Below, in pieces: positions 1 through 60,318 of a stretch of DNA of 60,318 bases. Made by a program: the position numbers and the translations under genes. Origin of the DNA: Agathobaculum sp. (lineage in GTDB: Bacteria > Bacillota > Clostridia > Oscillospirales > Butyricicoccaceae); NCBI RefSeq assembly GCF_022775115.1, contig NZ_JALFLA010000052.1, forward strand, positions 1 through 60,318. The letters run 5' to 3'. How positions within the stretch are numbered: the stretch's first letter is position 1; every line of letters starts with the position of its first letter. A model generated the notes under the pieces. That model was not told the origin of the DNA. It saw only the letters and a program-made list of their open reading frames with translations, and did not search any database.

Positions 1-1484
1 GCCCCGGAATGATTCTGATACGCGAGGTAGCGGATGCTCCGGTTATCATGGGTATCTCAAAGCCTGCTGACCTGAAAATCACTACACAGGGAGGTGAAAT
101 CAATGAATCCACTTTTTGTTGGCATTGATGTGAGCAGCAAGAACAATGTTGTCTGCCTCATGAAACCGGACGGAACCAAATTCAGTACATTCTCTGTACA
201 AAACAACCTGGGCGGTGCTAAAATGCTCTCAGAGAGAATTGTGTCGGCGCTGGACAAACTCCAGCTCAGCGAAGTGACCATCGGCATGGAGGCAACCTCC
301 ATCTACGGTGACAGCCTGGTTTACGCCCTCCGGGAGGATGGCTCTTTGGGTCGCTACCAGCGTCATATCCATGTCCTCAATCCGAAGCAGGTTCGCAAAT
401 TCAAGGATGCTTATCCGGATCTGCCCAAGAATGACTATGTGGATGCCTTCGTCATCGCCGACCATCTCAGATTCGGCAGAATTGCTTCGGAGGTCTACAT
501 GGATGACTACCGTTACCGTTCCCTGCAAACACTGACCAGAGCCAGATTTGACGCCGTTCAGAACCTGACTAGAGAGAAACAGCGCTTTGCTAACTACCTG
601 TTTCTCAAATGCTCCGGTATTGCGCAGAACAAGGACATACCCAACACCAGCGCCACTACTCTAGCCCTCATGGAACACTTTGAAACGGTGGACGAGCTGG
701 CGAACTGCGATCTTGAGACCCTGACTGCTTTTGTTTCTGCGGCGGGGCGTGGCCGGTTCGCTGATCCGGAAGCTACGGCAAAGGCGGTACAATCTGCTGC
801 CAGAGGTTCCTACCGACTGCCCAAGACTGTCAATGACTCCATCAATCAGGCCATGTCTGTCTCCATTGCTTCCATGCGGGCACTGGAGAGCCAGATCAAG
901 GTGCTGGAGAAAGCCATTGAGCAACAGTTTGAAATCATCCCCAACACCCTGACCTCTATCCCTGGCATCGGGAAGGTCTACTCTGCCGGTATCATCGCCG
1001 AGATCGGCGACATCCGCCGCTTTGAATCTCAGGCTTCTGTTGCCAAATACGCCGGTCTTGTCTGGACACAGCACCAGTCCGGTGACTTTGAAGCGCAGAA
1101 TACCAGAATGATAAAGTCCGGTAATCGTTACCTCCGTTACTACCTGCTGGAAGCCGCCAACTCAGTGAGAAGATGCGACTCCGAGTTCCGGCGCTACTAT
1201 GACCTAAAGTTCCATGAGGTCAATAAGTTCCAGCACAAACGCGCACTCGCTTTGACTGCCAGAAAACTGGTTCGTGTTGTCTTTCGACTGCTGAAGGACA
1301 ACCGCCTGTATATCGTGCCGGAGAGCTGATTGCAGCAACTCCTCCCGGTTGAAGCAGGCCCTGTCGAAAAATTTTCACAGGCAGGGCTTTAGTTGGTGTA
1401 CGCTTTTTTGCCACTTATGGCCGGTTTAGATGAAAAATTAAATCATTTTTTCGCTATCTCTCTATTGACATCACACCATTAGAC
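1..1484 (+). mobile_element. IS110-family element, left end outside window
   Basis: One transposase gene with short non-coding flanks. The window starts inside the left flank, so that end cannot be defined. The right limit is placed near 1484 because a sortase-like reading frame on the opposite strand stops abruptly at 1485-1487. IS110 elements have no classical terminal inverted repeats and use a structured non-coding bridge RNA from one flank. A GCCCTG/CAGGGC hairpin lies in the right flank at about 1350-1391, but I cannot assign it as a bridge RNA. Confidence 0.6.
103..1329 (+). CDS. IS110-family transposase (DEDD type)
   Basis: This 408-residue protein is a RuvC-like DEDD transposase/recombinase that moves the element by an RNA-guided strand exchange. 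The N-terminal domain begins FVGIDVSSKNN, the typical first catalytic-Asp strand, and DAFVIADHLR carries further acidic residues. The C-terminal Transposase_20 domain has the helix-hairpin-helix-like LTSIPGIGKVYSAGIIAEIG followed by FAKYAGL-like and SGNRYLRYYL-like segments. A GTG codon lies at 94, but GGGAGGTG at 89-96 is the ribosome-binding site for ATG 103, which I use. The length is normal and there is no internal stop, so it may be active. Confidence 0.93.
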   Translation: MNPLFVGIDVSSKNNVVCLMKPDGTKFSTFSVQNNLGGAKMLSERIVSALDKLQLSEVTIGMEATSIYGDSLVYALREDGSLGRYQRHIHVLNPKQVRKFKDAYPDLPKNDYVDAFVIADHLRFGRIASEVYMDDYRYRSLQTLTRARFDAVQNLTREKQRFANYLFLKCSGIAQNKDIPNTSATTLALMEHFETVDELANCDLETLTAFVSAAGRGRFADPEATAKAVQSAARGSYRLPKTVNDSINQAMSVSIASMRALESQIKVLEKAIEQQFEIIPNTLTSIPGIGKVYSAGIIAEIGDIRRFESQASVAKYAGLVWTQHQSGDFEAQNTRMIKSGNRYLRYYLLEAANSVRRCDSEFRRYYDLKFHEVNKFQHKRALALTARKLVRVVFRLLKDNRLYIVPES

Positions 1485-1487
1485 TTA

Positions 1488-1595
1488 ATACGGCCACGAG
1501 CCGCGGTTGTGTCCGCACAAGGTGATATTTCCATCCCAGACGCTTGTCCCGTCCACATGCCCCGCGCCCTTTTGATTGTTGTTTTCATAAAATTC
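1488..1595 (-). pseudogene. Sortase remnant (class B/D-like core fragment)
   Basis: On the minus strand a 36-codon stretch reads ...KGAGHVDGTSVWDGN then ITLCGHNRGSWPY and hits TAA. GH...TS.WDGN...GHNRG is the conserved start of a sortase catalytic barrel, with the first histidine of the active site in GHNRG. The catalytic Cys and Arg half is missing. The break falls where IS110 sequence is expected to begin, so insertion of the element probably cut the gene. No convincing start codon belongs to this frame. An overlapping frame with AGGAGCTGAATTTTATG looks like a start, but its product resembles nothing I know. Confidence 0.5.
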
Positions 1596-1610
1596 AGCTC
1601 CTCTGTACAA

Positions 1611-1668
1611 AAAATCCCCGTCTTTGAGGGATATGCCGCTGAAAGCGGCTCTCTTAACAAAGACGGGG
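1611..1668 (-). terminator. Two-tier hairpin terminator below the toxin gene
   Basis: A perfect 10-bp outer stem (CCCCGTCTTT at 1616-1625 with AAAGACGGGG at 1659-1668) encloses a 6-bp inner stem (GCCGCT/AGCGGC at 1635-1649). Read on the minus strand, the stem is followed by ATTTTTT. It sits about 100 bp beyond the toxin stop codon and fits a rho-independent terminator. Confidence 0.6.
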
Positions 1669-1768
1669 GATGTGTTAGGTTTTTTCGTCAATTTGTGATT
1701 CGGTTTGCTTTTCTGCCTTTTAGATTCGATGCGGAAACGGCTGCCTTGAAAAAAGGCAGGGACATATT

Positions 1769-2107
1769 TTATTTGTTTTCGTTCCATTCATTCGACAGTA
1801 GGCCAATCCATTCGCGCCGCCCATATTTGACATTGAGGACATTCACCGTAGTGTTGGCATGATCCACCGTATAAAACACAAGGTACCGGTTCACGGGAAA
1901 CATCCGAATGCCCATAGATGCAAGGAAAGCATCCCGCACCACAGGATACCGCTCCGGCATTGTCTGAAGCGATGCGATCGCTGTCCTGATCCCGCGTATC
2001 AACTGCAGCGCGGTTTGCCGCTCCTGCAAATTATCCGCAATATAGTCTGCAATCGCGTTGATATCCGCTTGTGCAGAACGGCTCAGGTTAATTTTATACT
2101 GCATCAT
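1769..2107 (-). CDS. RelE/ParE-family toxin
   Basis: This 112-residue basic protein matches the ParE/RelE fold of plasmid-stabilisation toxins. It has an N-terminal helical hairpin (ARAD-like AQADINAIADYIADNL), a middle RGIRTAIASLQTMPERYPVV, then the beta-sheet core GIRMFPVNRYLVFYTVD and VNVLNVKYGRREW. It is expected to act on ribosome-bound mRNA or on gyrase; the sequence alone does not say which. Its ATG lies inside the end of the antitoxin gene, a 14-bp overlap typical of coupled toxin-antitoxin pairs. The conserved start and end suggest it is intact. Confidence 0.85.
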   Translation of the reverse strand: MMQYKINLSRSAQADINAIADYIADNLQERQTALQLIRGIRTAIASLQTMPERYPVVRDAFLASMGIRMFPVNRYLVFYTVDHANTTVNVLNVKYGRREWIGLLSNEWNENK

Positions 2108-2366
2108 CTGCCAGCCTGCTTTCTATCTTATCAAAAGCTTCATCCAGCGATATGCCGTCACCCTGTTCGATTTCCCGCAGGCTTTTTTCCAGCATGTGAT
2201 ACAACTCAAACTTGCCGACCAGCATTTCATAGGTTTCAATGCTCATCACCGCCAGATCACCAACGCCGTTTTTGGTGAGATATACCGGTTCGCGGTGTTT
2301 ATGGCAGAATTCAGAAATTTCATTATAACCATTGCGCAGATCAGAGCTGGGACGTATGGTAGGCAT
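2094..2366 (-). CDS. Phd/YefM-family antitoxin
   Basis: This 90-residue protein begins MPTIRPSSDLRNGYNEISEFC and continues REPVYLTKNG...AVMSIETYEML, the standard Phd/YefM DNA-binding fold. An acidic, flexible C-terminal tail would clamp the toxin. I chose ATG 2366 because AGGTG precedes it at a good distance; the upstream GTG at 2375 overlaps that ribosome-binding site. It is first in a two-gene operon with the toxin and probably represses it together with the toxin. Confidence 0.87.
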   Translation of the reverse strand: MPTIRPSSDLRNGYNEISEFCHKHREPVYLTKNGVGDLAVMSIETYEMLVGKFELYHMLEKSLREIEQGDGISLDEAFDKIESRLADDAV

Positions 2367-2386
2367 ACTACGCACCTCACTTTCTT

Positions 2387-2406
2387 ATATCAAAATAATA
2401 TCAAAA
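2387..2406 (-). promoter_or_regulatory. Direct repeats upstream of the antitoxin, possible operator
   Basis: ATATCAAAA occurs twice, at 2387-2395 and 2398-2406, 11 bp apart, directly upstream of the antitoxin ribosome-binding site. On the coding strand it reads TTTTGATAT twice. Phd-type antitoxins usually bind repeated sites over their own promoter, so an operator role is likely but unproven. Confidence 0.35.
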
Positions 2407-2601
2407 CTTCGATATGCCGTCAATAGTATATGCCGTGTATTCTGATTCATATCCTCATCTGAAACGCATCATTACTCCCTACAAACGACTCCACCACATG
2501 ATGTTGGCCTTCAACGCCGTCTCGATGGCGATGTCCCGGCCTACCAGCCGTTTGGCAAGGCACCGGCGCAAAATGACCGTGTACCCGGTCCCCTCATGAC
2601 C

Positions 2602-3225
2602 CTATAAAGCAGAAAGCTGTATCTTCGGCATCCGCACCCGCACATACTGGCGGCTCACGACGTCGTGGATGCGGCGTTCTTCGTTATAGACGTAAACACG
2701 GGCGATATGCCAGTGGACATATCGAAAGACCAGCGCAAGCAGGAGCAGGATCGCCAGCCCTGCCGCAAGAGCAAGCTGCGATACTGTGATATCCGGGTCG
2801 AGCCCTGTCAGGACCGGGATCTTGCTGCTGTTATAGGTTACGGTGTAGACCACGTTGCCGGCGCTGCTTTTTCCCACTTCGCCCTTGTAAATCGCTGTGG
2901 CGCGGTATCCGTCCGCCACCTCGCAGGTCGTATAGGTCGTTTTGCTATAGGTGGCCGTTGCCGTCCATGCGGCGGGCATGTCGGAATCCTCCACATTGGC
3001 AGCTTCAGACCAGCTCAGGTTTGTCAGCGCCAGCGACATCCCATCTGCCTGCACGGTCTCCGACACAAGGCTTCGGTCGTTATAGGCCAGTTCGTGGGGT
3101 CTGGTGACTGTATGCGGATGGCTGTCCGTGACCGTGTTGTACCCGGTTGCCTCTACCTTGATGCTCTGCACATCGAGCAGCAGCTCACCGTTGTAGCTTT
3201 GGTCAAGGAGCACTAGGTACAACAC
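2602..3225 (-). pseudogene. C-terminal part of an unknown membrane-anchored protein
   Basis: The open frame encodes 207 residues with no ribosome-binding site near its first possible start, so it is probably the 3' part of a longer gene. About 140 residues look extracellular: Thr/Ser/Tyr-rich, beta-strand-like, with ATATYSKTTYTTCEVADGY. One strong membrane segment (LALAAGLAILLLLALVF) follows, then a short basic cytoplasmic tail. I do not recognise the family. It lies in the decayed island between a toxin-antitoxin pair and other fragments and may come from an integrative element. Confidence 0.45.
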
Positions 3226-3455
3226 GAAAATTTGTGAAAAATGCGTAGAGCTGGAGATATGATGTGATAGGTGTAAGGCGGCGGATCAAGTTCAATTCGG
3301 CGCATTTTTGTGCGTGCAGCTTCAAGCGCTGCCTCTGTCTTTCGTTTGTGATTTTTGATGAACACTTCCAGCAGAATCACATTGCCGGCAGCATCGTATG
3401 TGAAAATGATGCAGGTAAAAGTGGTTTCATGTAGGATTACCGCACCCTTACAGGT
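3213..3455 (-). pseudogene. Possible toxin-like (Gp49/HigB-type) fragment
   Basis: A minus-strand frame without a start reads ...FTCIIFTYDAAGNVILLEV then FIKNHKRKTEAALEAARTKM. The pattern of two beta strands, a lysine-rich turn and a helix resembles the C-terminal half of phage-derived Gp49/HigB-like toxins. The N-terminal half is absent, and the frame runs into the neighbouring fragment. This is a weak, pattern-level assignment. Confidence 0.2.
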
Positions 3456-3467
3456 TTCGGGATATTA

Positions 3468-3715
3468 ACTATAGTGGGACCAACTTAATTTGCCTGACAG
3501 TGTCTGGCATTTTGGATAGGCCAGATAGAACTGGCGCATATTCCACAGGTTCAATCTTGAAAAGCCTTTGCCGAATTCCCGTGTTAATGTGCGGGATAGC
3601 TCCTTTATTGTCTGCTTGCCATAGTCTGCCCGATCCGGTTCAAACTGCTCGTACTCGCAGATGATCCGACCGACGTTCCAGTAGGCCGTCAGAAGTTCAC
3701 CAAAAAGCAACCAAT
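3468..3715 (-). pseudogene. DUF1016 (PDDEXK, YhcG-like) N-terminal fragment
   Basis: The frame reads TAYWNVGRIICEYEQ...ADYGKQTIKELSRTLTREFGKGFSRLNLWNMRQFYLAYP then SGKLSWSHY. This is the N-terminal helical domain of DUF1016/YhcG proteins, which pair with a C-terminal PDDEXK nuclease domain in defence and mobile loci. It begins without an ATG (only TTG), is truncated on both sides, and ends SHYS-stop where the family continues for over 200 residues. No nuclease domain is present, so it is a dead remnant. Confidence 0.7.
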
Positions 3716-3719
3716 TCAA

Positions 3720-3939
3720 AGACTAAGTTCACTGTTACTATATTTATACTCAGCCTTTTGATTCCTTATCTGAACAGTCAAATAAATTTATATTAGCAAA
3801 AAGGCATTTGGAGCAATGTCCAAATGCCTTCTTGTTTCCTTTTGCCTGAATCTAGTCTTTTTAATCGAAAGTATACAAATTTGAGGAAACACTTTTATAT
3901 AATTTTGATAAGTAGCTTTATCGGTATCATAATACTTAC
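3720..3939. other. AT-rich island edge next to spoIVB, no gene
   Basis: This AT-rich stretch has no credible open frame. It contains one hairpin, AAGGCATTTGG/CCAAATGCCTT at 3801-3830 with an 8-nt loop. The hairpin is followed by TTTTTGC on the minus strand, so it could terminate leftward transcripts from spoIVB. At about 3940 the composition changes abruptly to the GC-rich spoIVB coding sequence, marking the island boundary. Confidence 0.6.
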
Positions 3940-4887
3940 TTACACGTGGGTCACCGCACCGATGATCTTGCCGTTTTGCAGCACAGGGCTGCCGCTCATG
4001 CCCTGTACGATGCCGCCGGTCTTGTCCAGCAGCGCGCGGTCGGTCACGCGCAGCATCATGCCGCGCCCGTACTCATCGTCCGCCGGATAAAGCTTAATGA
4101 CCTGCACAGAATAACGCTGTACCGTGTCGCCTTCGACATTTGACCAGATTTCCGCCTCGCCCAGCTGCACCTCGCCCGCTGCGGCGACCGGCACCGACTC
4201 TAGCCTGTCATACAGCGTTTTGTCAGTCAGAATGCCGAAAATACCGCTTTCGGTGTTCTCCCGCACGGTACCGACTTCGGTATCGGCCGCAAACTCGCCC
4301 TGCAATGCGCCGGGCTCGCCCGCCTTACCGCGCTGCACCGAGCCTACCGTCGAATGCAGCAGGCTGCCATCCCGCAGCGGTAGCAGCACACCGGTCTCGC
4401 TGTCACAAATGCCGTGCCCGAGCGAGCCGTACGCGCCCGTCTCAGGGTCGACATAGGTCAGCGTACCAATGCCCGCCATGCTGTCCCGCGCGAGCACGCC
4501 GATGCGGTAAACACCTTTTTTATCGGCGCACGGTGTGACAGTCAGCGTTTGGCTTGCGCCGCTGCGCACGATCTCCATCTCGACCGGATGCCCGGCAGAA
4601 AGCGCGATCTGCTTTTGCAGGCTGTCGTTTGAGTCGATGGCCGTGCCGCCCACGCGCACAATCATATCGCCCTCGTTCAGACCCGCGCTGCGCGCCGGAC
4701 AAACCGCGCCGCTGCCTGTCTGCACCTCGGTCAAGCGCACGACGAGCACGCCTTCGGCGTTCATCTTAATGCCTACGGTATGGCCGATTGGGATAAGCGA
4801 TGTGATCTCCGCCGCGCCGGCGGCCGCCAGCATACACAGGGACAGCATCAGGGATATTGCGATTTTTTTCATGTTGTTTCGCTGCAC
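3940..4887 (-). CDS. spoIVB: SpoIVB peptidase, 3'-truncated at island junction
   Basis: SpoIVB is the forespore-secreted serine peptidase (family S55) that triggers pro-sigmaK processing. An N-terminal membrane/signal segment (about residues 7-25) is followed by a PDZ domain (about 45-125) and the S55 domain with GHGICD (His158) and GMSGSP (Ser298). I start at GTG 4887 because GGAGGTG lies 8 nt upstream. The protein stops at GAVTHV after 315 residues. Family members normally continue for about 30 more residues, starting with a Phe-Val-Asn-Asp-Pro-like run. None of the three frames beyond the stop encodes that tail, so the end was lost to an insertion rather than a frameshift. Confidence 0.88.
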   Translation of the reverse strand: MQRNNMKKIAISLMLSLCMLAAAGAAEITSLIPIGHTVGIKMNAEGVLVVRLTEVQTGSGAVCPARSAGLNEGDMIVRVGGTAIDSNDSLQKQIALSAGHPVEMEIVRSGASQTLTVTPCADKKGVYRIGVLARDSMAGIGTLTYVDPETGAYGSLGHGICDSETGVLLPLRDGSLLHSTVGSVQRGKAGEPGALQGEFAADTEVGTVRENTESGIFGILTDKTLYDRLESVPVAAAGEVQLGEAEIWSNVEGDTVQRYSVQVIKLYPADDEYGRGMMLRVTDRALLDKTGGIVQGMSGSPVLQNGKIIGAVTHV

Positions 4888-5009
4888 TTTTTTCACCTCC
4901 GCATTTACTATGTCACGCGCGGCGGCAAAACAGCCTGTCAACCTTTGCGCAGCTTTGACGATTTTTGGCGGGATTATAAGTCCTTGTGCTTGGCAAGTTC
5001 TCCCCCTTG

Positions 5010-5057
5010 CAAAAAAGCGGCGCTCTCTGTCCCGCAGGATGGAGAACGCCGTCGTTT
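5010..5057 (-). terminator. Terminator after the P1-family peptidase gene
   Basis: CGGCGCTCTC (5018-5027) pairs with GAGAACGCCG (5042-5051), with one G-U pair. On the minus strand the stem is followed by a run of Ts. It separates the peptidase gene from spoIVB. Confidence 0.6.
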
Positions 5058-5070
5058 TTGGCAGAATTTT

Positions 5071-6045
5071 TCAAATCGCCGCCAGCGAACGGGCAGATGG
5101 CAGGCCGAACATCGGTTCAGCCGTGTACGCCGCGCGCGCAATCGCCTTGGCCATCACATACGCCGCTAGCGTGCCGACCGCGTTCAGGTCGCCCGCCACC
5201 GCGCCGGTCGAAACCGCGTAAACCGTATCGCCGTCCGCCGTCGTATGCACTGGGCGGATGGCGCGTGCCAGGCCGTTTTGCGCCATCGAAGCAATTTTGG
5301 TCAGCTGTGCCTTGTCAAACGCGGCGTTGGTGAACACCGCGCCAATGGTCGTATTGGTGTGGTCGGTAAAGGGGTTGCGCGCCTGTCCGGCCTGCGCGCA
5401 GAGCAGCTGCTCGGACGAGCGCAGGCCGCGCCCATCCTCGGTGCGCAGTCCGGCAATCTGCGCGCCCGTGTCAATATCGTAAATATCGCCCAGCGCGTTG
5501 ACCGCGACGACCGCGCCCACCTTGACCCCGCCGGCCTGCACCGCATATGCGCCGATGCCGCTTTTCATCGCACAGTCCCGCCCCATCAGCTTGCCGACCG
5601 TCGCGCCCGCGCCCGCGCCCACGCAGCCCTCATCAAACCGCTCACGCGACGCCTGCCCGCATGCACGGTAGGCCATGGTCGCGTCCGGCCGCACGGCCTT
5701 GTCCCCGACCGCCAGATCGAATAGGCAAGACTGGCACACCAGCGGCACACGGGTCACGCCCACGTCAAAGCCGATGCCTCGCTCCTCTAAAAACCGCATC
5801 ACGCCGCCCGCCGCGTCCAGCCCAAAAGCCGAACCGCCCGACAGCACGAGTGCATGGATGCCCGCGGCGTCAGCTACGGGCGACAGCAGCGGCGTTTCGC
5901 GGCTGGCGGGGCCACCGCCCCGGATATCCACGCCCGCCGCGGCACATTCGTCAAACAGGAAGACGGTAAGGCCGGTGCCTGCCGTCTCGTCCTGCGCCTG
6001 CCCGGCTGCAAAGCCGCCGACCTCCAAAATGCCAATCTCCTCCAT
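5071..6045 (-). CDS. P1/DmpA-type (family S58) aminopeptidase
   Basis: This 324-residue Ntn-hydrolase of the DmpA/BapA group typically acts on N-terminal or beta-amino-acyl peptides. The family precursor cuts itself to expose a Ser or Thr nucleophile. Here the expected site is N231-T232 in DHTNTTIGAVFTN. Other family marks are VLSGGSAFGLDAAGG near residues 68-81 and GCVGAGAGATVGK near 140-152. There is no signal peptide, so it is probably cytoplasmic. ATG 6045 has AAGGAGGAT just upstream. Neighbouring hairpins on both sides make it a single-gene unit. Confidence 0.85.
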   Translation of the reverse strand: MEEIGILEVGGFAAGQAQDETAGTGLTVFLFDECAAAGVDIRGGGPASRETPLLSPVADAAGIHALVLSGGSAFGLDAAGGVMRFLEERGIGFDVGVTRVPLVCQSCLFDLAVGDKAVRPDATMAYRACGQASRERFDEGCVGAGAGATVGKLMGRDCAMKSGIGAYAVQAGGVKVGAVVAVNALGDIYDIDTGAQIAGLRTEDGRGLRSSEQLLCAQAGQARNPFTDHTNTTIGAVFTNAAFDKAQLTKIASMAQNGLARAIRPVHTTADGDTVYAVSTGAVAGDLNAVGTLAAYVMAKAIARAAYTAEPMFGLPSARSLAAI

Positions 6046-6066
6046 CGTACATCCTCCTTCTATGCG

Positions 6067-6097
6067 AAAAAAGGCCGCGTGAGCGCGGCCTTTTTCG
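6067..6097. terminator. Hairpin terminator, both directions
   Basis: AAAGGCCGCGT and GCGCGGCCTTTTT form a strong stem between the ECF gene and the peptidase gene. T-runs on both strands allow termination either way; the genes here read leftward. Confidence 0.7.
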
Positions 6098-6111
6098 GTT
6101 TATATCATGCG

Positions 6112-6771
6112 TTAAGTAGCGCTTTGCTGCTGCGAGGCCGACGTTCTGCGGCCAAATGCGGCCAGCAGCACCTTGCCGACGGCCAGCGTGAGCACGGCGG
6201 CGATGATCGCCTCCGGCACGCCGTTCATGCCGACCACGCCCATAATCACGCCGAGCAGCAGCTTGGGATCGGTGCCGCCCGCAAGCGCGTACTGCTCACC
6301 GAACAGCAGGTAAATCAATCCCATCACGCCCACCGTGTTGACCATCGAGCCGATAAAGCCCGCAACCGGCAGCGCAATGGCTTGCCGCCCCCGGGTCGCC
6401 CGCATCAGCGCCTCAAACACCAGCCCCGCGACCACGCCGATCAGCATGCGCGGCACGATGGCCACGATCAGGCTCATCCAGCTGCCGTGAAACTCCGGGC
6501 TGAAGCTGTAAAACGGGGTGAACACGAACGAGGTGATCTTGGGCGTCAGCGTCGCCTTGACCACGCTGGTCACGCCGAACACCAGACCCAGCACCCCGCC
6601 CATCTTCGGGCCGAGCAGGCACGCGCCGAGGATGACCGGAATGTGCATGGTCGTCGCATTCATAAAGGGCAGCGGGATATAGCCCAGCGGTGTGAACGAC
6701 ATGACCAGCATCAGCGCGGTCAGCAGCGCCATTTGCGCCAACAGCTTGACATCCATTTTGCTCTGTTTCAT
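6112..6771 (-). CDS. ECF transporter S component, likely pantothenate (PanT-like)
   Basis: A 219-residue, very hydrophobic protein with about six membrane helices, of the energy-coupling-factor substrate-binding type. It starts LLAQMALLTALMLVMSFTPLG, followed by the polar loop PLPFMNATTMHIPVILG that is common in ECF S subunits. It captures a vitamin and works with a shared EcfAA'T module that is not in this window. It lies just downstream of coaX, 70 bp away and in the same direction, so pantothenate is the best guess for the substrate. ATG 6771 has CAGGAGG upstream. Confidence 0.8.
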   Translation of the reverse strand: MKQSKMDVKLLAQMALLTALMLVMSFTPLGYIPLPFMNATTMHIPVILGACLLGPKMGGVLGLVFGVTSVVKATLTPKITSFVFTPFYSFSPEFHGSWMSLIVAIVPRMLIGVVAGLVFEALMRATRGRQAIALPVAGFIGSMVNTVGVMGLIYLLFGEQYALAGGTDPKLLLGVIMGVVGMNGVPEAIIAAVLTLAVGKVLLAAFGRRTSASQQQSAT

Positions 6772-6841
6772 ATGTTTTTCCTCCTGCTCCCGTCCTCCTA
6801 ATATTGCGAAGGTACAGGGCTGTTTTTTTGCAATACCGCCC

Positions 6842-7612
6842 TCAGTTTCGGTTTCGTTTCCAGATCATGCGCAGCCCGTCGAGCAGCAGGCTTTCGTCGT
6901 ACACATGCGCAGTGCGCAAGTGCGGCATAATGAGCGGTGCGGTGCCGCCGGTCACGACCACGCAGGGCTGCTTGCCCAGCGCCTGCGCAAAGCGCTCGAT
7001 CATACCGTCGACCATCGCGGCCGCGCCGTATACCGCGCCGGCGCGCATCGCGTCCTCGGTGTTGCGGGCAAGAATGCCGCCGCACGCACCCTCGATCGCC
7101 ACGGCGGGCAGCTGCGCCGCCTGCGCGCGCAGCGCGTCAAGCGACAGATGCACCCCCGCCGTGATCGCCGAGCCGACCAGCGCGCCCGCCTCGTCCAGCA
7201 CGGTGAAAGTGGTCGCCGTGCCAAGGCTGACCACCACGCAGGGCAGCTCACCCTTGGCGCGGGCGGCCACCGCCGCCGCAACGCGGTCCGAGCCGACCTG
7301 ACGCGGCTGCTCCGAGCGGATGTTCAGTCCGGTTTTGACGCCGCTGGACACCTCGATCACATCCTGCACACCCAGCAGGCGCAGCGCCTTTTCGAGCACC
7401 GGCGTCATCGCCGGCACGACCGAGCTGAGCACCGCGCCGCGGATGCGCCTTGCCTCCACACCGTACAGCCCGAACAGCTGCCGCAGCGAATAGGCGTAAA
7501 ACTCCCCCGTCTGCTTAGGCTCTGCCGCGATGGAAGCGCTGAAAATCTGCTCGTCCCCCTCGTAGCCGCCCAATAAAACGTGGCTGTTGCCGGCATTCAC
7601 TGCAATCAGCAT
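6842..7612 (-). CDS. coaX: Type III pantothenate kinase
   Basis: CoaX phosphorylates pantothenate in the first step of coenzyme A synthesis. At 256 residues the length is normal. The ASKHA motifs are recognisable: a phosphate-1 loop VNAGNSHVLLG, the catalytic region QVGSDRVAAAVAA, the phosphate-2 loop SLGTATTFTVLD and VVTGGTAP near the end. The first motif has Asn6 where the family usually has Asp in a D-x-G-N-T pattern; the codon is clearly AAT. ATG 7612 follows GTGAGG. It is the first gene of a two-gene unit with the ECF S component, behind a consensus promoter. Confidence 0.88.
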   Translation of the reverse strand: MLIAVNAGNSHVLLGGYEGDEQIFSASIAAEPKQTGEFYAYSLRQLFGLYGVEARRIRGAVLSSVVPAMTPVLEKALRLLGVQDVIEVSSGVKTGLNIRSEQPRQVGSDRVAAAVAARAKGELPCVVVSLGTATTFTVLDEAGALVGSAITAGVHLSLDALRAQAAQLPAVAIEGACGGILARNTEDAMRAGAVYGAAAMVDGMIERFAQALGKQPCVVVTGGTAPLIMPHLRTAHVYDESLLLDGLRMIWKRNRN

Positions 7613-7647
7613 AGTTGAAACCTCACTTTCGGCATATTGCCACTGTC

Positions 7648-7676
7648 ATTATACGGTATCAGCCAGATAATTACAA
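7648..7676 (-). promoter_or_regulatory. SigA-type promoter for coaX
   Basis: On the minus strand TTGTAA (7671-7676) and TATAAT (7648-7653) are 17 bp apart, about 35 bp upstream of the coaX start. Confidence 0.75.
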
Positions 7677-7708
7677 GTCCCTTCTTGCCACACCGCGCGC
7701 CCAATCAC

Positions 7709-7748
7709 AAAAAACGCCGCGGCGCAGCCCTTTGCGTCGCGGCGGTTT
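7709..7748 (-). terminator. Terminator of the arg operon
   Basis: An imperfect GC-rich stem (CCGCGACGCAA with TTGCGCCGCGG-like arms) is followed on the minus strand by GTTTTTTG, right after the argF stop codon. Confidence 0.65.
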
Positions 7749-7761
7749 GCCCTATGCGGTT

Positions 7762-8676
7762 TTACGCTTCGCGCTTGCCCATCAGCGTTACCATGACGGC
7801 CTTTTGCGCGTGCAGACGGTTTTCGGCCTCCTCGAATATCTCCTCCGCGTGCGCTTCGAACACCTTGGTGGTGATCTCCTGCTCGCGGTAGGCAGGCAGG
7901 CAATGCTGCACCATGCAGCCGGGCTTGGCGGCGGCCAGCAGCGCGTCGTTGACCTGATAGCCCTCGAATGCCTTCAGGCGCACCGCTTTTTCCTCCTCCT
8001 GTCCCATCGACGCCCAAGTATCGGTGATGACGACGTCGGCGTTCTCGGCCGCCTTCAGCGGGTCGTCGGTCAGCAAGAAGTCCGGACTGGACGCGGCAAA
8101 GGCCAGAACGTCCTCATGCGGACGGTAGCCCGCCGGGGTGGCGACCGACACCTTCATGCCGGTTTTCAAGCCGCCGACGATCAGCGAGTTTGCCATATTG
8201 TTGCCGTCACCGATGTAGCACAGCTTGAGGCTCTCGAGCACGGCGAACTTCTCGCGGATGGTCATCAGGTCAGCCAGTACTTGACAAGGGTGACAGAAGT
8301 CGGTCAGGCCGTTGATGACCGGGATCGTGCCGTAGCCCGCCAAGTCTTCGACCTCCTTTTGCGCGTAGGTGCGGATCATGATGCCGTCCAGATAGCGGGA
8401 GAGCACGCGCGCGGTATCCTGCACCGGCTCGCCGCGGCCGATCTGCAAATCGCGGTTGGACAGAAACAGCGCCTGCCCGCCGAGCTGGTACATGCCGGTC
8501 TCAAACGAAACACGGGTGCGGGTGGAGGATTTCTGAAAAATCATGCCAAGGCTTTTCCCCTCCAGATGGCGGTGGGAGATGTTATGCTTTTTTTCGTATT
8601 TGAGCTGGTCGGCCAAATCGAGCAGACCGATGATTTCCTCGGTCGAGCAGTCGAGCAGCTTGAGCAAATGCTTCAT
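7762..8676 (-). CDS. argF: Ornithine carbamoyltransferase
   Basis: ArgF makes citrulline from ornithine and carbamoyl phosphate. At 304 residues it has the carbamoyl-phosphate loop SSTRTRVSFE, the HPCQVLADLMT motif and the late ornithine-binding HCLPAYR, in family order. LLDLADQLKYEKK and HLEGKSLGMIF near the N-terminus are also typical. It is the last gene of the leftward arg operon, about 100 bp after argD and followed by a terminator. It completes the ornithine-to-citrulline step that feeds argG and argH at the front of the operon. Confidence 0.96.
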   Translation of the reverse strand: MKHLLKLLDCSTEEIIGLLDLADQLKYEKKHNISHRHLEGKSLGMIFQKSSTRTRVSFETGMYQLGGQALFLSNRDLQIGRGEPVQDTARVLSRYLDGIMIRTYAQKEVEDLAGYGTIPVINGLTDFCHPCQVLADLMTIREKFAVLESLKLCYIGDGNNMANSLIVGGLKTGMKVSVATPAGYRPHEDVLAFAASSPDFLLTDDPLKAAENADVVITDTWASMGQEEEKAVRLKAFEGYQVNDALLAAAKPGCMVQHCLPAYREQEITTKVFEAHAEEIFEEAENRLHAQKAVMVTLMGKREA

Positions 8677-8773
8677 TAGTAATACCCCTTTCCGATGGGC
8701 GTGGATGGGACGCGCGGCCGCTGCCCCTGCCCGTATGATATCATAAAAAGATGGTGTTGCGCGCCAAGGCCGT

Positions 8774-9955
8774 TCAGAACACTTCCCGCATGACCGCGAG
8801 CGCCTCGTCCAGCTCCTCCCGGGTGATCGTCAGCGGCGGCAGCAGGCGAACGATGCTGCTGCCCGCCGTCAGCACGAGCACGCCCTTTTCGATCAGCCGG
8901 TTTGCAAACGCCGTGTGCTTGCCCTCGTCCACAACGATGCCGAGCATCAGCCCCATGCCGCGCACGTCATGGATGGCGGGCGAGCCGAGCGCAAGGATGC
9001 CGTTTTTGAGGTATTCGCCCTTTTCGCGCACCTGCGCCAGAAACTGCCCGTCGCCCACGATGTCAAGCACAGTATTTGCCGCCGCGCAGACGATCGGCGT
9101 GCCGCCAAAGGTGGTCGCGTGTGTGCCCGGCGTGAGTACATTCGCGCAGCTTGCCGCTGCCATCACCGCGCCGACCGGCATACCGCCACCCAGCCCCTTG
9201 GCCATCGTCACAACATCGGGCGTGATGCCATACTGCTGGAAGCAGAACAGGCTGCCCGTGCGGCCGATGCCGGTCTGTACCTCGTCGATGAGGAGCAGCA
9301 TATCCTTTTCCCGGCAGAGCGCTTCGACCGCCTTGACAAACTCCTTATCCAGCGGCAGCACGCCGCCCTCGCCCTGCACCAGCTCCATCATCACCGCGCA
9401 GGTCATGTCATCCGCCTTGGTGCGCATGCTGCGGATATCGTTTGCTTCGGCGTAATCAAAGCCCTCGGTAAACGGGAAGAAATAGTTGTGGAACCGATCC
9501 TGCCCGGTCGCCTTGAGCGTGGTCACGGTGCGCCCGTGGAAGGAGTTGCGCAGCGTGACGATCTTGCAGCGCCCCTCGCCGTATTTATCAAAGGAATATT
9601 TACGCGCCAGCTTGATCGCGCCCTCGTTGGCCTCCGCGCCCGAGTTGGCGAAGAACACCTTGCCGCCAAGGTGGCTCTTTTCCACCAGCTTTTGCGCCAC
9701 CCGGATCATCGGCTCGGTCGTGAACAGGTTGGAAACGTGCATCAGCCTGCCGGCCTGCTCGGTGATGGCGGCGATGAGCTTATCGTGCTTGTATCCAAGG
9801 CAGTTGACGCCAATGCCCGATGTCAGGTCGATATAGCGCTTACCCTCCACATCCCACAGCACCGCGCCCTCGCCGTGGTCGAGCGCGATCGGAAAGCGGC
9901 CGTAGGTGTTCATCACATACTTACTTTCTTCGTTTTTCAGTTGTTCGTAGGTCAT
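8774..9955 (-). CDS. argD: Acetylornithine aminotransferase
   Basis: ArgD is a PLP enzyme that transaminates N-acetylglutamate semialdehyde to N-acetylornithine. The 393-residue class-III aminotransferase has ANSGAEANEGAIKLAR, NSFHGRT, the LLIDEVQTGIGRTG motif around the PLP-binding Asp, and the Schiff-base Lys in VTMAKGLGGGMPVGA. Its start lies 46 bp after argB. The ribosome-binding site upstream of ATG 9955 is weak (AAGTGA), so the level may depend on readthrough from argB. Some family members also accept GABA or succinyl-diaminopimelate; the operon argues for arginine. Confidence 0.95.
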   Translation of the reverse strand: MTYEQLKNEESKYVMNTYGRFPIALDHGEGAVLWDVEGKRYIDLTSGIGVNCLGYKHDKLIAAITEQAGRLMHVSNLFTTEPMIRVAQKLVEKSHLGGKVFFANSGAEANEGAIKLARKYSFDKYGEGRCKIVTLRNSFHGRTVTTLKATGQDRFHNYFFPFTEGFDYAEANDIRSMRTKADDMTCAVMMELVQGEGGVLPLDKEFVKAVEALCREKDMLLLIDEVQTGIGRTGSLFCFQQYGITPDVVTMAKGLGGGMPVGAVMAAASCANVLTPGTHATTFGGTPIVCAAANTVLDIVGDGQFLAQVREKGEYLKNGILALGSPAIHDVRGMGLMLGIVVDEGKHTAFANRLIEKGVLVLTAGSSIVRLLPPLTITREELDEALAVMREVF

Positions 9956-10000
9956 ATCGTCACTTCACTTTACTGTATCACATCATCGTTGCCGCGCGCG

Positions 10001-10873
10001 TTACTGGAACATCGTGCCCACGCCCGCCCGGCTGAGCAGCTCGATCAGGATGGAGTGCTTGACGCGGCCGTCCTGAATGTTGGCCTGATCGACACCCTTG
10101 CGCACCGCTTCAACGCAGCAGTCCACCTTGGGGATCATGCCGCCCTTGATCACGCCGTCGCGCATCAGCTTGGGCACCTCGGACACCTTCAGGTTGGTCA
10201 GCAGGGTAGAGTCGTCCTTCGGGTCGAGCATCAGACCACGCACATCGGTCAGCAGGATGAGCTTTTTCGCGCCCAGCGCGACAGCCAGCTTGCTTGCCGC
10301 CGTGTCCGCGTTAATATTGTAGTTGGTCTCGTCGTCGATGCCTCGCGCCACGGTCGACACGACCGGAATGTAGCCCTGCGCCAGCATGTCGATCACGGGC
10401 GCGGGGTCAACGTCCACAATGTCGCCCACATAGCCGTAATCCGTGCCCGCGCGGTCGGTCATCCGCCTGGCCTGAAACAGTCCGCCGTCCATGCCACCCA
10501 GACCGATGCCGCGCCCACCCGCCTTTTGCAAAAGCGTCACCAAATCCTTGTTGACCTTGCCGCACAGCACCATCTGCACGATGTCCATGGTCTCGCGGTC
10601 GGTATAGCGCAGGCCGTTGACAAAGCGCGCCTCCTTGCCGACCTTGGCAAGCATCTCATTGATCTCCGGCCCGCCGCCGTGCACCACGACCACCTTGATG
10701 CCGACCAGATTGAGCAGCACCAGATCGTGAATGACCGCATCTTTCAGCTCCTCGTTTATCATCGCATTGCCGCCGTATTTGACGACAACAGTCTGGCCGT
10801 AATATTTTTGGATGAAAGGCAGCGCCTCGACCAGTATTCTGGCCTTCAGCTCCGCGTCATGCTGTATATCCAT
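10001..10873 (-). CDS. argB: Acetylglutamate kinase
   Basis: ArgB phosphorylates N-acetylglutamate. At 290 residues it has the amino-acid-kinase loop VVKYGGNAM, the VVVHGGGPEINEML substrate motif, and INADTAASKLAVALGAKKLILLTDV. The GGMIPKVDCCVEAV region near the end is also typical. It sits 24 bp downstream of argJ. Its long N-terminal helix (residues 1-30) is the kind linked in other species to hexamer formation and arginine feedback; that regulation is inferred from the family, not shown here. Confidence 0.96.
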   Translation of the reverse strand: MDIQHDAELKARILVEALPFIQKYYGQTVVVKYGGNAMINEELKDAVIHDLVLLNLVGIKVVVVHGGGPEINEMLAKVGKEARFVNGLRYTDRETMDIVQMVLCGKVNKDLVTLLQKAGGRGIGLGGMDGGLFQARRMTDRAGTDYGYVGDIVDVDPAPVIDMLAQGYIPVVSTVARGIDDETNYNINADTAASKLAVALGAKKLILLTDVRGLMLDPKDDSTLLTNLKVSEVPKLMRDGVIKGGMIPKVDCCVEAVRKGVDQANIQDGRVKHSILIELLSRAGVGTMFQ

Positions 10874-10896
10874 CGTCTTTTTCCTTCTTCCCCGGC

Positions 10897-12105
10897 TCAG
10901 GTGCGGTAATCGCCGTTGATCTTGACATAATCATAGCTCAGGTCGCAGCCCCATGCAGTGGCGCTGTGCGCACCCTCGCCTACGTCCACCAAAATGGTGA
11001 CCTCGCTCTCGGAAAGCACCTGTTTGGCGAGCGCCTCGTCAAAGGCAAGCCCCTCGCCCTTTTCACACACCTTGACGCTGCCCGCCGCCGACAAAAAGGC
11101 CACCGAAACATATTCCGGGCGGAAGGGCGCCTTGGAATAGCCCATCGCGCACAGCACACGCCCCCAGTTGGCATCCGCGCCGAACATGGCCGCCTTGACC
11201 AAGCTGGAGCCGACGACTGCCTTAGCCAGCCGCTCGGCCGCCTCCTCAGCGCGGGAGTGCTCGACCGTGCAGGTGACCAGCTTGGTTGCGCCCTCTCCGT
11301 CGGCCGCGATCTGGCGCGCCAAACGGGTATTGACCTCGCCCAGCGCCTTGACGAATGCCTGATAGGCCTCGTCCTGCCACTCGATCAGCTCATTTTCCGC
11401 CCTGCCGTTGGCAAGGATGATGCACATGTCGTTGGTCGAAGTATCGCCGTCGACCGTGACGCGGTTATAGGTCTTTTTGACGCTCTCCTGCAGCGCATCG
11501 GCCAGCATCTCATGCGTGATAGCGCAGTCAGTTGTCAGAAAGGCCAGCATGGTGCCCATGTTCGGGTGGATCATGCCGCTGCCCTTGCAGATGCCGCCGA
11601 TGCGGCAGGTCTTGCCGCCGACGCTAAACTCGACCGCGGCCGTTTTCGGCTTGGTGTCGGTCGTCATGATGGCGTAATTGGCCTTTTCCGAGCCATCGTC
11701 CTCGAGCACCAGCCCGGGCAGGTTCTGCTCGATGCACGCGATATCCAGCCGCTGGCCGATCACGCCTGTGGACGCGACAACCACGTCAGTCTCCTCCACG
11801 CCGAGCAGCGCCGCCGCCGCCCTTGCCATGCGGCGTGCGTTCTCCATGCCGTCGGGCGCGCAGGCGTTGGCGTTGCCCGCGTTTGCGATGATCGCGCGCG
11901 CCACGCCGTCCTCAAGGTGCTCCATCGTCACATACAGCGGCGCGGCCTTGACGCGGTTCATCGTGTAAACCGCCGCCGCGGTGCATTCGCACTCGCTGCA
12001 AATAACGGCGGTGTCGTCACCGCTCCGGCTTTCCCTGATGCCGCAGCGGATGCTGCCTGCGCGAAAGCCCTTGGCGGCACACACGCCGCCGTTGATGATT
12101 TTCAT
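10897..12105 (-). CDS. argJ: Bifunctional ornithine acetyltransferase / N-acetylglutamate synthase
   Basis: ArgJ moves the acetyl group from acetylornithine to glutamate, and in bifunctional forms also makes N-acetylglutamate from acetyl-CoA. The 402-residue precursor should cut itself before the Thr in NMGTMLAFLTTD, near the middle, giving two chains. GGICKGSGMIHPN, VDGDTSTND and FGADANWGRV are further family marks. No separate argE or argA is visible here, so this recycling enzyme is probably the main source of acetylglutamate in the pathway. Confidence 0.95.
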   Translation of the reverse strand: MKIINGGVCAAKGFRAGSIRCGIRESRSGDDTAVICSECECTAAAVYTMNRVKAAPLYVTMEHLEDGVARAIIANAGNANACAPDGMENARRMARAAAALLGVEETDVVVASTGVIGQRLDIACIEQNLPGLVLEDDGSEKANYAIMTTDTKPKTAAVEFSVGGKTCRIGGICKGSGMIHPNMGTMLAFLTTDCAITHEMLADALQESVKKTYNRVTVDGDTSTNDMCIILANGRAENELIEWQDEAYQAFVKALGEVNTRLARQIAADGEGATKLVTCTVEHSRAEEAAERLAKAVVGSSLVKAAMFGADANWGRVLCAMGYSKAPFRPEYVSVAFLSAAGSVKVCEKGEGLAFDEALAKQVLSESEVTILVDVGEGAHSATAWGCDLSYDYVKINGDYRT

Positions 12106-12153
12106 ATCGTTCTCCTCCCCTGTGGAAGCGTGTGATGGCGGGCTGCGCCGCCG

Positions 12154-13074
12154 TCAGATGGTCAGGCCGGCTGTCTCGTCCAGCCCGAGCATGATGTTCA
12201 TATTCTGCACCGCCGCGCCCGACGCGCCCTTACCGAGATTGTCAAACAGCGCGGTGACAATGGTCTGCCCTTCGTGGCCGCAGACAAGCAGCCGCAGGCT
12301 GTCCCGTCCGGCGAGGGTGTCGGCGTAGATGACCGGCTCATCCCCGCCGAGCGGCGCGACCGTCACCAGCGCTTGCCCCGCGTAGTGCGCGGCAAGACAA
12401 TCGTGCACCACCTGCGCGTCCACCCCGGGCAGCATGACGGTAGTCGCCATGCCCTGATAAAAATCCCCCAAAATGGGCACGAAGACGGGCGTTTCCAGCA
12501 GGCCGCAGACATATTCCATCTCCGGCAGGTGCTTGTGGTGCAGGTCAAGGCCGTAGATGCGGTGGCTTTTGTGGCGCGGGTCGCGGTTTTCGTCCTCGTA
12601 TTCAGCAATCAGCTTTTTGCCGCCGCCCGAATAGCCGGTGAGCGAGGTGCAGGTCAGCGCGCCGTCCGCCGGTACAACATCGTGCGCGATCAATGGATAG
12701 ACCGCAGCGATAAACCCGCTCGCGTGGCAGCCCGGATTGGCCACCCGCCGCGACGCCGCGATGGCCGCGCGGTGCGCAGGCGACAGCTCGGCAAAGCCGT
12801 AGTCCCAGCCCTCGGCCGTGCGGTGGGCGGTCGAGGCGTCGATGACGCGGGTCGTATCGTTTTCGATCAGCGAAACGGCCTCCTTTGCCGCCGCATCCGG
12901 CAGGCAGAGAAAGACGATATCGGCCGCGTTCAGCAGCTTGCTGCGTTCCGCCGTGTCCTTGCGTTTGTCCTCGTCGATCAGCAGCAGCTCGATATCGTCC
13001 CGCGCGCCAAGGCGCTCGTAGATACGCAGGCCGGTCGTGCCCTCCTTGCCGTCGATAAATACCTTAGGCTTCAC
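12154..13074 (-). CDS. argC: N-acetyl-gamma-glutamyl-phosphate reductase (short type)
   Basis: ArgC reduces N-acetylglutamyl phosphate to the semialdehyde using NADPH. I start at GTG 13074, preceded by GGAGGTGG, which gives MKPKVFIDGKEGTTGLRIYE and 306 residues. Longer open frames upstream have no family similarity. The start overlaps the argH end by 11 bp, so the two are translationally coupled. The catalytic Cys lies in VANPGCHASGF, and SLTGYSGGGKKLI and HHKHLPEME follow. The short N-terminal nucleotide-binding region fits the shorter ArgC class rather than the ~345-residue form. Confidence 0.94.
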   Translation of the reverse strand: MKPKVFIDGKEGTTGLRIYERLGARDDIELLLIDEDKRKDTAERSKLLNAADIVFLCLPDAAAKEAVSLIENDTTRVIDASTAHRTAEGWDYGFAELSPAHRAAIAASRRVANPGCHASGFIAAVYPLIAHDVVPADGALTCTSLTGYSGGGKKLIAEYEDENRDPRHKSHRIYGLDLHHKHLPEMEYVCGLLETPVFVPILGDFYQGMATTVMLPGVDAQVVHDCLAAHYAGQALVTVAPLGGDEPVIYADTLAGRDSLRLLVCGHEGQTIVTALFDNLGKGASGAAVQNMNIMLGLDETAGLTI

Positions 13075-14458
13075 CGCTCTCCACCTCCGCGATGAAGCTT
13101 TCGATCTTGGCGATCTGGCGGGATACCTCCTGCGGCGCGGGGCCGCCGATGACCTTGCGCTCGCCCACGCAGGTGCGCAGGTCAAGCGCCTCGTACACAT
13201 CGTCCCCGAATTTGTCCGAAATCGCGGCAAAGTCGCGCATGGTCATGGTCTCGAGCGTCTCGTCAGCCTTGATGCACTGGTTGACCAGCCGCCCGACTGT
13301 TTTGTACGCATCACGGAAGGGCATACCCTTCTTGGTCAGGTAGTCGGCGCAGTCGGTCGCGTTGATAAAGCCACGTGAGGCCGCCTTGCGCATATTGTCC
13401 CGCCGCAGGCTCATGGTGGAGAACATCGGGGTGAACACCTCAAGGCATTGCTTGACCGTGTCGATCGCGCCGAACACGGCCTCCTTATCCTCCTGCATAT
13501 CCTTGTTATACGCCAGCGGCAGACCCTTGAGCATGGTCAGCATGGTAGTCAGCGCGCCGTACACGCGCCCGGTCTTGCCGCGGATCAGCTCGCATACATC
13601 GGGGTTTTTCTTCTGTGGCATGATGGACGAGCCGGTCGAGTAGGCATCGTCCAGCTCGACGAACTTAAACTCCCACGAGCACCACGAGATGATCTCCTCG
13701 CTCAGCCGCGACAGGTGCATCATCAGAATGGACAGGTCGCTGAGCAGCTCGGCGCAGTAGTCGCGGTCGGAAACGCCGTCGAGCGAATTGTCGGTCAGCC
13801 GGGCAAAGCCGAGCTGCTCGCGCACAAAATCGCGGTCGATCGGATAGGTCGTCGAGGCGAGCGCGCCCGAGCCGAGCGGCATCTCGTCCATCCGCTCAAG
13901 GCAGTCGGTCAGGCGCAGCACGTCGCGCCGCAGCATATTGGCGTAGGCCATCATGTAATGCGCGAAGGTGGTCGGCTGCGCGCGCTGCAGGTGGGTGTAG
14001 CCCGGCATCACAGCGTCCAGATTTTCCTTGGACTTATCGCACAGCGCCTTCATAAACCCGAGGATGAGCGCGATGATCTCGCGTATCTCGCTGCGAACAT
14101 ACAGGCGCATATCCAGCGCGACCTGATCGTTGCGGCTGCGGCCGGTGTGCAGGCGCTTGCCCGTGTCGCCGATACGCTCGGTCAGCAGCTGCTCGATGTT
14201 CATGTGGATGTCCTCATAGTCAAGCGAGAACTCCACCTTTCCCTCCTCGATATCCGCAAGGATCTGCCGGAGACCTTGGACGATCTTTTCGGCCTCCTGC
14301 GCTTCAATGATGCCCTGCTTGCCCAGCATGGTCGCGTGCGCGATCGAGCCGGTGATATCTTCCTTATACAGACGGCAGTCAAACAGAATCGACGAATTGA
14401 AATCGTTTACCGCCAGATCGGTCTCCTTCTGGAAACGGCCTGCCCATAATTTAGCCAT
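13064..14458 (-). CDS. argH: Argininosuccinate lyase
   Basis: ArgH splits argininosuccinate into arginine and fumarate. At 464 residues it is the family's usual size. It shows MAKLWAGRFQKETD at the start, TGRSRNDQVALDMRL, GYTHLQRAQPTTFAHY with its catalytic His, and the fumarase-superfamily signature GSSIMPQKKNPD carrying the catalytic Ser. It is second in the operon, 71 bp after argG, and its last codons overlap argC. Confidence 0.96.
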   Translation of the reverse strand: MAKLWAGRFQKETDLAVNDFNSSILFDCRLYKEDITGSIAHATMLGKQGIIEAQEAEKIVQGLRQILADIEEGKVEFSLDYEDIHMNIEQLLTERIGDTGKRLHTGRSRNDQVALDMRLYVRSEIREIIALILGFMKALCDKSKENLDAVMPGYTHLQRAQPTTFAHYMMAYANMLRRDVLRLTDCLERMDEMPLGSGALASTTYPIDRDFVREQLGFARLTDNSLDGVSDRDYCAELLSDLSILMMHLSRLSEEIISWCSWEFKFVELDDAYSTGSSIMPQKKNPDVCELIRGKTGRVYGALTTMLTMLKGLPLAYNKDMQEDKEAVFGAIDTVKQCLEVFTPMFSTMSLRRDNMRKAASRGFINATDCADYLTKKGMPFRDAYKTVGRLVNQCIKADETLETMTMRDFAAISDKFGDDVYEALDLRTCVGERKVIGGPAPQEVSRQIAKIESFIAEVESGEA

Positions 14459-14529
14459 AATTCATTACCTCTCAAAATCACCCGTAGGGCGCGGCGGCCT
14501 CGGCACACCGCGCCCCACGACAGGGTGCT

Positions 14530-15783
14530 TTACTTTTCTACAGACGGGAAATGCTCGCCGGTCTTGGCGGCCAAGAGCTGATCGTTCAGCGCGCGCACCT
14601 TGAGCGGCAGACCGAACAGGTTGATAAAGCCGGCGGAGTCGGCCTGATCGTAGCAGTCGTCCTCGTTGAAGGTGGCCATATCCTCAGAATACAGGCTGAA
14701 CGGCGAGGTGACAGACGCGGGCATGATATTGCCCTTGTACAGCTTGAGCTTTACCTCACCCGTGACGGTCTCCTGCGTCGAATCGACAAAGGCGGACAGC
14801 GCCTTGCGCAGCGGCGTGTACCACTGGCCGTTGTACACCAGCTCGCCGAACTTCATGGCGACCTGCGCCTTGTAGTGCGCGGTCTCCTTGTCCAGCGTGA
14901 TCTCCTCGAGCTTCTGGTGCGCCGCGTACAGCACCGCGCCGCCCGGCGTCTCATATACGCCGCGGCTCTTCATGCCGACCAGACGGTTTTCGACGATATC
15001 CAGAATGCCGCAGCCATTTTTGCCGCCCAGCTCGTTGAGCTTTTCGATCAGCGCGACCGAGTCCAGTTCGACGCCGTCGACCGCAGTCGGCAGGCCCTTT
15101 TCAAAGCGGATGGTGACATAGGTCGGCTCGTCGGGCGCCTGCTCGGGCGAGACGCCCATCTCAAGAAAGCCCGGCTTGTTGAGCGGCGCTTCGTTGGAGG
15201 GCAATTCCAAATCAAGCCCCTCGTGGCTCAGGTGCCACAGGTTCTTATCCTTGGAGTAGTTGGTCTCCTTGCTGATCTTGAGCGGGATATTATGCGCCTC
15301 GGCGTAAGCGATCTCCTTTTCGCGGCTGTTCAGCTCCCAGAAGCGCCACGGCGCGATGATGTCCATCTGCGGTGCAAAAGCCTTGATGGCCAGCTCAAAC
15401 CGCACCTGATCGTTGCCCTTGCCGGTGCAGCCGTGGCAGATCGCGTCCGCGCCCTCTTTAAGCGCGATCTCCACGATGCGCTTGGCGATGATCGGCCGCG
15501 CAAACGAGGTGCCGAGCAGGTACTGCTCGTAGGTCGCGCCCGCCTTCATGGTCGGAATGATATAGTCGTCGACAAACTCCCGTGTCAGATCCTCTATGTG
15601 CAGCTTGGACGCGCCGGTCTTGAGCGCCTTTTCCTCCAGTCCGTCCAGCTCCGCGCCCTGACCGACATTGCCCGACACCGCGATGACCTCGCAGCCGTAG
15701 TGCTCCTTGAGCCACGGGATGAGCACCGAGGTATCCAAACCACCCGAGTAGGCCAGCACGACCTTGTTATACTTCTTTTCCAT
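14530..15783 (-). CDS. argG: Argininosuccinate synthase
   Basis: ArgG joins citrulline and aspartate using ATP. The start is ATG 15783, preceded by GGAGG; an upstream in-frame extension has no family similarity. The 417-residue protein begins [19 protein letters not shown], the PP-loop, and has [23 protein letters not shown] and [17 protein letters not shown]. It is the first gene of the seven-gene leftward operon, so its promoter and the operator at 15877 should control the whole pathway. Confidence 0.96.
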
Positions 15784-15823
15784 CCGCTGATTCCTCCGTG
15801 ATAACCGTTTTTTTGACTGTTTT

Positions 15824-15852
15824 ATTATACTACTGCTGCGCTTATTTGGCAA
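15824..15852 (-). promoter_or_regulatory. SigA-type promoter of the arg operon
   Basis: On the minus strand TTGCCA (15847-15852) and TATAAT (15824-15829) are exactly 17 bp apart, about 40 bp upstream of argG. Confidence 0.8.
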
Positions 15853-15876
15853 GGATAATTTATAATTATTTTCTAT

Positions 15877-15894
15877 ATTGCATAATTATGCATA
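15877..15894. promoter_or_regulatory. ARG-box-like operator (ArgR/AhrC)
   Basis: ATTGCATAATTATGCATA is an 18-bp palindrome that agrees with the ArgR consensus (W N T G A A T W W W W A T T C A N W) at all but two symmetric positions. It lies about 25 bp upstream of the arg -35 box. A second, half-site-like CATGAATA lies near 15910. Arginine-dependent repression of the operon is a reasonable inference. Confidence 0.6.
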
Positions 15895-16037
15895 CGGTGC
15901 ATCAGTATCCATGAATAAGGGCTTGCGCTTTTGCAAAAAAAAGACTATGATAGCTGTGTCCGCGCACTGTGTCGAAGCAGCTGCACCGGGCGAATAAAGG
16001 CGCATGACCATCTGTGCGCAAAGGGGCGTTTACCGCA

Positions 16038-17480
16038 ATGATAAAACGAAATCTGACCATGCTGACCGATTTTTACGAATTTACCATGGCGCACGGCTAC
16101 TTTGAAAAAAACCTTAGCCAGCGCCGCGCGTATTTCGATATGTTCTTCCGCCGCGTGCCGGATGGCGGCGGCTACGCCATCATGGCCGGGGTCGAGCAGC
16201 TGATCGACTATTTGCGTAACCTGCATTTTACCGACGAGGATATCGCCTATCTGCGGCGGTGCGGCTGCTTTTCCGAGGACTTTCTGCAATACCTGCGGGA
16301 GTTTACCTTCGCGTGCGATGTTTGGGCTGTGCCCGAGGGCACGCCCGTTTTTCCGGGCGAGCCGCTGCTGACCGTGGCAGGGCCGATGATACAGGCGCAA
16401 TTTGTCGAGACGATGGTGCTGCTGACTATCAACCACCAGACGCTGATCGCCACCAAGGCCAACCGCATCACCCGCGCCGCACAGGGGCGCACCGTGCTTG
16501 AGTTCGGCTCGCGCCGCGCGCAGGGCTATGACGGCGCGGTATACGGCGCGCGCGCCTCGTATATCGGCGGCTGCCATGGCACGGCCTGCGTACTGGCCGA
16601 CCGGGACTACGGCGTGCCCGCCGGCGGCACGATGGCACACAGCTGGGTGCAGATGTTTGACAGCGAATACGAGGCCTTCAAGGCCTACGCCGATATTTAT
16701 CCGGATAACTGCGTCTTTCTGGTCGATACCTTCAACGTACTCAAGTCCGGCGTGCCCAACGCCATCCGCGTCGCCAAGGAGATGGCGGCCGAAAAGGGCA
16801 TCCGCCCACGCGGTATCCGGCTCGATTCGGGCGATATCGCCTACCTGTCGATCGAGGCGCGCAAAATGCTCGACCAAGCCGGTTTCTCGGATATGACTAT
16901 CATGGCCTCCAACTCGCTGGATGAATATATCGTACGTGATCTGCTGATGCAGGGCGCAAAGGTCGATTCCTTCGGCATCGGCGAGCGCATGATCACCTCC
17001 AAATCCGAGCCGGTCTTTGGCGGCGTATACAAGCTGGCCGCGGTGGAGGACAGCACGGGCCGCATCATCCCCAAAATCAAGGTGTCCGAGAACGTGGAGA
17101 AGATCACCACCCCACACTTCAAGCAGGTCTACCGCCTGTTTGACAACCGCACCGGCAAAGCGCTGGGCGATGTCATCACCGTGCACGACGAGACGATCGA
17201 CCCCGCCCAGCCCTACACGCTGTTCGACCCCATCCACACATGGAAGCAGCGCGTCGTGACCGACTACACCGTGCGTCCGCTGCGCGTGCCGCTTTTCAAG
17301 AACGGCCGGTGCGTTTACCAAAGCCCGGCTATCGACCAAATCCGCAGCTATTGCGCCGCCGAGATGGACACGCTGTGGGAGCAGGTCAAACGGTTTGAAA
17401 ATCCGCAGACATATTTTGTCGACCTGTCCAAAAAGCTGTGGGACTGCAAGCATGACCTGCTGGCGGCCTGCCGCATATAG
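16038..17480 (+). CDS. pncB: Nicotinate phosphoribosyltransferase
   Basis: This enzyme converts nicotinate and PRPP to nicotinate mononucleotide in NAD salvage. The 480-residue protein opens NLTMLTDFYEFTMAHGYF and has FGSRRAQGYDGAVYGARASYIGG, which contains the active-site His/Arg region, then MAHSWVQMF, GIRLDSGDIAYLS and SNSLDEYIV, all family landmarks. ATG 16038 is preferred over the upstream GTG 16014 because AAAGGGG lies before it and similarity begins there. It is divergent from argG. A hairpin follows the stop codon. Confidence 0.93.
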   Translation: MIKRNLTMLTDFYEFTMAHGYFEKNLSQRRAYFDMFFRRVPDGGGYAIMAGVEQLIDYLRNLHFTDEDIAYLRRCGCFSEDFLQYLREFTFACDVWAVPEGTPVFPGEPLLTVAGPMIQAQFVETMVLLTINHQTLIATKANRITRAAQGRTVLEFGSRRAQGYDGAVYGARASYIGGCHGTACVLADRDYGVPAGGTMAHSWVQMFDSEYEAFKAYADIYPDNCVFLVDTFNVLKSGVPNAIRVAKEMAAEKGIRPRGIRLDSGDIAYLSIEARKMLDQAGFSDMTIMASNSLDEYIVRDLLMQGAKVDSFGIGERMITSKSEPVFGGVYKLAAVEDSTGRIIPKIKVSENVEKITTPHFKQVYRLFDNRTGKALGDVITVHDETIDPAQPYTLFDPIHTWKQRVVTDYTVRPLRVPLFKNGRCVYQSPAIDQIRSYCAAEMDTLWEQVKRFENPQTYFVDLSKKLWDCKHDLLAACRI

Positions 17481-17496
17481 CCCGCGTTTTGAACAG

Positions 17497-17533
17497 ACAA
17501 GCACGACAGGCCGCAGGGCTTGCCGTGCTTTTG
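17497..17533 (+). terminator. Terminator after pncB
   Basis: ACAAGCACG and CGTGCTTTTGT pair around a GC-rich interior and end in a T-rich tail, about 20 bp after the pncB stop codon. Confidence 0.6.
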
Positions 17534-17567
17534 TGCGTTTTGGGCGTATAGCCGCAAAAAAATCAGA

Positions 17568-17596
17568 TTGACACTGCCCCTCTTGCTCCGTATGAT
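17568..17596 (+). promoter_or_regulatory. SigA-type promoter for the MFS gene
   Basis: TTGACA (17568-17573) and TATGAT (17591-17596) are 17 bp apart, 30 bp upstream of the MFS start codon. Confidence 0.8.
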
Positions 17597-17625
17597 AGAG
17601 AGCGAATAAAGGGGAGGCTTGAACC

Positions 17626-18813
17626 ATGAAAGCGTTTTTCACATCGCTCGGCAGCCGCCGTGCCTACGCGGCTGGCGTGCTGTTCTGGGCCTATTTTGTC
17701 AACGGGCTGGCGCTCATCATGCTCGGCGCACTCCTGCCCGACCTGCGCGCGGCATACCGGCTGGATTATCAGCGCAGCGGCCTGCTGCTTTCTGTGCAGT
17801 CGGTTGGGTTTCTGCTCATCGGCCTGCTGACCGGTGTGCTCGCGGTCAAGCTCGGACTGAAGCGGGCGTATCTGCTGCTGTTTTCGTTTGGCACGATCGG
17901 CCTGTGTATGCTGCTGACCAGCGGCGCGCCGCGCTGGCTGCTGGCCGCCATGTTCTTCATTGGCCTGACCAAGGGCGCGGTGACCGACTACCACAACCGC
18001 ATCATCAGCGACTATGCGCACGGCAGCGCGCAGCCGCTCAATCTGCTGCACGCCTGCTTTGCGGTCGGCGCGTGTCTTGCGCCCATCGTAGTGCTGGCCT
18101 GCAAGCAGGCCGCCGGCGCGGACGGCTGGCGGCTGGCGCTGCTTCTTTCCATTGCGCTGCATCTGTCCGTGCTTGCACTCGGCGCCTTTATGCGCCTTGA
18201 CCCTGTGCAGCCCCGCAGCGCGGATGCCGCTCGCTCGTCCTTCGGCTTTCTGCGCGAGCGGCTGTTCTGGCAGACGACCGCGATCGGCTTCTTTTATCAG
18301 GCGATCGAGGCCTCGTTCGTCGGCTGGCTGACCAGCTATTTCCTTTCGCTCGGCGTGATGAGCGAAGGCGCGGCGCAGCTGGTCACCGCGGTGCTCTGGG
18401 TCTCGCTGCTGTGCGGGCGCTTCGCCTGCGCGCTGGCCGCACGGCGGTTTCCGCCGTTTCAGATGATCCTTGCGATGTGCGTGGGCATACTGGTGTGCCT
18501 TTGCGCGCTGCTGCGCAGCCACACGCTGCCCACGCTGCTGCTTTCGACCATCGGCCTTGGGCTTTGCATGTCCGGCATGTACGGCACCTCAGTGGCCAAC
18601 GCGGGCGACACCTTTTCCCGCTATCCGGTCTGCATGGGGCTGTTCGTCACCCTGATCGCCCTCGGCGCGACCTTTGCGCCGACCGCGGTCGGCGCGCTCG
18701 CCGGGGCAGCAGACGATATGCGCCTTGGCATGTCAGTACTGCTGGCGGCGGCTGTGCCGCTACTGGCTGCCGCCGTGCTCAACGCGCGGTATTTCCGTGC
18801 GCGCCGGGATTGA
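17626..18813 (+). CDS. Major facilitator superfamily transporter
   Basis: A 395-residue membrane protein with about twelve predicted helices. The first helix pair is followed by an MFS-like short basic loop (VKLGLKRAYLL), and a central loop near residue 200 (RLDPVQPRSADAARSS) separates the two six-helix bundles. The layout resembles sugar or drug MFS carriers of the FucP/YfkF-like kind. The substrate is not readable from the sequence. A strong promoter and AAAGGGGAGG precede ATG 17626, and a bidirectional terminator follows, so it is a single-gene unit. Confidence 0.85.
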   Translation: MKAFFTSLGSRRAYAAGVLFWAYFVNGLALIMLGALLPDLRAAYRLDYQRSGLLLSVQSVGFLLIGLLTGVLAVKLGLKRAYLLLFSFGTIGLCMLLTSGAPRWLLAAMFFIGLTKGAVTDYHNRIISDYAHGSAQPLNLLHACFAVGACLAPIVVLACKQAAGADGWRLALLLSIALHLSVLALGAFMRLDPVQPRSADAARSSFGFLRERLFWQTTAIGFFYQAIEASFVGWLTSYFLSLGVMSEGAAQLVTAVLWVSLLCGRFACALAARRFPPFQMILAMCVGILVCLCALLRSHTLPTLLLSTIGLGLCMSGMYGTSVANAGDTFSRYPVCMGLFVTLIALGATFAPTAVGALAGAADDMRLGMSVLLAAAVPLLAAAVLNARYFRARRD

Positions 18814-18815
18814 AC

Positions 18816-18861
18816 AAAAAAGCGCTCCCCTCCGTCAACCGGATAAGGGAGCGCCGTTTTT
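18816..18861. terminator. Bidirectional terminator between convergent genes
   Basis: GCGCTCCC (18822-18829) pairs with GGGAGCGC (18847-18854), flanked by A-rich sequence on the left and T-rich sequence on the right, so it can serve both the MFS gene and the opposing exporter gene. Confidence 0.8.
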
Positions 18862-18871
18862 ATACCGTTTT

Positions 18872-19366
18872 TTAGAACAGCTTAGCCACGCCAAGCACGC
18901 TGTGCGAGGCGATCAGCATGATGATGCCCGCCGTTATCACGCCGCACAGGATGGACAGCAGCGCCTTGACCTTGGGCATCTTCAGCAGCGTTGCGATCAT
19001 TGCGCCTGACCACGCGCCCGTGCCCGGCAGCGGGATCGCCACAAACAGAAACAGGCCGATGCGCGCGTAGCGGGTCACCTTGTCCCGCTTGGCAAGCAGC
19101 TTGTTTTTATACGCCGTGGCCAATTTGGTCAGCGGCCGCAGCGTACACAGCCAATCCAGCAGCTTTTCCCCGAATACGAGCAGGAATGGGATGGGCAGCA
19201 TATTGCCCAGTATCGCCAGCGGGATCAGCGATGACACCGGCATCCCCGCGGCCACCCCCAGCGGCACCGCGCCGCGCAGCTCGACCAGCGGCACCATGGA
19301 AATTATTACGACCGCTATCTCGCGCCCCGCGCCGAGCAGCCAATCAAACAAACCGGCAAACATCAT
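18872..19366 (-). CDS. Small multidrug-export-like membrane protein (COG2426)
   Basis: A 164-residue protein of the COG2426 family, annotated in databases as putative small multidrug export proteins although the substrate is not established. It has four or five membrane segments and the family's conserved SMVPLVELRGAVPLG near the N-terminus, which resembles a re-entrant loop. FVAIPLPGTGAWSGAMIA follows in the second half. The two similar Pro/Gly motifs suggest an internal repeat. GGGAGG lies before ATG 19366. It stands alone. Confidence 0.8.
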   Translation of the reverse strand: MMFAGLFDWLLGAGREIAVVIISMVPLVELRGAVPLGVAAGMPVSSLIPLAILGNMLPIPFLLVFGEKLLDWLCTLRPLTKLATAYKNKLLAKRDKVTRYARIGLFLFVAIPLPGTGAWSGAMIATLLKMPKVKALLSILCGVITAGIIMLIASHSVLGVAKLF

Positions 19367-19445
19367 TTTCCTCCCACGCCTGCAAGCTATTGTTTATGAT
19401 ACCCTAATTTTTAACAAAACGCAAGGCCTGCGGCAAATTTTATGG

Positions 19446-19500
19446 TTGACATACCTTATACTTCGAGGTATTATCATATATACTTAGATAAACGAGGTAT
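19446..19500 (+). promoter_or_regulatory. Promoter and probable PadR operator
   Basis: TTGACA (19446-19451) and TATTAT (19469-19474) are 17 bp apart. Over the spacer, ATACCT (19451-19456) and AGGTAT (19466-19471) form an inverted repeat, and AGGTAT recurs at 19495-19500. Repeated ATACCT/AGGTAT half-sites over the promoter fit self-repression by the PadR protein encoded just downstream. Confidence 0.65.
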
Positions 19501-19514
19501 AGGGAGGGGTTTTC

Positions 19515-19865
19515 ATGCCGCGTAAAAAGGACGACGCCATCTTCCCCGCCAGCAACACCCTGCTCGTGCTGGCGCTGCTGGAGGATGAGGACAAATACGG
19601 CTACCAGATCATCCGCGAGCTGGAGTGCCGCTCGGACAAGACCTTCTCCATGAAGGAAGGCACGCTCTATCCCATCCTGCACGGTCTGGAGGAGCGCGGC
19701 GAGGTGCGCTCCTACGAGCGCGCCTCCGAAGCCGGACGGCGGCGGCGGTACTACAAGCTGACCCGTCAGGGCGTCAAAACGCTCGCCCGCTGCCGGCAGG
19801 AGTGGGCGAAATTCTGCAAGCACTTCGGCAATGTGGTCGGAGGTGAAGCATGTGTGCTCGGATGA
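19515..19865 (+). CDS. PadR-family transcriptional regulator
   Basis: A 116-residue winged-helix repressor. It has NTLLVLALLEDEDKYGYQIIRELE, SMKEGTLYPILHGLEERGEV and RRRRYYKLTRQGVKTL, the classic PadR N-terminal domain, plus a short C-terminal dimer helix. PadR proteins usually repress a neighbouring membrane protein or efflux gene. Here the gene overlaps the next one by 14 bp, and the pair is typical of PadR plus HAAS-domain modules in Firmicutes. ATG 19515 follows AGGGAGGGG. Confidence 0.92.
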   Translation: MPRKKDDAIFPASNTLLVLALLEDEDKYGYQIIRELECRSDKTFSMKEGTLYPILHGLEERGEVRSYERASEAGRRRRYYKLTRQGVKTLARCRQEWAKFCKHFGNVVGGEACVLG

Positions 19866-20181
19866 ACGCATCGCCCGGTTTCTTGACCGCGTGTGCGTAC
19901 ACCTTGTCTGGCCGCCGTACCGCGCGCGCGTGCGGCGCGAGCTGACCGACCACATCCTGACCCGCGCAGCCTACCTACAGCGCGAGCGCGGCTTTTCCGC
20001 CGAGGAGGCGGTCGCGCAGGCCATTTTGCAGCTGGGCGATGCAGACGAAATCGGCCACGACCTGCGCCGGGCGCAGCATCCGCTCCGGCGGCTGGGCTGT
20101 GTGCTGGCCACCTGCCTGCTGTGGACGAGTATCGCGTGGTGCGCGCTGTATCTGCTGCTGTATTTTTTATCCGCGTTCTGA
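19852..20181 (+). CDS. HAAS-domain (DUF1700-like) membrane protein
   Basis: A 109-residue protein with a soluble N-terminal helical domain (about residues 1-70), FSAEEAVAQAILQLGDADEIGHDLR, which matches the permease-prefix or HAAS fold, then one membrane segment (LATCLLWTSIAWCALYLLLYF). GTG 19852 is chosen because GGAGGTG lies 8 nt upstream; an in-frame ATG at 19831 overlaps that site. It is coupled to the PadR gene and is probably its effector partner. No catalytic motif is visible. Confidence 0.75.
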   Translation: MCSDERIARFLDRVCVHLVWPPYRARVRRELTDHILTRAAYLQRERGFSAEEAVAQAILQLGDADEIGHDLRRAQHPLRRLGCVLATCLLWTSIAWCALYLLLYFLSAF

Positions 20182-20183
20182 GA

Positions 20184-20225
20184 AAGCGTCCCGCCGCCGA
20201 AGAAGTCCGGTGCGGGACGCTTTTT
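20184..20225 (+). terminator. Terminator of the PadR operon
   Basis: AAGCGTCCCGC (20184-20194) pairs perfectly with GCGGGACGCTT (20212-20222), followed by TTTTT. Confidence 0.85.
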
Positions 20226-20255
20226 ATGGCAGCACTACATGATTGCGGTGCTGCC

Positions 20256-20714
20256 TTATTCTTTTCGCTCACGCGCAAGCGCCCAGACCTTGTTCGCCGT
20301 CTGCATTACGCAGGCTACCACGATCACGCCGAACGAGATCGCACCTGCCTCCTTGAGCACCAGCTCGCCATAGCGGGCAAAGTCCGGCATATCGCCCCGC
20401 ACCAGCGCCAGCGTCGTATAATACAGATCGCCCCCCGGCGCGAGCGGCACCAGCATAGGCACGAGCAGCGTCAACACGGGTGTTTTGAGCAGCCGTGCCA
20501 GCACCTCGGCCAGCGCAGCAGTAGCCAGCGAGGCCGCAAAGCAGGCCGGCACACGCGCGCCGTAGCCTTGCAGCGCCAGCAGGTAAACCCCCCAGCTCGC
20601 CGCGCCCCCAAACGCCAGCGTGACCAGCCGCCTGCCGCTCACATGAAACAGCAGGCCAAACCCCAGCGAACCGACCGCCGCCATAGCGATCTGCACCAGC
20701 ATCTGTTCGGTCAT
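20256..20714 (-). CDS. Threonine/serine exporter, ThrE_2 (DUF3815) subunit
   Basis: A 152-residue protein with four or five membrane helices, of the small half of split ThrE exporters. It shows GFGLLFHVSGRRLVTLAFGG and TLLVPMLVPLAPGGDLYYT, the Pro/Gly-rich family signature. It would form the channel together with the larger partner encoded just upstream, exporting threonine or serine. Its start overlaps the partner's stop by ATGA at 20711-20714, showing tight coupling. Confidence 0.88.
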   Translation of the reverse strand: MTEQMLVQIAMAAVGSLGFGLLFHVSGRRLVTLAFGGAASWGVYLLALQGYGARVPACFAASLATAALAEVLARLLKTPVLTLLVPMLVPLAPGGDLYYTTLALVRGDMPDFARYGELVLKEAGAISFGVIVVACVMQTANKVWALARERKE

Positions 20715-21472
20715 GCCGCGCCTCCCATCTGCAGCAGCACCAGCGCGCAGCCCGCCGCGATGGCCAGTGCGCGCAGCAGCGCCTCAAACGCGCCCAACAG
20801 GCCGCTGATCGTATCGCCCACGATCATATCCCGCAGCGAGGTGAGCAGCGCGATACCCGGGATGAGCAGCATGATGTTGCCGATCACAATTTTATCAAGC
20901 GCTTGCCCGATGCCGAGCCAAACCGTAATGACCGCAGCAAAGCACATCGCCGCTGCGCCCACCACGGTCAGCACGAGCGGCTGCAGGCGGATGCGCGCAC
21001 CGGCGCGGCCGATCGCGTACAGCAGCATACTGCACAGCATGGCGGCCAAGCCGTCCCGCGCCGTGCCGCCGAAGAACACCGCAAACGAGCCGGACACCAG
21101 CAGATAGGCCAGCGGTAGCTGCCAGCGCCCCTCCTCCGGCATATGGCGGATGCTGTCGATCCGCTCCCGCAGCACGGCAAGCGGCGGCGGCGCGGCGCAC
21201 ACCGCGCGAGAGAGCGCGTTTACCGCCTCGATCCGGCGCAGGTCGGTGCTTCGCGCGACGATGCGGCGCGTCTGCGTCAGCGTTGCGCCGCGCGCGGTCC
21301 ACGCGGTCACGATCATGCTTGCCGTAATGCTCAGCACGTCAGTGCGCACAAAGCCGTAGGCCAGCGCCATGCGGCGAATGGTGTCCTCCACCCGCGCCAC
21401 CTCCGCGCCCGAAACGAGCAGTGTTTCACCCGCGTCCAGAATCGCGCACAATATCTGTTCCTCTTGTTCCAT
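20711..21472 (-). CDS. Threonine/serine exporter, ThrE (DUF1212) subunit
   Basis: A 253-residue protein. The soluble N-terminal half (about residues 1-110) has AGETLLVSGAEVARVEDTIRR, typical of ThrE/DUF1212, and the C-terminal half has about five membrane helices including VIGNIMLLIPGIALLTSLRD. The start is ATG 21472, preceded by GGAGG within AATGGAGGTGCGG; longer frames upstream lack similarity. It pairs with the ThrE_2 subunit downstream. The cardiolipin synthase gene is immediately upstream on the same strand. Confidence 0.87.
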   Translation of the reverse strand: MEQEEQILCAILDAGETLLVSGAEVARVEDTIRRMALAYGFVRTDVLSITASMIVTAWTARGATLTQTRRIVARSTDLRRIEAVNALSRAVCAAPPPLAVLRERIDSIRHMPEEGRWQLPLAYLLVSGSFAVFFGGTARDGLAAMLCSMLLYAIGRAGARIRLQPLVLTVVGAAAMCFAAVITVWLGIGQALDKIVIGNIMLLIPGIALLTSLRDMIVGDTISGLLGAFEALLRALAIAAGCALVLLQMGGAA

Positions 21473-21492
21473 CCGCACCTCCATTGCCGCGC

Positions 21493-23019
21493 TTACAGCA
21501 GCGGCGCAAACAGCCGCAGCACGCTGGCCGCGATCGACCGCAGCCACGGTACCTTATGCAGCCATGCATCATCGATCTGGCGGCTGACACTTATCATATC
21601 CAGAATATCCTTCTTGACCGCGCCGACGACCGGGCTGTTGTAAAAGCAGGTCGCGCACTCAAAATGCAGGAAAAACGAGCGGAAATCCATATTGATCGTG
21701 CCGACAATCGCCGCGTCGTCATCCGAGACGATGCTCTTGGCGTGCAGAAAGCCTGGGCGGTATTCGTAGATCTTCACGCCCGCGCGGTGCAACTGCTGGT
21801 AGTATGAGCGGGTGATCAGGTACACCAGCTTTTTATCCGGGATACCGGGCGTCAGAATGCGCACGTCGATGCCCGACTGCGCCGCGATGGTCAGCGCAGT
21901 GATCATCTCATTGTCCAGCACAAGGTAGGGCGTGGTGATATACACATACTCCCGCGCGGTGCTGATGATCTGCAAATAGCTTGACTCGCCAACGTTCAAA
22001 TCGTCGAGCGGCGAATCGGCAAAGGGCTGCACATAGCCCTCCGCCGGCAGCTTGACCGACGGCAGATAGGCATTGAGCGGCGGCACCGGCTCGCCCGTCA
22101 CATATTGCCACATTTGCAGGAACAGTGCGGTCATATTGGCCGTGCCCTCGCCGCGCAGCATGATGCCCGTGTCCTTCCAGTGTCCAAAGCGCACCTTCTG
22201 GTTAATATACTCATCGGCCAGATTGATGCCGCCCATATAGCTGACGTTGCCATCAATAATCATCATCTTGCGGTGGTTGCGGTAGTTGAGATAGGTGTTG
22301 AGCGTCGGCACAAAGCGGTTAAAGCGCACCGCGCGAATGCCGAGTGTGGCCAGATACCGGTCATAGTGCTTGGGCAGCGTGGCGATCGAGCCGACGTCGT
22401 CATAGATCACGCGCACGTCGACCCCCTCGCGCACCTTGACTTGCAGGATATCCAAAATCGTATCCCACATCACGCCCTCCTCGATGATGAAATATTCGAG
22501 GAAAATAAAGCGCTTGGCCAGCCACAGCTCCTCGCACATCGAGGCAAACATCTCCTCACCGACGCGGAAGTAGCGCGCCTCGGTGTTGTCCCACGCGGGC
22601 ATACCGACCAGCGCTTCGATGTAGTGTGCGCGTGGCGCGTGGCGCGGATACGCGCGGGCGAGCCGCTCGGTGGCGGGTGTGCGCCGGTAGATGGTGAAAT
22701 CCGGCGCGCCCGGCTCATATTTATGCCGGGTGCGGGCGCGATTGAACGGTGTATTGCCCCAAAACAGGTAGAACAGACCGCCGAACAGCGGCAGCAGCAG
22801 TATGATGATGATCCATGTGATCTTATACGTTGGATTATCATATTTGCGCACCAGCCAGATCACGATGACCAAGCTCAGCACAGTGAGCAGACGCGGTCCC
22901 CAATACCAGCGTCCGCTCATCCAACCCACACCATACATCACGATCACCAGCTGCAAAATCAGCAGAAAGCCGCCGACCACCCGCCGGTCACTGATGATAC
23001 GTCCCCATGTTCTGCGCAT
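21493..23019 (-). CDS. cls: Cardiolipin synthase (phospholipase D type)
   Basis: This enzyme condenses two phosphatidylglycerols into cardiolipin. The 508-residue protein has two N-terminal membrane segments (VVGGFLLILQLVIVMYGVG and LLTVLSLVIVIWLV), a third nearby, and two HKD motifs: NHRKMMIIDG and LHAKSIVSDD. The start is ATG 23019 with GGAGG 7 nt upstream; the longer frame up to 23130 has no ribosome-binding site. It may be co-transcribed with the threonine exporter genes that follow within about 20 bp. Confidence 0.93.
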   Translation of the reverse strand: MRRTWGRIISDRRVVGGFLLILQLVIVMYGVGWMSGRWYWGPRLLTVLSLVIVIWLVRKYDNPTYKITWIIIILLLPLFGGLFYLFWGNTPFNRARTRHKYEPGAPDFTIYRRTPATERLARAYPRHAPRAHYIEALVGMPAWDNTEARYFRVGEEMFASMCEELWLAKRFIFLEYFIIEEGVMWDTILDILQVKVREGVDVRVIYDDVGSIATLPKHYDRYLATLGIRAVRFNRFVPTLNTYLNYRNHRKMMIIDGNVSYMGGINLADEYINQKVRFGHWKDTGIMLRGEGTANMTALFLQMWQYVTGEPVPPLNAYLPSVKLPAEGYVQPFADSPLDDLNVGESSYLQIISTAREYVYITTPYLVLDNEMITALTIAAQSGIDVRILTPGIPDKKLVYLITRSYYQQLHRAGVKIYEYRPGFLHAKSIVSDDDAAIVGTINMDFRSFFLHFECATCFYNSPVVGAVKKDILDMISVSRQIDDAWLHKVPWLRSIAASVLRLFAPLL

Positions 23020-23113
23020 ACCACGCCTCCATTTTCCACATTGTTTCTTTTTTAACATCATATCGCACCGTTCGCCAAAAGTCAACGCACGCATTGCCGC
23101 GCCGCGTGATCTG

Positions 23114-23146
23114 TGGTATAATAGCTGCAAAGCAGCTATTATACCA
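23114..23146. repeat. Palindromic intergenic repeat, copy 1
   Basis: TGGTATAATAGCTGC, a three-base AAA loop, then the perfect reverse complement. It is followed by an A/T-rich tail, CAATTATTTTACAATTATA. A second identical copy with a similar tail lies about 100 bp further on. Confidence 0.85.
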
Positions 23147-23215
23147 ATTATTTTACAATTATACCATCAGCGGCGCATAGGCAGATGCTTTGGCTGACCA
23201 AACTGCTCGCCGCTG

Positions 23216-23248
23216 TGGTATAATAGCTGCAAAGCAGCTATTATACCA
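23216..23248. repeat. Palindromic intergenic repeat, copy 2
   Basis: The 33-bp palindrome is identical to copy 1, followed by CAATTGTTTCACAACTATA, which resembles the first copy's tail. The copies flank GC-richer sequence in the gap between the cardiolipin synthase and M24 peptidase genes. Their TATAAT content could also act as divergent promoters. Confidence 0.85.
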
Positions 23249-23307
23249 ATTGTTTCACAACTATATCACCATCACATCTTAATGAAAGAACCGGAGAGTG
23301 AACATTT

Positions 23308-24507
23308 ATGCCGCACACCCCTGTTCCGGCGTCCGAGCTTGCCGAACGCCTGACCCGCCTTCGCTGCGCGATGGCGCAGCGCCACCCGGACTGGTCCATG
23401 CTCATCCTTGACAACAAGATCGACCTCTATTACTTCACCGGCACGATGCAGCAGGGCGCGCTCATCCTCACGCCCGACCAAGCCGTGCTGTTCGTGCGCC
23501 GTTCGCTTGCCTGCGCCGAACAGGAGTCACAGTTTGCCGATATCCGCCCGATGAGCAGCTTCCGCGCGATCGCGGAGGCCTTCCCAAACGTGCCGGATAC
23601 CGTCCACACCGCGGCCAAGACCATGACGCTGCAAAAGCAGGCGCTGCTGCAAAAGTACCTGCCCTTTACCCGGATGCAGCCGGTGGACGATGTGCTCGCC
23701 GGCCTGCGCGCGGTCAAGAGCACCTATGAGCTGGATTGTATGCGCCACGCCGGCCGCCTGCACCGCACCGCGCTGGAGGAGATCGCGCCCTCGCTGCTGC
23801 GCCCCGGTATCAGCGAGGCATGGCTGTGCGCCTCAGTCTGCACATGGCTGCTCACAAACGGCGCGATGGGCATTTCGCGCTATAACCAGCCCGCGGCCGA
23901 AGATGTGCTCGGCTTGGCCAGCTTTGGTGAGAACAGCCTGCGCGCCGCCGCGCTCGACAGCCCCTCGGGCACGGTCGGCACCTGTGTGGCCATGAAGTCG
24001 GTCGGCTCGTCCCAGCGCCTGCTGCGGCGCGGCGATATTGTGCTGCTCGATATCCCCAGCGGCTTTCGAGGCTACCACACGGACAAGAGCATCTGCTTCT
24101 ATTTTGACCCGTTATCCGCCGCCGCAGACAGCGCGCGCCTGCGTGCCGCGCATGAGCAGTGCGTTTTTCTCGAGCAGCAGGCCGCCGCGCTGCTGGTGCC
24201 CGGCGCCGTTCCGTCTGAGGTGTATGAGAAAATATGCGCGCTTGTCGACCCCGCCTTCCGTGCAGGCTTTATGAACGCCTGCAAGTTCCTCGGCCACTCG
24301 ATCGGTCTGACGATGGACGAGACGCCTGTGCTCGCTAAGGGCTTTGACGCGCCGCTGCAGGCCGGCATGACCCTTGCGGTAGAGCCCAAGATCGCGTTTG
24401 CGGGCATCGGCCTGATCGGCAGCGAAAACACCTATGAGATCGTCGCGGATGGCCCGGCGCGCTCGCTGAGCGGCGCGTGCAGCACCGCGTTTGAAATTTG
24501 CGGCTGA
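23308..24507 (+). CDS. M24-family metallopeptidase (Xaa-Pro dipeptidase-like)
   Basis: A 399-residue creatinase-fold peptidase that should remove an N-terminal residue before proline. The N-terminal domain (about 1-135) includes MLILDNKIDLYYFTGTMQQG. The catalytic domain keeps the metal ligands: two Asp in DIVLLDIPSGFRGYHTDK, His in FLGHSIGLTMDE, Glu in TLAVEPKIAF and Glu in GSENTYEI. ATG 23308 lies after a modest GGAGAG site. It has no signal peptide. A DegV gene follows 33 bp later and may share its transcript. Confidence 0.88.
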   Translation: MPHTPVPASELAERLTRLRCAMAQRHPDWSMLILDNKIDLYYFTGTMQQGALILTPDQAVLFVRRSLACAEQESQFADIRPMSSFRAIAEAFPNVPDTVHTAAKTMTLQKQALLQKYLPFTRMQPVDDVLAGLRAVKSTYELDCMRHAGRLHRTALEEIAPSLLRPGISEAWLCASVCTWLLTNGAMGISRYNQPAAEDVLGLASFGENSLRAAALDSPSGTVGTCVAMKSVGSSQRLLRRGDIVLLDIPSGFRGYHTDKSICFYFDPLSAAADSARLRAAHEQCVFLEQQAAALLVPGAVPSEVYEKICALVDPAFRAGFMNACKFLGHSIGLTMDETPVLAKGFDAPLQAGMTLAVEPKIAFAGIGLIGSENTYEIVADGPARSLSGACSTAFEICG

Positions 24508-24540
24508 AGAACGCCGTAAAAAAGTAAGGAGAGAAAAACC

Positions 24541-25410
24541 ATGCATCATTTTGCCCTTGTGACCGACTCCACCATCGACGAGACCGCCGCCTACTTCAAG
24601 CAGCACGACATCGGCTGCGCGCCGCTGGCCTTCACCATTGACGAGCGCACCATTGAGGAGGACTGCGGGCAGACCGTGTCTTTCCACCAGTTCTACGACC
24701 TGCTGCGGCAGGGCAAAACATCCACCACCTCGCAGGCCAAGCTCGAGACCTTTCTGCGCCTGTTCCGCCAAGCACTGGAGGAGGGCAAGGACGTGCTGTA
24801 CGTCGGTTTTTCCTCCGGCCTGTCCGGCACGTTTGACGCGGGCTGCATGGCGCGCGATGAGCTTGCGCCCCAGTTCCCCGACCGCAAGATCGTCTGTGTC
24901 GACTCGCTCTCGGCCACCGGCGGTGAATACCTGCTGCTGGACAAAGCGCGCCAGATGCGCGACAACGGCTGCACCATCGAGGTGACCGCCGCCGCCATCG
25001 AGCAGATGCGCCTGCACGTCATCCATCTGGTCACGGTGGACGATCTGAACCATCTGCACCGCGGCGGCCGCCTGAGCAAGACCTCGGCGGTGGTAGGCAG
25101 CCTGCTCGGTATCAAGCCTATCATCTGGGTCGATAACGAGGGCAAGCTCGGCGTGGGCGGCAAGGTGCGCGGGCGGCAAAAGGCGATCAGCTATCTGGCC
25201 GAGCGCACCCTGCGCGAGATGACCGATAAAAATCAGGTCGTCCGCATCGGCCACGGCGACTGCCCCGAGGATGCACAGGCACTCTCCGACCTGCTCCTGC
25301 GCAATGGCGTCAAGTCGGATATCCGCTATGTCGGCACGGTCATCGGCTCGCATACCGGGCCGGGCGTGCTGATCGTGTCCTTCTTTGGCGGCGCGCGCAA
25401 GCCCGAATAA
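24541..25410 (+). CDS. DegV family fatty-acid-binding protein
   Basis: A 289-residue DegV protein. Family members bind a fatty acid and, as FakB, present it to the kinase FakA for phospholipid synthesis; no fakA is in the window. Family marks are VTDSTIDETAAYF at the start, GKTSTTSQ with the conserved Thr-Ser pair, GFSSGLSGTFD, and VTVDDLNHLHRGGRLSKTSAVVG. AAGGAGAG precedes ATG 24541. A strong terminator follows the stop codon. A second DegV gene is at 52465. Confidence 0.92.
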   Translation: MHHFALVTDSTIDETAAYFKQHDIGCAPLAFTIDERTIEEDCGQTVSFHQFYDLLRQGKTSTTSQAKLETFLRLFRQALEEGKDVLYVGFSSGLSGTFDAGCMARDELAPQFPDRKIVCVDSLSATGGEYLLLDKARQMRDNGCTIEVTAAAIEQMRLHVIHLVTVDDLNHLHRGGRLSKTSAVVGSLLGIKPIIWVDNEGKLGVGGKVRGRQKAISYLAERTLREMTDKNQVVRIGHGDCPEDAQALSDLLLRNGVKSDIRYVGTVIGSHTGPGVLIVSFFGGARKPE

Positions 25411-25423
25411 GCCCAAGCTTTTG

Positions 25424-25452
25424 GCCTCCCGCTTTTCGGCGGGAGGCTTTTT
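25424..25452 (+). terminator. Terminator after the first DegV gene
   Basis: GCCTCCCGC (25424-25432) pairs perfectly with GCGGGAGGC (25439-25447), followed by TTTTT. Confidence 0.9.
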
Positions 25453-25470
25453 CCTGCCGCGCGGTCTTTC

Positions 25471-25497
25471 ACCGCGGCGCGCGGCGGCGCATAGACT
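25471..25497 (+). promoter_or_regulatory. SigK-like mother-cell promoter for dpaA
   Basis: AC (25471-25472), a 17-bp spacer, then CATAGACT (25490-25497) matches the sporulation sigmaK pattern AC-N16/17-CATANNNT. It lies about 20 bp upstream of the dpaA start codon and its AAAGGAGG. Dipicolinate synthase is a late mother-cell product in spore formers, so the match is meaningful, although sigmaE and sigmaK sites overlap in sequence. Confidence 0.6.
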
Positions 25498-25517
25498 GGC
25501 GCAAAGGAGGTTTTGTT

Positions 25518-25913
25518 ATGAACAAATCGGCGACTCTCGCGGTCGTCGGCGGCGATGTGCGGCAGGCGCATCTGGCCGCGCTGCTGCACGCCGGGGGACA
25601 CGAGGTGCGCACCTTTGCACTCGAGCGCCACCCGGTCGCGGGCTGCGACCCGATTGGCGACGCGCGCAGCGGCTTCGCAGGCGTGCAGGCCGTCATACTG
25701 CCCCTGCCCGTGCAGCACGGCGACGGCCAGCTCAACGCGCCGCTGTCCAACGCGCCGCATCCGCTTTCCGATGTGCTGGACGCCATCCCGGCCGGCACGC
25801 TGACGCTGGCCGGCGCGGTACCGTTCTGGCTGCACGCGCGCGCCGTGCAGAACGAGCTGCACCTGATCGACTACTTATCCCGCGACGAGCTTGCGATACG
25901 CAACGCGGTACCT
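25518..25913 (+). CDS. dpaA: Dipicolinate synthase subunit A, 5' half (interrupted)
   Basis: These 132 codons are the N-terminal domain of DpaA (SpoVFA), which with DpaB makes dipicolinic acid for the spore core. ATG 25518 has AAAGGAGG at 25503-25510. The sequence shows TLAVVGGDVRQAHLAALLHAGG, LPLPVQHGDGQLN, and DYLSRDELAIRNAVP, where it stops matching the family. As it stands, the frame runs on into unrelated sequence to a stop at 26114. The missing Rossmann half is intact at 28401-28880. Joining 25913 to 28401 gives one 291-codon frame through ...NAVP-TCEGAIQ.... The gene is therefore split by the element, not degraded. Confidence 0.92.
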
Positions 25914-25930
25914 GCTTTGTTGGCGAAACG
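25890..25930. other. Left junction of the dpaA element (attL-like)
   Basis: The dpaA side ends AACGCGG, then the shared core TACCT at 25909-25913, then the element arm GCTTT-GTTGGCG, with GTTGGCG at 25919-25925. GTTGGCG is the exact reverse complement of CGCCAAC at 28385-28391 at the other end, so the element ends are inverted repeats around the core. Confidence 0.8.
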
Positions 25931-25956
25931 CCCCGCCGGACAGGCCCGCGCGCAGC

Positions 25957-25990
25957 AAAACGCCCCCGGCGCTGTCGTCCGGGGGCGTGC
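25957..25990 (-). terminator. Terminator of the Spo0A-like gene
   Basis: CGCCCCCGG (25961-25969) pairs with CCGGGGGCG (25979-25987). On the minus strand the stem ends GGGGGCGTTTTGC. It lies between the regulator's stop codon and the left junction and would limit leftward antisense transcription into the dpaA 5' half. Confidence 0.75.
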
Positions 25991-26029
25991 TTTCTGTTTG
26001 CTGCTCGCGGCGCGGTCGGCAGGCGGCGG

Positions 26030-26845
26030 TCACTCCGCGTGCCCGGTGTGCACAAATTCGGACAGAATACTGCAAAACGTGCTGCTGCCGATGCTGCTGT
26101 GCTCATTTGCGTAATTCTGGCCGAAGTACTTGGCCAGAATGGCCGGGTCGCTGCGCGTCCAGATCGTGTTGACCGCGTAGCGCACCACCCGCTCGACGTT
26201 TTTCTGCGTTGTATGGTAGGTCTTGGCGATTGCCGGATAGATATCCTTGGTCACACCGCTGTGCATCTGGCTGCTGAGCAGGATGGCGTCGATTATGTAC
26301 AGCCGCCCCTTTTTGCCAAGCTTTACGCCAAACTCCTGTACGATCGCCGAGGCGCGCCGTCTGGCCGCAAGGCGCGCGGCCTCCTCCTGTCTCACCCGGC
26401 TGGTCTGCATCCACAGCCGCAGCTGCTCATACAGCGCCTGCGGGCGCACCGGCTTGCGCATCACATGCCCGACCTCGAGCAGCTCGCACTCCTCGCAGAT
26501 CTGCGAACCCATGAACGCACTGAGCAGCAAAATGCCCACCCGCCGGTCAAAGGCGCGCACCCGCGCGGCGGCTGTCAGGCCGTCCACATGCGGCAGCTCG
26601 GTGTCCAGCACGATCAGTGCCGGCCGGCATTCCCGCACCCACTCGGCCACATGGTCTCCGTCAGTCGTCGTGCCGACCAACGCAAGCTCCTCATCCGCCA
26701 CCGCCAGCTCGCACACCTGCCGCAGCGTGTTTGCATCCGCCACAGCCATAAATACGCGGAATTTACGCTCCTGCTCTATGATTGCCCGTCCCTCCCCTTG
26801 CTTTCGCTCGGCATATTGTACTTTCCTTGTATTATTTTCACACAT
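26030..26845 (-). CDS. Divergent Spo0A-like response regulator inside the dpaA element
   Basis: The N-terminal receiver domain (about residues 28-145 from this start) has the beta-1 run KFRVFMAVADAN (Asp37), the phosphoacceptor in LIVLDTELPHVDG (Asp81), and Lys131 in VMRKPVRP. The C-terminal domain (about 163-271) matches Spo0A: IVQEFGVKLGKKGRLYIIDAI, GVTKDIYPAIAKTYHTT, the recognition-helix run NVERVVRYAVNTIW, and a tail like Spo0A's NSEF segment. It differs strongly from the usual master Spo0A and lies far from spoIVB, its usual neighbour. The start is uncertain: ATG 26845 has no ribosome-binding site, whereas GGGGAGGG at 26790-26797 points to initiation at ATC 26782 or ATA 26779. ATG 26749 would delete beta-1. 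Confidence 0.82.
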   Translation of the reverse strand: MCENNTRKVQYAERKQGEGRAIIEQERKFRVFMAVADANTLRQVCELAVADEELALVGTTTDGDHVAEWVRECRPALIVLDTELPHVDGLTAAARVRAFDRRVGILLLSAFMGSQICEECELLEVGHVMRKPVRPQALYEQLRLWMQTSRVRQEEAARLAARRRASAIVQEFGVKLGKKGRLYIIDAILLSSQMHSGVTKDIYPAIAKTYHTTQKNVERVVRYAVNTIWTRSDPAILAKYFGQNYANEHSSIGSSTFCSILSEFVHTGHAE

Positions 26846-26890
26846 ATTGTCCGGCCGCGCAAGTGACAGCATTCGATTTTTTTGATGAAA

Positions 26891-26908
26891 TATCGACATT
26901 TACCGACA
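26891..26908 (-). promoter_or_regulatory. Tandem 0A-box-like sites
   Basis: On the minus strand TGTCGGTA (26901-26908) and TGTCGATA (26891-26898) are direct repeats exactly 10 bp apart, one helical turn. The Spo0A box is TGTCGAA; the second copy matches 6 of 7 bases and the first 5 of 7. They lie between the recombinase stop and the Spo0A-like gene, where an autoregulatory or Spo0A-driven promoter would be expected. Confidence 0.55.
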
Positions 26909-26920
26909 AAAACCCACATT

Positions 26921-28222
26921 TCACTCAGGCGGCGAAAATGTCATCCGCGCCCCGCCGCGCAATGCGACCTCGACACACGCCCCCGTAACCGTGATCCCGG
27001 AGACAGCTTCGGCGTACACCTGCTCCGCTTCGAGCAGCTGCGCGAGCAGCCAGTCCTGCCGCGCGATCCAATCCGCCCGCGCCGCGGGCGGTTGACCGCA
27101 CAGCCGCTCGGCTGCGCGCCAATCCGCGCACAGCCCCCGGACAAAACGCCCCCGGTCGGGCAGCGCCGCGTCCAATGTCCGCCGCACGCACGCACGCAGC
27201 CATGCATCCTGCGCCGCCGCGCCCCCGCAATTGCGGCATGACCAGCGCAGCCGTGTGCTGCCGTCCTTGCGCACCGCGCGCCGCGGCAGCAGCGCACGCC
27301 CGCACACGCCGCAGCGTATCCGCCCAGAGCACCAGTAGCGCGCGGAGTGCCGCGTTTTGCCCGCACCACGCCGCGCCAGCTCGCGCTGTGCCTGCTCAAA
27401 CCGCGCACGACTGACGATTGCCTCGTGGTGGCCGCGCAGATAGATGGCCGGCTCCTGCCCCCGGTTGGGTACGCTGCGGTGAGTCAGAAAATCAGGTGTG
27501 CAGGTCTTTTTTTGCAGCAGGTCGCCGCAGTATTTTTCATTGCGCAGCATACGCAGCACCATGGTCGACGACCATATCCCACTTTTCGCGCGCGGCGTGG
27601 GCACACCGCTTTCGGTCAGCTCGCGCGCGATGACGTGCGTGCCTTTGCCCTCATCGAGAAACAACCGGTATACCCGCTGCACGACCGCAGCCTGCGCGGG
27701 GCGCACAGTCAGCACCCCTCCCCGCAGGCGGTAGCCGAACAACGTATCCGCGCCGAACACCACACCGCGCTCCATCGAGCGCCGCTGCCCCCATTTGACA
27801 CGCTCCGAGGTCTTACGGCTCTCCTCCTGCGCCACGCTCGCCATGATGGTCAGACGGAACTCCCCCTCGCCCGCACGGGTATCAATGTTGTCGTTCAGAA
27901 AGAGTACGCCCACGCCCCACGCGGCCAGCTGCCGCGTATAGCCCAACGCATCCATCGTGTTGCGCGCAAAGCGCGAGACCTCTTTGGTCAGGACAAGGTC
28001 AAGCTCGCCCCGCTCGGCCGCCGCGAGCAGCGCGCGGAACTGCACCCGCTTTCTGGTCGAGGTGCCGCTCACGCCCTCGTCCGCCCAGATACCGGCCAGC
28101 GTCCACGTGGGATGCGCGTCGATATACGCCTGAAAGAACTGCTTTTGCGCCGCCAGCGAGTGCAACTGGTCGTCCTGATCGGTCGACACGCGGCAGTATG
28201 CCGCCACACGCAGCCGCGCCAC
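26921..28222 (-). CDS. Large serine recombinase of the dpaA element
   Basis: This 433-residue large serine recombinase should integrate and excise the element. The resolvase domain (about 1-150) has AAYCRVSTDQ with the nucleophile Ser13, and VSRFARNTMDAL. A recombinase domain (about 155-265) follows with GYRLRGG and GIWSSTMVLRMLRNEKYCGD. A zinc-ribbon motif (CSGRIRCGVCGRALL ... CRNCGG) lies near 300-340, then a short C-terminal region. Most relatives, including SpoIVCA, approach 500 residues, so the coiled-coil part is short. The GTG 28222 start is one base after the 37-codon ORF's TGA, so the two are coupled. Confidence 0.93.
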   Translation of the reverse strand: MARLRVAAYCRVSTDQDDQLHSLAAQKQFFQAYIDAHPTWTLAGIWADEGVSGTSTRKRVQFRALLAAAERGELDLVLTKEVSRFARNTMDALGYTRQLAAWGVGVLFLNDNIDTRAGEGEFRLTIMASVAQEESRKTSERVKWGQRRSMERGVVFGADTLFGYRLRGGVLTVRPAQAAVVQRVYRLFLDEGKGTHVIARELTESGVPTPRAKSGIWSSTMVLRMLRNEKYCGDLLQKKTCTPDFLTHRSVPNRGQEPAIYLRGHHEAIVSRARFEQAQRELARRGAGKTRHSARYWCSGRIRCGVCGRALLPRRAVRKDGSTRLRWSCRNCGGAAAQDAWLRACVRRTLDAALPDRGRFVRGLCADWRAAERLCGQPPAARADWIARQDWLLAQLLEAEQVYAEAVSGITVTGACVEVALRGGARMTFSPPE

Positions 28223-28223
28223 C

Positions 28224-28337
28224 TCAGCGCCCCTCCTCGCACAGCGCGCGGTACACCGCCTCGCTTATCCTGCCACCGGCATACAGCGCGCGCAGCAGAC
28301 CACGCCGCACACACGTTTCAAGCCGTTGATTTTGCAT
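28224..28337 (-). CDS. 37-residue protein coupled to the recombinase, candidate directionality factor
   Basis: ATG 28337 follows an excellent GGGAGGTG. The 37-residue product is a basic then amphipathic helical hairpin: ...RRGLLRALYAGGRISEAVYR.... The pattern of helix, Gly-rich turn, I-S/T-E-x-x-Y, helix resembles SHOCT-like small proteins often found next to Firmicute serine recombinases. Its stop is one base before the recombinase GTG. The small size and position suit a recombination directionality factor, as known for SprB and the C. difficile skin system, but that function is a guess. Its upstream region runs into the right junction. Confidence 0.65.
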   Translation of the reverse strand: MQNQRLETCVRRGLLRALYAGGRISEAVYRALCEEGR

Positions 28338-28374
28338 CCGCTCACCTCCCAAAGCATCCTATGCGGCGGCTGCG

Positions 28375-28415
28375 CGGGACAGAACGCCAACGAGCTACCT
28401 ACCTGTGAGGGTGCC
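28375..28415. other. Right junction of the dpaA element (attR-like)
   Basis: The element arm CGCCAAC (28385-28391) is followed by GAGC, the core TACCT (28396-28400) and the resumed dpaA sequence ACCTGTGAGGG. A second TACCT register overlaps at 28400-28404, but joining there would shift the dpaA frame. Only the first register restores it. Confidence 0.8.
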
Positions 28416-28880
28416 ATCCAGCTTGCCATGGAGCAGACCGACCGCACGCTGCAAGGCGCGCGCTGTCTGGTGATCGGCTACGGCCGCATCGGCGCGCTGC
28501 TGGCGCACAAGCTGCGCGCGCTCGACGCCGAGGTGCAGGTTTCCGCGCGTGCAGCGTGCGATTTCGCCCGCATCGAGGCTGCCGGTATGACCGCGCTCGA
28601 CACCCGCCGACTGGCGGGCAAGCTATCCGGCTTTGAGCTGATCTTCAACACCGTACCCGCGCCCGTGCTTGGCGCGGCCGAGCTGGCCGCGCTGGGGCCG
28701 TCCTGTCTCATCATTGATCTGGCGTCGCTGCCCGGCGGCATCGCACCGGACACGCCGCTGCCCACCGGCTGCAAGCTGCTGCACGCACTTTCGCTGCCCG
28801 GGCGAGTCGCGCCGCGCTCGGCCGCGCAGGCCGTGTACGAAACCGTGTGCAACATTCTGCACGAGGAGGGTGTGCTATGA
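28401..28880 (+). CDS. dpaA: Dipicolinate synthase subunit A, 3' half (interrupted)
   Basis: These 159 codons are the NAD(P)-binding half of DpaA. They resume with TCEGAIQLAMEQTDRTLQG, then the Rossmann loop CLVIGYGRIGALLAHKL, LSGFELIFNTVPAPVLG and LIIDLASLPGG, to TGA 28880. In the integrated state the half has no ribosome-binding site or credible start of its own; an ATG at 28326 lies inside the element. The stop overlaps the dpaB start by ATGA. The absence of stops or frameshifts over 480 bp shows it is still under selection, as expected if the gene is rejoined in some cells. Confidence 0.92.
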   Translation, partial: TCEGAIQLAMEQTDRTLQGARCLVIGYGRIGALLAHKLRALDAEVQVSARAACDFARIEAAGMTALDTRRLAGKLSGFELIFNTVPAPVLGAAELAALGPSCLIIDLASLPGGIAPDTPLPTGCKLLHALSLPGRVAPRSAAQAVYETVCNILHEEGVL

Positions 28881-29464
28881 CTTCGCTCCGCATCGGCTTT
28901 GCGCTCACCGGCTCGTTCTGCACGTTTGCGCGCGTGCTGCGCGTGATCGACACGCTTGTGCAGCAGGGGCACAGCGTGACACCCATCCTGTCCTTCCACG
29001 CGGGCGCGCTCGACACCCGTTTCGGCGCCGCGCAGGAGTGGCGCGACAAGCTCCACCGCCTGACCGGCCGCCCCCCTATCGACAGCATCGTGGCTGCCGA
29101 GCCGATCGGTCCCAAGGCACTGTTTGACGTGCTGGCGGTCGCGCCCTGCACGGGCAACACGCTTGCCAAGCTCGCCCACGGCATAACGGACACGCCGGTG
29201 ACCATGGCGGTCAAGAGCCACCTGCGCGGCGAGCGGCCGGTCGTGCTTGCCGTTTCCACCAACGATGGCCTGTCGGGCAGCGCGGCCAATCTAGGCACGC
29301 TGCTGGTCAGAAAGCATTGCTACTTCGTGCCGCTGCGGCAGGACGCGCCACGCGCCAAGCCCCGCTCGCTCGTGGCCGAGATGGAGCTGCTGCCGGATGC
29401 CATCGAGGCTGCACTGGCCGGCCGTCAGCTTCAGCCGCTGCTGCTCGCGCCGGGCGATGGCTGA
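28877..29464 (+). CDS. dpaB: Dipicolinate synthase subunit B
   Basis: DpaB (SpoVFB) is the flavoprotein-like subunit that completes dipicolinate synthase in the mother cell. The 195-residue protein begins TSLRIGFALTGSFCTFARVL and has VAPCTGNTLAKLAHGITDTPV and STNDGLSGSAANLGTLL, all family-typical. ATG 28877 overlaps the dpaA stop. With the element in place, the dpaA promoter is 2.5 kb away and transcripts would have to cross opposing genes and a terminator. dpaB expression therefore probably also depends on excision. A terminator follows. Confidence 0.95.
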   Translation: MTSLRIGFALTGSFCTFARVLRVIDTLVQQGHSVTPILSFHAGALDTRFGAAQEWRDKLHRLTGRPPIDSIVAAEPIGPKALFDVLAVAPCTGNTLAKLAHGITDTPVTMAVKSHLRGERPVVLAVSTNDGLSGSAANLGTLLVRKHCYFVPLRQDAPRAKPRSLVAEMELLPDAIEAALAGRQLQPLLLAPGDG

Positions 29465-29483
29465 GACCGTGCCGCCCTTGCCA

Positions 29484-29508
29484 AACCCCGGCCAGTGGCC
29501 GGGGTTTT
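29484..29508 (+). terminator. Terminator of dpaAB
   Basis: AACCCCGGCC-AGT-GGCCGGGGTT is a perfect 10-bp stem with a three-base loop and a TTTT tail. Confidence 0.9.
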
Positions 29509-29537
29509 CGCGCGCGCTCTGTCCCAAACAGGCAAAG

Positions 29538-29570
29538 ACCGCCCGCGCTTTGCGCAGGCGGTCTTGTGTT
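29538..29570 (-). terminator. Terminator after the YmaF-like gene
   Basis: AGACCGCC and GGCGGTCT pair around CGCGCTTTGCGCA, just beyond the stop codon of the leftward YmaF-like gene. Confidence 0.6.
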
Positions 29571-29577
29571 ACGGCGT

Positions 29578-29937
29578 TTACTCGCCGATCGGATCTTCAA
29601 TCAGCGAAGCGACCTTGAAGCGATGACGATGGCCGTCCTCGCACTCGGTCATAGCCTCGACAAAGTGGACGTGCTTGCCGCAGCCCACGTCGATCGCGCC
29701 GCCGGTGCGGCCCTTGAACTCGTGGTAGTGATCCTCGTAAAAATCCGTGTGGAAGCACACTTCGTGTACATGGTCGCAGCCGCACGGTATCGCTTCGCCG
29801 CTGACAGTGGCAAAACGGTGATTGTGCGGATCGCACTCCTCCTCGGCGATCCGCACGCTGCCAATCAACTCATGCACATGCCGCTGCGGATGGTCGCACC
29901 CACACGGCGGGCAGCAGTTCATCTCAGGAAATCCCAT
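29578..29937 (-). CDS. YmaF-like His/Cys-rich protein
   Basis: A 119-residue protein rich in His and Cys, organised as repeated modules: CGCDHPQRHVHELIGS, DPHNHRFATVSGEA, CDHVHEVCFHTDFYEDHYHEF and KHVHFVEAMTECEDGHRHRF. This matches the YmaF family of Firmicutes, whose function is unknown; many are found in spore formers. The spaced His pairs suggest metal binding. ATG 29937 follows GGGGGAG, so the longer frame to 29985 is not needed. It is convergent with dpaB. Confidence 0.85.
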   Translation of the reverse strand: MGFPEMNCCPPCGCDHPQRHVHELIGSVRIAEEECDPHNHRFATVSGEAIPCGCDHVHEVCFHTDFYEDHYHEFKGRTGGAIDVGCGKHVHFVEAMTECEDGHRHRFKVASLIEDPIGE

Positions 29938-30134
29938 AGCTCGCTCCCCCATTATGTGTTGTATTGCGGGGGACGCTGCCCCCATGCCATACTATGCGCG
30001 GGCGGGCGCAGGCGCAACCGTGCTATGGCCTTTCCTGCCGATAAACAAACAGTTACCCTACCACACAATAGGCACGGCAGAAGAAATGCCCACCCAGCGG
30101 CACAAATGTGCGGCCAGACGGGCAAATTCGGTTT

Positions 30135-31316
30135 TTACTTGACCAGAAAGGCATCCGGCAGCGTACGCCCCTCCGGGTTTTTGGACAGTGTGGTCGGCTT
30201 GGTGATCTCCCGGCCATTGTAGACCATGACCGAGGACGAGCCGCCGTCGAGCATCGAGGCCTGATACGCGCCGTAGCGCTCCATGATCTCGCCGCAGCGC
30301 TCGATCGAAATACCGAACGAGTGGAACTGCCGCCCGTCAACGACCAGCATGATGACCGTTTTGTCCTTGGCTTGGCCGATTGCGGTGCGCGGCTGCTGAT
30401 CGCTCAGCCCCGAGCCGGCCACCATGTTTTCTCCGTTGATGATGAGCGCGGGATGGAACTCCACACCGTCGCGGATGTGCGAGGTGTCGCTGAACGAGCC
30501 GACCTGCAAATGATCATTCTCATCAAAGCCGATGATCTTCCAGCCGTTGCCGACCGCACCCTGCAAGCGCTCGCCCTGGCTTTTAACAAAGCCGTACGGC
30601 AGGCCGCCCGTGCCGTTTCCATTATAATCGGCAAAGCCTGAGGCGTTGATGCCCAGTATCGCGTCATACCTGCGCACCATATCGGAAACATATGAGCCAT
30701 AGCTGAACAGTCCCGCGCAGGTGCCGACGATGACGCGCTCCGGCTTTTTGCACAGCGCAAGCTTGCCGGCGTACTCCATGCCAAGCGAATCCTCGCCGCG
30801 CAGCTCGGCGATCAGGATGCCGTATTCCGCGTTGACGGCCAGCACCGTGTCGCCCTGCGTGGTCTTGATGCCCGTGGTATAATCCCGCTTGTCCGCCGCG
30901 CCGATCAGATCAATGTCGATCGCGTCGTAGCCGTTTTTTATGTATTCCGGGTTCTCCTTCAAAAACTGCTCGAAGGAGTCCCGGTCCAACTCGGAAAAGG
31001 TGCGATAAAATTCCTCCCGCGGGGTGGATACCTCAGCCTCGTCCTGCCGGGTATCCTCCCACACGCTGACCGCATCCTGCTGCTTCTGGTTCATTAGATA
31101 GCGCTTGAGCATCACGTTGTTGATGATCTCCTCCGGAATGAACCATGTCGCCAGCCACTGGTGGGTCATGGTGCCCATCGCGGTTTCGATATACCACTCC
31201 CGCCAGCGGGTGACAAAGGCATTGGGCGTATACAGCAGAAAGGGGTAGACCACGGTCAGGCAAAGCAGAAAAAAACAGGTCATCCCCAAAGCTACGCGGT
31301 GTCTTGCGCCGTTCAT
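30135..31316 (-). CDS. Phosphodiester glycosidase (NAGPA-domain) family protein
   Basis: A 393-residue protein with one N-terminal membrane anchor (MTCFFLLCLTVVYPFLLY). Its extracellular C-terminal NAGPA domain (about 160-393) carries ILGINASGFADYNGNG, HPALIINGEN, QQPRTAIGQAKDKTVIMLVVDGR and the active-site-like MLDGGSSSVM. Family members cleave sugar phosphodiester bonds; in bacteria the substrates are probably cell-envelope or exopolysaccharide parts. ATG 31316 has AGGAGGGG. It begins about 30 bp after the DEAD-box helicase stop and may share its transcript. Confidence 0.87.
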   Translation of the reverse strand: MNGARHRVALGMTCFFLLCLTVVYPFLLYTPNAFVTRWREWYIETAMGTMTHQWLATWFIPEEIINNVMLKRYLMNQKQQDAVSVWEDTRQDEAEVSTPREEFYRTFSELDRDSFEQFLKENPEYIKNGYDAIDIDLIGAADKRDYTTGIKTTQGDTVLAVNAEYGILIAELRGEDSLGMEYAGKLALCKKPERVIVGTCAGLFSYGSYVSDMVRRYDAILGINASGFADYNGNGTGGLPYGFVKSQGERLQGAVGNGWKIIGFDENDHLQVGSFSDTSHIRDGVEFHPALIINGENMVAGSGLSDQQPRTAIGQAKDKTVIMLVVDGRQFHSFGISIERCGEIMERYGAYQASMLDGGSSSVMVYNGREITKPTTLSKNPEGRTLPDAFLVK

Positions 31317-31345
31317 CGTCCAGCCCCTCCTGTTTCAGCGGTTGT

Positions 31346-32911
31346 TTATCTGCGTCCGCGCCGACGGCCGGCCCCCCGGCGCGCAGGTGCGCTCTGCTTA
31401 TCCTTCTGTCTATCTGTCGGCGTCGCTGCGCCCGCGCTGCGCGCGGCCAGTGCGGTCTCTATTTTCTGCCGGATACGTGCGGCGGCCTCCGCGCTGAGCG
31501 CATACGCCCGCGAGGGGGTGTGTGCGTCCACACGCGGCTCGTGCTTATCCGCGCTGCCGCGCCGTCCCATGCGCGGGGCAGGAGCGGCCTTGCGTCCCTG
31601 CGGTGCGGCCTGCGGCTTTTGTGCGGCTGCCTTACGTTTTTTCTGCGCCGCTGTCTTTTCCCGCGCGGCATCGGCCGCGACCTGCTCAGCCGTGGCCTTT
31701 TCCGAATACGGCGACGCCTGCTTACGGCGGGTGCGTGTATTGCTTGTCTTGCGCTGGCCGCTTTCGCGGACAGGCTCAGCCGCGCTTTCGTCCTGCCCGA
31801 TCTCGCCCGCGACCGGGATACGCTTGCCGATCAGCTTTTCGATATCGGCCAGATACGGCCGCTCGCTCCTGTCGCAAAACGAAACGGCAACACCCTGCTG
31901 CCCCGCGCGGCCGGTGCGGCCGATGCGGTGAACATAGGTCTCGGGGATATTGGGTAGGTCAAAGTTGATGACCAGCGGCAGCTCGCTGATGTCGATGCCG
32001 CGCGCGGCAATATCGGTCGCCACGAGCACGGCGATCCTGCACGCCTTAAAGTCGGCCAGCGCGCTTTGGCGCTGGTTCTGCGATTTATCGCCGTGGATGG
32101 CCTTGGCCTTGAGCCCCGCGCGGTTTAGGTCGCGCGCGACGCGGTCTGCGCCGTGCTTGGTGCGGGTGAACACCAGCGTCTGATGCACATTGCTTTGACG
32201 GATGACATCGGCCAGCAGTTCCCGCTTCGCAGCCTTTTCAACAAAAAACACTTTTTGCTCTATTTTATCCGCCGGCTTGGCCGAGGGTGTGATCGAAATA
32301 CGAACCGGCTTTTTGAGCAGGCTGTCGGCCAGCTCTGCGATCTCGTCCGGGATGGTGGCGGAAAACAGCAGGGTCTGCCGCGCGTGCGGCAAGTACTTGA
32401 TGATGCGCTTGACATCGGGGAAAAAGCCCATGTCCAGCATCCGGTCGGCCTCGTCGAGCACAAAGCACTCGACCCGACCCAGCTTGACGATGCCCTGCCC
32501 CATCAAATCCCACAGCCGCCCGGGCGTGGCGATCAGGATCTCCGCGCCGCGGCGGATGGCCTCCACCTGCGGCACCTGCGACACGCCGCCGAAGATGACT
32601 GCGCTCGTGCAACCGGTGTAGCGCGCATATTGGCATACGTTCTCATAAATCTGAAGTGCCAACTCGCGCGTCGGCGTCAGGATCAGCGCGCGCACAGCCT
32701 CGCCCGCGCGTCCCTCCGCGCACAAGCGCTGGATGATCGGCACGGAGAATGCGCAGGTCTTGCCCGTGCCGGTCTGCGCGCAGCCGAGCACGTCCCGCCC
32801 CTCTAACAGCGGCGGGATGGCCTGCTGCTGGATGGGGGTCGGCTGTTCATAGCCGGCCTCCCGCAATGCGCGCAGTATTTTTTTATCAATGTTCAGTTCG
32901 TTGAATTTCAT
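31346..32911 (-). CDS. DEAD-box ATP-dependent RNA helicase
   Basis: A 521-residue RNA helicase. The core (about 1-370) has the Q motif GYEQPTPIQQQAIP, the Walker A AQTGTGKT, LDEADRMLDMGF, SAT, and HRIGRTGRAGQQG in helicase motif order. After it comes a long, Lys/Arg/Ala-rich, low-complexity tail like those of RhlE or CshA, likely to bind RNA. I start at ATG 32911, where similarity begins; the longer frame to 33082 has no ribosome-binding site. The site before 32911 is weak, as often seen for cold-induced helicases. Confidence 0.93.
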   Translation of the reverse strand: MKFNELNIDKKILRALREAGYEQPTPIQQQAIPPLLEGRDVLGCAQTGTGKTCAFSVPIIQRLCAEGRAGEAVRALILTPTRELALQIYENVCQYARYTGCTSAVIFGGVSQVPQVEAIRRGAEILIATPGRLWDLMGQGIVKLGRVECFVLDEADRMLDMGFFPDVKRIIKYLPHARQTLLFSATIPDEIAELADSLLKKPVRISITPSAKPADKIEQKVFFVEKAAKRELLADVIRQSNVHQTLVFTRTKHGADRVARDLNRAGLKAKAIHGDKSQNQRQSALADFKACRIAVLVATDIAARGIDISELPLVINFDLPNIPETYVHRIGRTGRAGQQGVAVSFCDRSERPYLADIEKLIGKRIPVAGEIGQDESAAEPVRESGQRKTSNTRTRRKQASPYSEKATAEQVAADAAREKTAAQKKRKAAAQKPQAAPQGRKAAPAPRMGRRGSADKHEPRVDAHTPSRAYALSAEAAARIRQKIETALAARSAGAATPTDRQKDKQSAPARRGAGRRRGRR

Positions 32912-33041
32912 ATAGTTCTTTCGTTTCCTTCTCCAAAATAGACGCGGCGCGGCAAATCCCGCTTGCCCGACCGCACCGGGTTGTGTTATACTGGATAAAT
33001 AGTTATTGCTTGCATCCCTGTGGTAGTATGAGGTGAAAGGC

Positions 33042-33878
33042 TTGTTTGATATCCTGTCTGAATCGTTTGTGGATGTTGCCAAAACAGTTCCGCTGCTGCT
33101 GCTGGTCTACGCGCTTCTCTATTATATCGAGAACCGCCTGACCAGCACACCCGCGCTGCTTACGCGCGCGGCGCGGTTTGGCCCAATTGCGGGCGCGGCG
33201 GCGGGCACCATCCCGCAGTGCGGCTTTTCGGCGGCGGCCGCCGCGCTCTTTTCGCATGGCTGCCTTGCCCCGGCAACGCTGGTATCGGTCTTTCTCGCCA
33301 CGTCGGACGAGGCCGTACCTGTGCTGCTGGCCGGTGGCGCGGGCGCGGCGGTCGCGCCGCTGCTGGCCGTTAAGTTCGCACTCGCCGTTGCAGGCGGCTA
33401 TCTGCTCCGGCTGACCGTCTTTCGGGCACACCGGCCTGCGGACAAAGCGCCGTCCAAGCCGACGGTGAACGACTGCGGCTGCTGCGGCGGCTCTCCCGTT
33501 GCATCTGTGTTATGGCGCACGGCCAAAACGGCCTTTTTCCTATTTGCCGTGCTGCTCGCGCTCAGCCTTGTCATCGAATGGGCGGGCGAGGATCGCGTAT
33601 CCGCACTCCTTTTGGCGGACAGCGTGTTCCAGCCGCTGCTGTGCGCCGTGCTCGGCCTTGTGCCGAGCTGCGCGATGAGCGTGCTACTCTCCGAGTTGTA
33701 TGCCGCGGGCACGCTCAGCTTTGGCGCGCTGATCGCCGGTCTGTCCACCGGGGCGGGCTTCGGCTACCTTGTGCTGCTGGAGGACAAGGAGGGGCGGCAC
33801 CGCGCGCTGCCCATCATCGCCGCGACCTTTGTGATCGCGGTGGCCGGCGGTACAGTCATTCATATTTTCTTCGGCTGA
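33042..33878 (+). CDS. ArsP_2-family permease (arsenic or manganese efflux-like)
   Basis: A 278-residue membrane protein with two half-domains, each carrying a polar, Cys-containing motif in a helix: IAGAAAGTIPQCGFSAAAAALF and VLGLVPSCAMSVLLSELY. The linker includes DCGCCGGS, which may bind thiophilic metal. This fits the putative arsenic-efflux/manganese-transporter family PF11449; the true substrate is unknown. The start is ambiguous: GAGGTG at 33030-33035 suits TTG 33042, which also matches where family members start, but GTG 33033 is possible. It is divergent from the helicase. Confidence 0.75.
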   Translation: MFDILSESFVDVAKTVPLLLLVYALLYYIENRLTSTPALLTRAARFGPIAGAAAGTIPQCGFSAAAAALFSHGCLAPATLVSVFLATSDEAVPVLLAGGAGAAVAPLLAVKFALAVAGGYLLRLTVFRAHRPADKAPSKPTVNDCGCCGGSPVASVLWRTAKTAFFLFAVLLALSLVIEWAGEDRVSALLLADSVFQPLLCAVLGLVPSCAMSVLLSELYAAGTLSFGALIAGLSTGAGFGYLVLLEDKEGRHRALPIIAATFVIAVAGGTVIHIFFG

Positions 33879-33892
33879 ACGCCGTCGCGTAA

Positions 33893-33922
33893 AACGGTCT
33901 CCACAGCGGAGGCCGTTTTTTC
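33893..33922. terminator. Terminator between convergent genes
   Basis: AAACGGTCTCC and GGAGGCCGTTT pair around ACAGC and are followed by a T-run. Confidence 0.75.
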
Positions 33923-33926
33923 GCTT

Positions 33927-34541
33927 CTACGCGCCCATTTCGCGCAGCAGCTCAAACGTCTGCCGCGCCCACTCCATGTCAATGCACTGAAAATCGCCGC
34001 CCGGCGTGTACAGGTAGGTTTCCACATCGCCGCGCAGCCGCTGATACAGTTCGCCCGGCATGGCGGCGTATTGCTCCGCCCCGTCGGACAGGACGGCGGC
34101 AAAGCGCAGCTCACCCGTGCGCGCGTCCAGCTCGTGGAACAGCATCTCGACCACATCCAAATCGTGGCCAAGCTGCATCAGCAGCAACAGCTTCATCAGC
34201 TCGACCGCGCGGTCGTCCAGTCCGGCCTCGAGCACGGCGATTTTTTCCCGAAAGCCGTTCAAATCGCGTACAAGGCGCAGCCTGTAGCCCGCCAGCGGCT
34301 CGAACGCGGCTGCCGGGGCGGCCTCCTGCTCCGGCCAGAGCCAAACCATGAACTGGTTGTCCATATCGTGATACAGGCAGGGATGCACCAGCAGCATGGT
34401 CTCCCCGCAATTGGGGCACTTGACGCGAAAGCAGGAAAGATCGCGCACCCTGTTTCGCAGCGCGGGATTTCGGTCGATATTGATATGATCGAGCACCTTA
34501 TGGTCGGTCTCGGCCTGACAGTGCGGACAGGTGGCGGTCAT
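33927..34541 (-). CDS. CpXC-domain protein
   Basis: A 204-residue cytoplasmic protein with a zinc-ribbon-like N-terminal CpXC domain: CPHCQAE near residue 5 and KCPNCGETMLLVHPCLYHDMD near 45-60. A helical region follows (LDDRAVELMKLLLLMQLGHDL) and a final beta/helix part. The function of CpXC proteins is unknown, and they are common in gut Firmicutes. ATG 34541 follows a GGGAGC-type site. It is a single-gene unit. Confidence 0.8.
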   Translation of the reverse strand: MTATCPHCQAETDHKVLDHINIDRNPALRNRVRDLSCFRVKCPNCGETMLLVHPCLYHDMDNQFMVWLWPEQEAAPAAAFEPLAGYRLRLVRDLNGFREKIAVLEAGLDDRAVELMKLLLLMQLGHDLDVVEMLFHELDARTGELRFAAVLSDGAEQYAAMPGELYQRLRGDVETYLYTPGGDFQCIDMEWARQTFELLREMGA

Positions 34542-34908
34542 GCTCCGTTTTGCTCCCTTCCCATGCGTCTGGTTGTATTATGCCACAGCGGCCGGCTTTT
34601 TTGCAGCCAAAGCGCCTGCCGGCGCGCCGCTGATGGTATCATTGTAAAACAAAGCGGGATGCACTGCATCCTCGCTTCCTGGTGGACATTTCTTGCCGAA
34701 AAACTATGTTCGACAATTGTATAACAGCCTTGCTGCGTTCATTATATCACAGCGGCAAGCGCGTGTGAAGCCAAATCGTTCATCCTTTATGCTGCTGGTG
34801 ATATAATCGCTGTTTCACGCCTATTATATCATACTATTTATGTGCCAGCAAGTATATGCCGCGCAAAAAACGGCAAAAGCGCACCGCGTCTGCCGTGCGC
34901 TTTTGCTT
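34542..34908. other. Gene-free stretch with decayed palindromic repeats
   Basis: No credible gene. It holds a GC stem (AGCGGGATGCA / TGCATCCTCGCT) near 34650, and three ATTATATCA-type sequences: 34741-34750, 34797-34808 as its reverse complement GTGATATAAT, and 34822-34831. They resemble the palindromic repeats at 23114-23248 and 53666-53694. A terminator for the DUF2752 gene, GCAAAAGCGCAC/GTGCGCTTTTGC, ends at about 34905. Confidence 0.55.
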
Positions 34909-35271
34909 TTACGCCGCAAAAAGCAGCGGATCACGCACCGCAAGGCGCACGATCCATATCCCCGCCCAGAGCGCGAGCACACCCCAGAGCAGCGCCCGCT
35001 CGCGCGCCTTTGTGCCGAGCAGCGGCTTTTTGCCGAACAGCACATACAGCACCACCGGCGGCAGCACGAACACCATCGGATGATAGCGAAGCGCCGCTGC
35101 AAAGTCCAGCCGCAGCAGAGCGGCCGTCGCGCGGCTCATGCCGCAGCCGGGGCACGGCACGCCGGTCACTCGCCACACGGGACAGCCCCAGCCCAGCCCG
35201 CGCGCCGAGGCATATGCTGCCAAGGCCAGCGCGATACACACGAGCAGGCCGCGCACGCCCCGCTTCATCAT
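34909..35271 (-). CDS. DUF2752 membrane protein
   Basis: A 120-residue protein with three membrane segments and the DUF2752 signature GCPVWRVTGVPCPGCGMSRATAALLRLDF, which includes two Cys pairs that may bind metal or haem, then ALRYHPMVFVLPPVVLY. The function of the family is unknown. Its ATG 35271 overlaps the ABC-F stop as ATGATG, so the two are translationally coupled. It is followed by a terminator. The cysteine-rich loop faces a membrane surface. Confidence 0.82.
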   Translation of the reverse strand: MMKRGVRGLLVCIALALAAYASARGLGWGCPVWRVTGVPCPGCGMSRATAALLRLDFAAALRYHPMVFVLPPVVLYVLFGKKPLLGTKARERALLWGVLALWAGIWIVRLAVRDPLLFAA

Positions 35272-36872
35272 CCCTGATAGGTCTCGCGGAACTCGAGGAA
35301 CTCGTCGTAGGTGCACTCCTTGTCGAGCGTGCCGGTCGGGCGCAGCTCGATGATGCGGGTGGCGATGGTCTGCACAAACTCATGGTCGTGCGAGGCGAAC
35401 AGTACCGTGCCTTTGAAATCGCGCACACCGTTGTTGACCGCCGTGATAGACTCCAGATCGAGGTGGTTGGTCGGCTGGTCGATGACCAGCACGTTCGAGC
35501 CGAACAGCATCATGCGCGCCAGCATCAGGCGCACCTTTTCGCCGCCGGACAACACGCGCACCGGCTTGTACACATCATCGCCCGAAAACAGCATCCGCCC
35601 CAGAAAGCCGCGCAGCGTGCTTTCCAGCGTATCCGTGCGCGAATAGGGCGCGATCCAGTCGAGCATATTTTCGGTGTGTCCTTCAAAATACTCATTATTG
35701 TCCTTGGGAAAATAGCTTTGCGATGTGGTAACGCCCCATTTGAACGAGCCTTCGTCGGGCTTTATCTCACCGATCAGGATCTGGAACAGCGTGGTCATGG
35801 CCAGCTCATTGTCCGAAATGAAGGCGATCTTATCCCCCCGGCGAACGATGAAGGAGACATTGTCCAGCACCTTTTCGCCGTCGATCGTCTTGGAGATGCC
35901 GCGCACCTCAAGGATATCCTTGCCTGCTTCCCGGTCGGCATCAAACGCGACCCACGGATAGCGCCGGCTGGATGCAGGCAGCTCCTCGACAGTCAGCTTG
36001 TCAATCAGCTTGCGGCGGCTGGTCGCCTGACGCGACTTGGACTTGTTGGCCGCGAAGCGCTGGATGAAGTTTTGCAGCTCCTTGATCTTTTCCTCGTTTT
36101 TCCGGTTCTGATCCTTGATCATGCGCTGGATGAGCTGCGAGGATTCATACCAGAACTCATAGTTGCCGACATACAGCTTGATCTTGCCGTAATCAATATC
36201 AACGATATGGGTGCACACATTGTTGAGGAAGTGGCGGTCGTGCGAGACGACCAGCACCGTGCCCTCAAAATCGGCCAAAAAGTCCTCCAGCCAGCGCACG
36301 GCCTGTATATCCAGATGGTTGGTCGGCTCGTCAAGCAGCAGAATATCCGGCTTGCCGAACAGCGCGCGGGCGAGCAGCACCTTGACCTTTTCCACGTCGC
36401 CCAGATTCTTCATCTCGGTATACAGCACGGCGTCCGCGTCCAGCCCAAGGCCGCCCAGCAGCCGCGCCGTCTCGGTCTCGGCATCCCAGCCGCCCATCTC
36501 GGCAAACTCGGCCTCCAGCTCGGCCGCGCGGTTACCGTCCTCCTCGGTGAAGGGGTCCTTGGCATAAAGCGCGTCCTTTTCGTGCATCACCTCAAGCAGG
36601 CGCGGATTGCCGCCAAGCACCGTGTTCAGCACGGTTTCGTCGTTAAAAGCGAAATGGTCCTGCTTGAGCACGCTCATCCGGGTGTTCGGCTTGATGGCCA
36701 CCGTGCCGGTAGATGCATCCAGATCGCCCGACAGAATGCGCAGAAAGGTCGATTTGCCCGCGCCGTTGGCGCCGATGACGCCGTAGCAGTTGCCCTCGGT
36801 GAACTTGAGATTGACGTCCTTAAACAGCGGCTCGCCGCTGAAATTCAGGCTCAGCTCGGAAATGGTGATCAT
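35268..36872 (-). CDS. ABC-F ATPase (YbiT-like)
   Basis: A 534-residue soluble protein with two ABC domains in tandem, acting on the ribosome like other ABC-F translation factors rather than in a membrane. Domain 1 has GANGAGKSTFLRILSG and LLLDEPTNHLD, with a weak signature NLGDVEK. A linker (about 240-320) is rich in Lys/Arg/Gln. Domain 2 has SGGEKVRLMLARMM and VIDQPTNHLD, but its Walker A reads SDNELAMTTLF, with Met in place of Lys. Related YbiT proteins have an NELAKTT type of loop, so the Met is a further step away. It is upstream of and coupled to the DUF2752 gene. Confidence 0.9.
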   Translation of the reverse strand: MITISELSLNFSGEPLFKDVNLKFTEGNCYGVIGANGAGKSTFLRILSGDLDASTGTVAIKPNTRMSVLKQDHFAFNDETVLNTVLGGNPRLLEVMHEKDALYAKDPFTEEDGNRAAELEAEFAEMGGWDAETETARLLGGLGLDADAVLYTEMKNLGDVEKVKVLLARALFGKPDILLLDEPTNHLDIQAVRWLEDFLADFEGTVLVVSHDRHFLNNVCTHIVDIDYGKIKLYVGNYEFWYESSQLIQRMIKDQNRKNEEKIKELQNFIQRFAANKSKSRQATSRRKLIDKLTVEELPASSRRYPWVAFDADREAGKDILEVRGISKTIDGEKVLDNVSFIVRRGDKIAFISDNELAMTTLFQILIGEIKPDEGSFKWGVTTSQSYFPKDNNEYFEGHTENMLDWIAPYSRTDTLESTLRGFLGRMLFSGDDVYKPVRVLSGGEKVRLMLARMMLFGSNVLVIDQPTNHLDLESITAVNNGVRDFKGTVLFASHDHEFVQTIATRIIELRPTGTLDKECTYDEFLEFRETYQG

Positions 36873-36981
36873 AAGGGGTCTTATCCTCCGTTTTCTGATT
36901 TCATCTGTAAGGATTATACCACATATGGGCGCGCATTCACAGTTATTTTACACCATGGCGGACATTTTTGTATATCTTGTC

Positions 36982-37010
36982 TTGAATTGACGCGCCGCAG
37001 CCGCTATACT
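36982..37010 (+). promoter_or_regulatory. SigA-type promoter for the sirtuin gene
   Basis: TTGAAT (36982-36987) and TATACT (37005-37010) are 17 bp apart, about 65 bp upstream of the sirtuin start codon. Confidence 0.65.
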
Positions 37011-37076
37011 TATATTAAAACTACCCCTTTTACCCGCCGCACAGGGTTTGACAGCAGCCAAACAGGAGGTGCTTTG

Positions 37077-37793
37077 ATGGACGCGCAGATCGCAAAGCTG
37101 AAGGAATGGATCGACGGGAGCGACAACATCGTGTTTTTCGGCGGTGCGGGCGTGTCGACCGAGTCGGGCATTCCCGATTTCCGCTCGGTGGACGGCCTGT
37201 ATAACCAGCAGTACAAATACCCGCCCGAAACCATCCTGAGCCACAGCTTTTTCATGGCCGAGCCGGAGGAGTTTTACCGCTTCTACCGCGCCAAGATGCT
37301 CGCGCTGGACGCGCAGCCCAATGCCGCGCACTTAAAGCTCGCCGCATGGGAGCGCGCGGGCAAATGCCGCGCGGTCATCACCCAGAACATCGACGGCCTG
37401 CACCAAAAAGCCGGCTCGCGGGAGGTGCTCGAGCTGCACGGCTCAGTGCTGCGCAACCACTGTATGCGCTGCCGCAAGCCCTATGACGTGCGCGATATTG
37501 CCGCCGGCACAGGCGTGCCCAAATGCGCCTGCGGCGGCATGATAAAGCCCGATGTCGTGCTGTATGAGGAAAGTTTAGACAGCGGCACGATCAACAAAAG
37601 CGTTTCCTACATCGCGGCCGCCGATATCCTCATCATCGGCGGTACCTCGCTTGCCGTCTATCCCGCCGCCGGGCTGATCGACTACTACCGCGGCCGTAGG
37701 CTTGTGCTGGTCAACAAGACCGAAACGCCCGCCGACCGGCGCGCCGATCTGGTCATCCACGGCGCGATCGGCGAGGTATTCTCCCAGCTGTAA
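37077..37793 (+). CDS. cobB: NAD-dependent protein deacylase (sirtuin)
   Basis: A 238-residue sirtuin that removes acyl groups from lysines using NAD. It has [29 protein letters not shown] with the NAD-binding Asn/Asp, the catalytic His in LELHGS, four zinc cysteines in CMRC and CAC-type pairs, and [16 protein letters not shown] 37077 follows AACAGGAGG. A 983-codon open frame in the same reading frame begins at 34842 only because the opposite-strand ABC-F gene leaves that frame free of stops. It is a single-gene unit divergent from the ABC-F gene. Confidence 0.94.
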
Positions 37794-37858
37794 CGCGCCC
37801 TCCCCCGCGCACACTTTTCCGCCCGCCGCCTCCGGCTGTACTTTTTGTAAAAAACCGC

Positions 37859-37887
37859 TTGCAATCGGACGGGCAGTATGCTATTAT
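37859..37887 (+). promoter_or_regulatory. SigA-type promoter for rpmB
   Basis: TTGCAA (37859-37864) and TATTAT (37882-37887) are 17 bp apart, with TATAAT directly overlapping. It lies about 40 bp upstream of rpmB. Confidence 0.65.
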
Positions 37888-37929
37888 AATATACGTTACG
37901 CAATGCATCAGAGAAGGAGGTGCAGGAAA

Positions 37930-38118
37930 ATGGCAAAGTGCGATATTTGCGGCAAGGGCGTGACCTTTGGTATTCAGGTCTCTCACTCGCATCGTCGTTC
38001 CAACAGAACGTGGAAGCCGAATGTTCGTCGTGTAAAGGCTCTGGTCGATGGTACTCCCCGCCATGTCAACGTATGTACTCGGTGCCTCCGCTCCGGCAAG
38101 GTAACCCGCGCGATTTGA
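37930..38118 (+). CDS. rpmB: 50S ribosomal protein L28
   Basis: A 62-residue ribosomal protein of the large subunit. It starts AKCDICGKGVTFGIQVSHSH and continues RRSNRTWKPNVRRVKALVDG. The two CxxC pairs (CDIC and CTRC) make this the zinc-binding form of L28. AGAAGGAGG lies before ATG 37930. It is a single gene with its own promoter and a following terminator, the usual arrangement in Clostridia. Confidence 0.96.
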   Translation: MAKCDICGKGVTFGIQVSHSHRRSNRTWKPNVRRVKALVDGTPRHVNVCTRCLRSGKVTRAI

Positions 38119-38148
38119 TTTTGCGCGATACGTTGAACGCATGCTAAG

Positions 38149-38174
38149 GCGCTCTGCTTGCAGGGCGCTTTTCT
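38149..38174 (+). terminator. Terminator after rpmB
   Basis: GCGCTCTGC and GCAGGGCGC pair, with a TTTTC tail, just upstream of azlC. Confidence 0.65.
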
Positions 38175-38210
38175 ATTGCCCCATTTCACGCTTTCAGAGG
38201 TGATATCGCT

Positions 38211-38900
38211 ATGAAACAAGCCCTTCGCCCGGCGTTCACCGCAACCATACCGGTATTGTGCGGCTATCTGTTCATCGGCTTCGCGTTTGGCGTCATGCTG
38301 CGGGACGCGGGCTTTGCGCCGCCGTGGGCGCTGCTGTGCAGCCTGACCATCTACGCAGGCTCGGGGCAGTATCTGCTGGTGTCGCTGCTGGCAGGCGGCG
38401 CCTCGCTCGTGACCGTGGCAGTGATGACACTCCTGCTCAACTGCCGCCATATCTTTTATGGGCTTTCCTTTTTGGAACCCTTCCACCAAATGGGCGGCAA
38501 GAAATGGTACATGATCTTCGCCCTCACCGACGAGACCTACTCGCTGCTATGCTCGCTCCAAACACCAGCAGGCGTAGACCCGAGCGCCATGCGGTTTCTG
38601 ATCGCCGTGCTCGACCACAGCTATTGGATACTTGGCTCGGTGGCCGGCGGTGTTATCGGCGGCGTGCTGCCGTTTGATTCGACCGGCATCGACTTTGCGA
38701 TGACCGCGCTGTTCACAGTCATCTTTGTCGAGCAGTGGCTGCAATCCAAATGCCACATCCCCGCGCTGATGGGACTTGGCGCGGCAGCTGTGTCACTCGC
38801 GCTGCTCGGGGCCGACAACTTCATCCTGCCCGCCATGCTGGCAATCTGTGTCATGCTGGTCGCCGCGCGGGGCAGGCTGTATCGAGAGGAGGCCACATAA
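38211..38900 (+). CDS. azlC: AzlC-type branched-chain amino acid permease subunit
   Basis: A 229-residue membrane protein with about six helices. It has PVLCGYLFIGFAFGVMLRDAG, LTIYAGSGQYLLVSLL and LNCRHIFYGLSF, the AzlC signature in order. AzlC works with the small partner AzlD encoded next to it to export branched-chain amino acids or analogues. ATG 38211 follows GAGGTGATATCGCT. The stop is one base before the azlD start codon. No Lrp-type regulator is adjacent. Confidence 0.92.
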   Translation: MKQALRPAFTATIPVLCGYLFIGFAFGVMLRDAGFAPPWALLCSLTIYAGSGQYLLVSLLAGGASLVTVAVMTLLLNCRHIFYGLSFLEPFHQMGGKKWYMIFALTDETYSLLCSLQTPAGVDPSAMRFLIAVLDHSYWILGSVAGGVIGGVLPFDSTGIDFAMTALFTVIFVEQWLQSKCHIPALMGLGAAAVSLALLGADNFILPAMLAICVMLVAARGRLYREEAT

Positions 38901-38901
38901 A

Positions 38902-39231
38902 ATGACCACCCAAAGGGCGCTCGCCATGGTCGCCGTTGCCGCTGTTTGCACCTTTGCCACACGGCTTGCGCCGTTTCTGCTGTTTAACGGCAAGAAGCCT
39001 ATTCCGCCTCTCATCCGCTATCTGGGCGAGGCGCTGCCCCCCGCGGTCATCGCGCTGCTGGTCGTTTACTGCCTGAAAAACGTGCAGTGGCTCACCGGCT
39101 CGCACGGCCTGCCCGAGCTGTTGTGCATCGCTGTCACCGCGCTGCTGCACCTGTGGAAGCGCAACAACCTGCTGTCGATCGGCGCGGGCACGGTGCTATA
39201 CATGGTTTTGGTGCAAAACCTGTTTACCTGA
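38902..39231 (+). CDS. azlD: AzlD-type branched-chain amino acid transport subunit
   Basis: A 109-residue membrane protein with about four helices. TFATRLAPFLLFNGKKPIPPLIRYLG is the typical AzlD N-terminal half, and LLCIAVTALLHLWKRNNLLSI follows in the second. It is the small partner of AzlC. GAGGAGGCC lies inside the end of azlC, and the start is 1 bp after its stop, so translation is coupled. Confidence 0.92.
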   Translation: MTTQRALAMVAVAAVCTFATRLAPFLLFNGKKPIPPLIRYLGEALPPAVIALLVVYCLKNVQWLTGSHGLPELLCIAVTALLHLWKRNNLLSIGAGTVLYMVLVQNLFT

Positions 39232-39238
39232 ATTCCCA

Positions 39239-39268
39239 AAGGCATGGTTTACCGTGCCTTTTCTTTTT
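39239..39268 (+). terminator. Terminator after azlCD
   Basis: AAGGCATGGT (39239-39248) pairs with ACCGTGCCTT (39251-39260), followed by TTCTTTTT. Confidence 0.75.
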
Positions 39269-39304
39269 GGTACAATAGAAGCAGCTACGAAAAGGAGAAC
39301 CGCT

Positions 39305-41458
39305 ATGCAAACCATCATCCAAACCTTATCCCGCGAGCTGGGGCAGCAGGAAAGCTGCGTCGCCGCCGTGGTCAAGCTGCTGGACGAGGGCAACACCGTG
39401 CCCTTCATCGCCCGCTACCGTAAGGAGCAGCACGGCGCGATGGACGACCAGACCATCCGTGCGCTGGCTGACCGACTGGCCTACCTGCGCAGCCTTGATG
39501 AGAAGCGCGCCGATATCCGCGCCGCGATCGAGGCGCAGGGTAAGCTGACTGATGCGCTCGCTACCGCGCTCGATGCGGCGCAGACGCTGGCCGCGCTCGA
39601 TGACCTGTACCGTCCCTACCGCCCCAAGCGGCGCACCCGCGCCTCGGTCGCGCGCGACAAGGGGCTTGCGCCGCTGGCGCAGGCGCTGCTGGAGGCGCGC
39701 ACGCCCTCGCCCACGATGGACGAGCTGGCCGCGCCCTTCATCTGCCCGGAAACCGGCGTGGAGACCGCAGCCGATGCGCTTGCCGGGGCATCTGACATCA
39801 TCGCCGAGGACATTGCTGATGACGCAAACCTCCGTGCGCAGCTGCGTGGACTGATGCACCGTACAGGCGTGCTCAAAACCACCGGCACGGACGAAAACGA
39901 CACCGTATACCGGATGTACCACGCCTTTTCCGAGCCGATCGGCAAGCTGCAAAGCCACCGCATCCTTGCCATCAACCGGGGCGAAAAGGAGGGCAAGCTC
40001 AAGGTGACGCTGACGGTCGACGACGCGCAGGCACTCGTCATGCTCAACCGCGCCGTGCTGCACCCCAAAAACCCCTTTTGCCCCGCGCTGCGCGAGACCT
40101 GCGCAGATTCTTGGAGCCGCCTGCTGTTTCCCTCGCTTGCGCGCGAGCTGCGTAGCGCGCTGACCGACGCGGCCAATGAACAGGCCATCCGCACCTTTGC
40201 GCTCAACTTACGCCCGCTGCTGCTGCAGCCGCCGGTCAGAAACCGCGTGACGCTCGGCTTTGACCCAGGCTACCGCAACGGCTGCAAGCTGGCCGTGGTG
40301 GACGGCACGGGCAAGCTGCTCGAAACCGCTGTCATCTACCCGGCGCAGCCGTTCCACAGGATCGATGAGGCCAAGCGTGTACTCACCCGGCTCTGCCGCA
40401 GTCACGGCGTCACCTGCATTGCCATCGGCAACGGCACAGCGAGCAAGGAAAGCGAAATGCTCATTGCGGAGTTTATCCGCGAATACGGCGGCGGCATCGA
40501 ATACATGGTCGTGTCCGAGGCGGGCGCGTCGGTCTATTCGGCCTCCAAGCTGGCTGCCGAGGAGTTCCCCGACTTTGACGTAAACCTGCGCTCGGCGGTA
40601 TCCATTGCGCGGCGGCTACAGGACCCACTTGCCGAGCTGGTCAAAATCGACCCCAAGGCGATCGGCGTCGGGCAATACCAGCACGATATGCCGCAGGCGC
40701 GGCTGGGTGAGGCACTGGACGGCGTGGTCGAGGACTGCGTCAGCGCGGTCGGTGTTGACCTGAACACGGCCTCGGCCGCACTGCTCTGCCGTGTGGCGGG
40801 TATTTCGGCCACCGTCTCCAAAAACATCGCGGCCTACCGCGAGCAGCACGGCCGCTTCGCTGACCGCAAGCAGCTTTTGCAGGTTAAGGGGCTTGGCCCC
40901 AAGGCCTATGAACAGTGCGCCGGCTTTCTGCGCGTGCCCGGCAGCCAAAACCTGCTGGACAACACCGCCGTCCATCCCGAATCCTACGCCGCCGCCCAAA
41001 CGCTGCTGATGCTGTGCGGCTACACGGCGGCGGACGCGGCGGCAGGCAAGCTGCACGAGCTGCCCGCCCGCATTCGGCAGCTTGGTGCGGAAAACGCGGC
41101 GCAGCGTTGCGGTGTTGGCGTACCGACGCTGCTGGACATCGCCGCCGAGCTGCAAAAGCCCGGCCGCGACCCGCGCGATGAGCTGCCGCCCCCGCTGCTG
41201 CGCTCCGATGTGCTTGACCTAAACGACCTAAAACCCGGCATGAAGCTCAAGGGCACGGTGCGCAACGTGGCCGACTTCGGCGCGTTTGTTGATATCGGCG
41301 TGCATCAGGATGGGTTGGTGCACATCTCACAGCTCTGCGACCGCTTCATCCGGCATCCGTCCGAGGTAGTTACTGTGGGCGATATCGTCGAAGTATCCGT
41401 GCTGTCAGTTGATACCAAAAGCCACCGTATCTCGCTTTCCATGAAACAGCAAAAGTGA
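39305..41458 (+). CDS. Tex-family transcription accessory / RNA-binding protein
   Basis: A 717-residue Tex (YhgF-like) protein that binds nucleic acid and associates with transcription. Order of parts: N-terminal helical region with VPFIARYRKEQHGAMDDQTIR, a YqgF/RNase-H-like domain with LGFDPGYRNGCKLAVVD (about 320-450), helix-hairpin-helix motifs (NIAAYREQHG and VKGLGPKAYEQCAGFLR, about 510-560), and a C-terminal S1 domain (about 640-710) with GTVRNVADFGAFVDIGVHQDGLVH. ATG 39305 follows AAAAGGAG. Length and order are normal for the family. Confidence 0.94.
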   Translation: MQTIIQTLSRELGQQESCVAAVVKLLDEGNTVPFIARYRKEQHGAMDDQTIRALADRLAYLRSLDEKRADIRAAIEAQGKLTDALATALDAAQTLAALDDLYRPYRPKRRTRASVARDKGLAPLAQALLEARTPSPTMDELAAPFICPETGVETAADALAGASDIIAEDIADDANLRAQLRGLMHRTGVLKTTGTDENDTVYRMYHAFSEPIGKLQSHRILAINRGEKEGKLKVTLTVDDAQALVMLNRAVLHPKNPFCPALRETCADSWSRLLFPSLARELRSALTDAANEQAIRTFALNLRPLLLQPPVRNRVTLGFDPGYRNGCKLAVVDGTGKLLETAVIYPAQPFHRIDEAKRVLTRLCRSHGVTCIAIGNGTASKESEMLIAEFIREYGGGIEYMVVSEAGASVYSASKLAAEEFPDFDVNLRSAVSIARRLQDPLAELVKIDPKAIGVGQYQHDMPQARLGEALDGVVEDCVSAVGVDLNTASAALLCRVAGISATVSKNIAAYREQHGRFADRKQLLQVKGLGPKAYEQCAGFLRVPGSQNLLDNTAVHPESYAAAQTLLMLCGYTAADAAAGKLHELPARIRQLGAENAAQRCGVGVPTLLDIAAELQKPGRDPRDELPPPLLRSDVLDLNDLKPGMKLKGTVRNVADFGAFVDIGVHQDGLVHISQLCDRFIRHPSEVVTVGDIVEVSVLSVDTKSHRISLSMKQQK

Positions 41459-41496
41459 CATATAAGCGCGGCAAAACGGCGGTTTTGGCCAAAACA

Positions 41497-41530
41497 AAGC
41501 CCTCTGTTCATAAGAACAGAGGGCTTTTGC
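41497..41530. terminator. Bidirectional terminator, tex and atp operon
   Basis: AAGCCCTCTGTTC (41497-41509) and GAACAGAGGGCTT (41514-41526) form a perfect 13-bp stem with a 4-base loop and T-runs on both strands. It ends tex and, in the other direction, the atp operon. Confidence 0.9.
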
Positions 41531-41533
41531 GTT

Positions 41534-41935
41534 TCACTTGTACTCTGCAATGCGCACGCGGTTGATCGCCTTTTTCAGCTTGACCTGTGCGATATCCTGC
41601 TCGCGGTCGCTCTGCTTATGGTGGATGTTCGCCCTGGCGCGTTCCGCCGCTGCCTTGGCGCGCTCCACGTCGATCTCGTCCGCCCACTCACAGGTGCGGG
41701 CGAGCACGACCGTCTCCTTCTTCGACACATCGACAAAGCCGCCGGCAATCGCCGCCACGCGCTTCTGGCCGTCCTTGATGACGGTCAGGCCGCCAACGCC
41801 CAGCGCCGCGGTATACGGCACATGCCCCGGCAGGATGCCGACGTCGCCCGTCGCCGTGCGCACTACAATGCGCTCGACCTCGCCGTCGTAGAAGCAGCGC
41901 TCCGCCGTCAGCACTTTCAAATGGAAGGTAGCCAT
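41534..41935 (-). CDS. atpC: ATP synthase F1 epsilon subunit
   Basis: A 133-residue epsilon subunit, part of the F1 central stalk. The N-terminal beta-barrel carries FHLKVLTAERCFYDGEVERI, GDVGILPGHVPY and GGFVDVSKKETVVLA. The C-terminal helical hairpin (about 90-133) has DVERAKAAAERARANI and can inhibit ATPase activity in relatives. ATG 41935 is two bases after the atpD stop. It is the last atp gene before the terminator. Confidence 0.95.
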   Translation of the reverse strand: MATFHLKVLTAERCFYDGEVERIVVRTATGDVGILPGHVPYTAALGVGGLTVIKDGQKRVAAIAGGFVDVSKKETVVLARTCEWADEIDVERAKAAAERARANIHHKQSDREQDIAQVKLKKAINRVRIAEYK

Positions 41936-41936
41936 A

Positions 41937-43361
<1,425 letters not shown>

Positions 43362-44231
43362 CTATGCGCCGACCCCGCCGGAGCCTGCAACGATCTCAGT
43401 GATCTCCTGCGTGATGGCCGCCTGACGGGCGCGGTTGTAGGACAGATTGAGGTTTTCGATCATCTCGCCGGCATTGTCGGACGCGGCCTCCATCGCCATG
43501 CGGCGCGCGGACTGCTCGGAGCAATAGCTCTCCACCACTGCGCCGTACAGCACACCGTACAGATATTCGGGAATGATCGCGTCGAACACTGCCTCGGGCG
43601 ATGGATCGTACTCCGTCAGCACCTTTGTGCCCTGCGCTCCCTCGGCCTGCGGCTCCTTGTCGAAGCTGGCGGGCAGCAGCTGGATGCACTTGGCCTCCTG
43701 CTGCAGCGGGGAGACAAACTCGGTGTAGCAGAGGAATACCTCGTCTACATCGCCGGCGCGGTAAAGCGCGATCACCTCGTCAATGATCGTGTGCGTATCG
43801 CTGATGCGCATGGTTTCGGCAATGCCGGGATAGTCGCTCACGACCTGCCAACCGCGCTTGGCGTAATGCTCCTGCGCCTTTTTGCCCACCGTGACGATCT
43901 TGGCGCTCTTGTCCCCGATCTCTGCGGCGGCAAGCTTGAACAGGTTGGCATTATAGCCGCCTGCCAGACCGCGGTCGCCCGCGATCACGATGAACAGGCT
44001 GTTCTTGACCGGGCGGCGGCGGGTAAACACCGAGTCACCGTCCCGTGTCTCAGCCGAAAGGCGTCTGACCGTCTGATACATCGTGTTGAAGTAAGGCCGC
44101 GCGGCCAGCGCACGCTCCTTGGCGCGCCGCATCTTGGATGACGCCACCAGCTCCATCGCCTTGGTGATCTGCATGGTGGACTGCACCGATTTGATGCGGC
44201 GCTTGATGTCTTTCATGTTGCCGGAAGCCAT
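43362..44231 (-). CDS. atpG: ATP synthase F1 gamma subunit
   Basis: The rotor shaft of F1, 289 residues. The N-terminal helix reads MKDIKRRIKSVQSTMQITKAMELVASSKMRRA, and the C-terminal helix carries the usual AMEAASDNAGEMIENLNLSYNRARQAAITQEITEIVAG. The middle Rossmann-like domain has FIVIAGDRGLAGGYNANL. ATG 44231 follows GGGAGG, about 20 bp after the atpA stop. Confidence 0.96.
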   Translation of the reverse strand: MASGNMKDIKRRIKSVQSTMQITKAMELVASSKMRRAKERALAARPYFNTMYQTVRRLSAETRDGDSVFTRRRPVKNSLFIVIAGDRGLAGGYNANLFKLAAAEIGDKSAKIVTVGKKAQEHYAKRGWQVVSDYPGIAETMRISDTHTIIDEVIALYRAGDVDEVFLCYTEFVSPLQQEAKCIQLLPASFDKEPQAEGAQGTKVLTEYDPSPEAVFDAIIPEYLYGVLYGAVVESYCSEQSARRMAMEAASDNAGEMIENLNLSYNRARQAAITQEITEIVAGSGGVGA

Positions 44232-44251
44232 AGCTCAGTCCTCCCTTCGCA

Positions 44252-46316
<2,065 letters not shown>

Positions 46317-46322
46317 TTGCGC

Positions 46323-46820
46323 TCACCCCACCTTGTCGATGAACTCTTGGATGAAGCGCTCGTGATCCTGCTGCTTGACGTCGCGCTCGACGACCTTGCC
46401 GGCAATCATAATCGACAGGTTTGCCACCTCGTCCTTCAGCTCGTTCATCGCCTTCTTGCGCTCCTGCTCGATCGTTGTCTCGGCCTTCTTCAGCATCGCC
46501 GCGGCCTGCTGTGAGGACTCCTTGAGGATCTCCTCGCTGCGCACGGTCGCGCGGCGGGTGGCCGAGCCGACGATCTCGGCGGCCTCCTCCTTGGCCTTGG
46601 CCAAACGCTCGGTATAGTCGCTGCGCAGCTTTTCAGCCTCGCTCTGCGCCTTTTCGGCCGAGGTGTACATGGTCTGCACCTCCTCCTCGCGCGCGGCCAT
46701 CATCTTACGAACCGGCCCGAAGAGGAACTTTTTGACGATCAAGAATGTGATCAGCGTATTGCAGATCGTAACGACGATCTCCCACGGTGTGAAGCCTACA
46801 AACGGCATAAAATTTCCCAC
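46323..46820 (-). CDS. atpF: ATP synthase F0 b subunit
   Basis: A 165-residue stator subunit. One membrane helix at the N-terminus (PWEIVVTICNTLITFLIVKKFL) is followed by a long charged helix (about 30-165) with the typical GPVRKMMAAREEEVQTMYTSAEKAQSEA pattern forming a right-handed coiled coil. Only one b gene is present, so the stalk is a homodimer. It lies between atpE and atpH. Confidence 0.93.
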   Translation of the reverse strand: MGNFMPFVGFTPWEIVVTICNTLITFLIVKKFLFGPVRKMMAAREEEVQTMYTSAEKAQSEAEKLRSDYTERLAKAKEEAAEIVGSATRRATVRSEEILKESSQQAAAMLKKAETTIEQERKKAMNELKDEVANLSIMIAGKVVERDVKQQDHERFIQEFIDKVG

Positions 46821-46862
46821 AGGTTTACCTCCTTCCTGAATGGAAGCATTCTACGCCGCTTA

Positions 46863-47153
<291 letters not shown>

Positions 47154-47175
47154 TTAAACAAATTTTGATTTTACG

Positions 47176-47910
47176 TCAGCCTGCGCTGCGCGCGTCACCC
47201 ACATAGGCCATGGTCAGCATACTGAAGATGAATGCCTGCATCGCTGATGTAAAGCAGTCAAAGTACACCGACAAGACACCCGGCAGACCGATCTGCAGCA
47301 GCGGCACCGGCAAAAAGCCGAGCACCAGACGGCTCAGTGCGCTCATCGCGGCCATCAGCAGTGTGGTGATGACCAGACCGCCCGCGATGTTGCCGAAATG
47401 ACGAAACGCCATTGCGACAGGCGTTGCGACCTCACTGAGCACATTGAGCGGCGCCATGACGAATACGGGCTGCAAAAAGCCCTTCAGATAGCCGCCGATA
47501 CCATTGAACTTGATCTTGTTTACCGTGATCAGCGCAAAGGTAATCAGCGCCCACCCGAGCGTCGTATTCAGATCGCCCGTGACGGGACGCATGAAGAACA
47601 GCGACGCGAGCGAACCGCAAAACGAGGACAACAACAGCGTTGCGATATAAGGCGAAAAGGCCCGGTTGTTCGGCCCCATTGCGCTGTCGACCAGATTGTC
47701 GACCATCTGCACGGCCTTTTCCGCGAGCGCCTGCTTCCCCTGCGGGATCTTCTGCATCCGGTGCGTCAAAAAGATGCACAGGCACAGGATGAACAGCATG
47801 ACGATCCATGCGTTGCGCATGGTCTCCGTGATCGGCTGGCCGCCGATCAGCGGTATGCTGTCCGGTATCTGCCATAATATTTTGGGGCCATTGATCTCGA
47901 CACCCCCCAT
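47176..47910 (-). CDS. atpB: ATP synthase F0 a subunit
   Basis: A 244-residue membrane subunit forming the ion half-channels. It has about five or six helices, the essential Arg in the GNIAGG-containing helix region (VAMAFRHFGNIAGGLVI...SRLVLGF), and the C-terminal FDCFTSAMQAFIFSMLTMAYV, typical of the family. The N-terminus NGPKILWQIPDSIPL faces the outside. ATG 47910 is 4 bp from the preceding stop, so the whole operon is tightly coupled. Confidence 0.94.
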   Translation of the reverse strand: MGGVEINGPKILWQIPDSIPLIGGQPITETMRNAWIVMLFILCLCIFLTHRMQKIPQGKQALAEKAVQMVDNLVDSAMGPNNRAFSPYIATLLLSSFCGSLASLFFMRPVTGDLNTTLGWALITFALITVNKIKFNGIGGYLKGFLQPVFVMAPLNVLSEVATPVAMAFRHFGNIAGGLVITTLLMAAMSALSRLVLGFLPVPLLQIGLPGVLSVYFDCFTSAMQAFIFSMLTMAYVGDARSAG

Positions 47911-47913
47911 GCT

Positions 47914-48297
47914 TTACCCTCCTTTCCTCGAAAATATGCTGGAACAAACGAGAAGAATCTTGGGAAAAAACAGCGGCAAAACCGCGGCCAACGGGTCGAT
48001 GAACGGCAGCTTGATCGCCAGAACGACCACCGCGCCGGTCAGCACATAGCGAAAGAAGTACCCGCGGCGAACGATCCTCGTCCCCTGCTCGGGCGGGAAC
48101 AGCACCGCCTTGGCGGCGCTCCGTCCGATCATGCGGAACAGCAGCAGCGAGTAGCACGCGCCGAGCAGCAGGCTGAGCGCCGTCCTGCCCGGCTCGCTGC
48201 CGGCCAGCACGAAAACGCCAAAGGCAGCCAGCGTCAGCGGCGCCATCCCGCGCAGCATGCGCCTTGTTTCCTCGCGGACGATATCCATGCCCGTCAT
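47914..48297 (-). CDS. ATP synthase subunit I-like protein
   Basis: A 127-residue membrane protein with four predicted helices, at the position where atpI is found in Firmicute atp operons. It has RMLRGMAPLTLAAFGVFVLAG and RRGYFFRYVLTGAVVVLAIKL. AtpI helps assemble the c-ring in relatives. Its sequence is poorly conserved, as usual. It overlaps the previous gene's stop by four bases and is followed directly by atpB. Confidence 0.78.
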   Translation of the reverse strand: MTGMDIVREETRRMLRGMAPLTLAAFGVFVLAGSEPGRTALSLLLGACYSLLLFRMIGRSAAKAVLFPPEQGTRIVRRGYFFRYVLTGAVVVLAIKLPFIDPLAAVLPLFFPKILLVCSSIFSRKGG

Positions 48298-48557
48298 GGC
48301 AGCTTGTCCTCCCTTTCACACTCTCTGGCCTTGCGCTCGATCAAGCGCAGAAAATCACGCAGGCTGACCGCCGCGACCGCGACACCGAGCACGATGCCGC
48401 CGATCACAACGCCGTTGCCCCAGCCAAACCTGCTCCGCAGCCAGACCGCGCCAAAGCAGCACAGCAGCGGCGGTGTGATGACCGTGAAGCCCACTTGCGT
48501 GAAGTACACCAGATAGCGCAGCACCGACCAGTCGCTTTTGCGTTTTTTCAACTGCAT
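48294..48557 (-). CDS. AtpZ/AtpI-type small membrane protein
   Basis: An 87-residue protein with two membrane helices (YLVYFTQVGFTVITPPLLCCFG and VVIGGIVLGVAVAAVSL) joined by FGWGNG, matching the AtpZ-type subunit often found before atpI. In other bacteria AtpZ with AtpI is linked to Mg2+/Ca2+ transport or c-ring assembly; the role here is unknown. It is the first gene of the atp operon, and its stop overlaps the next start. Confidence 0.78.
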   Translation of the reverse strand: MQLKKRKSDWSVLRYLVYFTQVGFTVITPPLLCCFGAVWLRSRFGWGNGVVIGGIVLGVAVAAVSLRDFLRLIERKARECEREDKLP

Positions 48558-48636
48558 TCCCCCAAAATCTTTTCCGATGCCGAGGCACAGCTCCGATAAA
48601 AAAATAAGCTTTCCCCCATTTTAAGCATCTTTACCT

Positions 48637-48642
48637 ATTATA
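48637..48642 (-). promoter_or_regulatory. Probable -10 box of the atp operon
   Basis: TATAAT on the minus strand lies about 80 bp upstream of the first atp gene, just after ATG. No good -35 hexamer occurs at 17 bp; a TTGACA lies 30 bp upstream. So only the -10 box is convincing. The rest of 48558-48730 is AT-rich with no gene. Confidence 0.45.
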
Positions 48643-48730
48643 CATGATGAAACGAAAAAAAGAAACCCTTTTTGTCAAAATCGTCTATCATTTTTACTTC
48701 CCAAAGCGGCGCGGGCGGCGATGTAAAAGA

Positions 48731-48761
48731 ACAGACGTAATCCATAGCTGATTACGTCTGT
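48731..48761 (-). terminator. Terminator after the P-loop gene
   Basis: ACAGACGTAATC (48731-48742) and GATTACGTCTGT (48750-48761) form a perfect 12-bp stem. The leftward strand has a TTCTTTTACA tail. Confidence 0.65.
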
Positions 48762-48782
48762 TTGCAGGCGGCATTATGTATT

Positions 48783-49196
48783 TTACAAGAACTGCTTCAT
48801 ACCCTCGGTGACCGCAGAGATATCCTCGCTGAGCGAGACGGTGAAATTGACGCTGTGCTCCTTGGAAAAAGCGTCCAGCGCGGTCAGAAACGCCTCGGCC
48901 TTGGCCGCATCTCTGCCGCTGTCCGCGATCTTATACAAGCCGTCGATAAATACGCGGGTGATGTCATAATTGCCGGCATGGATGCCGCACAGGAAGCCAA
49001 GCAGGCTGTCATAGCCCTTGACCGGATAGTCGGTCGCGTCGATCAGGCGTGCGTCGTGCGAAATGTCGAACGTCAGCTTATTGCCGCGCGAGATGCAGAC
49101 AACACTGCCCTTTTCTTCCTTTACCGCGGTGTTGACCTGGTCGATCAATTCCTTGGTCTTGCCAGAGCCTGTGCCGCCGATGATAAGTTTTACCAT
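48783..49196 (-). CDS. Small P-loop ATPase of unknown function
   Basis: A 137-residue cytoplasmic protein with a clear Walker A near the start (LIIGGTGSGKTKELIDQVN) and an acidic strand ITRVFIDGLYKI that could act as Walker B. The size and pattern match a small family of uncharacterised Clostridia proteins with a truncated RecA-like fold. I cannot name a role. ATG 49196 follows GGAGGAAATAATC. It is a single-gene unit with its own terminator. Confidence 0.7.
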   Translation of the reverse strand: MVKLIIGGTGSGKTKELIDQVNTAVKEEKGSVVCISRGNKLTFDISHDARLIDATDYPVKGYDSLLGFLCGIHAGNYDITRVFIDGLYKIADSGRDAAKAEAFLTALDAFSKEHSVNFTVSLSEDISAVTEGMKQFL

Positions 49197-49280
49197 TGAT
49201 TATTTCCTCCCAACCTTTGAGGTTGTTTTTAGTGTACCATAGTTTACCCAAAACCACAAGCATGTTTTATCAATTTCCCG

Positions 49281-50429
49281 TCAATTTGTCTGGTTTTCCT
49301 GCGCGCCGCAGAACAGCGCGCCCCACAAACCGGAAAACAGCTCGCCCAGCCCCTTGCACTCGACCGCCTCGGCCGCGACCAGTGGCACGCGCAGCACGAC
49401 CTGTCCGTCGCTCAGCACGGTCAGCTCACCCAGCGGCTGCCCCTGCTCAATGGGCGCGCGGACCGACTCCGGCAGGTCGATCTGCGGCTCCAATGCGGCG
49501 GCCTTGGACTTTTCGATGATGAGCGAGCCGCTGTCCTCCATCTGCGGCTGCACAAACGCCGCGCGTCCCAGCGTGACCGGTACCGGCGGCAGCAGGTCAT
49601 CCGGCAGCGTGTAGGCCGTAAAGTTTGCAAAGCCGTAATTGAGCAGCGCGGTCGCGTCGGCCATGCGGTTTTCCTTGGTCGGTGCGGCCATGACGATGGC
49701 GACAAGGCTCAGTCCGTCCCGCTCGGCCGTGGCCGAGATGCAAAAGCCCGCCTCAGAGATATAGCCGGTTTTCAGTCCGGTCAAGCCCTGATAGCTTTTT
49801 AGCATCTTATTGGTGTTGGCCAACGAGAATTTGCCGCCCCGGATGCTGTCCATCCAAATGCGCGTATAGTCGAGTATCTTCGGGTGGCGCAGCAGCTCGC
49901 ACGAGATCAACGCCAGATCGTGCGCCGTGGTCATGGTTTTCTGCCCCATGCCATCCAGCCCGTTGGCGTTGATGAACTGCGTGCCGGTGCAGCCCAGCTC
50001 GGCCGCGCGGGTGTTCATCCGCTCGACAAAAGCGGCCTCCGTGCCGGCCAGATGCTCGGCCACGGCCACGGCGCAGTCGTTTGCCGAGCCGACCGCGATC
50101 GCCTTGAGCATCTCGTCGAGCGTGAGCTGCTCGCCTGGTTCAAGCCAGATCTGCGTGCCGCCCATCGAGCAGGCATACTCGCTGCCCGTTATCATCGTGT
50201 CGAGCGAGACCTCGCCGCGGTCGAGCGCCTCCATGGTCAGCAGCATGGTCATGATTTTGGTCACCGAGGCAGGCTGCAGCGGCTCATCGGCGTTATAGGA
50301 ATAAAGCTCCTGTCCGTTCGCGGCGTACAGCGCAGCCGATTTGGCGTACAGCGTACCCATCTCGGGCAACGCCAGCGCCGGCTGCGCCAGCAGCGCAAGA
50401 CAAAGCGCAAGACATACGATCTTTCTCAT
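49281..50429 (-). CDS. D-alanyl-D-alanine carboxypeptidase (DacF-like)
   Basis: A 382-residue penicillin-binding protein that trims the terminal D-Ala of cell-wall stem peptides. It has a signal peptide (IVCLALCLALLAQPALA), SxxK in PASVTKIMTMLLTMEAL, SxN in GSANDCAVAVAEHL, and KTG in TGLKTGYISEAGFC, then a beta-rich C-terminal domain (about 270-382). ATG 50429 follows AAAAGGAGG; the longer frame to 50489 lacks a site. In spore formers DacF-type enzymes shape cortex or vegetative wall. The context does not decide which. Confidence 0.93.
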   Translation of the reverse strand: MRKIVCLALCLALLAQPALALPEMGTLYAKSAALYAANGQELYSYNADEPLQPASVTKIMTMLLTMEALDRGEVSLDTMITGSEYACSMGGTQIWLEPGEQLTLDEMLKAIAVGSANDCAVAVAEHLAGTEAAFVERMNTRAAELGCTGTQFINANGLDGMGQKTMTTAHDLALISCELLRHPKILDYTRIWMDSIRGGKFSLANTNKMLKSYQGLTGLKTGYISEAGFCISATAERDGLSLVAIVMAAPTKENRMADATALLNYGFANFTAYTLPDDLLPPVPVTLGRAAFVQPQMEDSGSLIIEKSKAAALEPQIDLPESVRAPIEQGQPLGELTVLSDGQVVLRVPLVAAEAVECKGLGELFSGLWGALFCGAQENQTN

Positions 50430-50492
50430 CCGGTCTGTCCTCCTTTTGTGCCATCCTATGCAGGAGGACGCGTAAACATACCGCACCATACG

Positions 50493-50530
50493 AAAAACTG
50501 CTCGAAAATATTGTTTTCGAGCAGTTTTCT
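50493..50530 (-). terminator. Terminator after the deacetylase gene
   Basis: AAAACTGCTCGAAAA (50494-50508) and TTTTCGAGCAGTTTT (50514-50528) form a perfect 15-bp stem. It sits between the deacetylase stop and the carboxypeptidase start. Confidence 0.85.
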
Positions 50531-50547
50531 ATGATTTTGATAGGCCG

Positions 50548-52371
50548 TCAGCTGAACTCCGTGGGCGAATAGGTGCCGTCTGCAATGCTTTGGGCAGTCG
50601 CGTCGGACAGGTCGTTATACACAACACCAGCCTCAAGCGATATCCCCTTGATCGCCGCAAGCTCGGATACCGTGACAAAGGCATAGGTTTTATCCGTACG
50701 GCTTTGCAGCTCGTCTATCGCGGCCAGCACACCCTGCACAGTGGTCGGATAGATATCGTGCATCAGCACGATATCGCCGTCTTTCACCTTGCTGACGATC
50801 GCGTTCTTGACACTTTCCGCGTCGCGCACGCGCCAATCCTCGGTATCCAGGCTCCAGTTGACGATCGGCAGACCCAGCCCCCTCATCTGCTCCTTGACCG
50901 TGCCGTTGACGCCGCCGCCCACCGGGCGCATGACCGTCGGCTTATGGCTGGTGAAGGAAGCGATCAGGTCGCTCGTCGAGCTGACTTGGTCGTAAACGCC
51001 GTCCGCATCCAGTCCGGTCAGCTTGACGGCCGGGTGATCCATCGTGTGGTTGCCCAGCTCGTGCCCCTCGGCCAGATAGCGCGCCATGTGGCTGTTAAAA
51101 TCCTTGATACGGTAGCCGCACATGAAGAAGGTGGCGTGCGCGCCGCGCTCCTTCAGCCCGTCGAGCAGCGAAGCCGTCAGCCCCTTAGCATACGCCCCCA
51201 TCGCGCCGGTCGGGCCGTCGTCAAAGGTCAGCGCAATATAGGCATCAGCCTCCGGGATATTGCCGCTAAGCGCGGCTGTAAGCTGCTCCTGCATGCCGCT
51301 GAGGTAGGCCTTTTGGCTGTCGAATCCATCCAGAGACATTTTGGTGAATGCGAGCATGCCGCTGCCGTCGTCCAGCTTGGTATAGGTACGGCCGATCAGC
51401 GCAGCGAACAGCGGCGCGGACACGCGGAACACGCCGGTCTCCTCATCCTGGTAGGCCGCTATCCCATCGCCCTTGACGCGCTTGCCGTCGATCTTGGCCT
51501 TGCCATCCGCCGAAACGGTGGCTGCCACGCCGTTATAGGAAACGTTCCACTCCTTTTGCCCGTCAAACGCGGCTGTACCGCCGAGCGCCGTGATACCCGC
51601 GCGCAGCGGGATATACGGCATACCATCAACCTCTACCACGGCCTCGCCCGTGCGCTTGCCCTCCCCGCTCATCTGCGCAGAGGCGCCGTTTGCCAGCACC
51701 TTGTCCGACTGCACGCGCATCACCACGCTGCCGTCAAGCAATTGCTGCCGCGAGGGGCCGAGCGTGGCGATTGCGTCCGACGCGGCCGCTTGCAGATTCT
51801 TTTCGCTCAGCGCTTTTTTGGACTTGGTGATAATCAGCAGGCCGCCCTGCTCGGCGCTCAGCTCATCGACTTGCCACGAAAACGCCTCACAGAAGTCCCG
51901 CGCGGGCACATAGGTCTCCCCGTTCACAACACGCACTTTGGCATTCATCGTCAGCGTCTGGTCGTTAAAGCGTAGGGTCTGGCTATCCGCCTGCACGCGG
52001 GCGGTGTCCTTCTTATACTTGACGGTGGCCGTCCTGCTCACCTGATCCCACTCGATCGTCATGCCGAACTGGTCGCACAGCCGCGACAGCGGCACAAGTG
52101 CTACGTCCGTCTCATCCCGAAAGGGAGCCGCGCCACCAAGATCCACCACGCCGCTGCTGGCGAATGCTTTGCTGTTTTCCATCTGATAGACGACCTGGCC
52201 GCGGTCGCTTCCAAGGATCACGCCCGAGATGCCCTTCACGATGCGCACGGTCACCGGCACGGCGATCACGATGAGCAAAATCAGCACGGCCAGCACGCCG
52301 TAATGGCTGTTGCGCCGGCGACGGTGACGGCGGCGGTATCTAGGCCGATAGGTCGTTTGTTGATAAGTCAT
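50548..52371 (-). CDS. Polysaccharide deacetylase with copper-amine-oxidase-N-like domains
   Basis: A 607-residue protein with a basic cytoplasmic tail (RPRYRRRHRRRRNS), one membrane anchor (VLAVLILLIVIAVPVTVRIV), two beta-rich repeats like the copper-amine-oxidase N-terminal domain (about 80-170 and 215-300), and a C-terminal NodB domain (about 370-560). NodB motifs are YIALTFDDGP, GHELGNHTMDHP, RPVGGG and DGDIVLMHDI. It should remove acetyl groups from wall or surface glycans outside the cell. It is read leftward after the second DegV gene. Confidence 0.9.
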   Translation of the reverse strand: MTYQQTTYRPRYRRRHRRRRNSHYGVLAVLILLIVIAVPVTVRIVKGISGVILGSDRGQVVYQMENSKAFASSGVVDLGGAAPFRDETDVALVPLSRLCDQFGMTIEWDQVSRTATVKYKKDTARVQADSQTLRFNDQTLTMNAKVRVVNGETYVPARDFCEAFSWQVDELSAEQGGLLIITKSKKALSEKNLQAAASDAIATLGPSRQQLLDGSVVMRVQSDKVLANGASAQMSGEGKRTGEAVVEVDGMPYIPLRAGITALGGTAAFDGQKEWNVSYNGVAATVSADGKAKIDGKRVKGDGIAAYQDEETGVFRVSAPLFAALIGRTYTKLDDGSGMLAFTKMSLDGFDSQKAYLSGMQEQLTAALSGNIPEADAYIALTFDDGPTGAMGAYAKGLTASLLDGLKERGAHATFFMCGYRIKDFNSHMARYLAEGHELGNHTMDHPAVKLTGLDADGVYDQVSSTSDLIASFTSHKPTVMRPVGGGVNGTVKEQMRGLGLPIVNWSLDTEDWRVRDAESVKNAIVSKVKDGDIVLMHDIYPTTVQGVLAAIDELQSRTDKTYAFVTVSELAAIKGISLEAGVVYNDLSDATAQSIADGTYSPTEFS

Positions 52372-52464
52372 GGTTGTCCGCTCCTCCTCTATCCCACGTT
52401 TGCTGCTACACCATTTTATTGCGGTTCGGCCGCGCCTATCCCAAACGCGCCGTCTGCTTTGCTT

Positions 52465-53352
52465 TTACTGTGTCTGCCCCGCGGCCTCGAGCGCGCGGTC
52501 GAGCAGCTGCACACCCACACCGAGCAGCCGCGGTCCTACATACGCGGCCAGTGTGCAGTCGATCTCGCCCTCCATGCAGTAAGCAAAATCGGGCAGCTTT
52601 TGCTGCGCAAGCGCACGCAGCGCGCGCAGCTCGGCAGGCGCATCGCCGTGCGCAAGCGCCAGATTGAACCGTGCCCCTCTCGGCACGCGCGCGGCCGCTA
52701 TATCGACCATCTTGGCCAGCGCGGCCTTGCGCCCGCGCACCTTGGCGGCGTTTACCAATTGCCCATCCGGTGTAAAGGAGAGGATGGGCTTGATCTGCAT
52801 CAGCGTGCCCGCCACCGCGGTGATCTTGCCGATGCGCCCACCCTTTTGCAGGTATTCCAGCGTATCGACGCAGAAAAACACCTGCGTATCCCGCAGCAAC
52901 GGCGGCAGCGCGCGTAGCAGCGCGCTCCAGCTCCAGCCCGCCTCGATCCAGCGCGCGGCCTGTAGCACGGTCAGGCCGATGCCGAGCGAGCCGCTCTGCG
53001 TGTCGAACGCGGCGACCTCCAGCCCGGCTGTCTGCTCGCCGATCAGGCGCACCATATTATAAGTGCCGCTCAGGCCGCCGGACAGGTGAAGCGCCAGCAC
53101 CTTGGTATAGCCCGCCCGCTTGATCCGTGCGAAGGCATCTTCGACCGCATCACCGCCCGGCAGCGTGGTTTTAGGCATCTCGTCCGGCAGGCGGCGGTAG
53201 ACCTCGGCCGGTGTGATATCGACCCCGTCCGCGTACTCACCGTCGGAAAAGATCAGCTTGAGCGGGACGACATGGATATCATACTTGCGCAGCAACACGC
53301 GCGGTATATCGGCGCAGGAATCGGTCAGCAAGGCGATTTTTTGACGGTTCAT
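52465..53352 (-). CDS. DegV family fatty-acid-binding protein (second copy)
   Basis: A 295-residue DegV protein. It has LLTDSCADIPRVLLRKY, the fatty-acid-site run MPKTTLPGGDAVEDAF, ALHLSGGLSGTYNMVRLI, VDTLEYLQKGGRIGKITAVAG and IKPILSFTPDGQL. The Thr/Ser pair near residue 70 is less typical than in the first copy. ATG 53352 follows GGGAGAAGCT; the frame extending to 53394 has no site. With the copy at 24541 it suggests at least two FakB-like lipid specificities. Confidence 0.9.
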   Translation of the reverse strand: MNRQKIALLTDSCADIPRVLLRKYDIHVVPLKLIFSDGEYADGVDITPAEVYRRLPDEMPKTTLPGGDAVEDAFARIKRAGYTKVLALHLSGGLSGTYNMVRLIGEQTAGLEVAAFDTQSGSLGIGLTVLQAARWIEAGWSWSALLRALPPLLRDTQVFFCVDTLEYLQKGGRIGKITAVAGTLMQIKPILSFTPDGQLVNAAKVRGRKAALAKMVDIAAARVPRGARFNLALAHGDAPAELRALRALAQQKLPDFAYCMEGEIDCTLAAYVGPRLLGVGVQLLDRALEAAGQTQ

Positions 53353-53365
53353 AGCTTCTCCCATC

Positions 53366-53554
53366 TCACAGTTCTTCCCCGGCGCTCCAATCAATCAAAT
53401 GAGGCGAGACTTCAGGTGTGCGCTGTCCGAGGGGCGCTACCTTGACGCCGAAAAAGTCATACCACTGGCCGCAGGCGTCGCATTGCCACGCACTCGCCGC
53501 AGTCTCATCCATGATATAGATCTCATTCCCGCATTCGCAGGTCAAAATGGTCAT
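53366..53554 (-). CDS. Small zinc-ribbon protein
   Basis: A 62-residue protein with a Cys-rich N-terminal half: CECGNEIYIMDETAASAWQCDACGQW, giving two CxC or CxxC pairs about 20 residues apart, a likely zinc ribbon. The second half (KVAPLGQRTPEVSPHLIDW) has no known motif. ATG 53554 follows AAAGGAG. The stop lies 13 bp before the DegV start, so the two are probably co-transcribed. The function is unknown. Confidence 0.75.
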   Translation of the reverse strand: MTILTCECGNEIYIMDETAASAWQCDACGQWYDFFGVKVAPLGQRTPEVSPHLIDWSAGEEL

Positions 53555-53917
53555 CGCAGCAGCTCCTTTGCAGCATTGCTTCCGTTTCGCAGCCGCCCTC
53601 CCACGGCGGCCGGCGCGCTTTTCGACCGAAGCTGCGCGCCATCGGCGACGGCATTGGTGAAGAATATATAATAGCCATTTTACTGCTATTATATCATGGT
53701 TGTGCGCAAAAGTCGACTCTCTTCTTTCATAAAAAAGAACCAGCAATTTTGTCATATTCCTCATCTGTTTTATGCTATTTGCCGCCCTGTGCGTAGGCAT
53801 TCCACACCCATAGCCGAAAAACCATACCATTCTATTGCGGTAGGTGCTATACTATATACATCACATCGCCCTATTACCCGATGTCACACCACGCAAAGAA
53901 AGCGAGGACATGGAGAA
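53555..53917. other. Gene-free intergenic stretch with one palindrome
   Basis: No credible gene. It contains a 10-bp hairpin, ATATAATAGC (53666-53675) and GCTATTATAT (53685-53694) with a 9-base loop, like the repeats at 23114-23248. Candidate -10 sequences (TATACT near 53850) could serve the sensor kinase gene, but no -35 hexamer is clear. Confidence 0.5.
53666..53694. repeat. Palindromic intergenic repeat, diverged copy
   Basis: The stem arms share the TATAATAGC / GCTATTATA core with the two 33-bp palindromes near 23.1-23.2 kb, but the loop and outer bases differ. Confidence 0.55.
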
Positions 53918-55231
53918 ATGCCCGGCCTGAATGACATGATGGAACCCAACGTATGCCTGCTGCTGCTGTCCGCAGCAGTCACCCTGTTTCTGCTGATCGG
54001 CGCGCTGACCGACCGCACCCGCAGCCGCCCCTTTATGCAGTGCTTCATCGCGCTGCTGGTCTGTGCCGACCTCATGCTGCTGGGCGAGGCCGGCCTGTGG
54101 TTTTTCGGCGGCTCACCCAAGCATATCCCCCTGCTCAAACTCTGCGCCCTTCTCTCCTTCGGCTGCGGCGCGGCGGTCAACGCGCTTTTTGCCTACTGTT
54201 TGGTGGGCTTTATCCGGGAACGGGCTAACATCTCCTACCGCTTCGTCCATATCATCGCGGCAATATGCGGCGCGTTTATCCTGCTCGTCGTGCTTTCGCT
54301 GTACAATGGGCTGCTGTTCTCCTTTGATGCCGGCGGACGGTATGTGGACGGCCCGTGGTACGGCGTTGTCGAGACGGTCGACCTTGGCACACTGCTGCTC
54401 GAAATGCTGATGCTGGTAGGCTACCGGCGGATACTTACGACACGGCGTATGCTGACTCTGCTCTCCTTCTGTGTGCTGCCACTGCTGTCCATGCTCGTGC
54501 TGCCGTATTGGAACCCCACCCCCATGTATGTGGCCACCACCCTGTCGCTCATCCTGCTGCTTCTGCTGTTCCACGGCGAGCTGACCCGGCAGCTGGCAGA
54601 AAAGGAGGTACAGCTGGCCGAAGGGCGCATCGCCATCATGCTCAGCCAGATACAGCCCCATTTTCTACATAACGTACTCAGCTCCATCAGCCAGCTTTGC
54701 AGCGAAAACCCCCGGCAGGCACAGCTCGCGCTTGACGATTTCTCCATTTATCTCCGGAGAAATATGGATTCGCTGAGCAGCGCCGAGCCGATTTACTTCC
54801 CAAACGAGCTGCAGCATGTGCAGCTCTACTTGAAGCTTGAAATACTGCGCTTTCAGGACAAATTGCGCGTCGTTTACGATATTCAAGACGACGATTTTTT
54901 CCTGCCGCCGCTGGTCGTGCAGCCGCTGGTTGAAAACGCCGTCAAGCACGGTATACGCCCCGCCGGACGCCCCGGCACGGTCACTCTGCGCACTTGGAGC
55001 GAGGGCGACACCATCCACATCGCGGTGGCGGACGACGGCGTCGGCTTCGACCCCCGTGAGCGCCCGGCGGACGGCCGCTCGCACATCGGGCTTACCAACA
55101 TCCGCGACCGCCTACGGCAGATTTCGGACGGCGTGCTGACCATTGAGAGCACCCCCGGCCGGGGCACGACAGCCACCATCACACTGAGCCGATACGGAAA
55201 GGAGGCCGCGCATGAACATCTTGGCGGTTGA
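53918..55231 (+). CDS. LytS/YesM-type sensor histidine kinase
   Basis: A 437-residue kinase. The N-terminal half has about seven membrane helices (residues 10-220), a sensor without an obvious ligand motif. The His-kinase core has QIQPHFLHNVLSSISQLC with phospho-His248 (His_kinase family), PPLVVQPLVENAVKHGIRPA (N box), DDGVGFD and HIGLTNIRDRL (G boxes). I start at ATG 53918; GGAGA is very close to it and AGGA is further upstream, so the start is a little uncertain. The stop overlaps the response regulator by 20 bp, so the two form a two-component pair. Confidence 0.9.
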   Translation: MPGLNDMMEPNVCLLLLSAAVTLFLLIGALTDRTRSRPFMQCFIALLVCADLMLLGEAGLWFFGGSPKHIPLLKLCALLSFGCGAAVNALFAYCLVGFIRERANISYRFVHIIAAICGAFILLVVLSLYNGLLFSFDAGGRYVDGPWYGVVETVDLGTLLLEMLMLVGYRRILTTRRMLTLLSFCVLPLLSMLVLPYWNPTPMYVATTLSLILLLLLFHGELTRQLAEKEVQLAEGRIAIMLSQIQPHFLHNVLSSISQLCSENPRQAQLALDDFSIYLRRNMDSLSSAEPIYFPNELQHVQLYLKLEILRFQDKLRVVYDIQDDDFFLPPLVVQPLVENAVKHGIRPAGRPGTVTLRTWSEGDTIHIAVADDGVGFDPRERPADGRSHIGLTNIRDRLRQISDGVLTIESTPGRGTTATITLSRYGKEAAHEHLGG

Positions 55232-56072
55232 CGACGAACGCCTGCCCCTCAACAAGCTTGCGGGACAGCTTGAAATCGTATTCCCGCGCGACACGCTCCG
55301 CTGCGAGCAGGAGCCTTACGCCGCGCTGCGCTGGGCGGAGGAGCTGGCCGGCTGGGGCGAGACGCTCGACTACGCCTTTCTGGACATTCAGCTGGGCAGC
55401 ATGGACGGGCTTGAGCTGGCATGGCGGCTCAAGAAAATCTTTCCGCACACGGTTTTGTTTTTCTGCACGGCCTACAACCAATACGCCATCAACGCCTTCG
55501 GCCTGCGGGCAAAGGGCTACCTCATCAAGCCTATCCGGGCGGAGGATATCCTTTCCGTGCTCAACGATGAGCTGGGCGATTGGCGGCAGGCCGAGCCGGA
55601 CGGGGACGGCACACCCCTGCCCCGCGTGCGCGTGCAGGCCTTTGGGTATTTTGAGGTGTTTGTCGACGGTAAGCCCCTTGTGTTTGAGCGCAAAAAGGCC
55701 AAGGAGCTGCTGGCCTATCTGGTCGACCGCCACGGCACATCGGTCACCACCGAGCAGATGGCTGCGGTGCTGTATGAGGAGGAAAACTACGACCATCGGC
55801 TGAAAAGCCGCGTCACCTCGGCCTCCTCCTCGCTGCAAAGCACGCTTAAGGCGGCAGGCGCGGAGGATATCCTCGTCAAAAGCTGGGGCAGGCTGGCCAT
55901 CGACCCGGACAAAATCAAGTGCGACGCATATGATTTTGAAAAATGGGACATGGCAGCGGTCAACGCCTTCCACGGGGAGTATATGGCCGGTTATTCGTGG
56001 GCGGAGTTCACCACCGGCAAGTATGTCCGCATGGAGCAGGAGCAGAAAAATCGCAGGGGATTTTTCAAATGA
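55212..56072 (+). CDS. Response regulator with winged-helix (SARP-like) output
   Basis: A 286-residue partner of the kinase. The receiver (about 1-120) has VDDE, phospho-Asp58 in YAFLDIQLGSMDG and Lys106 in YLIKPIR. The output domain (about 130-285) has VQAFGYFEVFVDGKPLVFERKKAKELLAYLVDRHG, an OmpR/SARP-type winged helix rather than the LytTR domain usual with LytS-like kinases. A GGAAAGGAGG site precedes ATG 55212. It probably controls nearby surface genes. A terminator follows. Confidence 0.87.
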   Translation: MNILAVDDERLPLNKLAGQLEIVFPRDTLRCEQEPYAALRWAEELAGWGETLDYAFLDIQLGSMDGLELAWRLKKIFPHTVLFFCTAYNQYAINAFGLRAKGYLIKPIRAEDILSVLNDELGDWRQAEPDGDGTPLPRVRVQAFGYFEVFVDGKPLVFERKKAKELLAYLVDRHGTSVTTEQMAAVLYEEENYDHRLKSRVTSASSSLQSTLKAAGAEDILVKSWGRLAIDPDKIKCDAYDFEKWDMAAVNAFHGEYMAGYSWAEFTTGKYVRMEQEQKNRRGFFK

Positions 56073-56078
56073 ACAAGA

Positions 56079-56111
56079 CCGCAGGGGCAGCGCCGCTCCT
56101 GCGGCTTTTTT
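56079..56111 (+). terminator. Terminator of the kinase-regulator operon
   Basis: CCGCAGG (56079-56085) and CCTGCGG (56098-56104) pair around a GC-rich loop, followed by CTTTTTT. The stretch 56112-56354 is AT-rich with no gene; a TATATAAT lies near 56307. Confidence 0.75.
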
Positions 56112-56354
56112 GTGCCCTGCAAAAAATTTTTTGCGCGGCGCGTACAGCTTCACTTTCATCTTTCACCAAAAATGTATGATTTATTTGAGGAAATACGAAA
56201 AATCCCATCCATATCTGCTATTTTGTTCCAGATTTGTTCATCTCCGCCGCGCAAAGATTTTGGAAGCGCGCCGCATTTCTGTGCCCTTTCCGTGAACTTT
56301 GTTTTATATAATCAAAGCATCACAAAGACCAAACGCTGGGAAAGGGGGGATGCG

Positions 56355-56759
56355 ATGCTGATCCTGCTGGTGCGCCGGGAGAAAAAGGCGCTGGGCGAGC
56401 TGCGGCAGCTGGTGTGGCAATGCTACCCCGGCAGCGATGCACTCGCCTTTACCGACGCGGCGCAGGCGCTCGCGTTCGTCGAGGGCAGGCGGCTGGATAT
56501 CGACCTATGCATCACCGATGTGCAGCTATCCGGCATGACCGGACTGAGGCTGGTACGCCAGCTGCGCCAACGGGACAGACGGACAAAGGCTGTGCTGATC
56601 TCGGCCAGCCGCGCCTACGGCCTTGACGCATGGCGCGCGGGCGCGAGCGACTATCTGCTCGAGCCGGTCACGCTTGACAGTGTGCGCCACACCATCGGCA
56701 ATTGCAGCCCCTTTCTCAGCGGCTATCAGGCCGAGGAAAGGAGGGGATGCAGTGTGTGA
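56355..56759 (+). CDS. Stand-alone degenerate receiver-domain protein
   Basis: A 134-residue single receiver domain. Phospho-Asp55 is kept (LCITDVQLSGMTG), but the acidic pair after beta-1 is missing: the run is LLVRREKKA instead of a D-D or D-E pair. The conserved Lys is Glu103 (SDYLLEPVT). It may therefore bind a partner without classical phosphorylation. ATG 56355 follows AAAGGGGGG. It lies about 70 bp upstream of the giant surface protein gene and may be co-transcribed with it. Confidence 0.78.
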   Translation: MLILLVRREKKALGELRQLVWQCYPGSDALAFTDAAQALAFVEGRRLDIDLCITDVQLSGMTGLRLVRQLRQRDRRTKAVLISASRAYGLDAWRAGASDYLLEPVTLDSVRHTIGNCSPFLSGYQAEERRGCSV

Positions 56760-56831
56760 CCCGCCCCACCGGGCGGACACAACACCAAAGCCTGTCACAA
56801 ACCAAATTTTTTAGATGGAGGAAATGAGGAT

Positions 56832-59800
56832 ATGAAACGAAGTAAGACGCGGCTGCTGTCCCTGCTGCTCACGCTCTGCATGATGCTGAGTATGTTCACT
56901 GGGCTGGGCGTCACGGCGAGCGCGGCGGATCGTGAACCTGTATATGTCAATGGCACAGATGTGAGCGCCGGCGGCTACTGGAAGATCGCTGACAGCTCAG
57001 ATGATACTGTGGGCGATGCAAACGATTACAACTATCACTACGACCCCAACACGCAAACGCTGACGCTGAATAACGCGATCTTTAACAAAGTGTATGCAGT
57101 GGAGCTCGGCTCCAGTCAGGGACCATATTACAGATATTACGGCATCTATGCCTACTATTCCGACCCTGCGACATCGCTGAAGCTCGTGCTGAACGGCACG
57201 AACTCCATCCAGTCGGAGTTGCTGAAAACACCTAGCGGCCCTATCGATAACAGCTTCGGCATAGCGCTTTTACAGAAGAACGTCTTCTCCGCCGGTGCGA
57301 TCGAGGTCTCCGGCACCGGCTCGCTTGAGGTGTGCGGTGCGTACCGTGCACTTTTTACCGGTGATCTGAAGGCAGCGTCGGACATGACGGTCGAGGGTAG
57401 CGAGGCTATTGACGGCAGCTCGTTTGAGCCGTTCGATCCCGCTAAGACCGGCTCCGAGCACGGGGCGCAGAACCCCTATCTGGCGGTCAGGATCATCGGC
57501 CCCGGCAGCACCGCGCCCGCGGGCAAACGCACCAAGACGCTCGACTGCACCGCGTTCACCGGGGATGCGTCCAGCGACACCGAGGCTTGGACATGGGATT
57601 ATGACACCAAGACGCTCACCCTCAGCGGTGTGGACATTGCGGTAAATGAATACTTAGATCCAAGCAATAAAAGAACCCTTGGGGTCATACTGCCTGCGGA
57701 TTCCACGGTTGTACTCAACGGCGACAACAAGATCGTCAGCACCGCGCCGTCGACGGATGGGGCATCGACATTCGGTATTACTGCACGTGGCAACCTTACG
57801 ATCGTTGGCGATGGCACACTGGCGGTCGAAGCGGGCGGCTGCGGCCAGAATACCGGTATTTATGTAGATGACATGGATGGCACCGAGTTGCTTACCATCG
57901 GCGACGGCAAAAGCGCGCCGACCGTTATCGCAAATGCAAAGGATACAGTCGGGGATAACGCTTACTTCAGCAATGGCATTTCCACACCGACGCTGGTGCT
58001 GAAAAAGGGTAGCCTGACTGCCAGCGGCGGCAATGCGCGATATAGCAGCATCGGCGTTTCCGTGCTGGACCGCATCCTGATCCATGATGGCTTCACACTG
58101 ACCGCTTCTTCCGGAACCGTAAACTTTGATTTCGACATCGTAGCTGCAGTCGTCGGCAATATGGAAAGCGCGACGCCGGGCAAGGTTGTGAGCATCGCAA
58201 ACGGCCAAGCGGCTACAATAGAGATGCCCGGCCCCGGTGGCGAAATGAGGTCGATCCCCATGGTCAAGCAGAGCGGATCTGCGCCTGCGGTGGTCACGCT
58301 TGTGGATGGCGGCTCCACGCCCGCGGGCACACGCACCACGGCGCTCGACCTCGCCTTGTTCAGCGAAACCAACACCTACGGCGCGACCAACGGCGGCAGC
58401 GGCACACTCTGGACGAACGCGGCCGAAAAATGGAGCTGGGACACCGCGACAAAGCAGCTGACGCTCTTCGGCCTGAACCTCGTCGCCGATTATTTCCTGC
58501 CGCTGAATCTGCCGGACGGCGCGGAGATCATCCTCGCAGCCGGTACGGAAAACAGCATCCGCAGTTCATCTGCTCCCATCGAGATGGGCATTACTCTGAT
58601 TAGGGGCGAAGGCGCGCTGACCATTTCCGGCAGCGGCAAGCTGACTGTGGGCAGCGGCACAGATAACCCGGCAACCACCTTTGCCATTGCGGTTATGAAC
58701 GACCTGACGATCAACCTCACCGGCGCGGGTCAGGTCACCGCTCTTGGCGCGGTTGGAAACGCACGGCCCGATCTGCCCACCGCGGCGATCATATCTCTCA
58801 TGGGAAGCATCGTGCTTGGCGATGATGTAATCATTGCTGAGCCTGCCGGTACGAGCATCCAGACGGTGCAAGGTATGCAACTCACCGCCGATCAGAGCGG
58901 CTCTCCCGTTACCGGTGTCATCCTGCGCACCGGCAGCGCAGCCAATATGATAAAGCATTTATCCGTTCACATTGATGAGCTGAAGCCCGGCCCGCTTTCC
59001 GGCGCGAAAATCACCATTACCGGCTCTGCTGATATGCCCGCCACATCACCGGCTTCGTTCCAAGCTGAAAATGTTGTGTGGTACGTTGTGCCGGAGGACG
59101 GCGGAAAGCTGCAAAAGGCTACCGAATTTGAAGCCGGTAAGACCTACGCACCCGGGTTTACGTTCCGGTTTGACCCGTCCACCACGCCTTTCCCCGAGGC
59201 GGATCAGGAACACACGATTCGAGACACCAGTGTGTATGTCTACTACAAGAATCAGCTGCTTTCGTTCGACCTCGCAGAGACGCCCTATCTGACTCCGCTC
59301 GATCAGAACACCATGGGCCTGGAGCTTCCGCTGGTGTTCGTAGCATCCAGCGGCGATGCCCCGACTGAGCACACCATCACCTTTGACACACAGGGCGGCG
59401 ACCCGCTGCCCGGCGGCAGCACCGCTAAGACGGTCGGCGGCAAGCTGGCCGCGCTGCCTACGCCCACACAGACGGGTAAATACTTCGCCGGTTGGTATAC
59501 CGAGCTGCTCGGCGGCCAGCTGGTGACCGAAAAAACGGTGTTCACTGCCCCGGCGACCATCTATGCCCGCTGGACGATCGCCAAGATCGAGCACACCACC
59601 CAGCCGGACAGCAACGCCTTGCAGGGTGCTGTAGCCATGACCGATCTGGAAGTGCTTGACAAAATCCCGCTGACCGATGCGGAGAAGAACGGCACGGATG
59701 ACATCAATATCTACCTGAACGTGCAGGATATCAACCAGACCATCCCGACAGCGGAAAAGGATATCATCACCGGCAAGGCAGGCAGCGACACGGTCGCGTC

Positions 59801-60318
59801 CTATCTGGATATCACGCTGTTCAAACAGGTCGGCAGCAGCACGCCCGCACCCATCCCGAACACCAACGGTAAAATCACGGTCAGCCTGACTGTGCCGGAT
59901 GCGTTCATCAACGCAAATGCAAGCGTAACGAGAACGTATTACATCATTTATGTGCACGGCGGTGCGGTGCAGACGCTCCCGGCCAGCTTTGACGCCGCGA
60001 CCAAGCGGCTGTCCTTCGAGACCGAGCAGTTCTCCACCTACGCGCTGGCGTATCAGGATGTGTCCGGCGGCAGCAGCGGCGGAAATGCCGGCGGCGGCGG
60101 GGCCGTGGCGGCGACCGCGCCTGTAAATATCCCGGCGACGACACGCGGCAAGGTGAGCACCAACCCCAAGACTGCCTCCAAGGGTCAGACCGTCACCATC
60201 ACCGTCACCCCGGAGGACGGCTACACGCTCGACACCCTGACCGTCACCGACAAGGACGGCAACAAGCTGCCCGTCACCGCTGTGGGCGGCGGCAAGTATA
60301 CCTTCACCATGCCGGAGG
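56832..60318 (+). CDS. Giant secreted repeat protein, 3' end outside window
   Basis: The frame is open from ATG 56832 (after GGAGGAAATGAGG) to the window end, over 1,160 residues. A signal peptide (LLSLLLTLCMMLSMFTGLGVTASAA) is followed by three related blocks, each starting with a Thr-rich TKTLDCTAF-like or TTALDLALF-like run, then WxWDxxTKxLTLxG and LTI.G.G.L. They resemble carbohydrate-binding beta-solenoid repeats (about residues 30-720). A Listeria-Bacteroides repeat follows (ITFDTQGGDPLPGG ... AGWYTELLGGQ), then a Gly/Ser linker and a VSTNPKTASKGQTVTITVTPEDGYTLDTLTV domain. Anchoring (S-layer or LPXTG) would lie beyond the edge. It is an adhesin or surface protein whose target is unknown. 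Confidence 0.85.
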   Translation, partial: MKRSKTRLLSLLLTLCMMLSMFTGLGVTASAADREPVYVNGTDVSAGGYWKIADSSDDTVGDANDYNYHYDPNTQTLTLNNAIFNKVYAVELGSSQGPYYRYYGIYAYYSDPATSLKLVLNGTNSIQSELLKTPSGPIDNSFGIALLQKNVFSAGAIEVSGTGSLEVCGAYRALFTGDLKAASDMTVEGSEAIDGSSFEPFDPAKTGSEHGAQNPYLAVRIIGPGSTAPAGKRTKTLDCTAFTGDASSDTEAWTWDYDTKTLTLSGVDIAVNEYLDPSNKRTLGVILPADSTVVLNGDNKIVSTAPSTDGASTFGITARGNLTIVGDGTLAVEAGGCGQNTGIYVDDMDGTELLTIGDGKSAPTVIANAKDTVGDNAYFSNGISTPTLVLKKGSLTASGGNARYSSIGVSVLDRILIHDGFTLTASSGTVNFDFDIVAAVVGNMESATPGKVVSIANGQAATIEMPGPGGEMRSIPMVKQSGSAPAVVTLVDGGSTPAGTRTTALDLALFSETNTYGATNGGSGTLWTNAAEKWSWDTATKQLTLFGLNLVADYFLPLNLPDGAEIILAAGTENSIRSSSAPIEMGITLIRGEGALTISGSGKLTVGSGTDNPATTFAIAVMNDLTINLTGAGQVTALGAVGNARPDLPTAAIISLMGSIVLGDDVIIAEPAGTSIQTVQGMQLTADQSGSPVTGVILRTGSAANMIKHLSVHIDELKPGPLSGAKITITGSADMPATSPASFQAENVVWYVVPEDGGKLQKATEFEAGKTYAPGFTFRFDPSTTPFPEADQEHTIRDTSVYVYYKNQLLSFDLAETPYLTPLDQNTMGLELPLVFVASSGDAPTEHTITFDTQGGDPLPGGSTAKTVGGKLAALPTPTQTGKYFAGWYTELLGGQLVTEKTVFTAPATIYARWTIAKIEHTTQPDSNALQGAVAMTDLEVLDKIPLTDAEKNGTDDINIYLNVQDINQTIPTAEKDIITGKAGSDTVASYLDITLFKQVGSSTPAPIPNTNGKITVSLTVPDAFINANASVTRTYYIIYVHGGAVQTLPASFDAATKRLSFETEQFSTYALAYQDVSGGSSGGNAGGGGAVAATAPVNIPATTRGKVSTNPKTASKGQTVTITVTPEDGYTLDTLTVTDKDGNKLPVTAVGGGKYTFTMPE

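Follow-up and report, generated by a model that had tools for sequence, protein, structure and literature searches.

The dpaA gene in the window, i.e., the whole stretch of 60,318 nucleotides of Agathobaculum sp. DNA analyzed here, encodes dipicolinate synthase A and is interrupted at its Pro132 codon by an element of 2,487 bp (25914-28400). With a probability of roughly 85% this insert is a minimal skin-like gene-intervening element which acts as a mother-cell switch. The split recurs among relatives, its att sites are conserved, both gene halves are under selection and promoter-like signals are present. As inserts at the same codon in related species carry apparent mother-cell excision signals, a conserved developmental DNA switch is likely. 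A skin-like nature had already been proposed in an earlier note on this DNA, and the sigma-E-like promoter, the purifying selection and the symmetry of attP on a CC dinucleotide, all read from sequence, argue for it.

The 5' half of dpaA (codons 1-132; 25518-25913, plus strand) matches PF16924 (DpaA_N) with 71 bits and the N-terminal part of the DpaA models NF006162 and TIGR02853. The PF16924 match stops at residue 120, and the break thus comes after the N-terminal domain. The 3' half (codons 133-291 and stop; 28401-28880, plus strand) is matched by NF006162 with 170.8 bits, from model position 132 onward, and by TIGR02853 from position 129. Joining the flanks yields a DpaA of 291 amino acids in frame and without stops, and the ATGA overlap at 28877 with the intact downstream dpaB (28877-29464, plus strand; TIGR02852 with 245.3 bits, exceeding the cut-off of 229) is preserved. 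The profile matches and the joined frame thereby uphold the coordinates of both halves and of the insert given in the earlier note, as well as its stop-free, family-matching dpaA of 291 codons that keeps the overlap with dpaB. Another functional dpaA in the genome would, according to the same note, have spoken against its proposal; no second copy was found in the assembly, which is 95.7% complete. The junction of an excised circle is absent from this assembly, where attL and attR alone are present.

Both attachment sites lie on the plus strand: attL at 25905-25928 with the putative crossover dinucleotide CC at 25911-25912, and attR at 28380-28403 with CC at 28398-28399. This CC of the Pro132 codon is common to attL and attR in all 15 species compared and represents a conserved core of 2 bp. 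The longer core TACCT suggested before is indeed shared by both junctions of the window genome, but across the 15 species only CC is constant. The best P-arm (attP) inverted repeat is centered on the shared CC in 14 of the 15 species, with weak matches (7-12 of 26) in several of them.

Three genes make up the element, none of them a phage structural or packaging gene. The large serine recombinase which the earlier note had named as its content is confirmed by its domains; a Spo0A-type regulator gene and a 37-amino-acid ORF had been missed. The recombinase (433 amino acids; 26921-28222, minus strand) is assigned to the PHROG 95 integrases and has Resolvase (PF00239, 110.7 bits) and Recombinase (PF07508, 83.5 bits) domains above the cut-offs, while its zinc-ribbon match (19.3 bits) stays below the cut-off of 25.3. 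The small ORF (28224-28337, minus strand) ends 1 nt short of the recombinase start and has an alignable counterpart ahead of the recombinase in 21 of the 23 elements aligned; in L075 and L138 it is either broken or mis-seeded, and in the elements L071 and L072 none was located. It is a candidate recombination directionality factor (RDF), because the small ORF Skr directly upstream of the Bacillus subtilis skin recombinase, described as the RDF in an excerpt of PMC6957869, occupies the same place.

For the small ORF and the recombinase, a sigma-E-like promoter was predicted at 28356-28384 (minus strand; TTCTGT-N15-CATAGGAT) and resembles the spoIIID promoters of the genus, which read TTCTAC-N15-CATAGATT. 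With a matrix built from 18 spoIIID and 20 spoIIIAA loci it scores 13.9; 0.27% of 4,820 random windows score at least as high. In all 13 elements whose operon lies near attR, the box CATANNNT precedes the small ORF by 26-34 nt, and the matrix scores of these 13 promoters, which are related by descent and assigned to sigma-E at motif level, are equalled in 0-1.8% of random windows. As controls, CATANNNT was found upstream of spoIIID in 20 of 21 loci examined (from 23 strong loci, all but L173 and the fragment L188) and of spoIIIAA in 22 of 23 (from 25 loci, all but L202 and the partial L215), all of these spoIIID and spoIIIAA matches scoring under the curated cut-offs of their models. spoIVA was dropped as a control because it seemingly lies inside an operon in these genomes. 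Elements with another layout than a recombinase operon near attR mostly have no close CATANNNT box: within the 330 nt scanned at their recombinases (G030 and G081 set apart) it is absent in L065 (G054), L068, L069, L075 and L120, first appears at -230 or further in L067, L070, L073, L074 and L118, and lies at -81, -87 and -116 in L071, L072 and L138, respectively. A promoter candidate of dpaA itself, which we take to be of the sigma-K type, is located at 25468-25497 (plus strand; TTCACC-N16-CATAGACT); across the family CATANNNT precedes dpaA by 26-33 nt in 26 of 27 genomes examined and lies at -60 in G006.

The third gene (about 0.9 kb; 26030-26899, minus strand) encodes a response regulator of the Spo0A type with receiver (PF00072, 49 bits) and Spo0A_C (PF08769, 70 bits) domains. 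An acceptor Asp, a degenerate acidic pair and a VERxxR helix are recognizable. The TIGR02875 (Spo0A equivalog) score of 102 bits is under the curated cut-off of 200 and a stronger Spo0A_C match (157 bits) lies on contig C52 of the same genome; by these matches the regulator is a Spo0A paralogue and not the Spo0A equivalog. Its seven best family matches all sit in dpaA elements. Since a full-length paralogue is present in only seven of 12 genus elements, the regulator was rejected as a universal directionality factor. Tandem 0A boxes, TGTCGGTAAA-TGTCGATA, 10 bp apart, are found upstream of the regulator (26891-26908, minus strand) and likewise in all seven elements carrying it, and were detected neither in the other element stretches scanned, among which the regulator-less G022 and G004 elements were read incompletely, nor at any of 245,912 control strand-positions. 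Elsewhere in the window there are two looser 0A-box pairs. A sigma-A-like promoter (26834-26862, minus strand; TTGCGC-N17-GAAAAT) was read by eye and unscored, and a TTG-type box, N17 and an A-rich box look similar by eye in the seven regulator-bearing elements. The listed ATG of the regulator lies upstream of this putative promoter, whereas alignment with relatives places the start at an ATC (26782), and in the window genome the gene is seemingly without a canonical start codon. Our guess is that the paralogue probably ties the element to sporulation entry, or alters this entry.

Among 25 genomes of the genus, dpaA is split at the Pro132 codon in 12, whole in eight and was not found in five; uninterrupted relatives, for which the earlier note proposed a search, are thus at hand. 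The same split is present in 16 of 87 family genomes, which argues against chance, and both junctions could be read in 15 of them. Other genera and families have it too, their inserts ranging from 2.5 to about 45 kb, and named strains include Intestinibacillus massiliensis Marseille-P3216T, Flintibacter muris DSM 110149 and Flavonifractor sp. An112. The much smaller version of skin that the note had described on dpaA is therefore no one-off; within a family of inserts in dpaA it is the smallest seen here. The open-licence PMC text searched yielded no paper describing an interrupted dpaA.

This distribution bears on two other explanations. An assembly chimera might be suspected, as the window genome is a draft of 88 contigs and as in G008, G011, G022, G024 and G030 the dpaA halves lie on different contigs or one half is broken; since 15 assemblies show these junctions, among them one with a 3.2-Mb contig (G001) and that of the isolate I. 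massiliensis, we regard this as practically negligible. More weight, albeit still little, is due to an ordinary integrative mobile element which leaves or stays at random, by phase variation or horizontal transfer, and repairs dpaA as a by-product untimed by development. On the DpaA tree split and whole genes are intermingled, with at least five changes in 26 rows, the cargo of larger inserts is varied and includes DarT/macro and type I restriction genes, and recombinases outside the attR-linked set mostly have no near CATANNNT box, all of which would fit. Against it stand the sigma-E-like promoter on the operon of every attR-linked element, the ORFs of the 2.5-kb elements, which include no transfer genes, and the synthesis of dipicolinate in the mother cell late in sporulation, as stated in an excerpt of PMC5629000; on balance we consider it improbable.

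The earlier note had taken the undamaged halves as an argument for ongoing selection, and this is substantiated: in split genus species the median NG86 omega is 0.146 for the N half (11 species) and 0.157 for the C half (12 species), i.e., about 0.15 and indicative of purifying selection, somewhat above the 0.109 and 0.102 of eight whole-gene species, with dS near or above 1. No stops interrupt the 14 full 5' halves and the 3' half has exactly 159 codons in all 15 split species read, whereas only 7.7% of 2,000 neutral simulations remained stop-free at 0.2 substitutions per site. Together with a recombinase omega of 0.16 (12 sequences) and the conserved att sites, this makes a dead insertion with decaying halves very unlikely, even if loss of dpaA may be tolerated, given the five genus genomes in which it was not found, and if the 5' half of G081, read in two frames, seems frameshifted. 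The conservation of both halves and the break behind the N-terminal domain would equally suit an enzyme translated as two separate, cooperating parts. Upstream of the joint, however, no Shine-Dalgarno-backed start exists in any of the 15 split species (in G030 and G004 one lies within the 3' half), and the 5' frame continues for 5 to 386 codons past the break, so we give a split enzyme even less credence than a dead insertion.

As a skin-like mother-cell switch, the element would stay in dpaA during growth and in the chromosome of the spore and block DpaA. After asymmetric division, mother-cell sigma-E would transcribe the small ORF and the recombinase, and the recombinase, with the product of the small ORF presumably acting as directionality factor, would recombine attL with attR at the CC of Pro132 and release a circle of 2,487 bp. 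dpaA would then be whole by the time of its later sigma-K-type promoter and dipicolinate could be made, while the spore genome would retain the element. Excision and its cell type, like the use of sigma-E on the operon and of sigma-K on dpaA, are what we infer from these signals.

Among spore formers a handful of programmed DNA excisions are known, in Bacillus and Clostridium, and the dpaA element is to our knowledge the smallest element of this kind. Skin of B. subtilis, which lies in another gene, is prophage-derived and far larger, at about 48 kb, and is not known to contain a Spo0A paralogue. According to excerpts of PMC6957869 and PMC5025042, skin likewise splits a mother-cell gene, sigK, which its excision restores, and its serine recombinase SpoIVCA stands under a sigma-E promoter. 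The Clostridioides difficile skin, also in sigK and excised in the mother cell, combines a serine recombinase with an RDF under sigma-E/SpoIIID control (CD1231/CD1234), but in the excerpt has 19 genes and constitutive recombinase expression (PMC5025042). vfbin of Bacillus weihenstephanensis interrupts the gene of the other dipicolinate synthase subunit, spoVFB (dpaB), though in Bacillus and as an element termed prophage-like in the portions available (PMC10747680, PMC6957869). Excerpts further describe gin, a non-phage element with serine recombinases in Bacillus cereus gerE, which is restored during sporulation, and which with 28.6 kb, 31 genes and three recombinases is unlike the dpaA element (PMC5595907), and yin, a serine recombinase element in Clostridium botulinum yabG whose putative RDF has a putative sigma-K promoter, but which is prophage-like and termed unique to one strain (PMC10747680). 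Phage-carried spo0A homologues also bring a Spo0A DNA-binding domain onto mobile DNA, in the excerpt of PMC10294663 without the receiver domain that the regulator of the dpaA element has; the latter moreover follows tandem 0A boxes, and no phage genes are recognized in its element.

One gene, dpaA, is thus split at one codon in various uncultured and cultured gut bacteria. Automatic annotation could label it a pseudogene and the host would therefore be misjudged as a poor spore former, though dpaA may be a switch. A module of two or three genes is small enough for in vitro reconstitution, and the Spo0A paralogue may reveal how the element steers sporulation. Tentatively, and with more doubt than confidence, dpaA of gut Oscillospirales could be viewed as a site that has long housed self-contained developmental switches. 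The smallest of these would need nothing beyond a recombinase, a directionality peptide and a full-length Spo0A paralogue of its own, so it would listen in three steps, to Spo0A boxes early, to sigma-E midway and to sigma-K on the interrupted gene, perhaps setting the host's commitment to sporulation; larger ones would park pili, polysaccharide and defence genes there, to be retained in the spore and discarded by the mother cell.

The 400 nt ahead of the aligned spo0A start in the window genome contain no TGTCRA-type 0A box, and by coordinate comparison 11 other genomes of the genus carry perfect 0A-box pairs immediately upstream of spo0A. Among ten proteins sampled for the larger inserts (nine from four inserts, and the window recombinase), none matched a structural or packaging PHROG. 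The recombinase could not be traced to a phage: an IMG/VR scan yielded three relatives at 37-39%, and the best of 385 phage records, an unannotated 4.4-kb fecal scaffold, reached 55.5%. Lachnospiraceae relatives at about 55% had no dpaA within the flanks examined and were set aside. In a tree of 47 chosen rows (L120 left out), the clade of the recombinase comprises 25 rows, all of which, once L069 was traced, are located in a split dpaA.

The dpaA gene, encoding dipicolinate synthase A, is split in the window into a 5' half on the plus strand (start at 25518, codons up to 132, in a frame matching the DpaA models) and a 3' half on the same strand (codons 133-291, from 28401 to a stop that overlaps dpaB by ATGA), with an intervening element of 2,487 bp (25914-28400) between codons 132 and 133. 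Joining of the halves confirmed the stop-free gene of 291 codons with its ATGA overlap that the earlier note had proposed. Three genes, all oriented against dpaA, are located on the element: a small ORF of 37 amino acids (28337-28224), a large serine recombinase of 433 amino acids (28222-26921) and a Spo0A-type response regulator with a receiver and a Spo0A_C domain (26899-26030), the latter being absent from that first account. The window is contig 49 within a 2.19-Mb genome; apart from the two halves, searching this assembly, which is 95.7% complete, for dpaA gave only a weak match (E = 4.6e-6) to another protein, and no second dpaA was found. We consider it probable (about 0.85) that the element is a skin-like switch, a reading which builds on anatomy, att sites, selection, promoter-like signals and recurrence as apparent from the sequence. 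With regard to sigma factor usage, timing and cell type of excision we infer that sigma-E would drive the recombinase and the small ORF in the mother cell, that excision would yield a joined dpaA expressed by sigma-K, and that the element would stay in the spore chromosome. This class of mechanism is already known: reports, as far as their text was available, name sigK, spoVFB, spoVR, spsM, kamA, gerE and yabG as interrupted sporulation genes, and no report of an interrupted dpaA was found in the open-licence PMC literature. What appears to be new is dpaA as the target, the minimal size, a Spo0A paralogue carried by the element itself and its spread among gut Oscillospirales.

For the distribution of the element, DpaA was searched as a single protein in 87 genomes of the family. 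Of the 25 genomes of the genus, 12 carry a dpaA interrupted at codon 132/133 and eight an uninterrupted one, the latter representing the relatives with an intact gene across this point on which the earlier proposal depended; five, some of them 78-90% complete, gave no match or weak matches only. One near-complete genus genome (G005, a single 4.0-Mb contig) is without a dpaA match and has matches to spoIVA, spoIIID-like and spoIIIAA-like genes. The same codon is split in four genomes of other genera, G030, G050 (Intestinibacillus massiliensis), G054 and G081; in G081 the 5' junction alone was read, the recombinase is on a different contig and the 5' half seems to be frameshifted. Both junctions were read in 15 genomes, with inserts of 2,487, 2,529, 3,253, 3,696, 3,915, 4,243, 4,661, 6,556 and 9,322 bp and larger ones of 23.2 kb (G023) and about 45 kb (G004). 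Parts of dpaA adjoin the recombinase in 15 of 80 recombinase loci, five of which are family genomes counted already; the remaining loci come, among others, from Flavonifractor, Flintibacter muris and uncultured Intestinimonas, and locus L069 joined this set after further tracing. Outside the family, the inserts measure about 20, 21 and 43 kb in the cases with the two halves on a single contig. In a sample of the order DpaA was matched at E <= 1e-10 in 326 of 394 genomes, and among the matches listed at least six non-family genomes have two (G148, G247, G254, G257, G259, G420). A second insertion point was observed after the conserved IDLASKPGG motif, at about codon 246, in L055 (from G052) and L071, and the serine recombinase near it is a different one, of 31-32% identity; dpaA of L071 is broken at both points, and that of G053 and G082 breaks likewise near about codon 246.

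A quick phylogeny of 47 selected recombinases groups those of dpaA into essentially a single clade with 97% SH-aLRT support; its 25 rows, L069 included, all sit in split dpaA, and the recombinases of L118 and G081 are placed outside. On the tree of DpaA, split and whole genes are mixed and require a minimum of five changes, and the element thus comes and goes. No close phage relative of the recombinase was detected in the two collections searched, nor any phage structural family in a sample of 10 insert proteins. The large inserts look, from their gene content, like cargo islands, carrying a type IV pilus operon with a MATE protein (G023), a DarT/macro pair and type I restriction genes (G096) or a dynamin-like GTPase (G093). 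Polysaccharide-like genes were also seen by eye; the cargo loci are L216-L218 (Flavonifractor sp. An112), L033-L034 (G023), L219 (Flintibacter muris) and L041/L042/L223 (G004).

Comparison of the halves within the family genomes indicates that the split dpaA is maintained, and decay of an interrupted gene is disfavoured. All 14 complete 5' halves that were read are free of stops, the 3' half comprises exactly 159 codons in 15/15, and simulated neutral evolution leaves 7.7% stop-free copies once 0.2 substitutions per site have accumulated and 0.2% after 0.5. The median NG86 omega of split genus species is 0.146 for the 5' half (n=11) and 0.157 for the 3' half (n=12), compared with 0.109 and 0.102 for the respective parts of whole genes (n=8), values which are rough since the median dS is 1.0-1.6; omega is 0.16 for the recombinase and 0.37 for the regulator. 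The 5' frame continues 5 to 386 codons past the split, and a Shine-Dalgarno-like start before the 3' half was found in none of 15, two having one inside it.

The TACCT which the earlier note placed at the junctions is indeed common to both in the window genome; it exceeds the conserved core, because attL and attR agree in 15/15 only at the CC of the Pro132 codon, its third base differing between them in 4/15. As proline is encoded by CCN, exchange at CC leaves the protein unaltered. When ten centres were compared, CC gave the best inverted repeat of the reconstructed attP in 14/15; the repeat is strong (19/26 positions) for G004 and G054, fair in the window genome (15/26), G022 and G030 (14/26), and weak in all others (7-12). 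A symmetric site with a 2-bp crossover at its centre matches the geometry that serine recombinases use. No excised form of the element was seen.

A CATANNNT box is located 26-33 nt upstream of dpaA in 26 of 27 family genomes examined (at -60 in G006), mostly preceded by CACC or a variant, an arrangement resembling sigma-K promoters. CATANNNT is also found 26-34 nt before the operon of small ORF and recombinase in all 13 elements with this operon near attR (distance 63-87 nt, but 294 in G004); recombinase operons in other layouts mostly lack it in a scan that left out G030 and G081, which counts against the sigma-E reading. At such a position it precedes 4/72 Shine-Dalgarno-backed ORF starts of the window, dpaA among the four. 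The sigma-E genes spoIIID and spoIIIAA, taken as positive control, carry it in 20/21 and 22/23 loci examined, with TTCTAC-like and GCATAT-like -35 boxes, and the recombinase promoters likewise divide into these two types: TTCTGT or TTCTGC, N15 and CATA in G000 (the window genome), G008, G012, G013 and G024, and, in the remaining eight, a GCATAT-like -35 box with N15-16, which is poorest in G001 (GAATAC) and G050 (GCATGG). With a matrix built from 38 spoIIID/spoIIIAA promoters the 13 recombinase promoters, which are related by descent, obtain scores of 8.3-21.3 that only 0-1.8% of 4,820 random windows attain; the 27 dpaA promoters score unevenly (2.1-15.0), which is consistent with a different sigma factor. 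A D-Ala-D-Ala carboxypeptidase-like gene (by eye; 49281-50429, minus strand) has GCATAGGAT 32 nt before its start, a box also present before dpaA of several relatives, and is possibly another mother-cell gene.

The regulator is distinct from the stronger Spo0A_C match on another host contig (157 versus 72 bits). Its top seven matches in the 87 genomes (144-641 bits) are all within dpaA elements (G000, G001, G002, G008, G012, G013, G024), followed at 136 bits and below by Spo0A-like proteins taken as canonical Spo0A; further distant paralogues occur in some genomes. Stops were reported inside four of the seven matches, yet open frames of 247-252 amino acids are visible, and we therefore think of an alignment artefact, the window protein's N-terminal extension being aligned upstream of the relatives' starts. 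The acceptor Asp, the RKP lysine and the VERxxRY helix are retained, the acidic pair is not. Tandem 0A boxes exactly 10 bp apart lie upstream of the regulator gene in 7/7 and were found neither in the other element stretches scanned (some elements incomplete) nor in 245,912 control strand-positions; two looser pairs occur elsewhere in the window. Perfect pairs are scarce (0-5 per genome, 45 in 25 genomes versus 9 for the reversed control pattern), and spo0A follows such pairs (10-bp steps) immediately in 11 genus genomes, suggesting spo0A autoregulation in the genus; since tandem boxes precede both, the regulator gene is wired like spo0A itself. In the window genome the listed ATG and the putative regulator promoter overlap, and alignment with relatives points to a start that seems to be ATC (26768-26782), where G012 has ATG at equal distance to a conserved arginine; this would be either a weak start or the beginning of gene loss. 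The spo0A homologues carried by phages are described as devoid of the receiver domain (PMC10294663) and are thus different from the element's regulator, which has one.

The small ORF, of 37-46 residues in the 13 attR-linked elements and abutting or shortly before the recombinase, is by position and economy the best candidate for a recombination directionality factor (RDF). It resembles in position the RDF Skr of the Bacillus subtilis skin element, a 64-amino-acid ORF overlapping the spoIVCA start downstream of the sigma-E promoter of spoIVCA (PMC6957869). Alignment of 23 elements recovered the ORF in 21, the copies of L075 and L138 being broken or mis-seeded; it was not found in L071 and L072. 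The regulator was dismissed as a general RDF because it is not universal among the elements. A sister recombinase group (L076-L136, Lachnospiraceae and others), with dpaA absent from the fetched flanks, likewise has a small upstream ORF, and a toxin-like gene (PemK-type by eye) lies further upstream in 14 loci.
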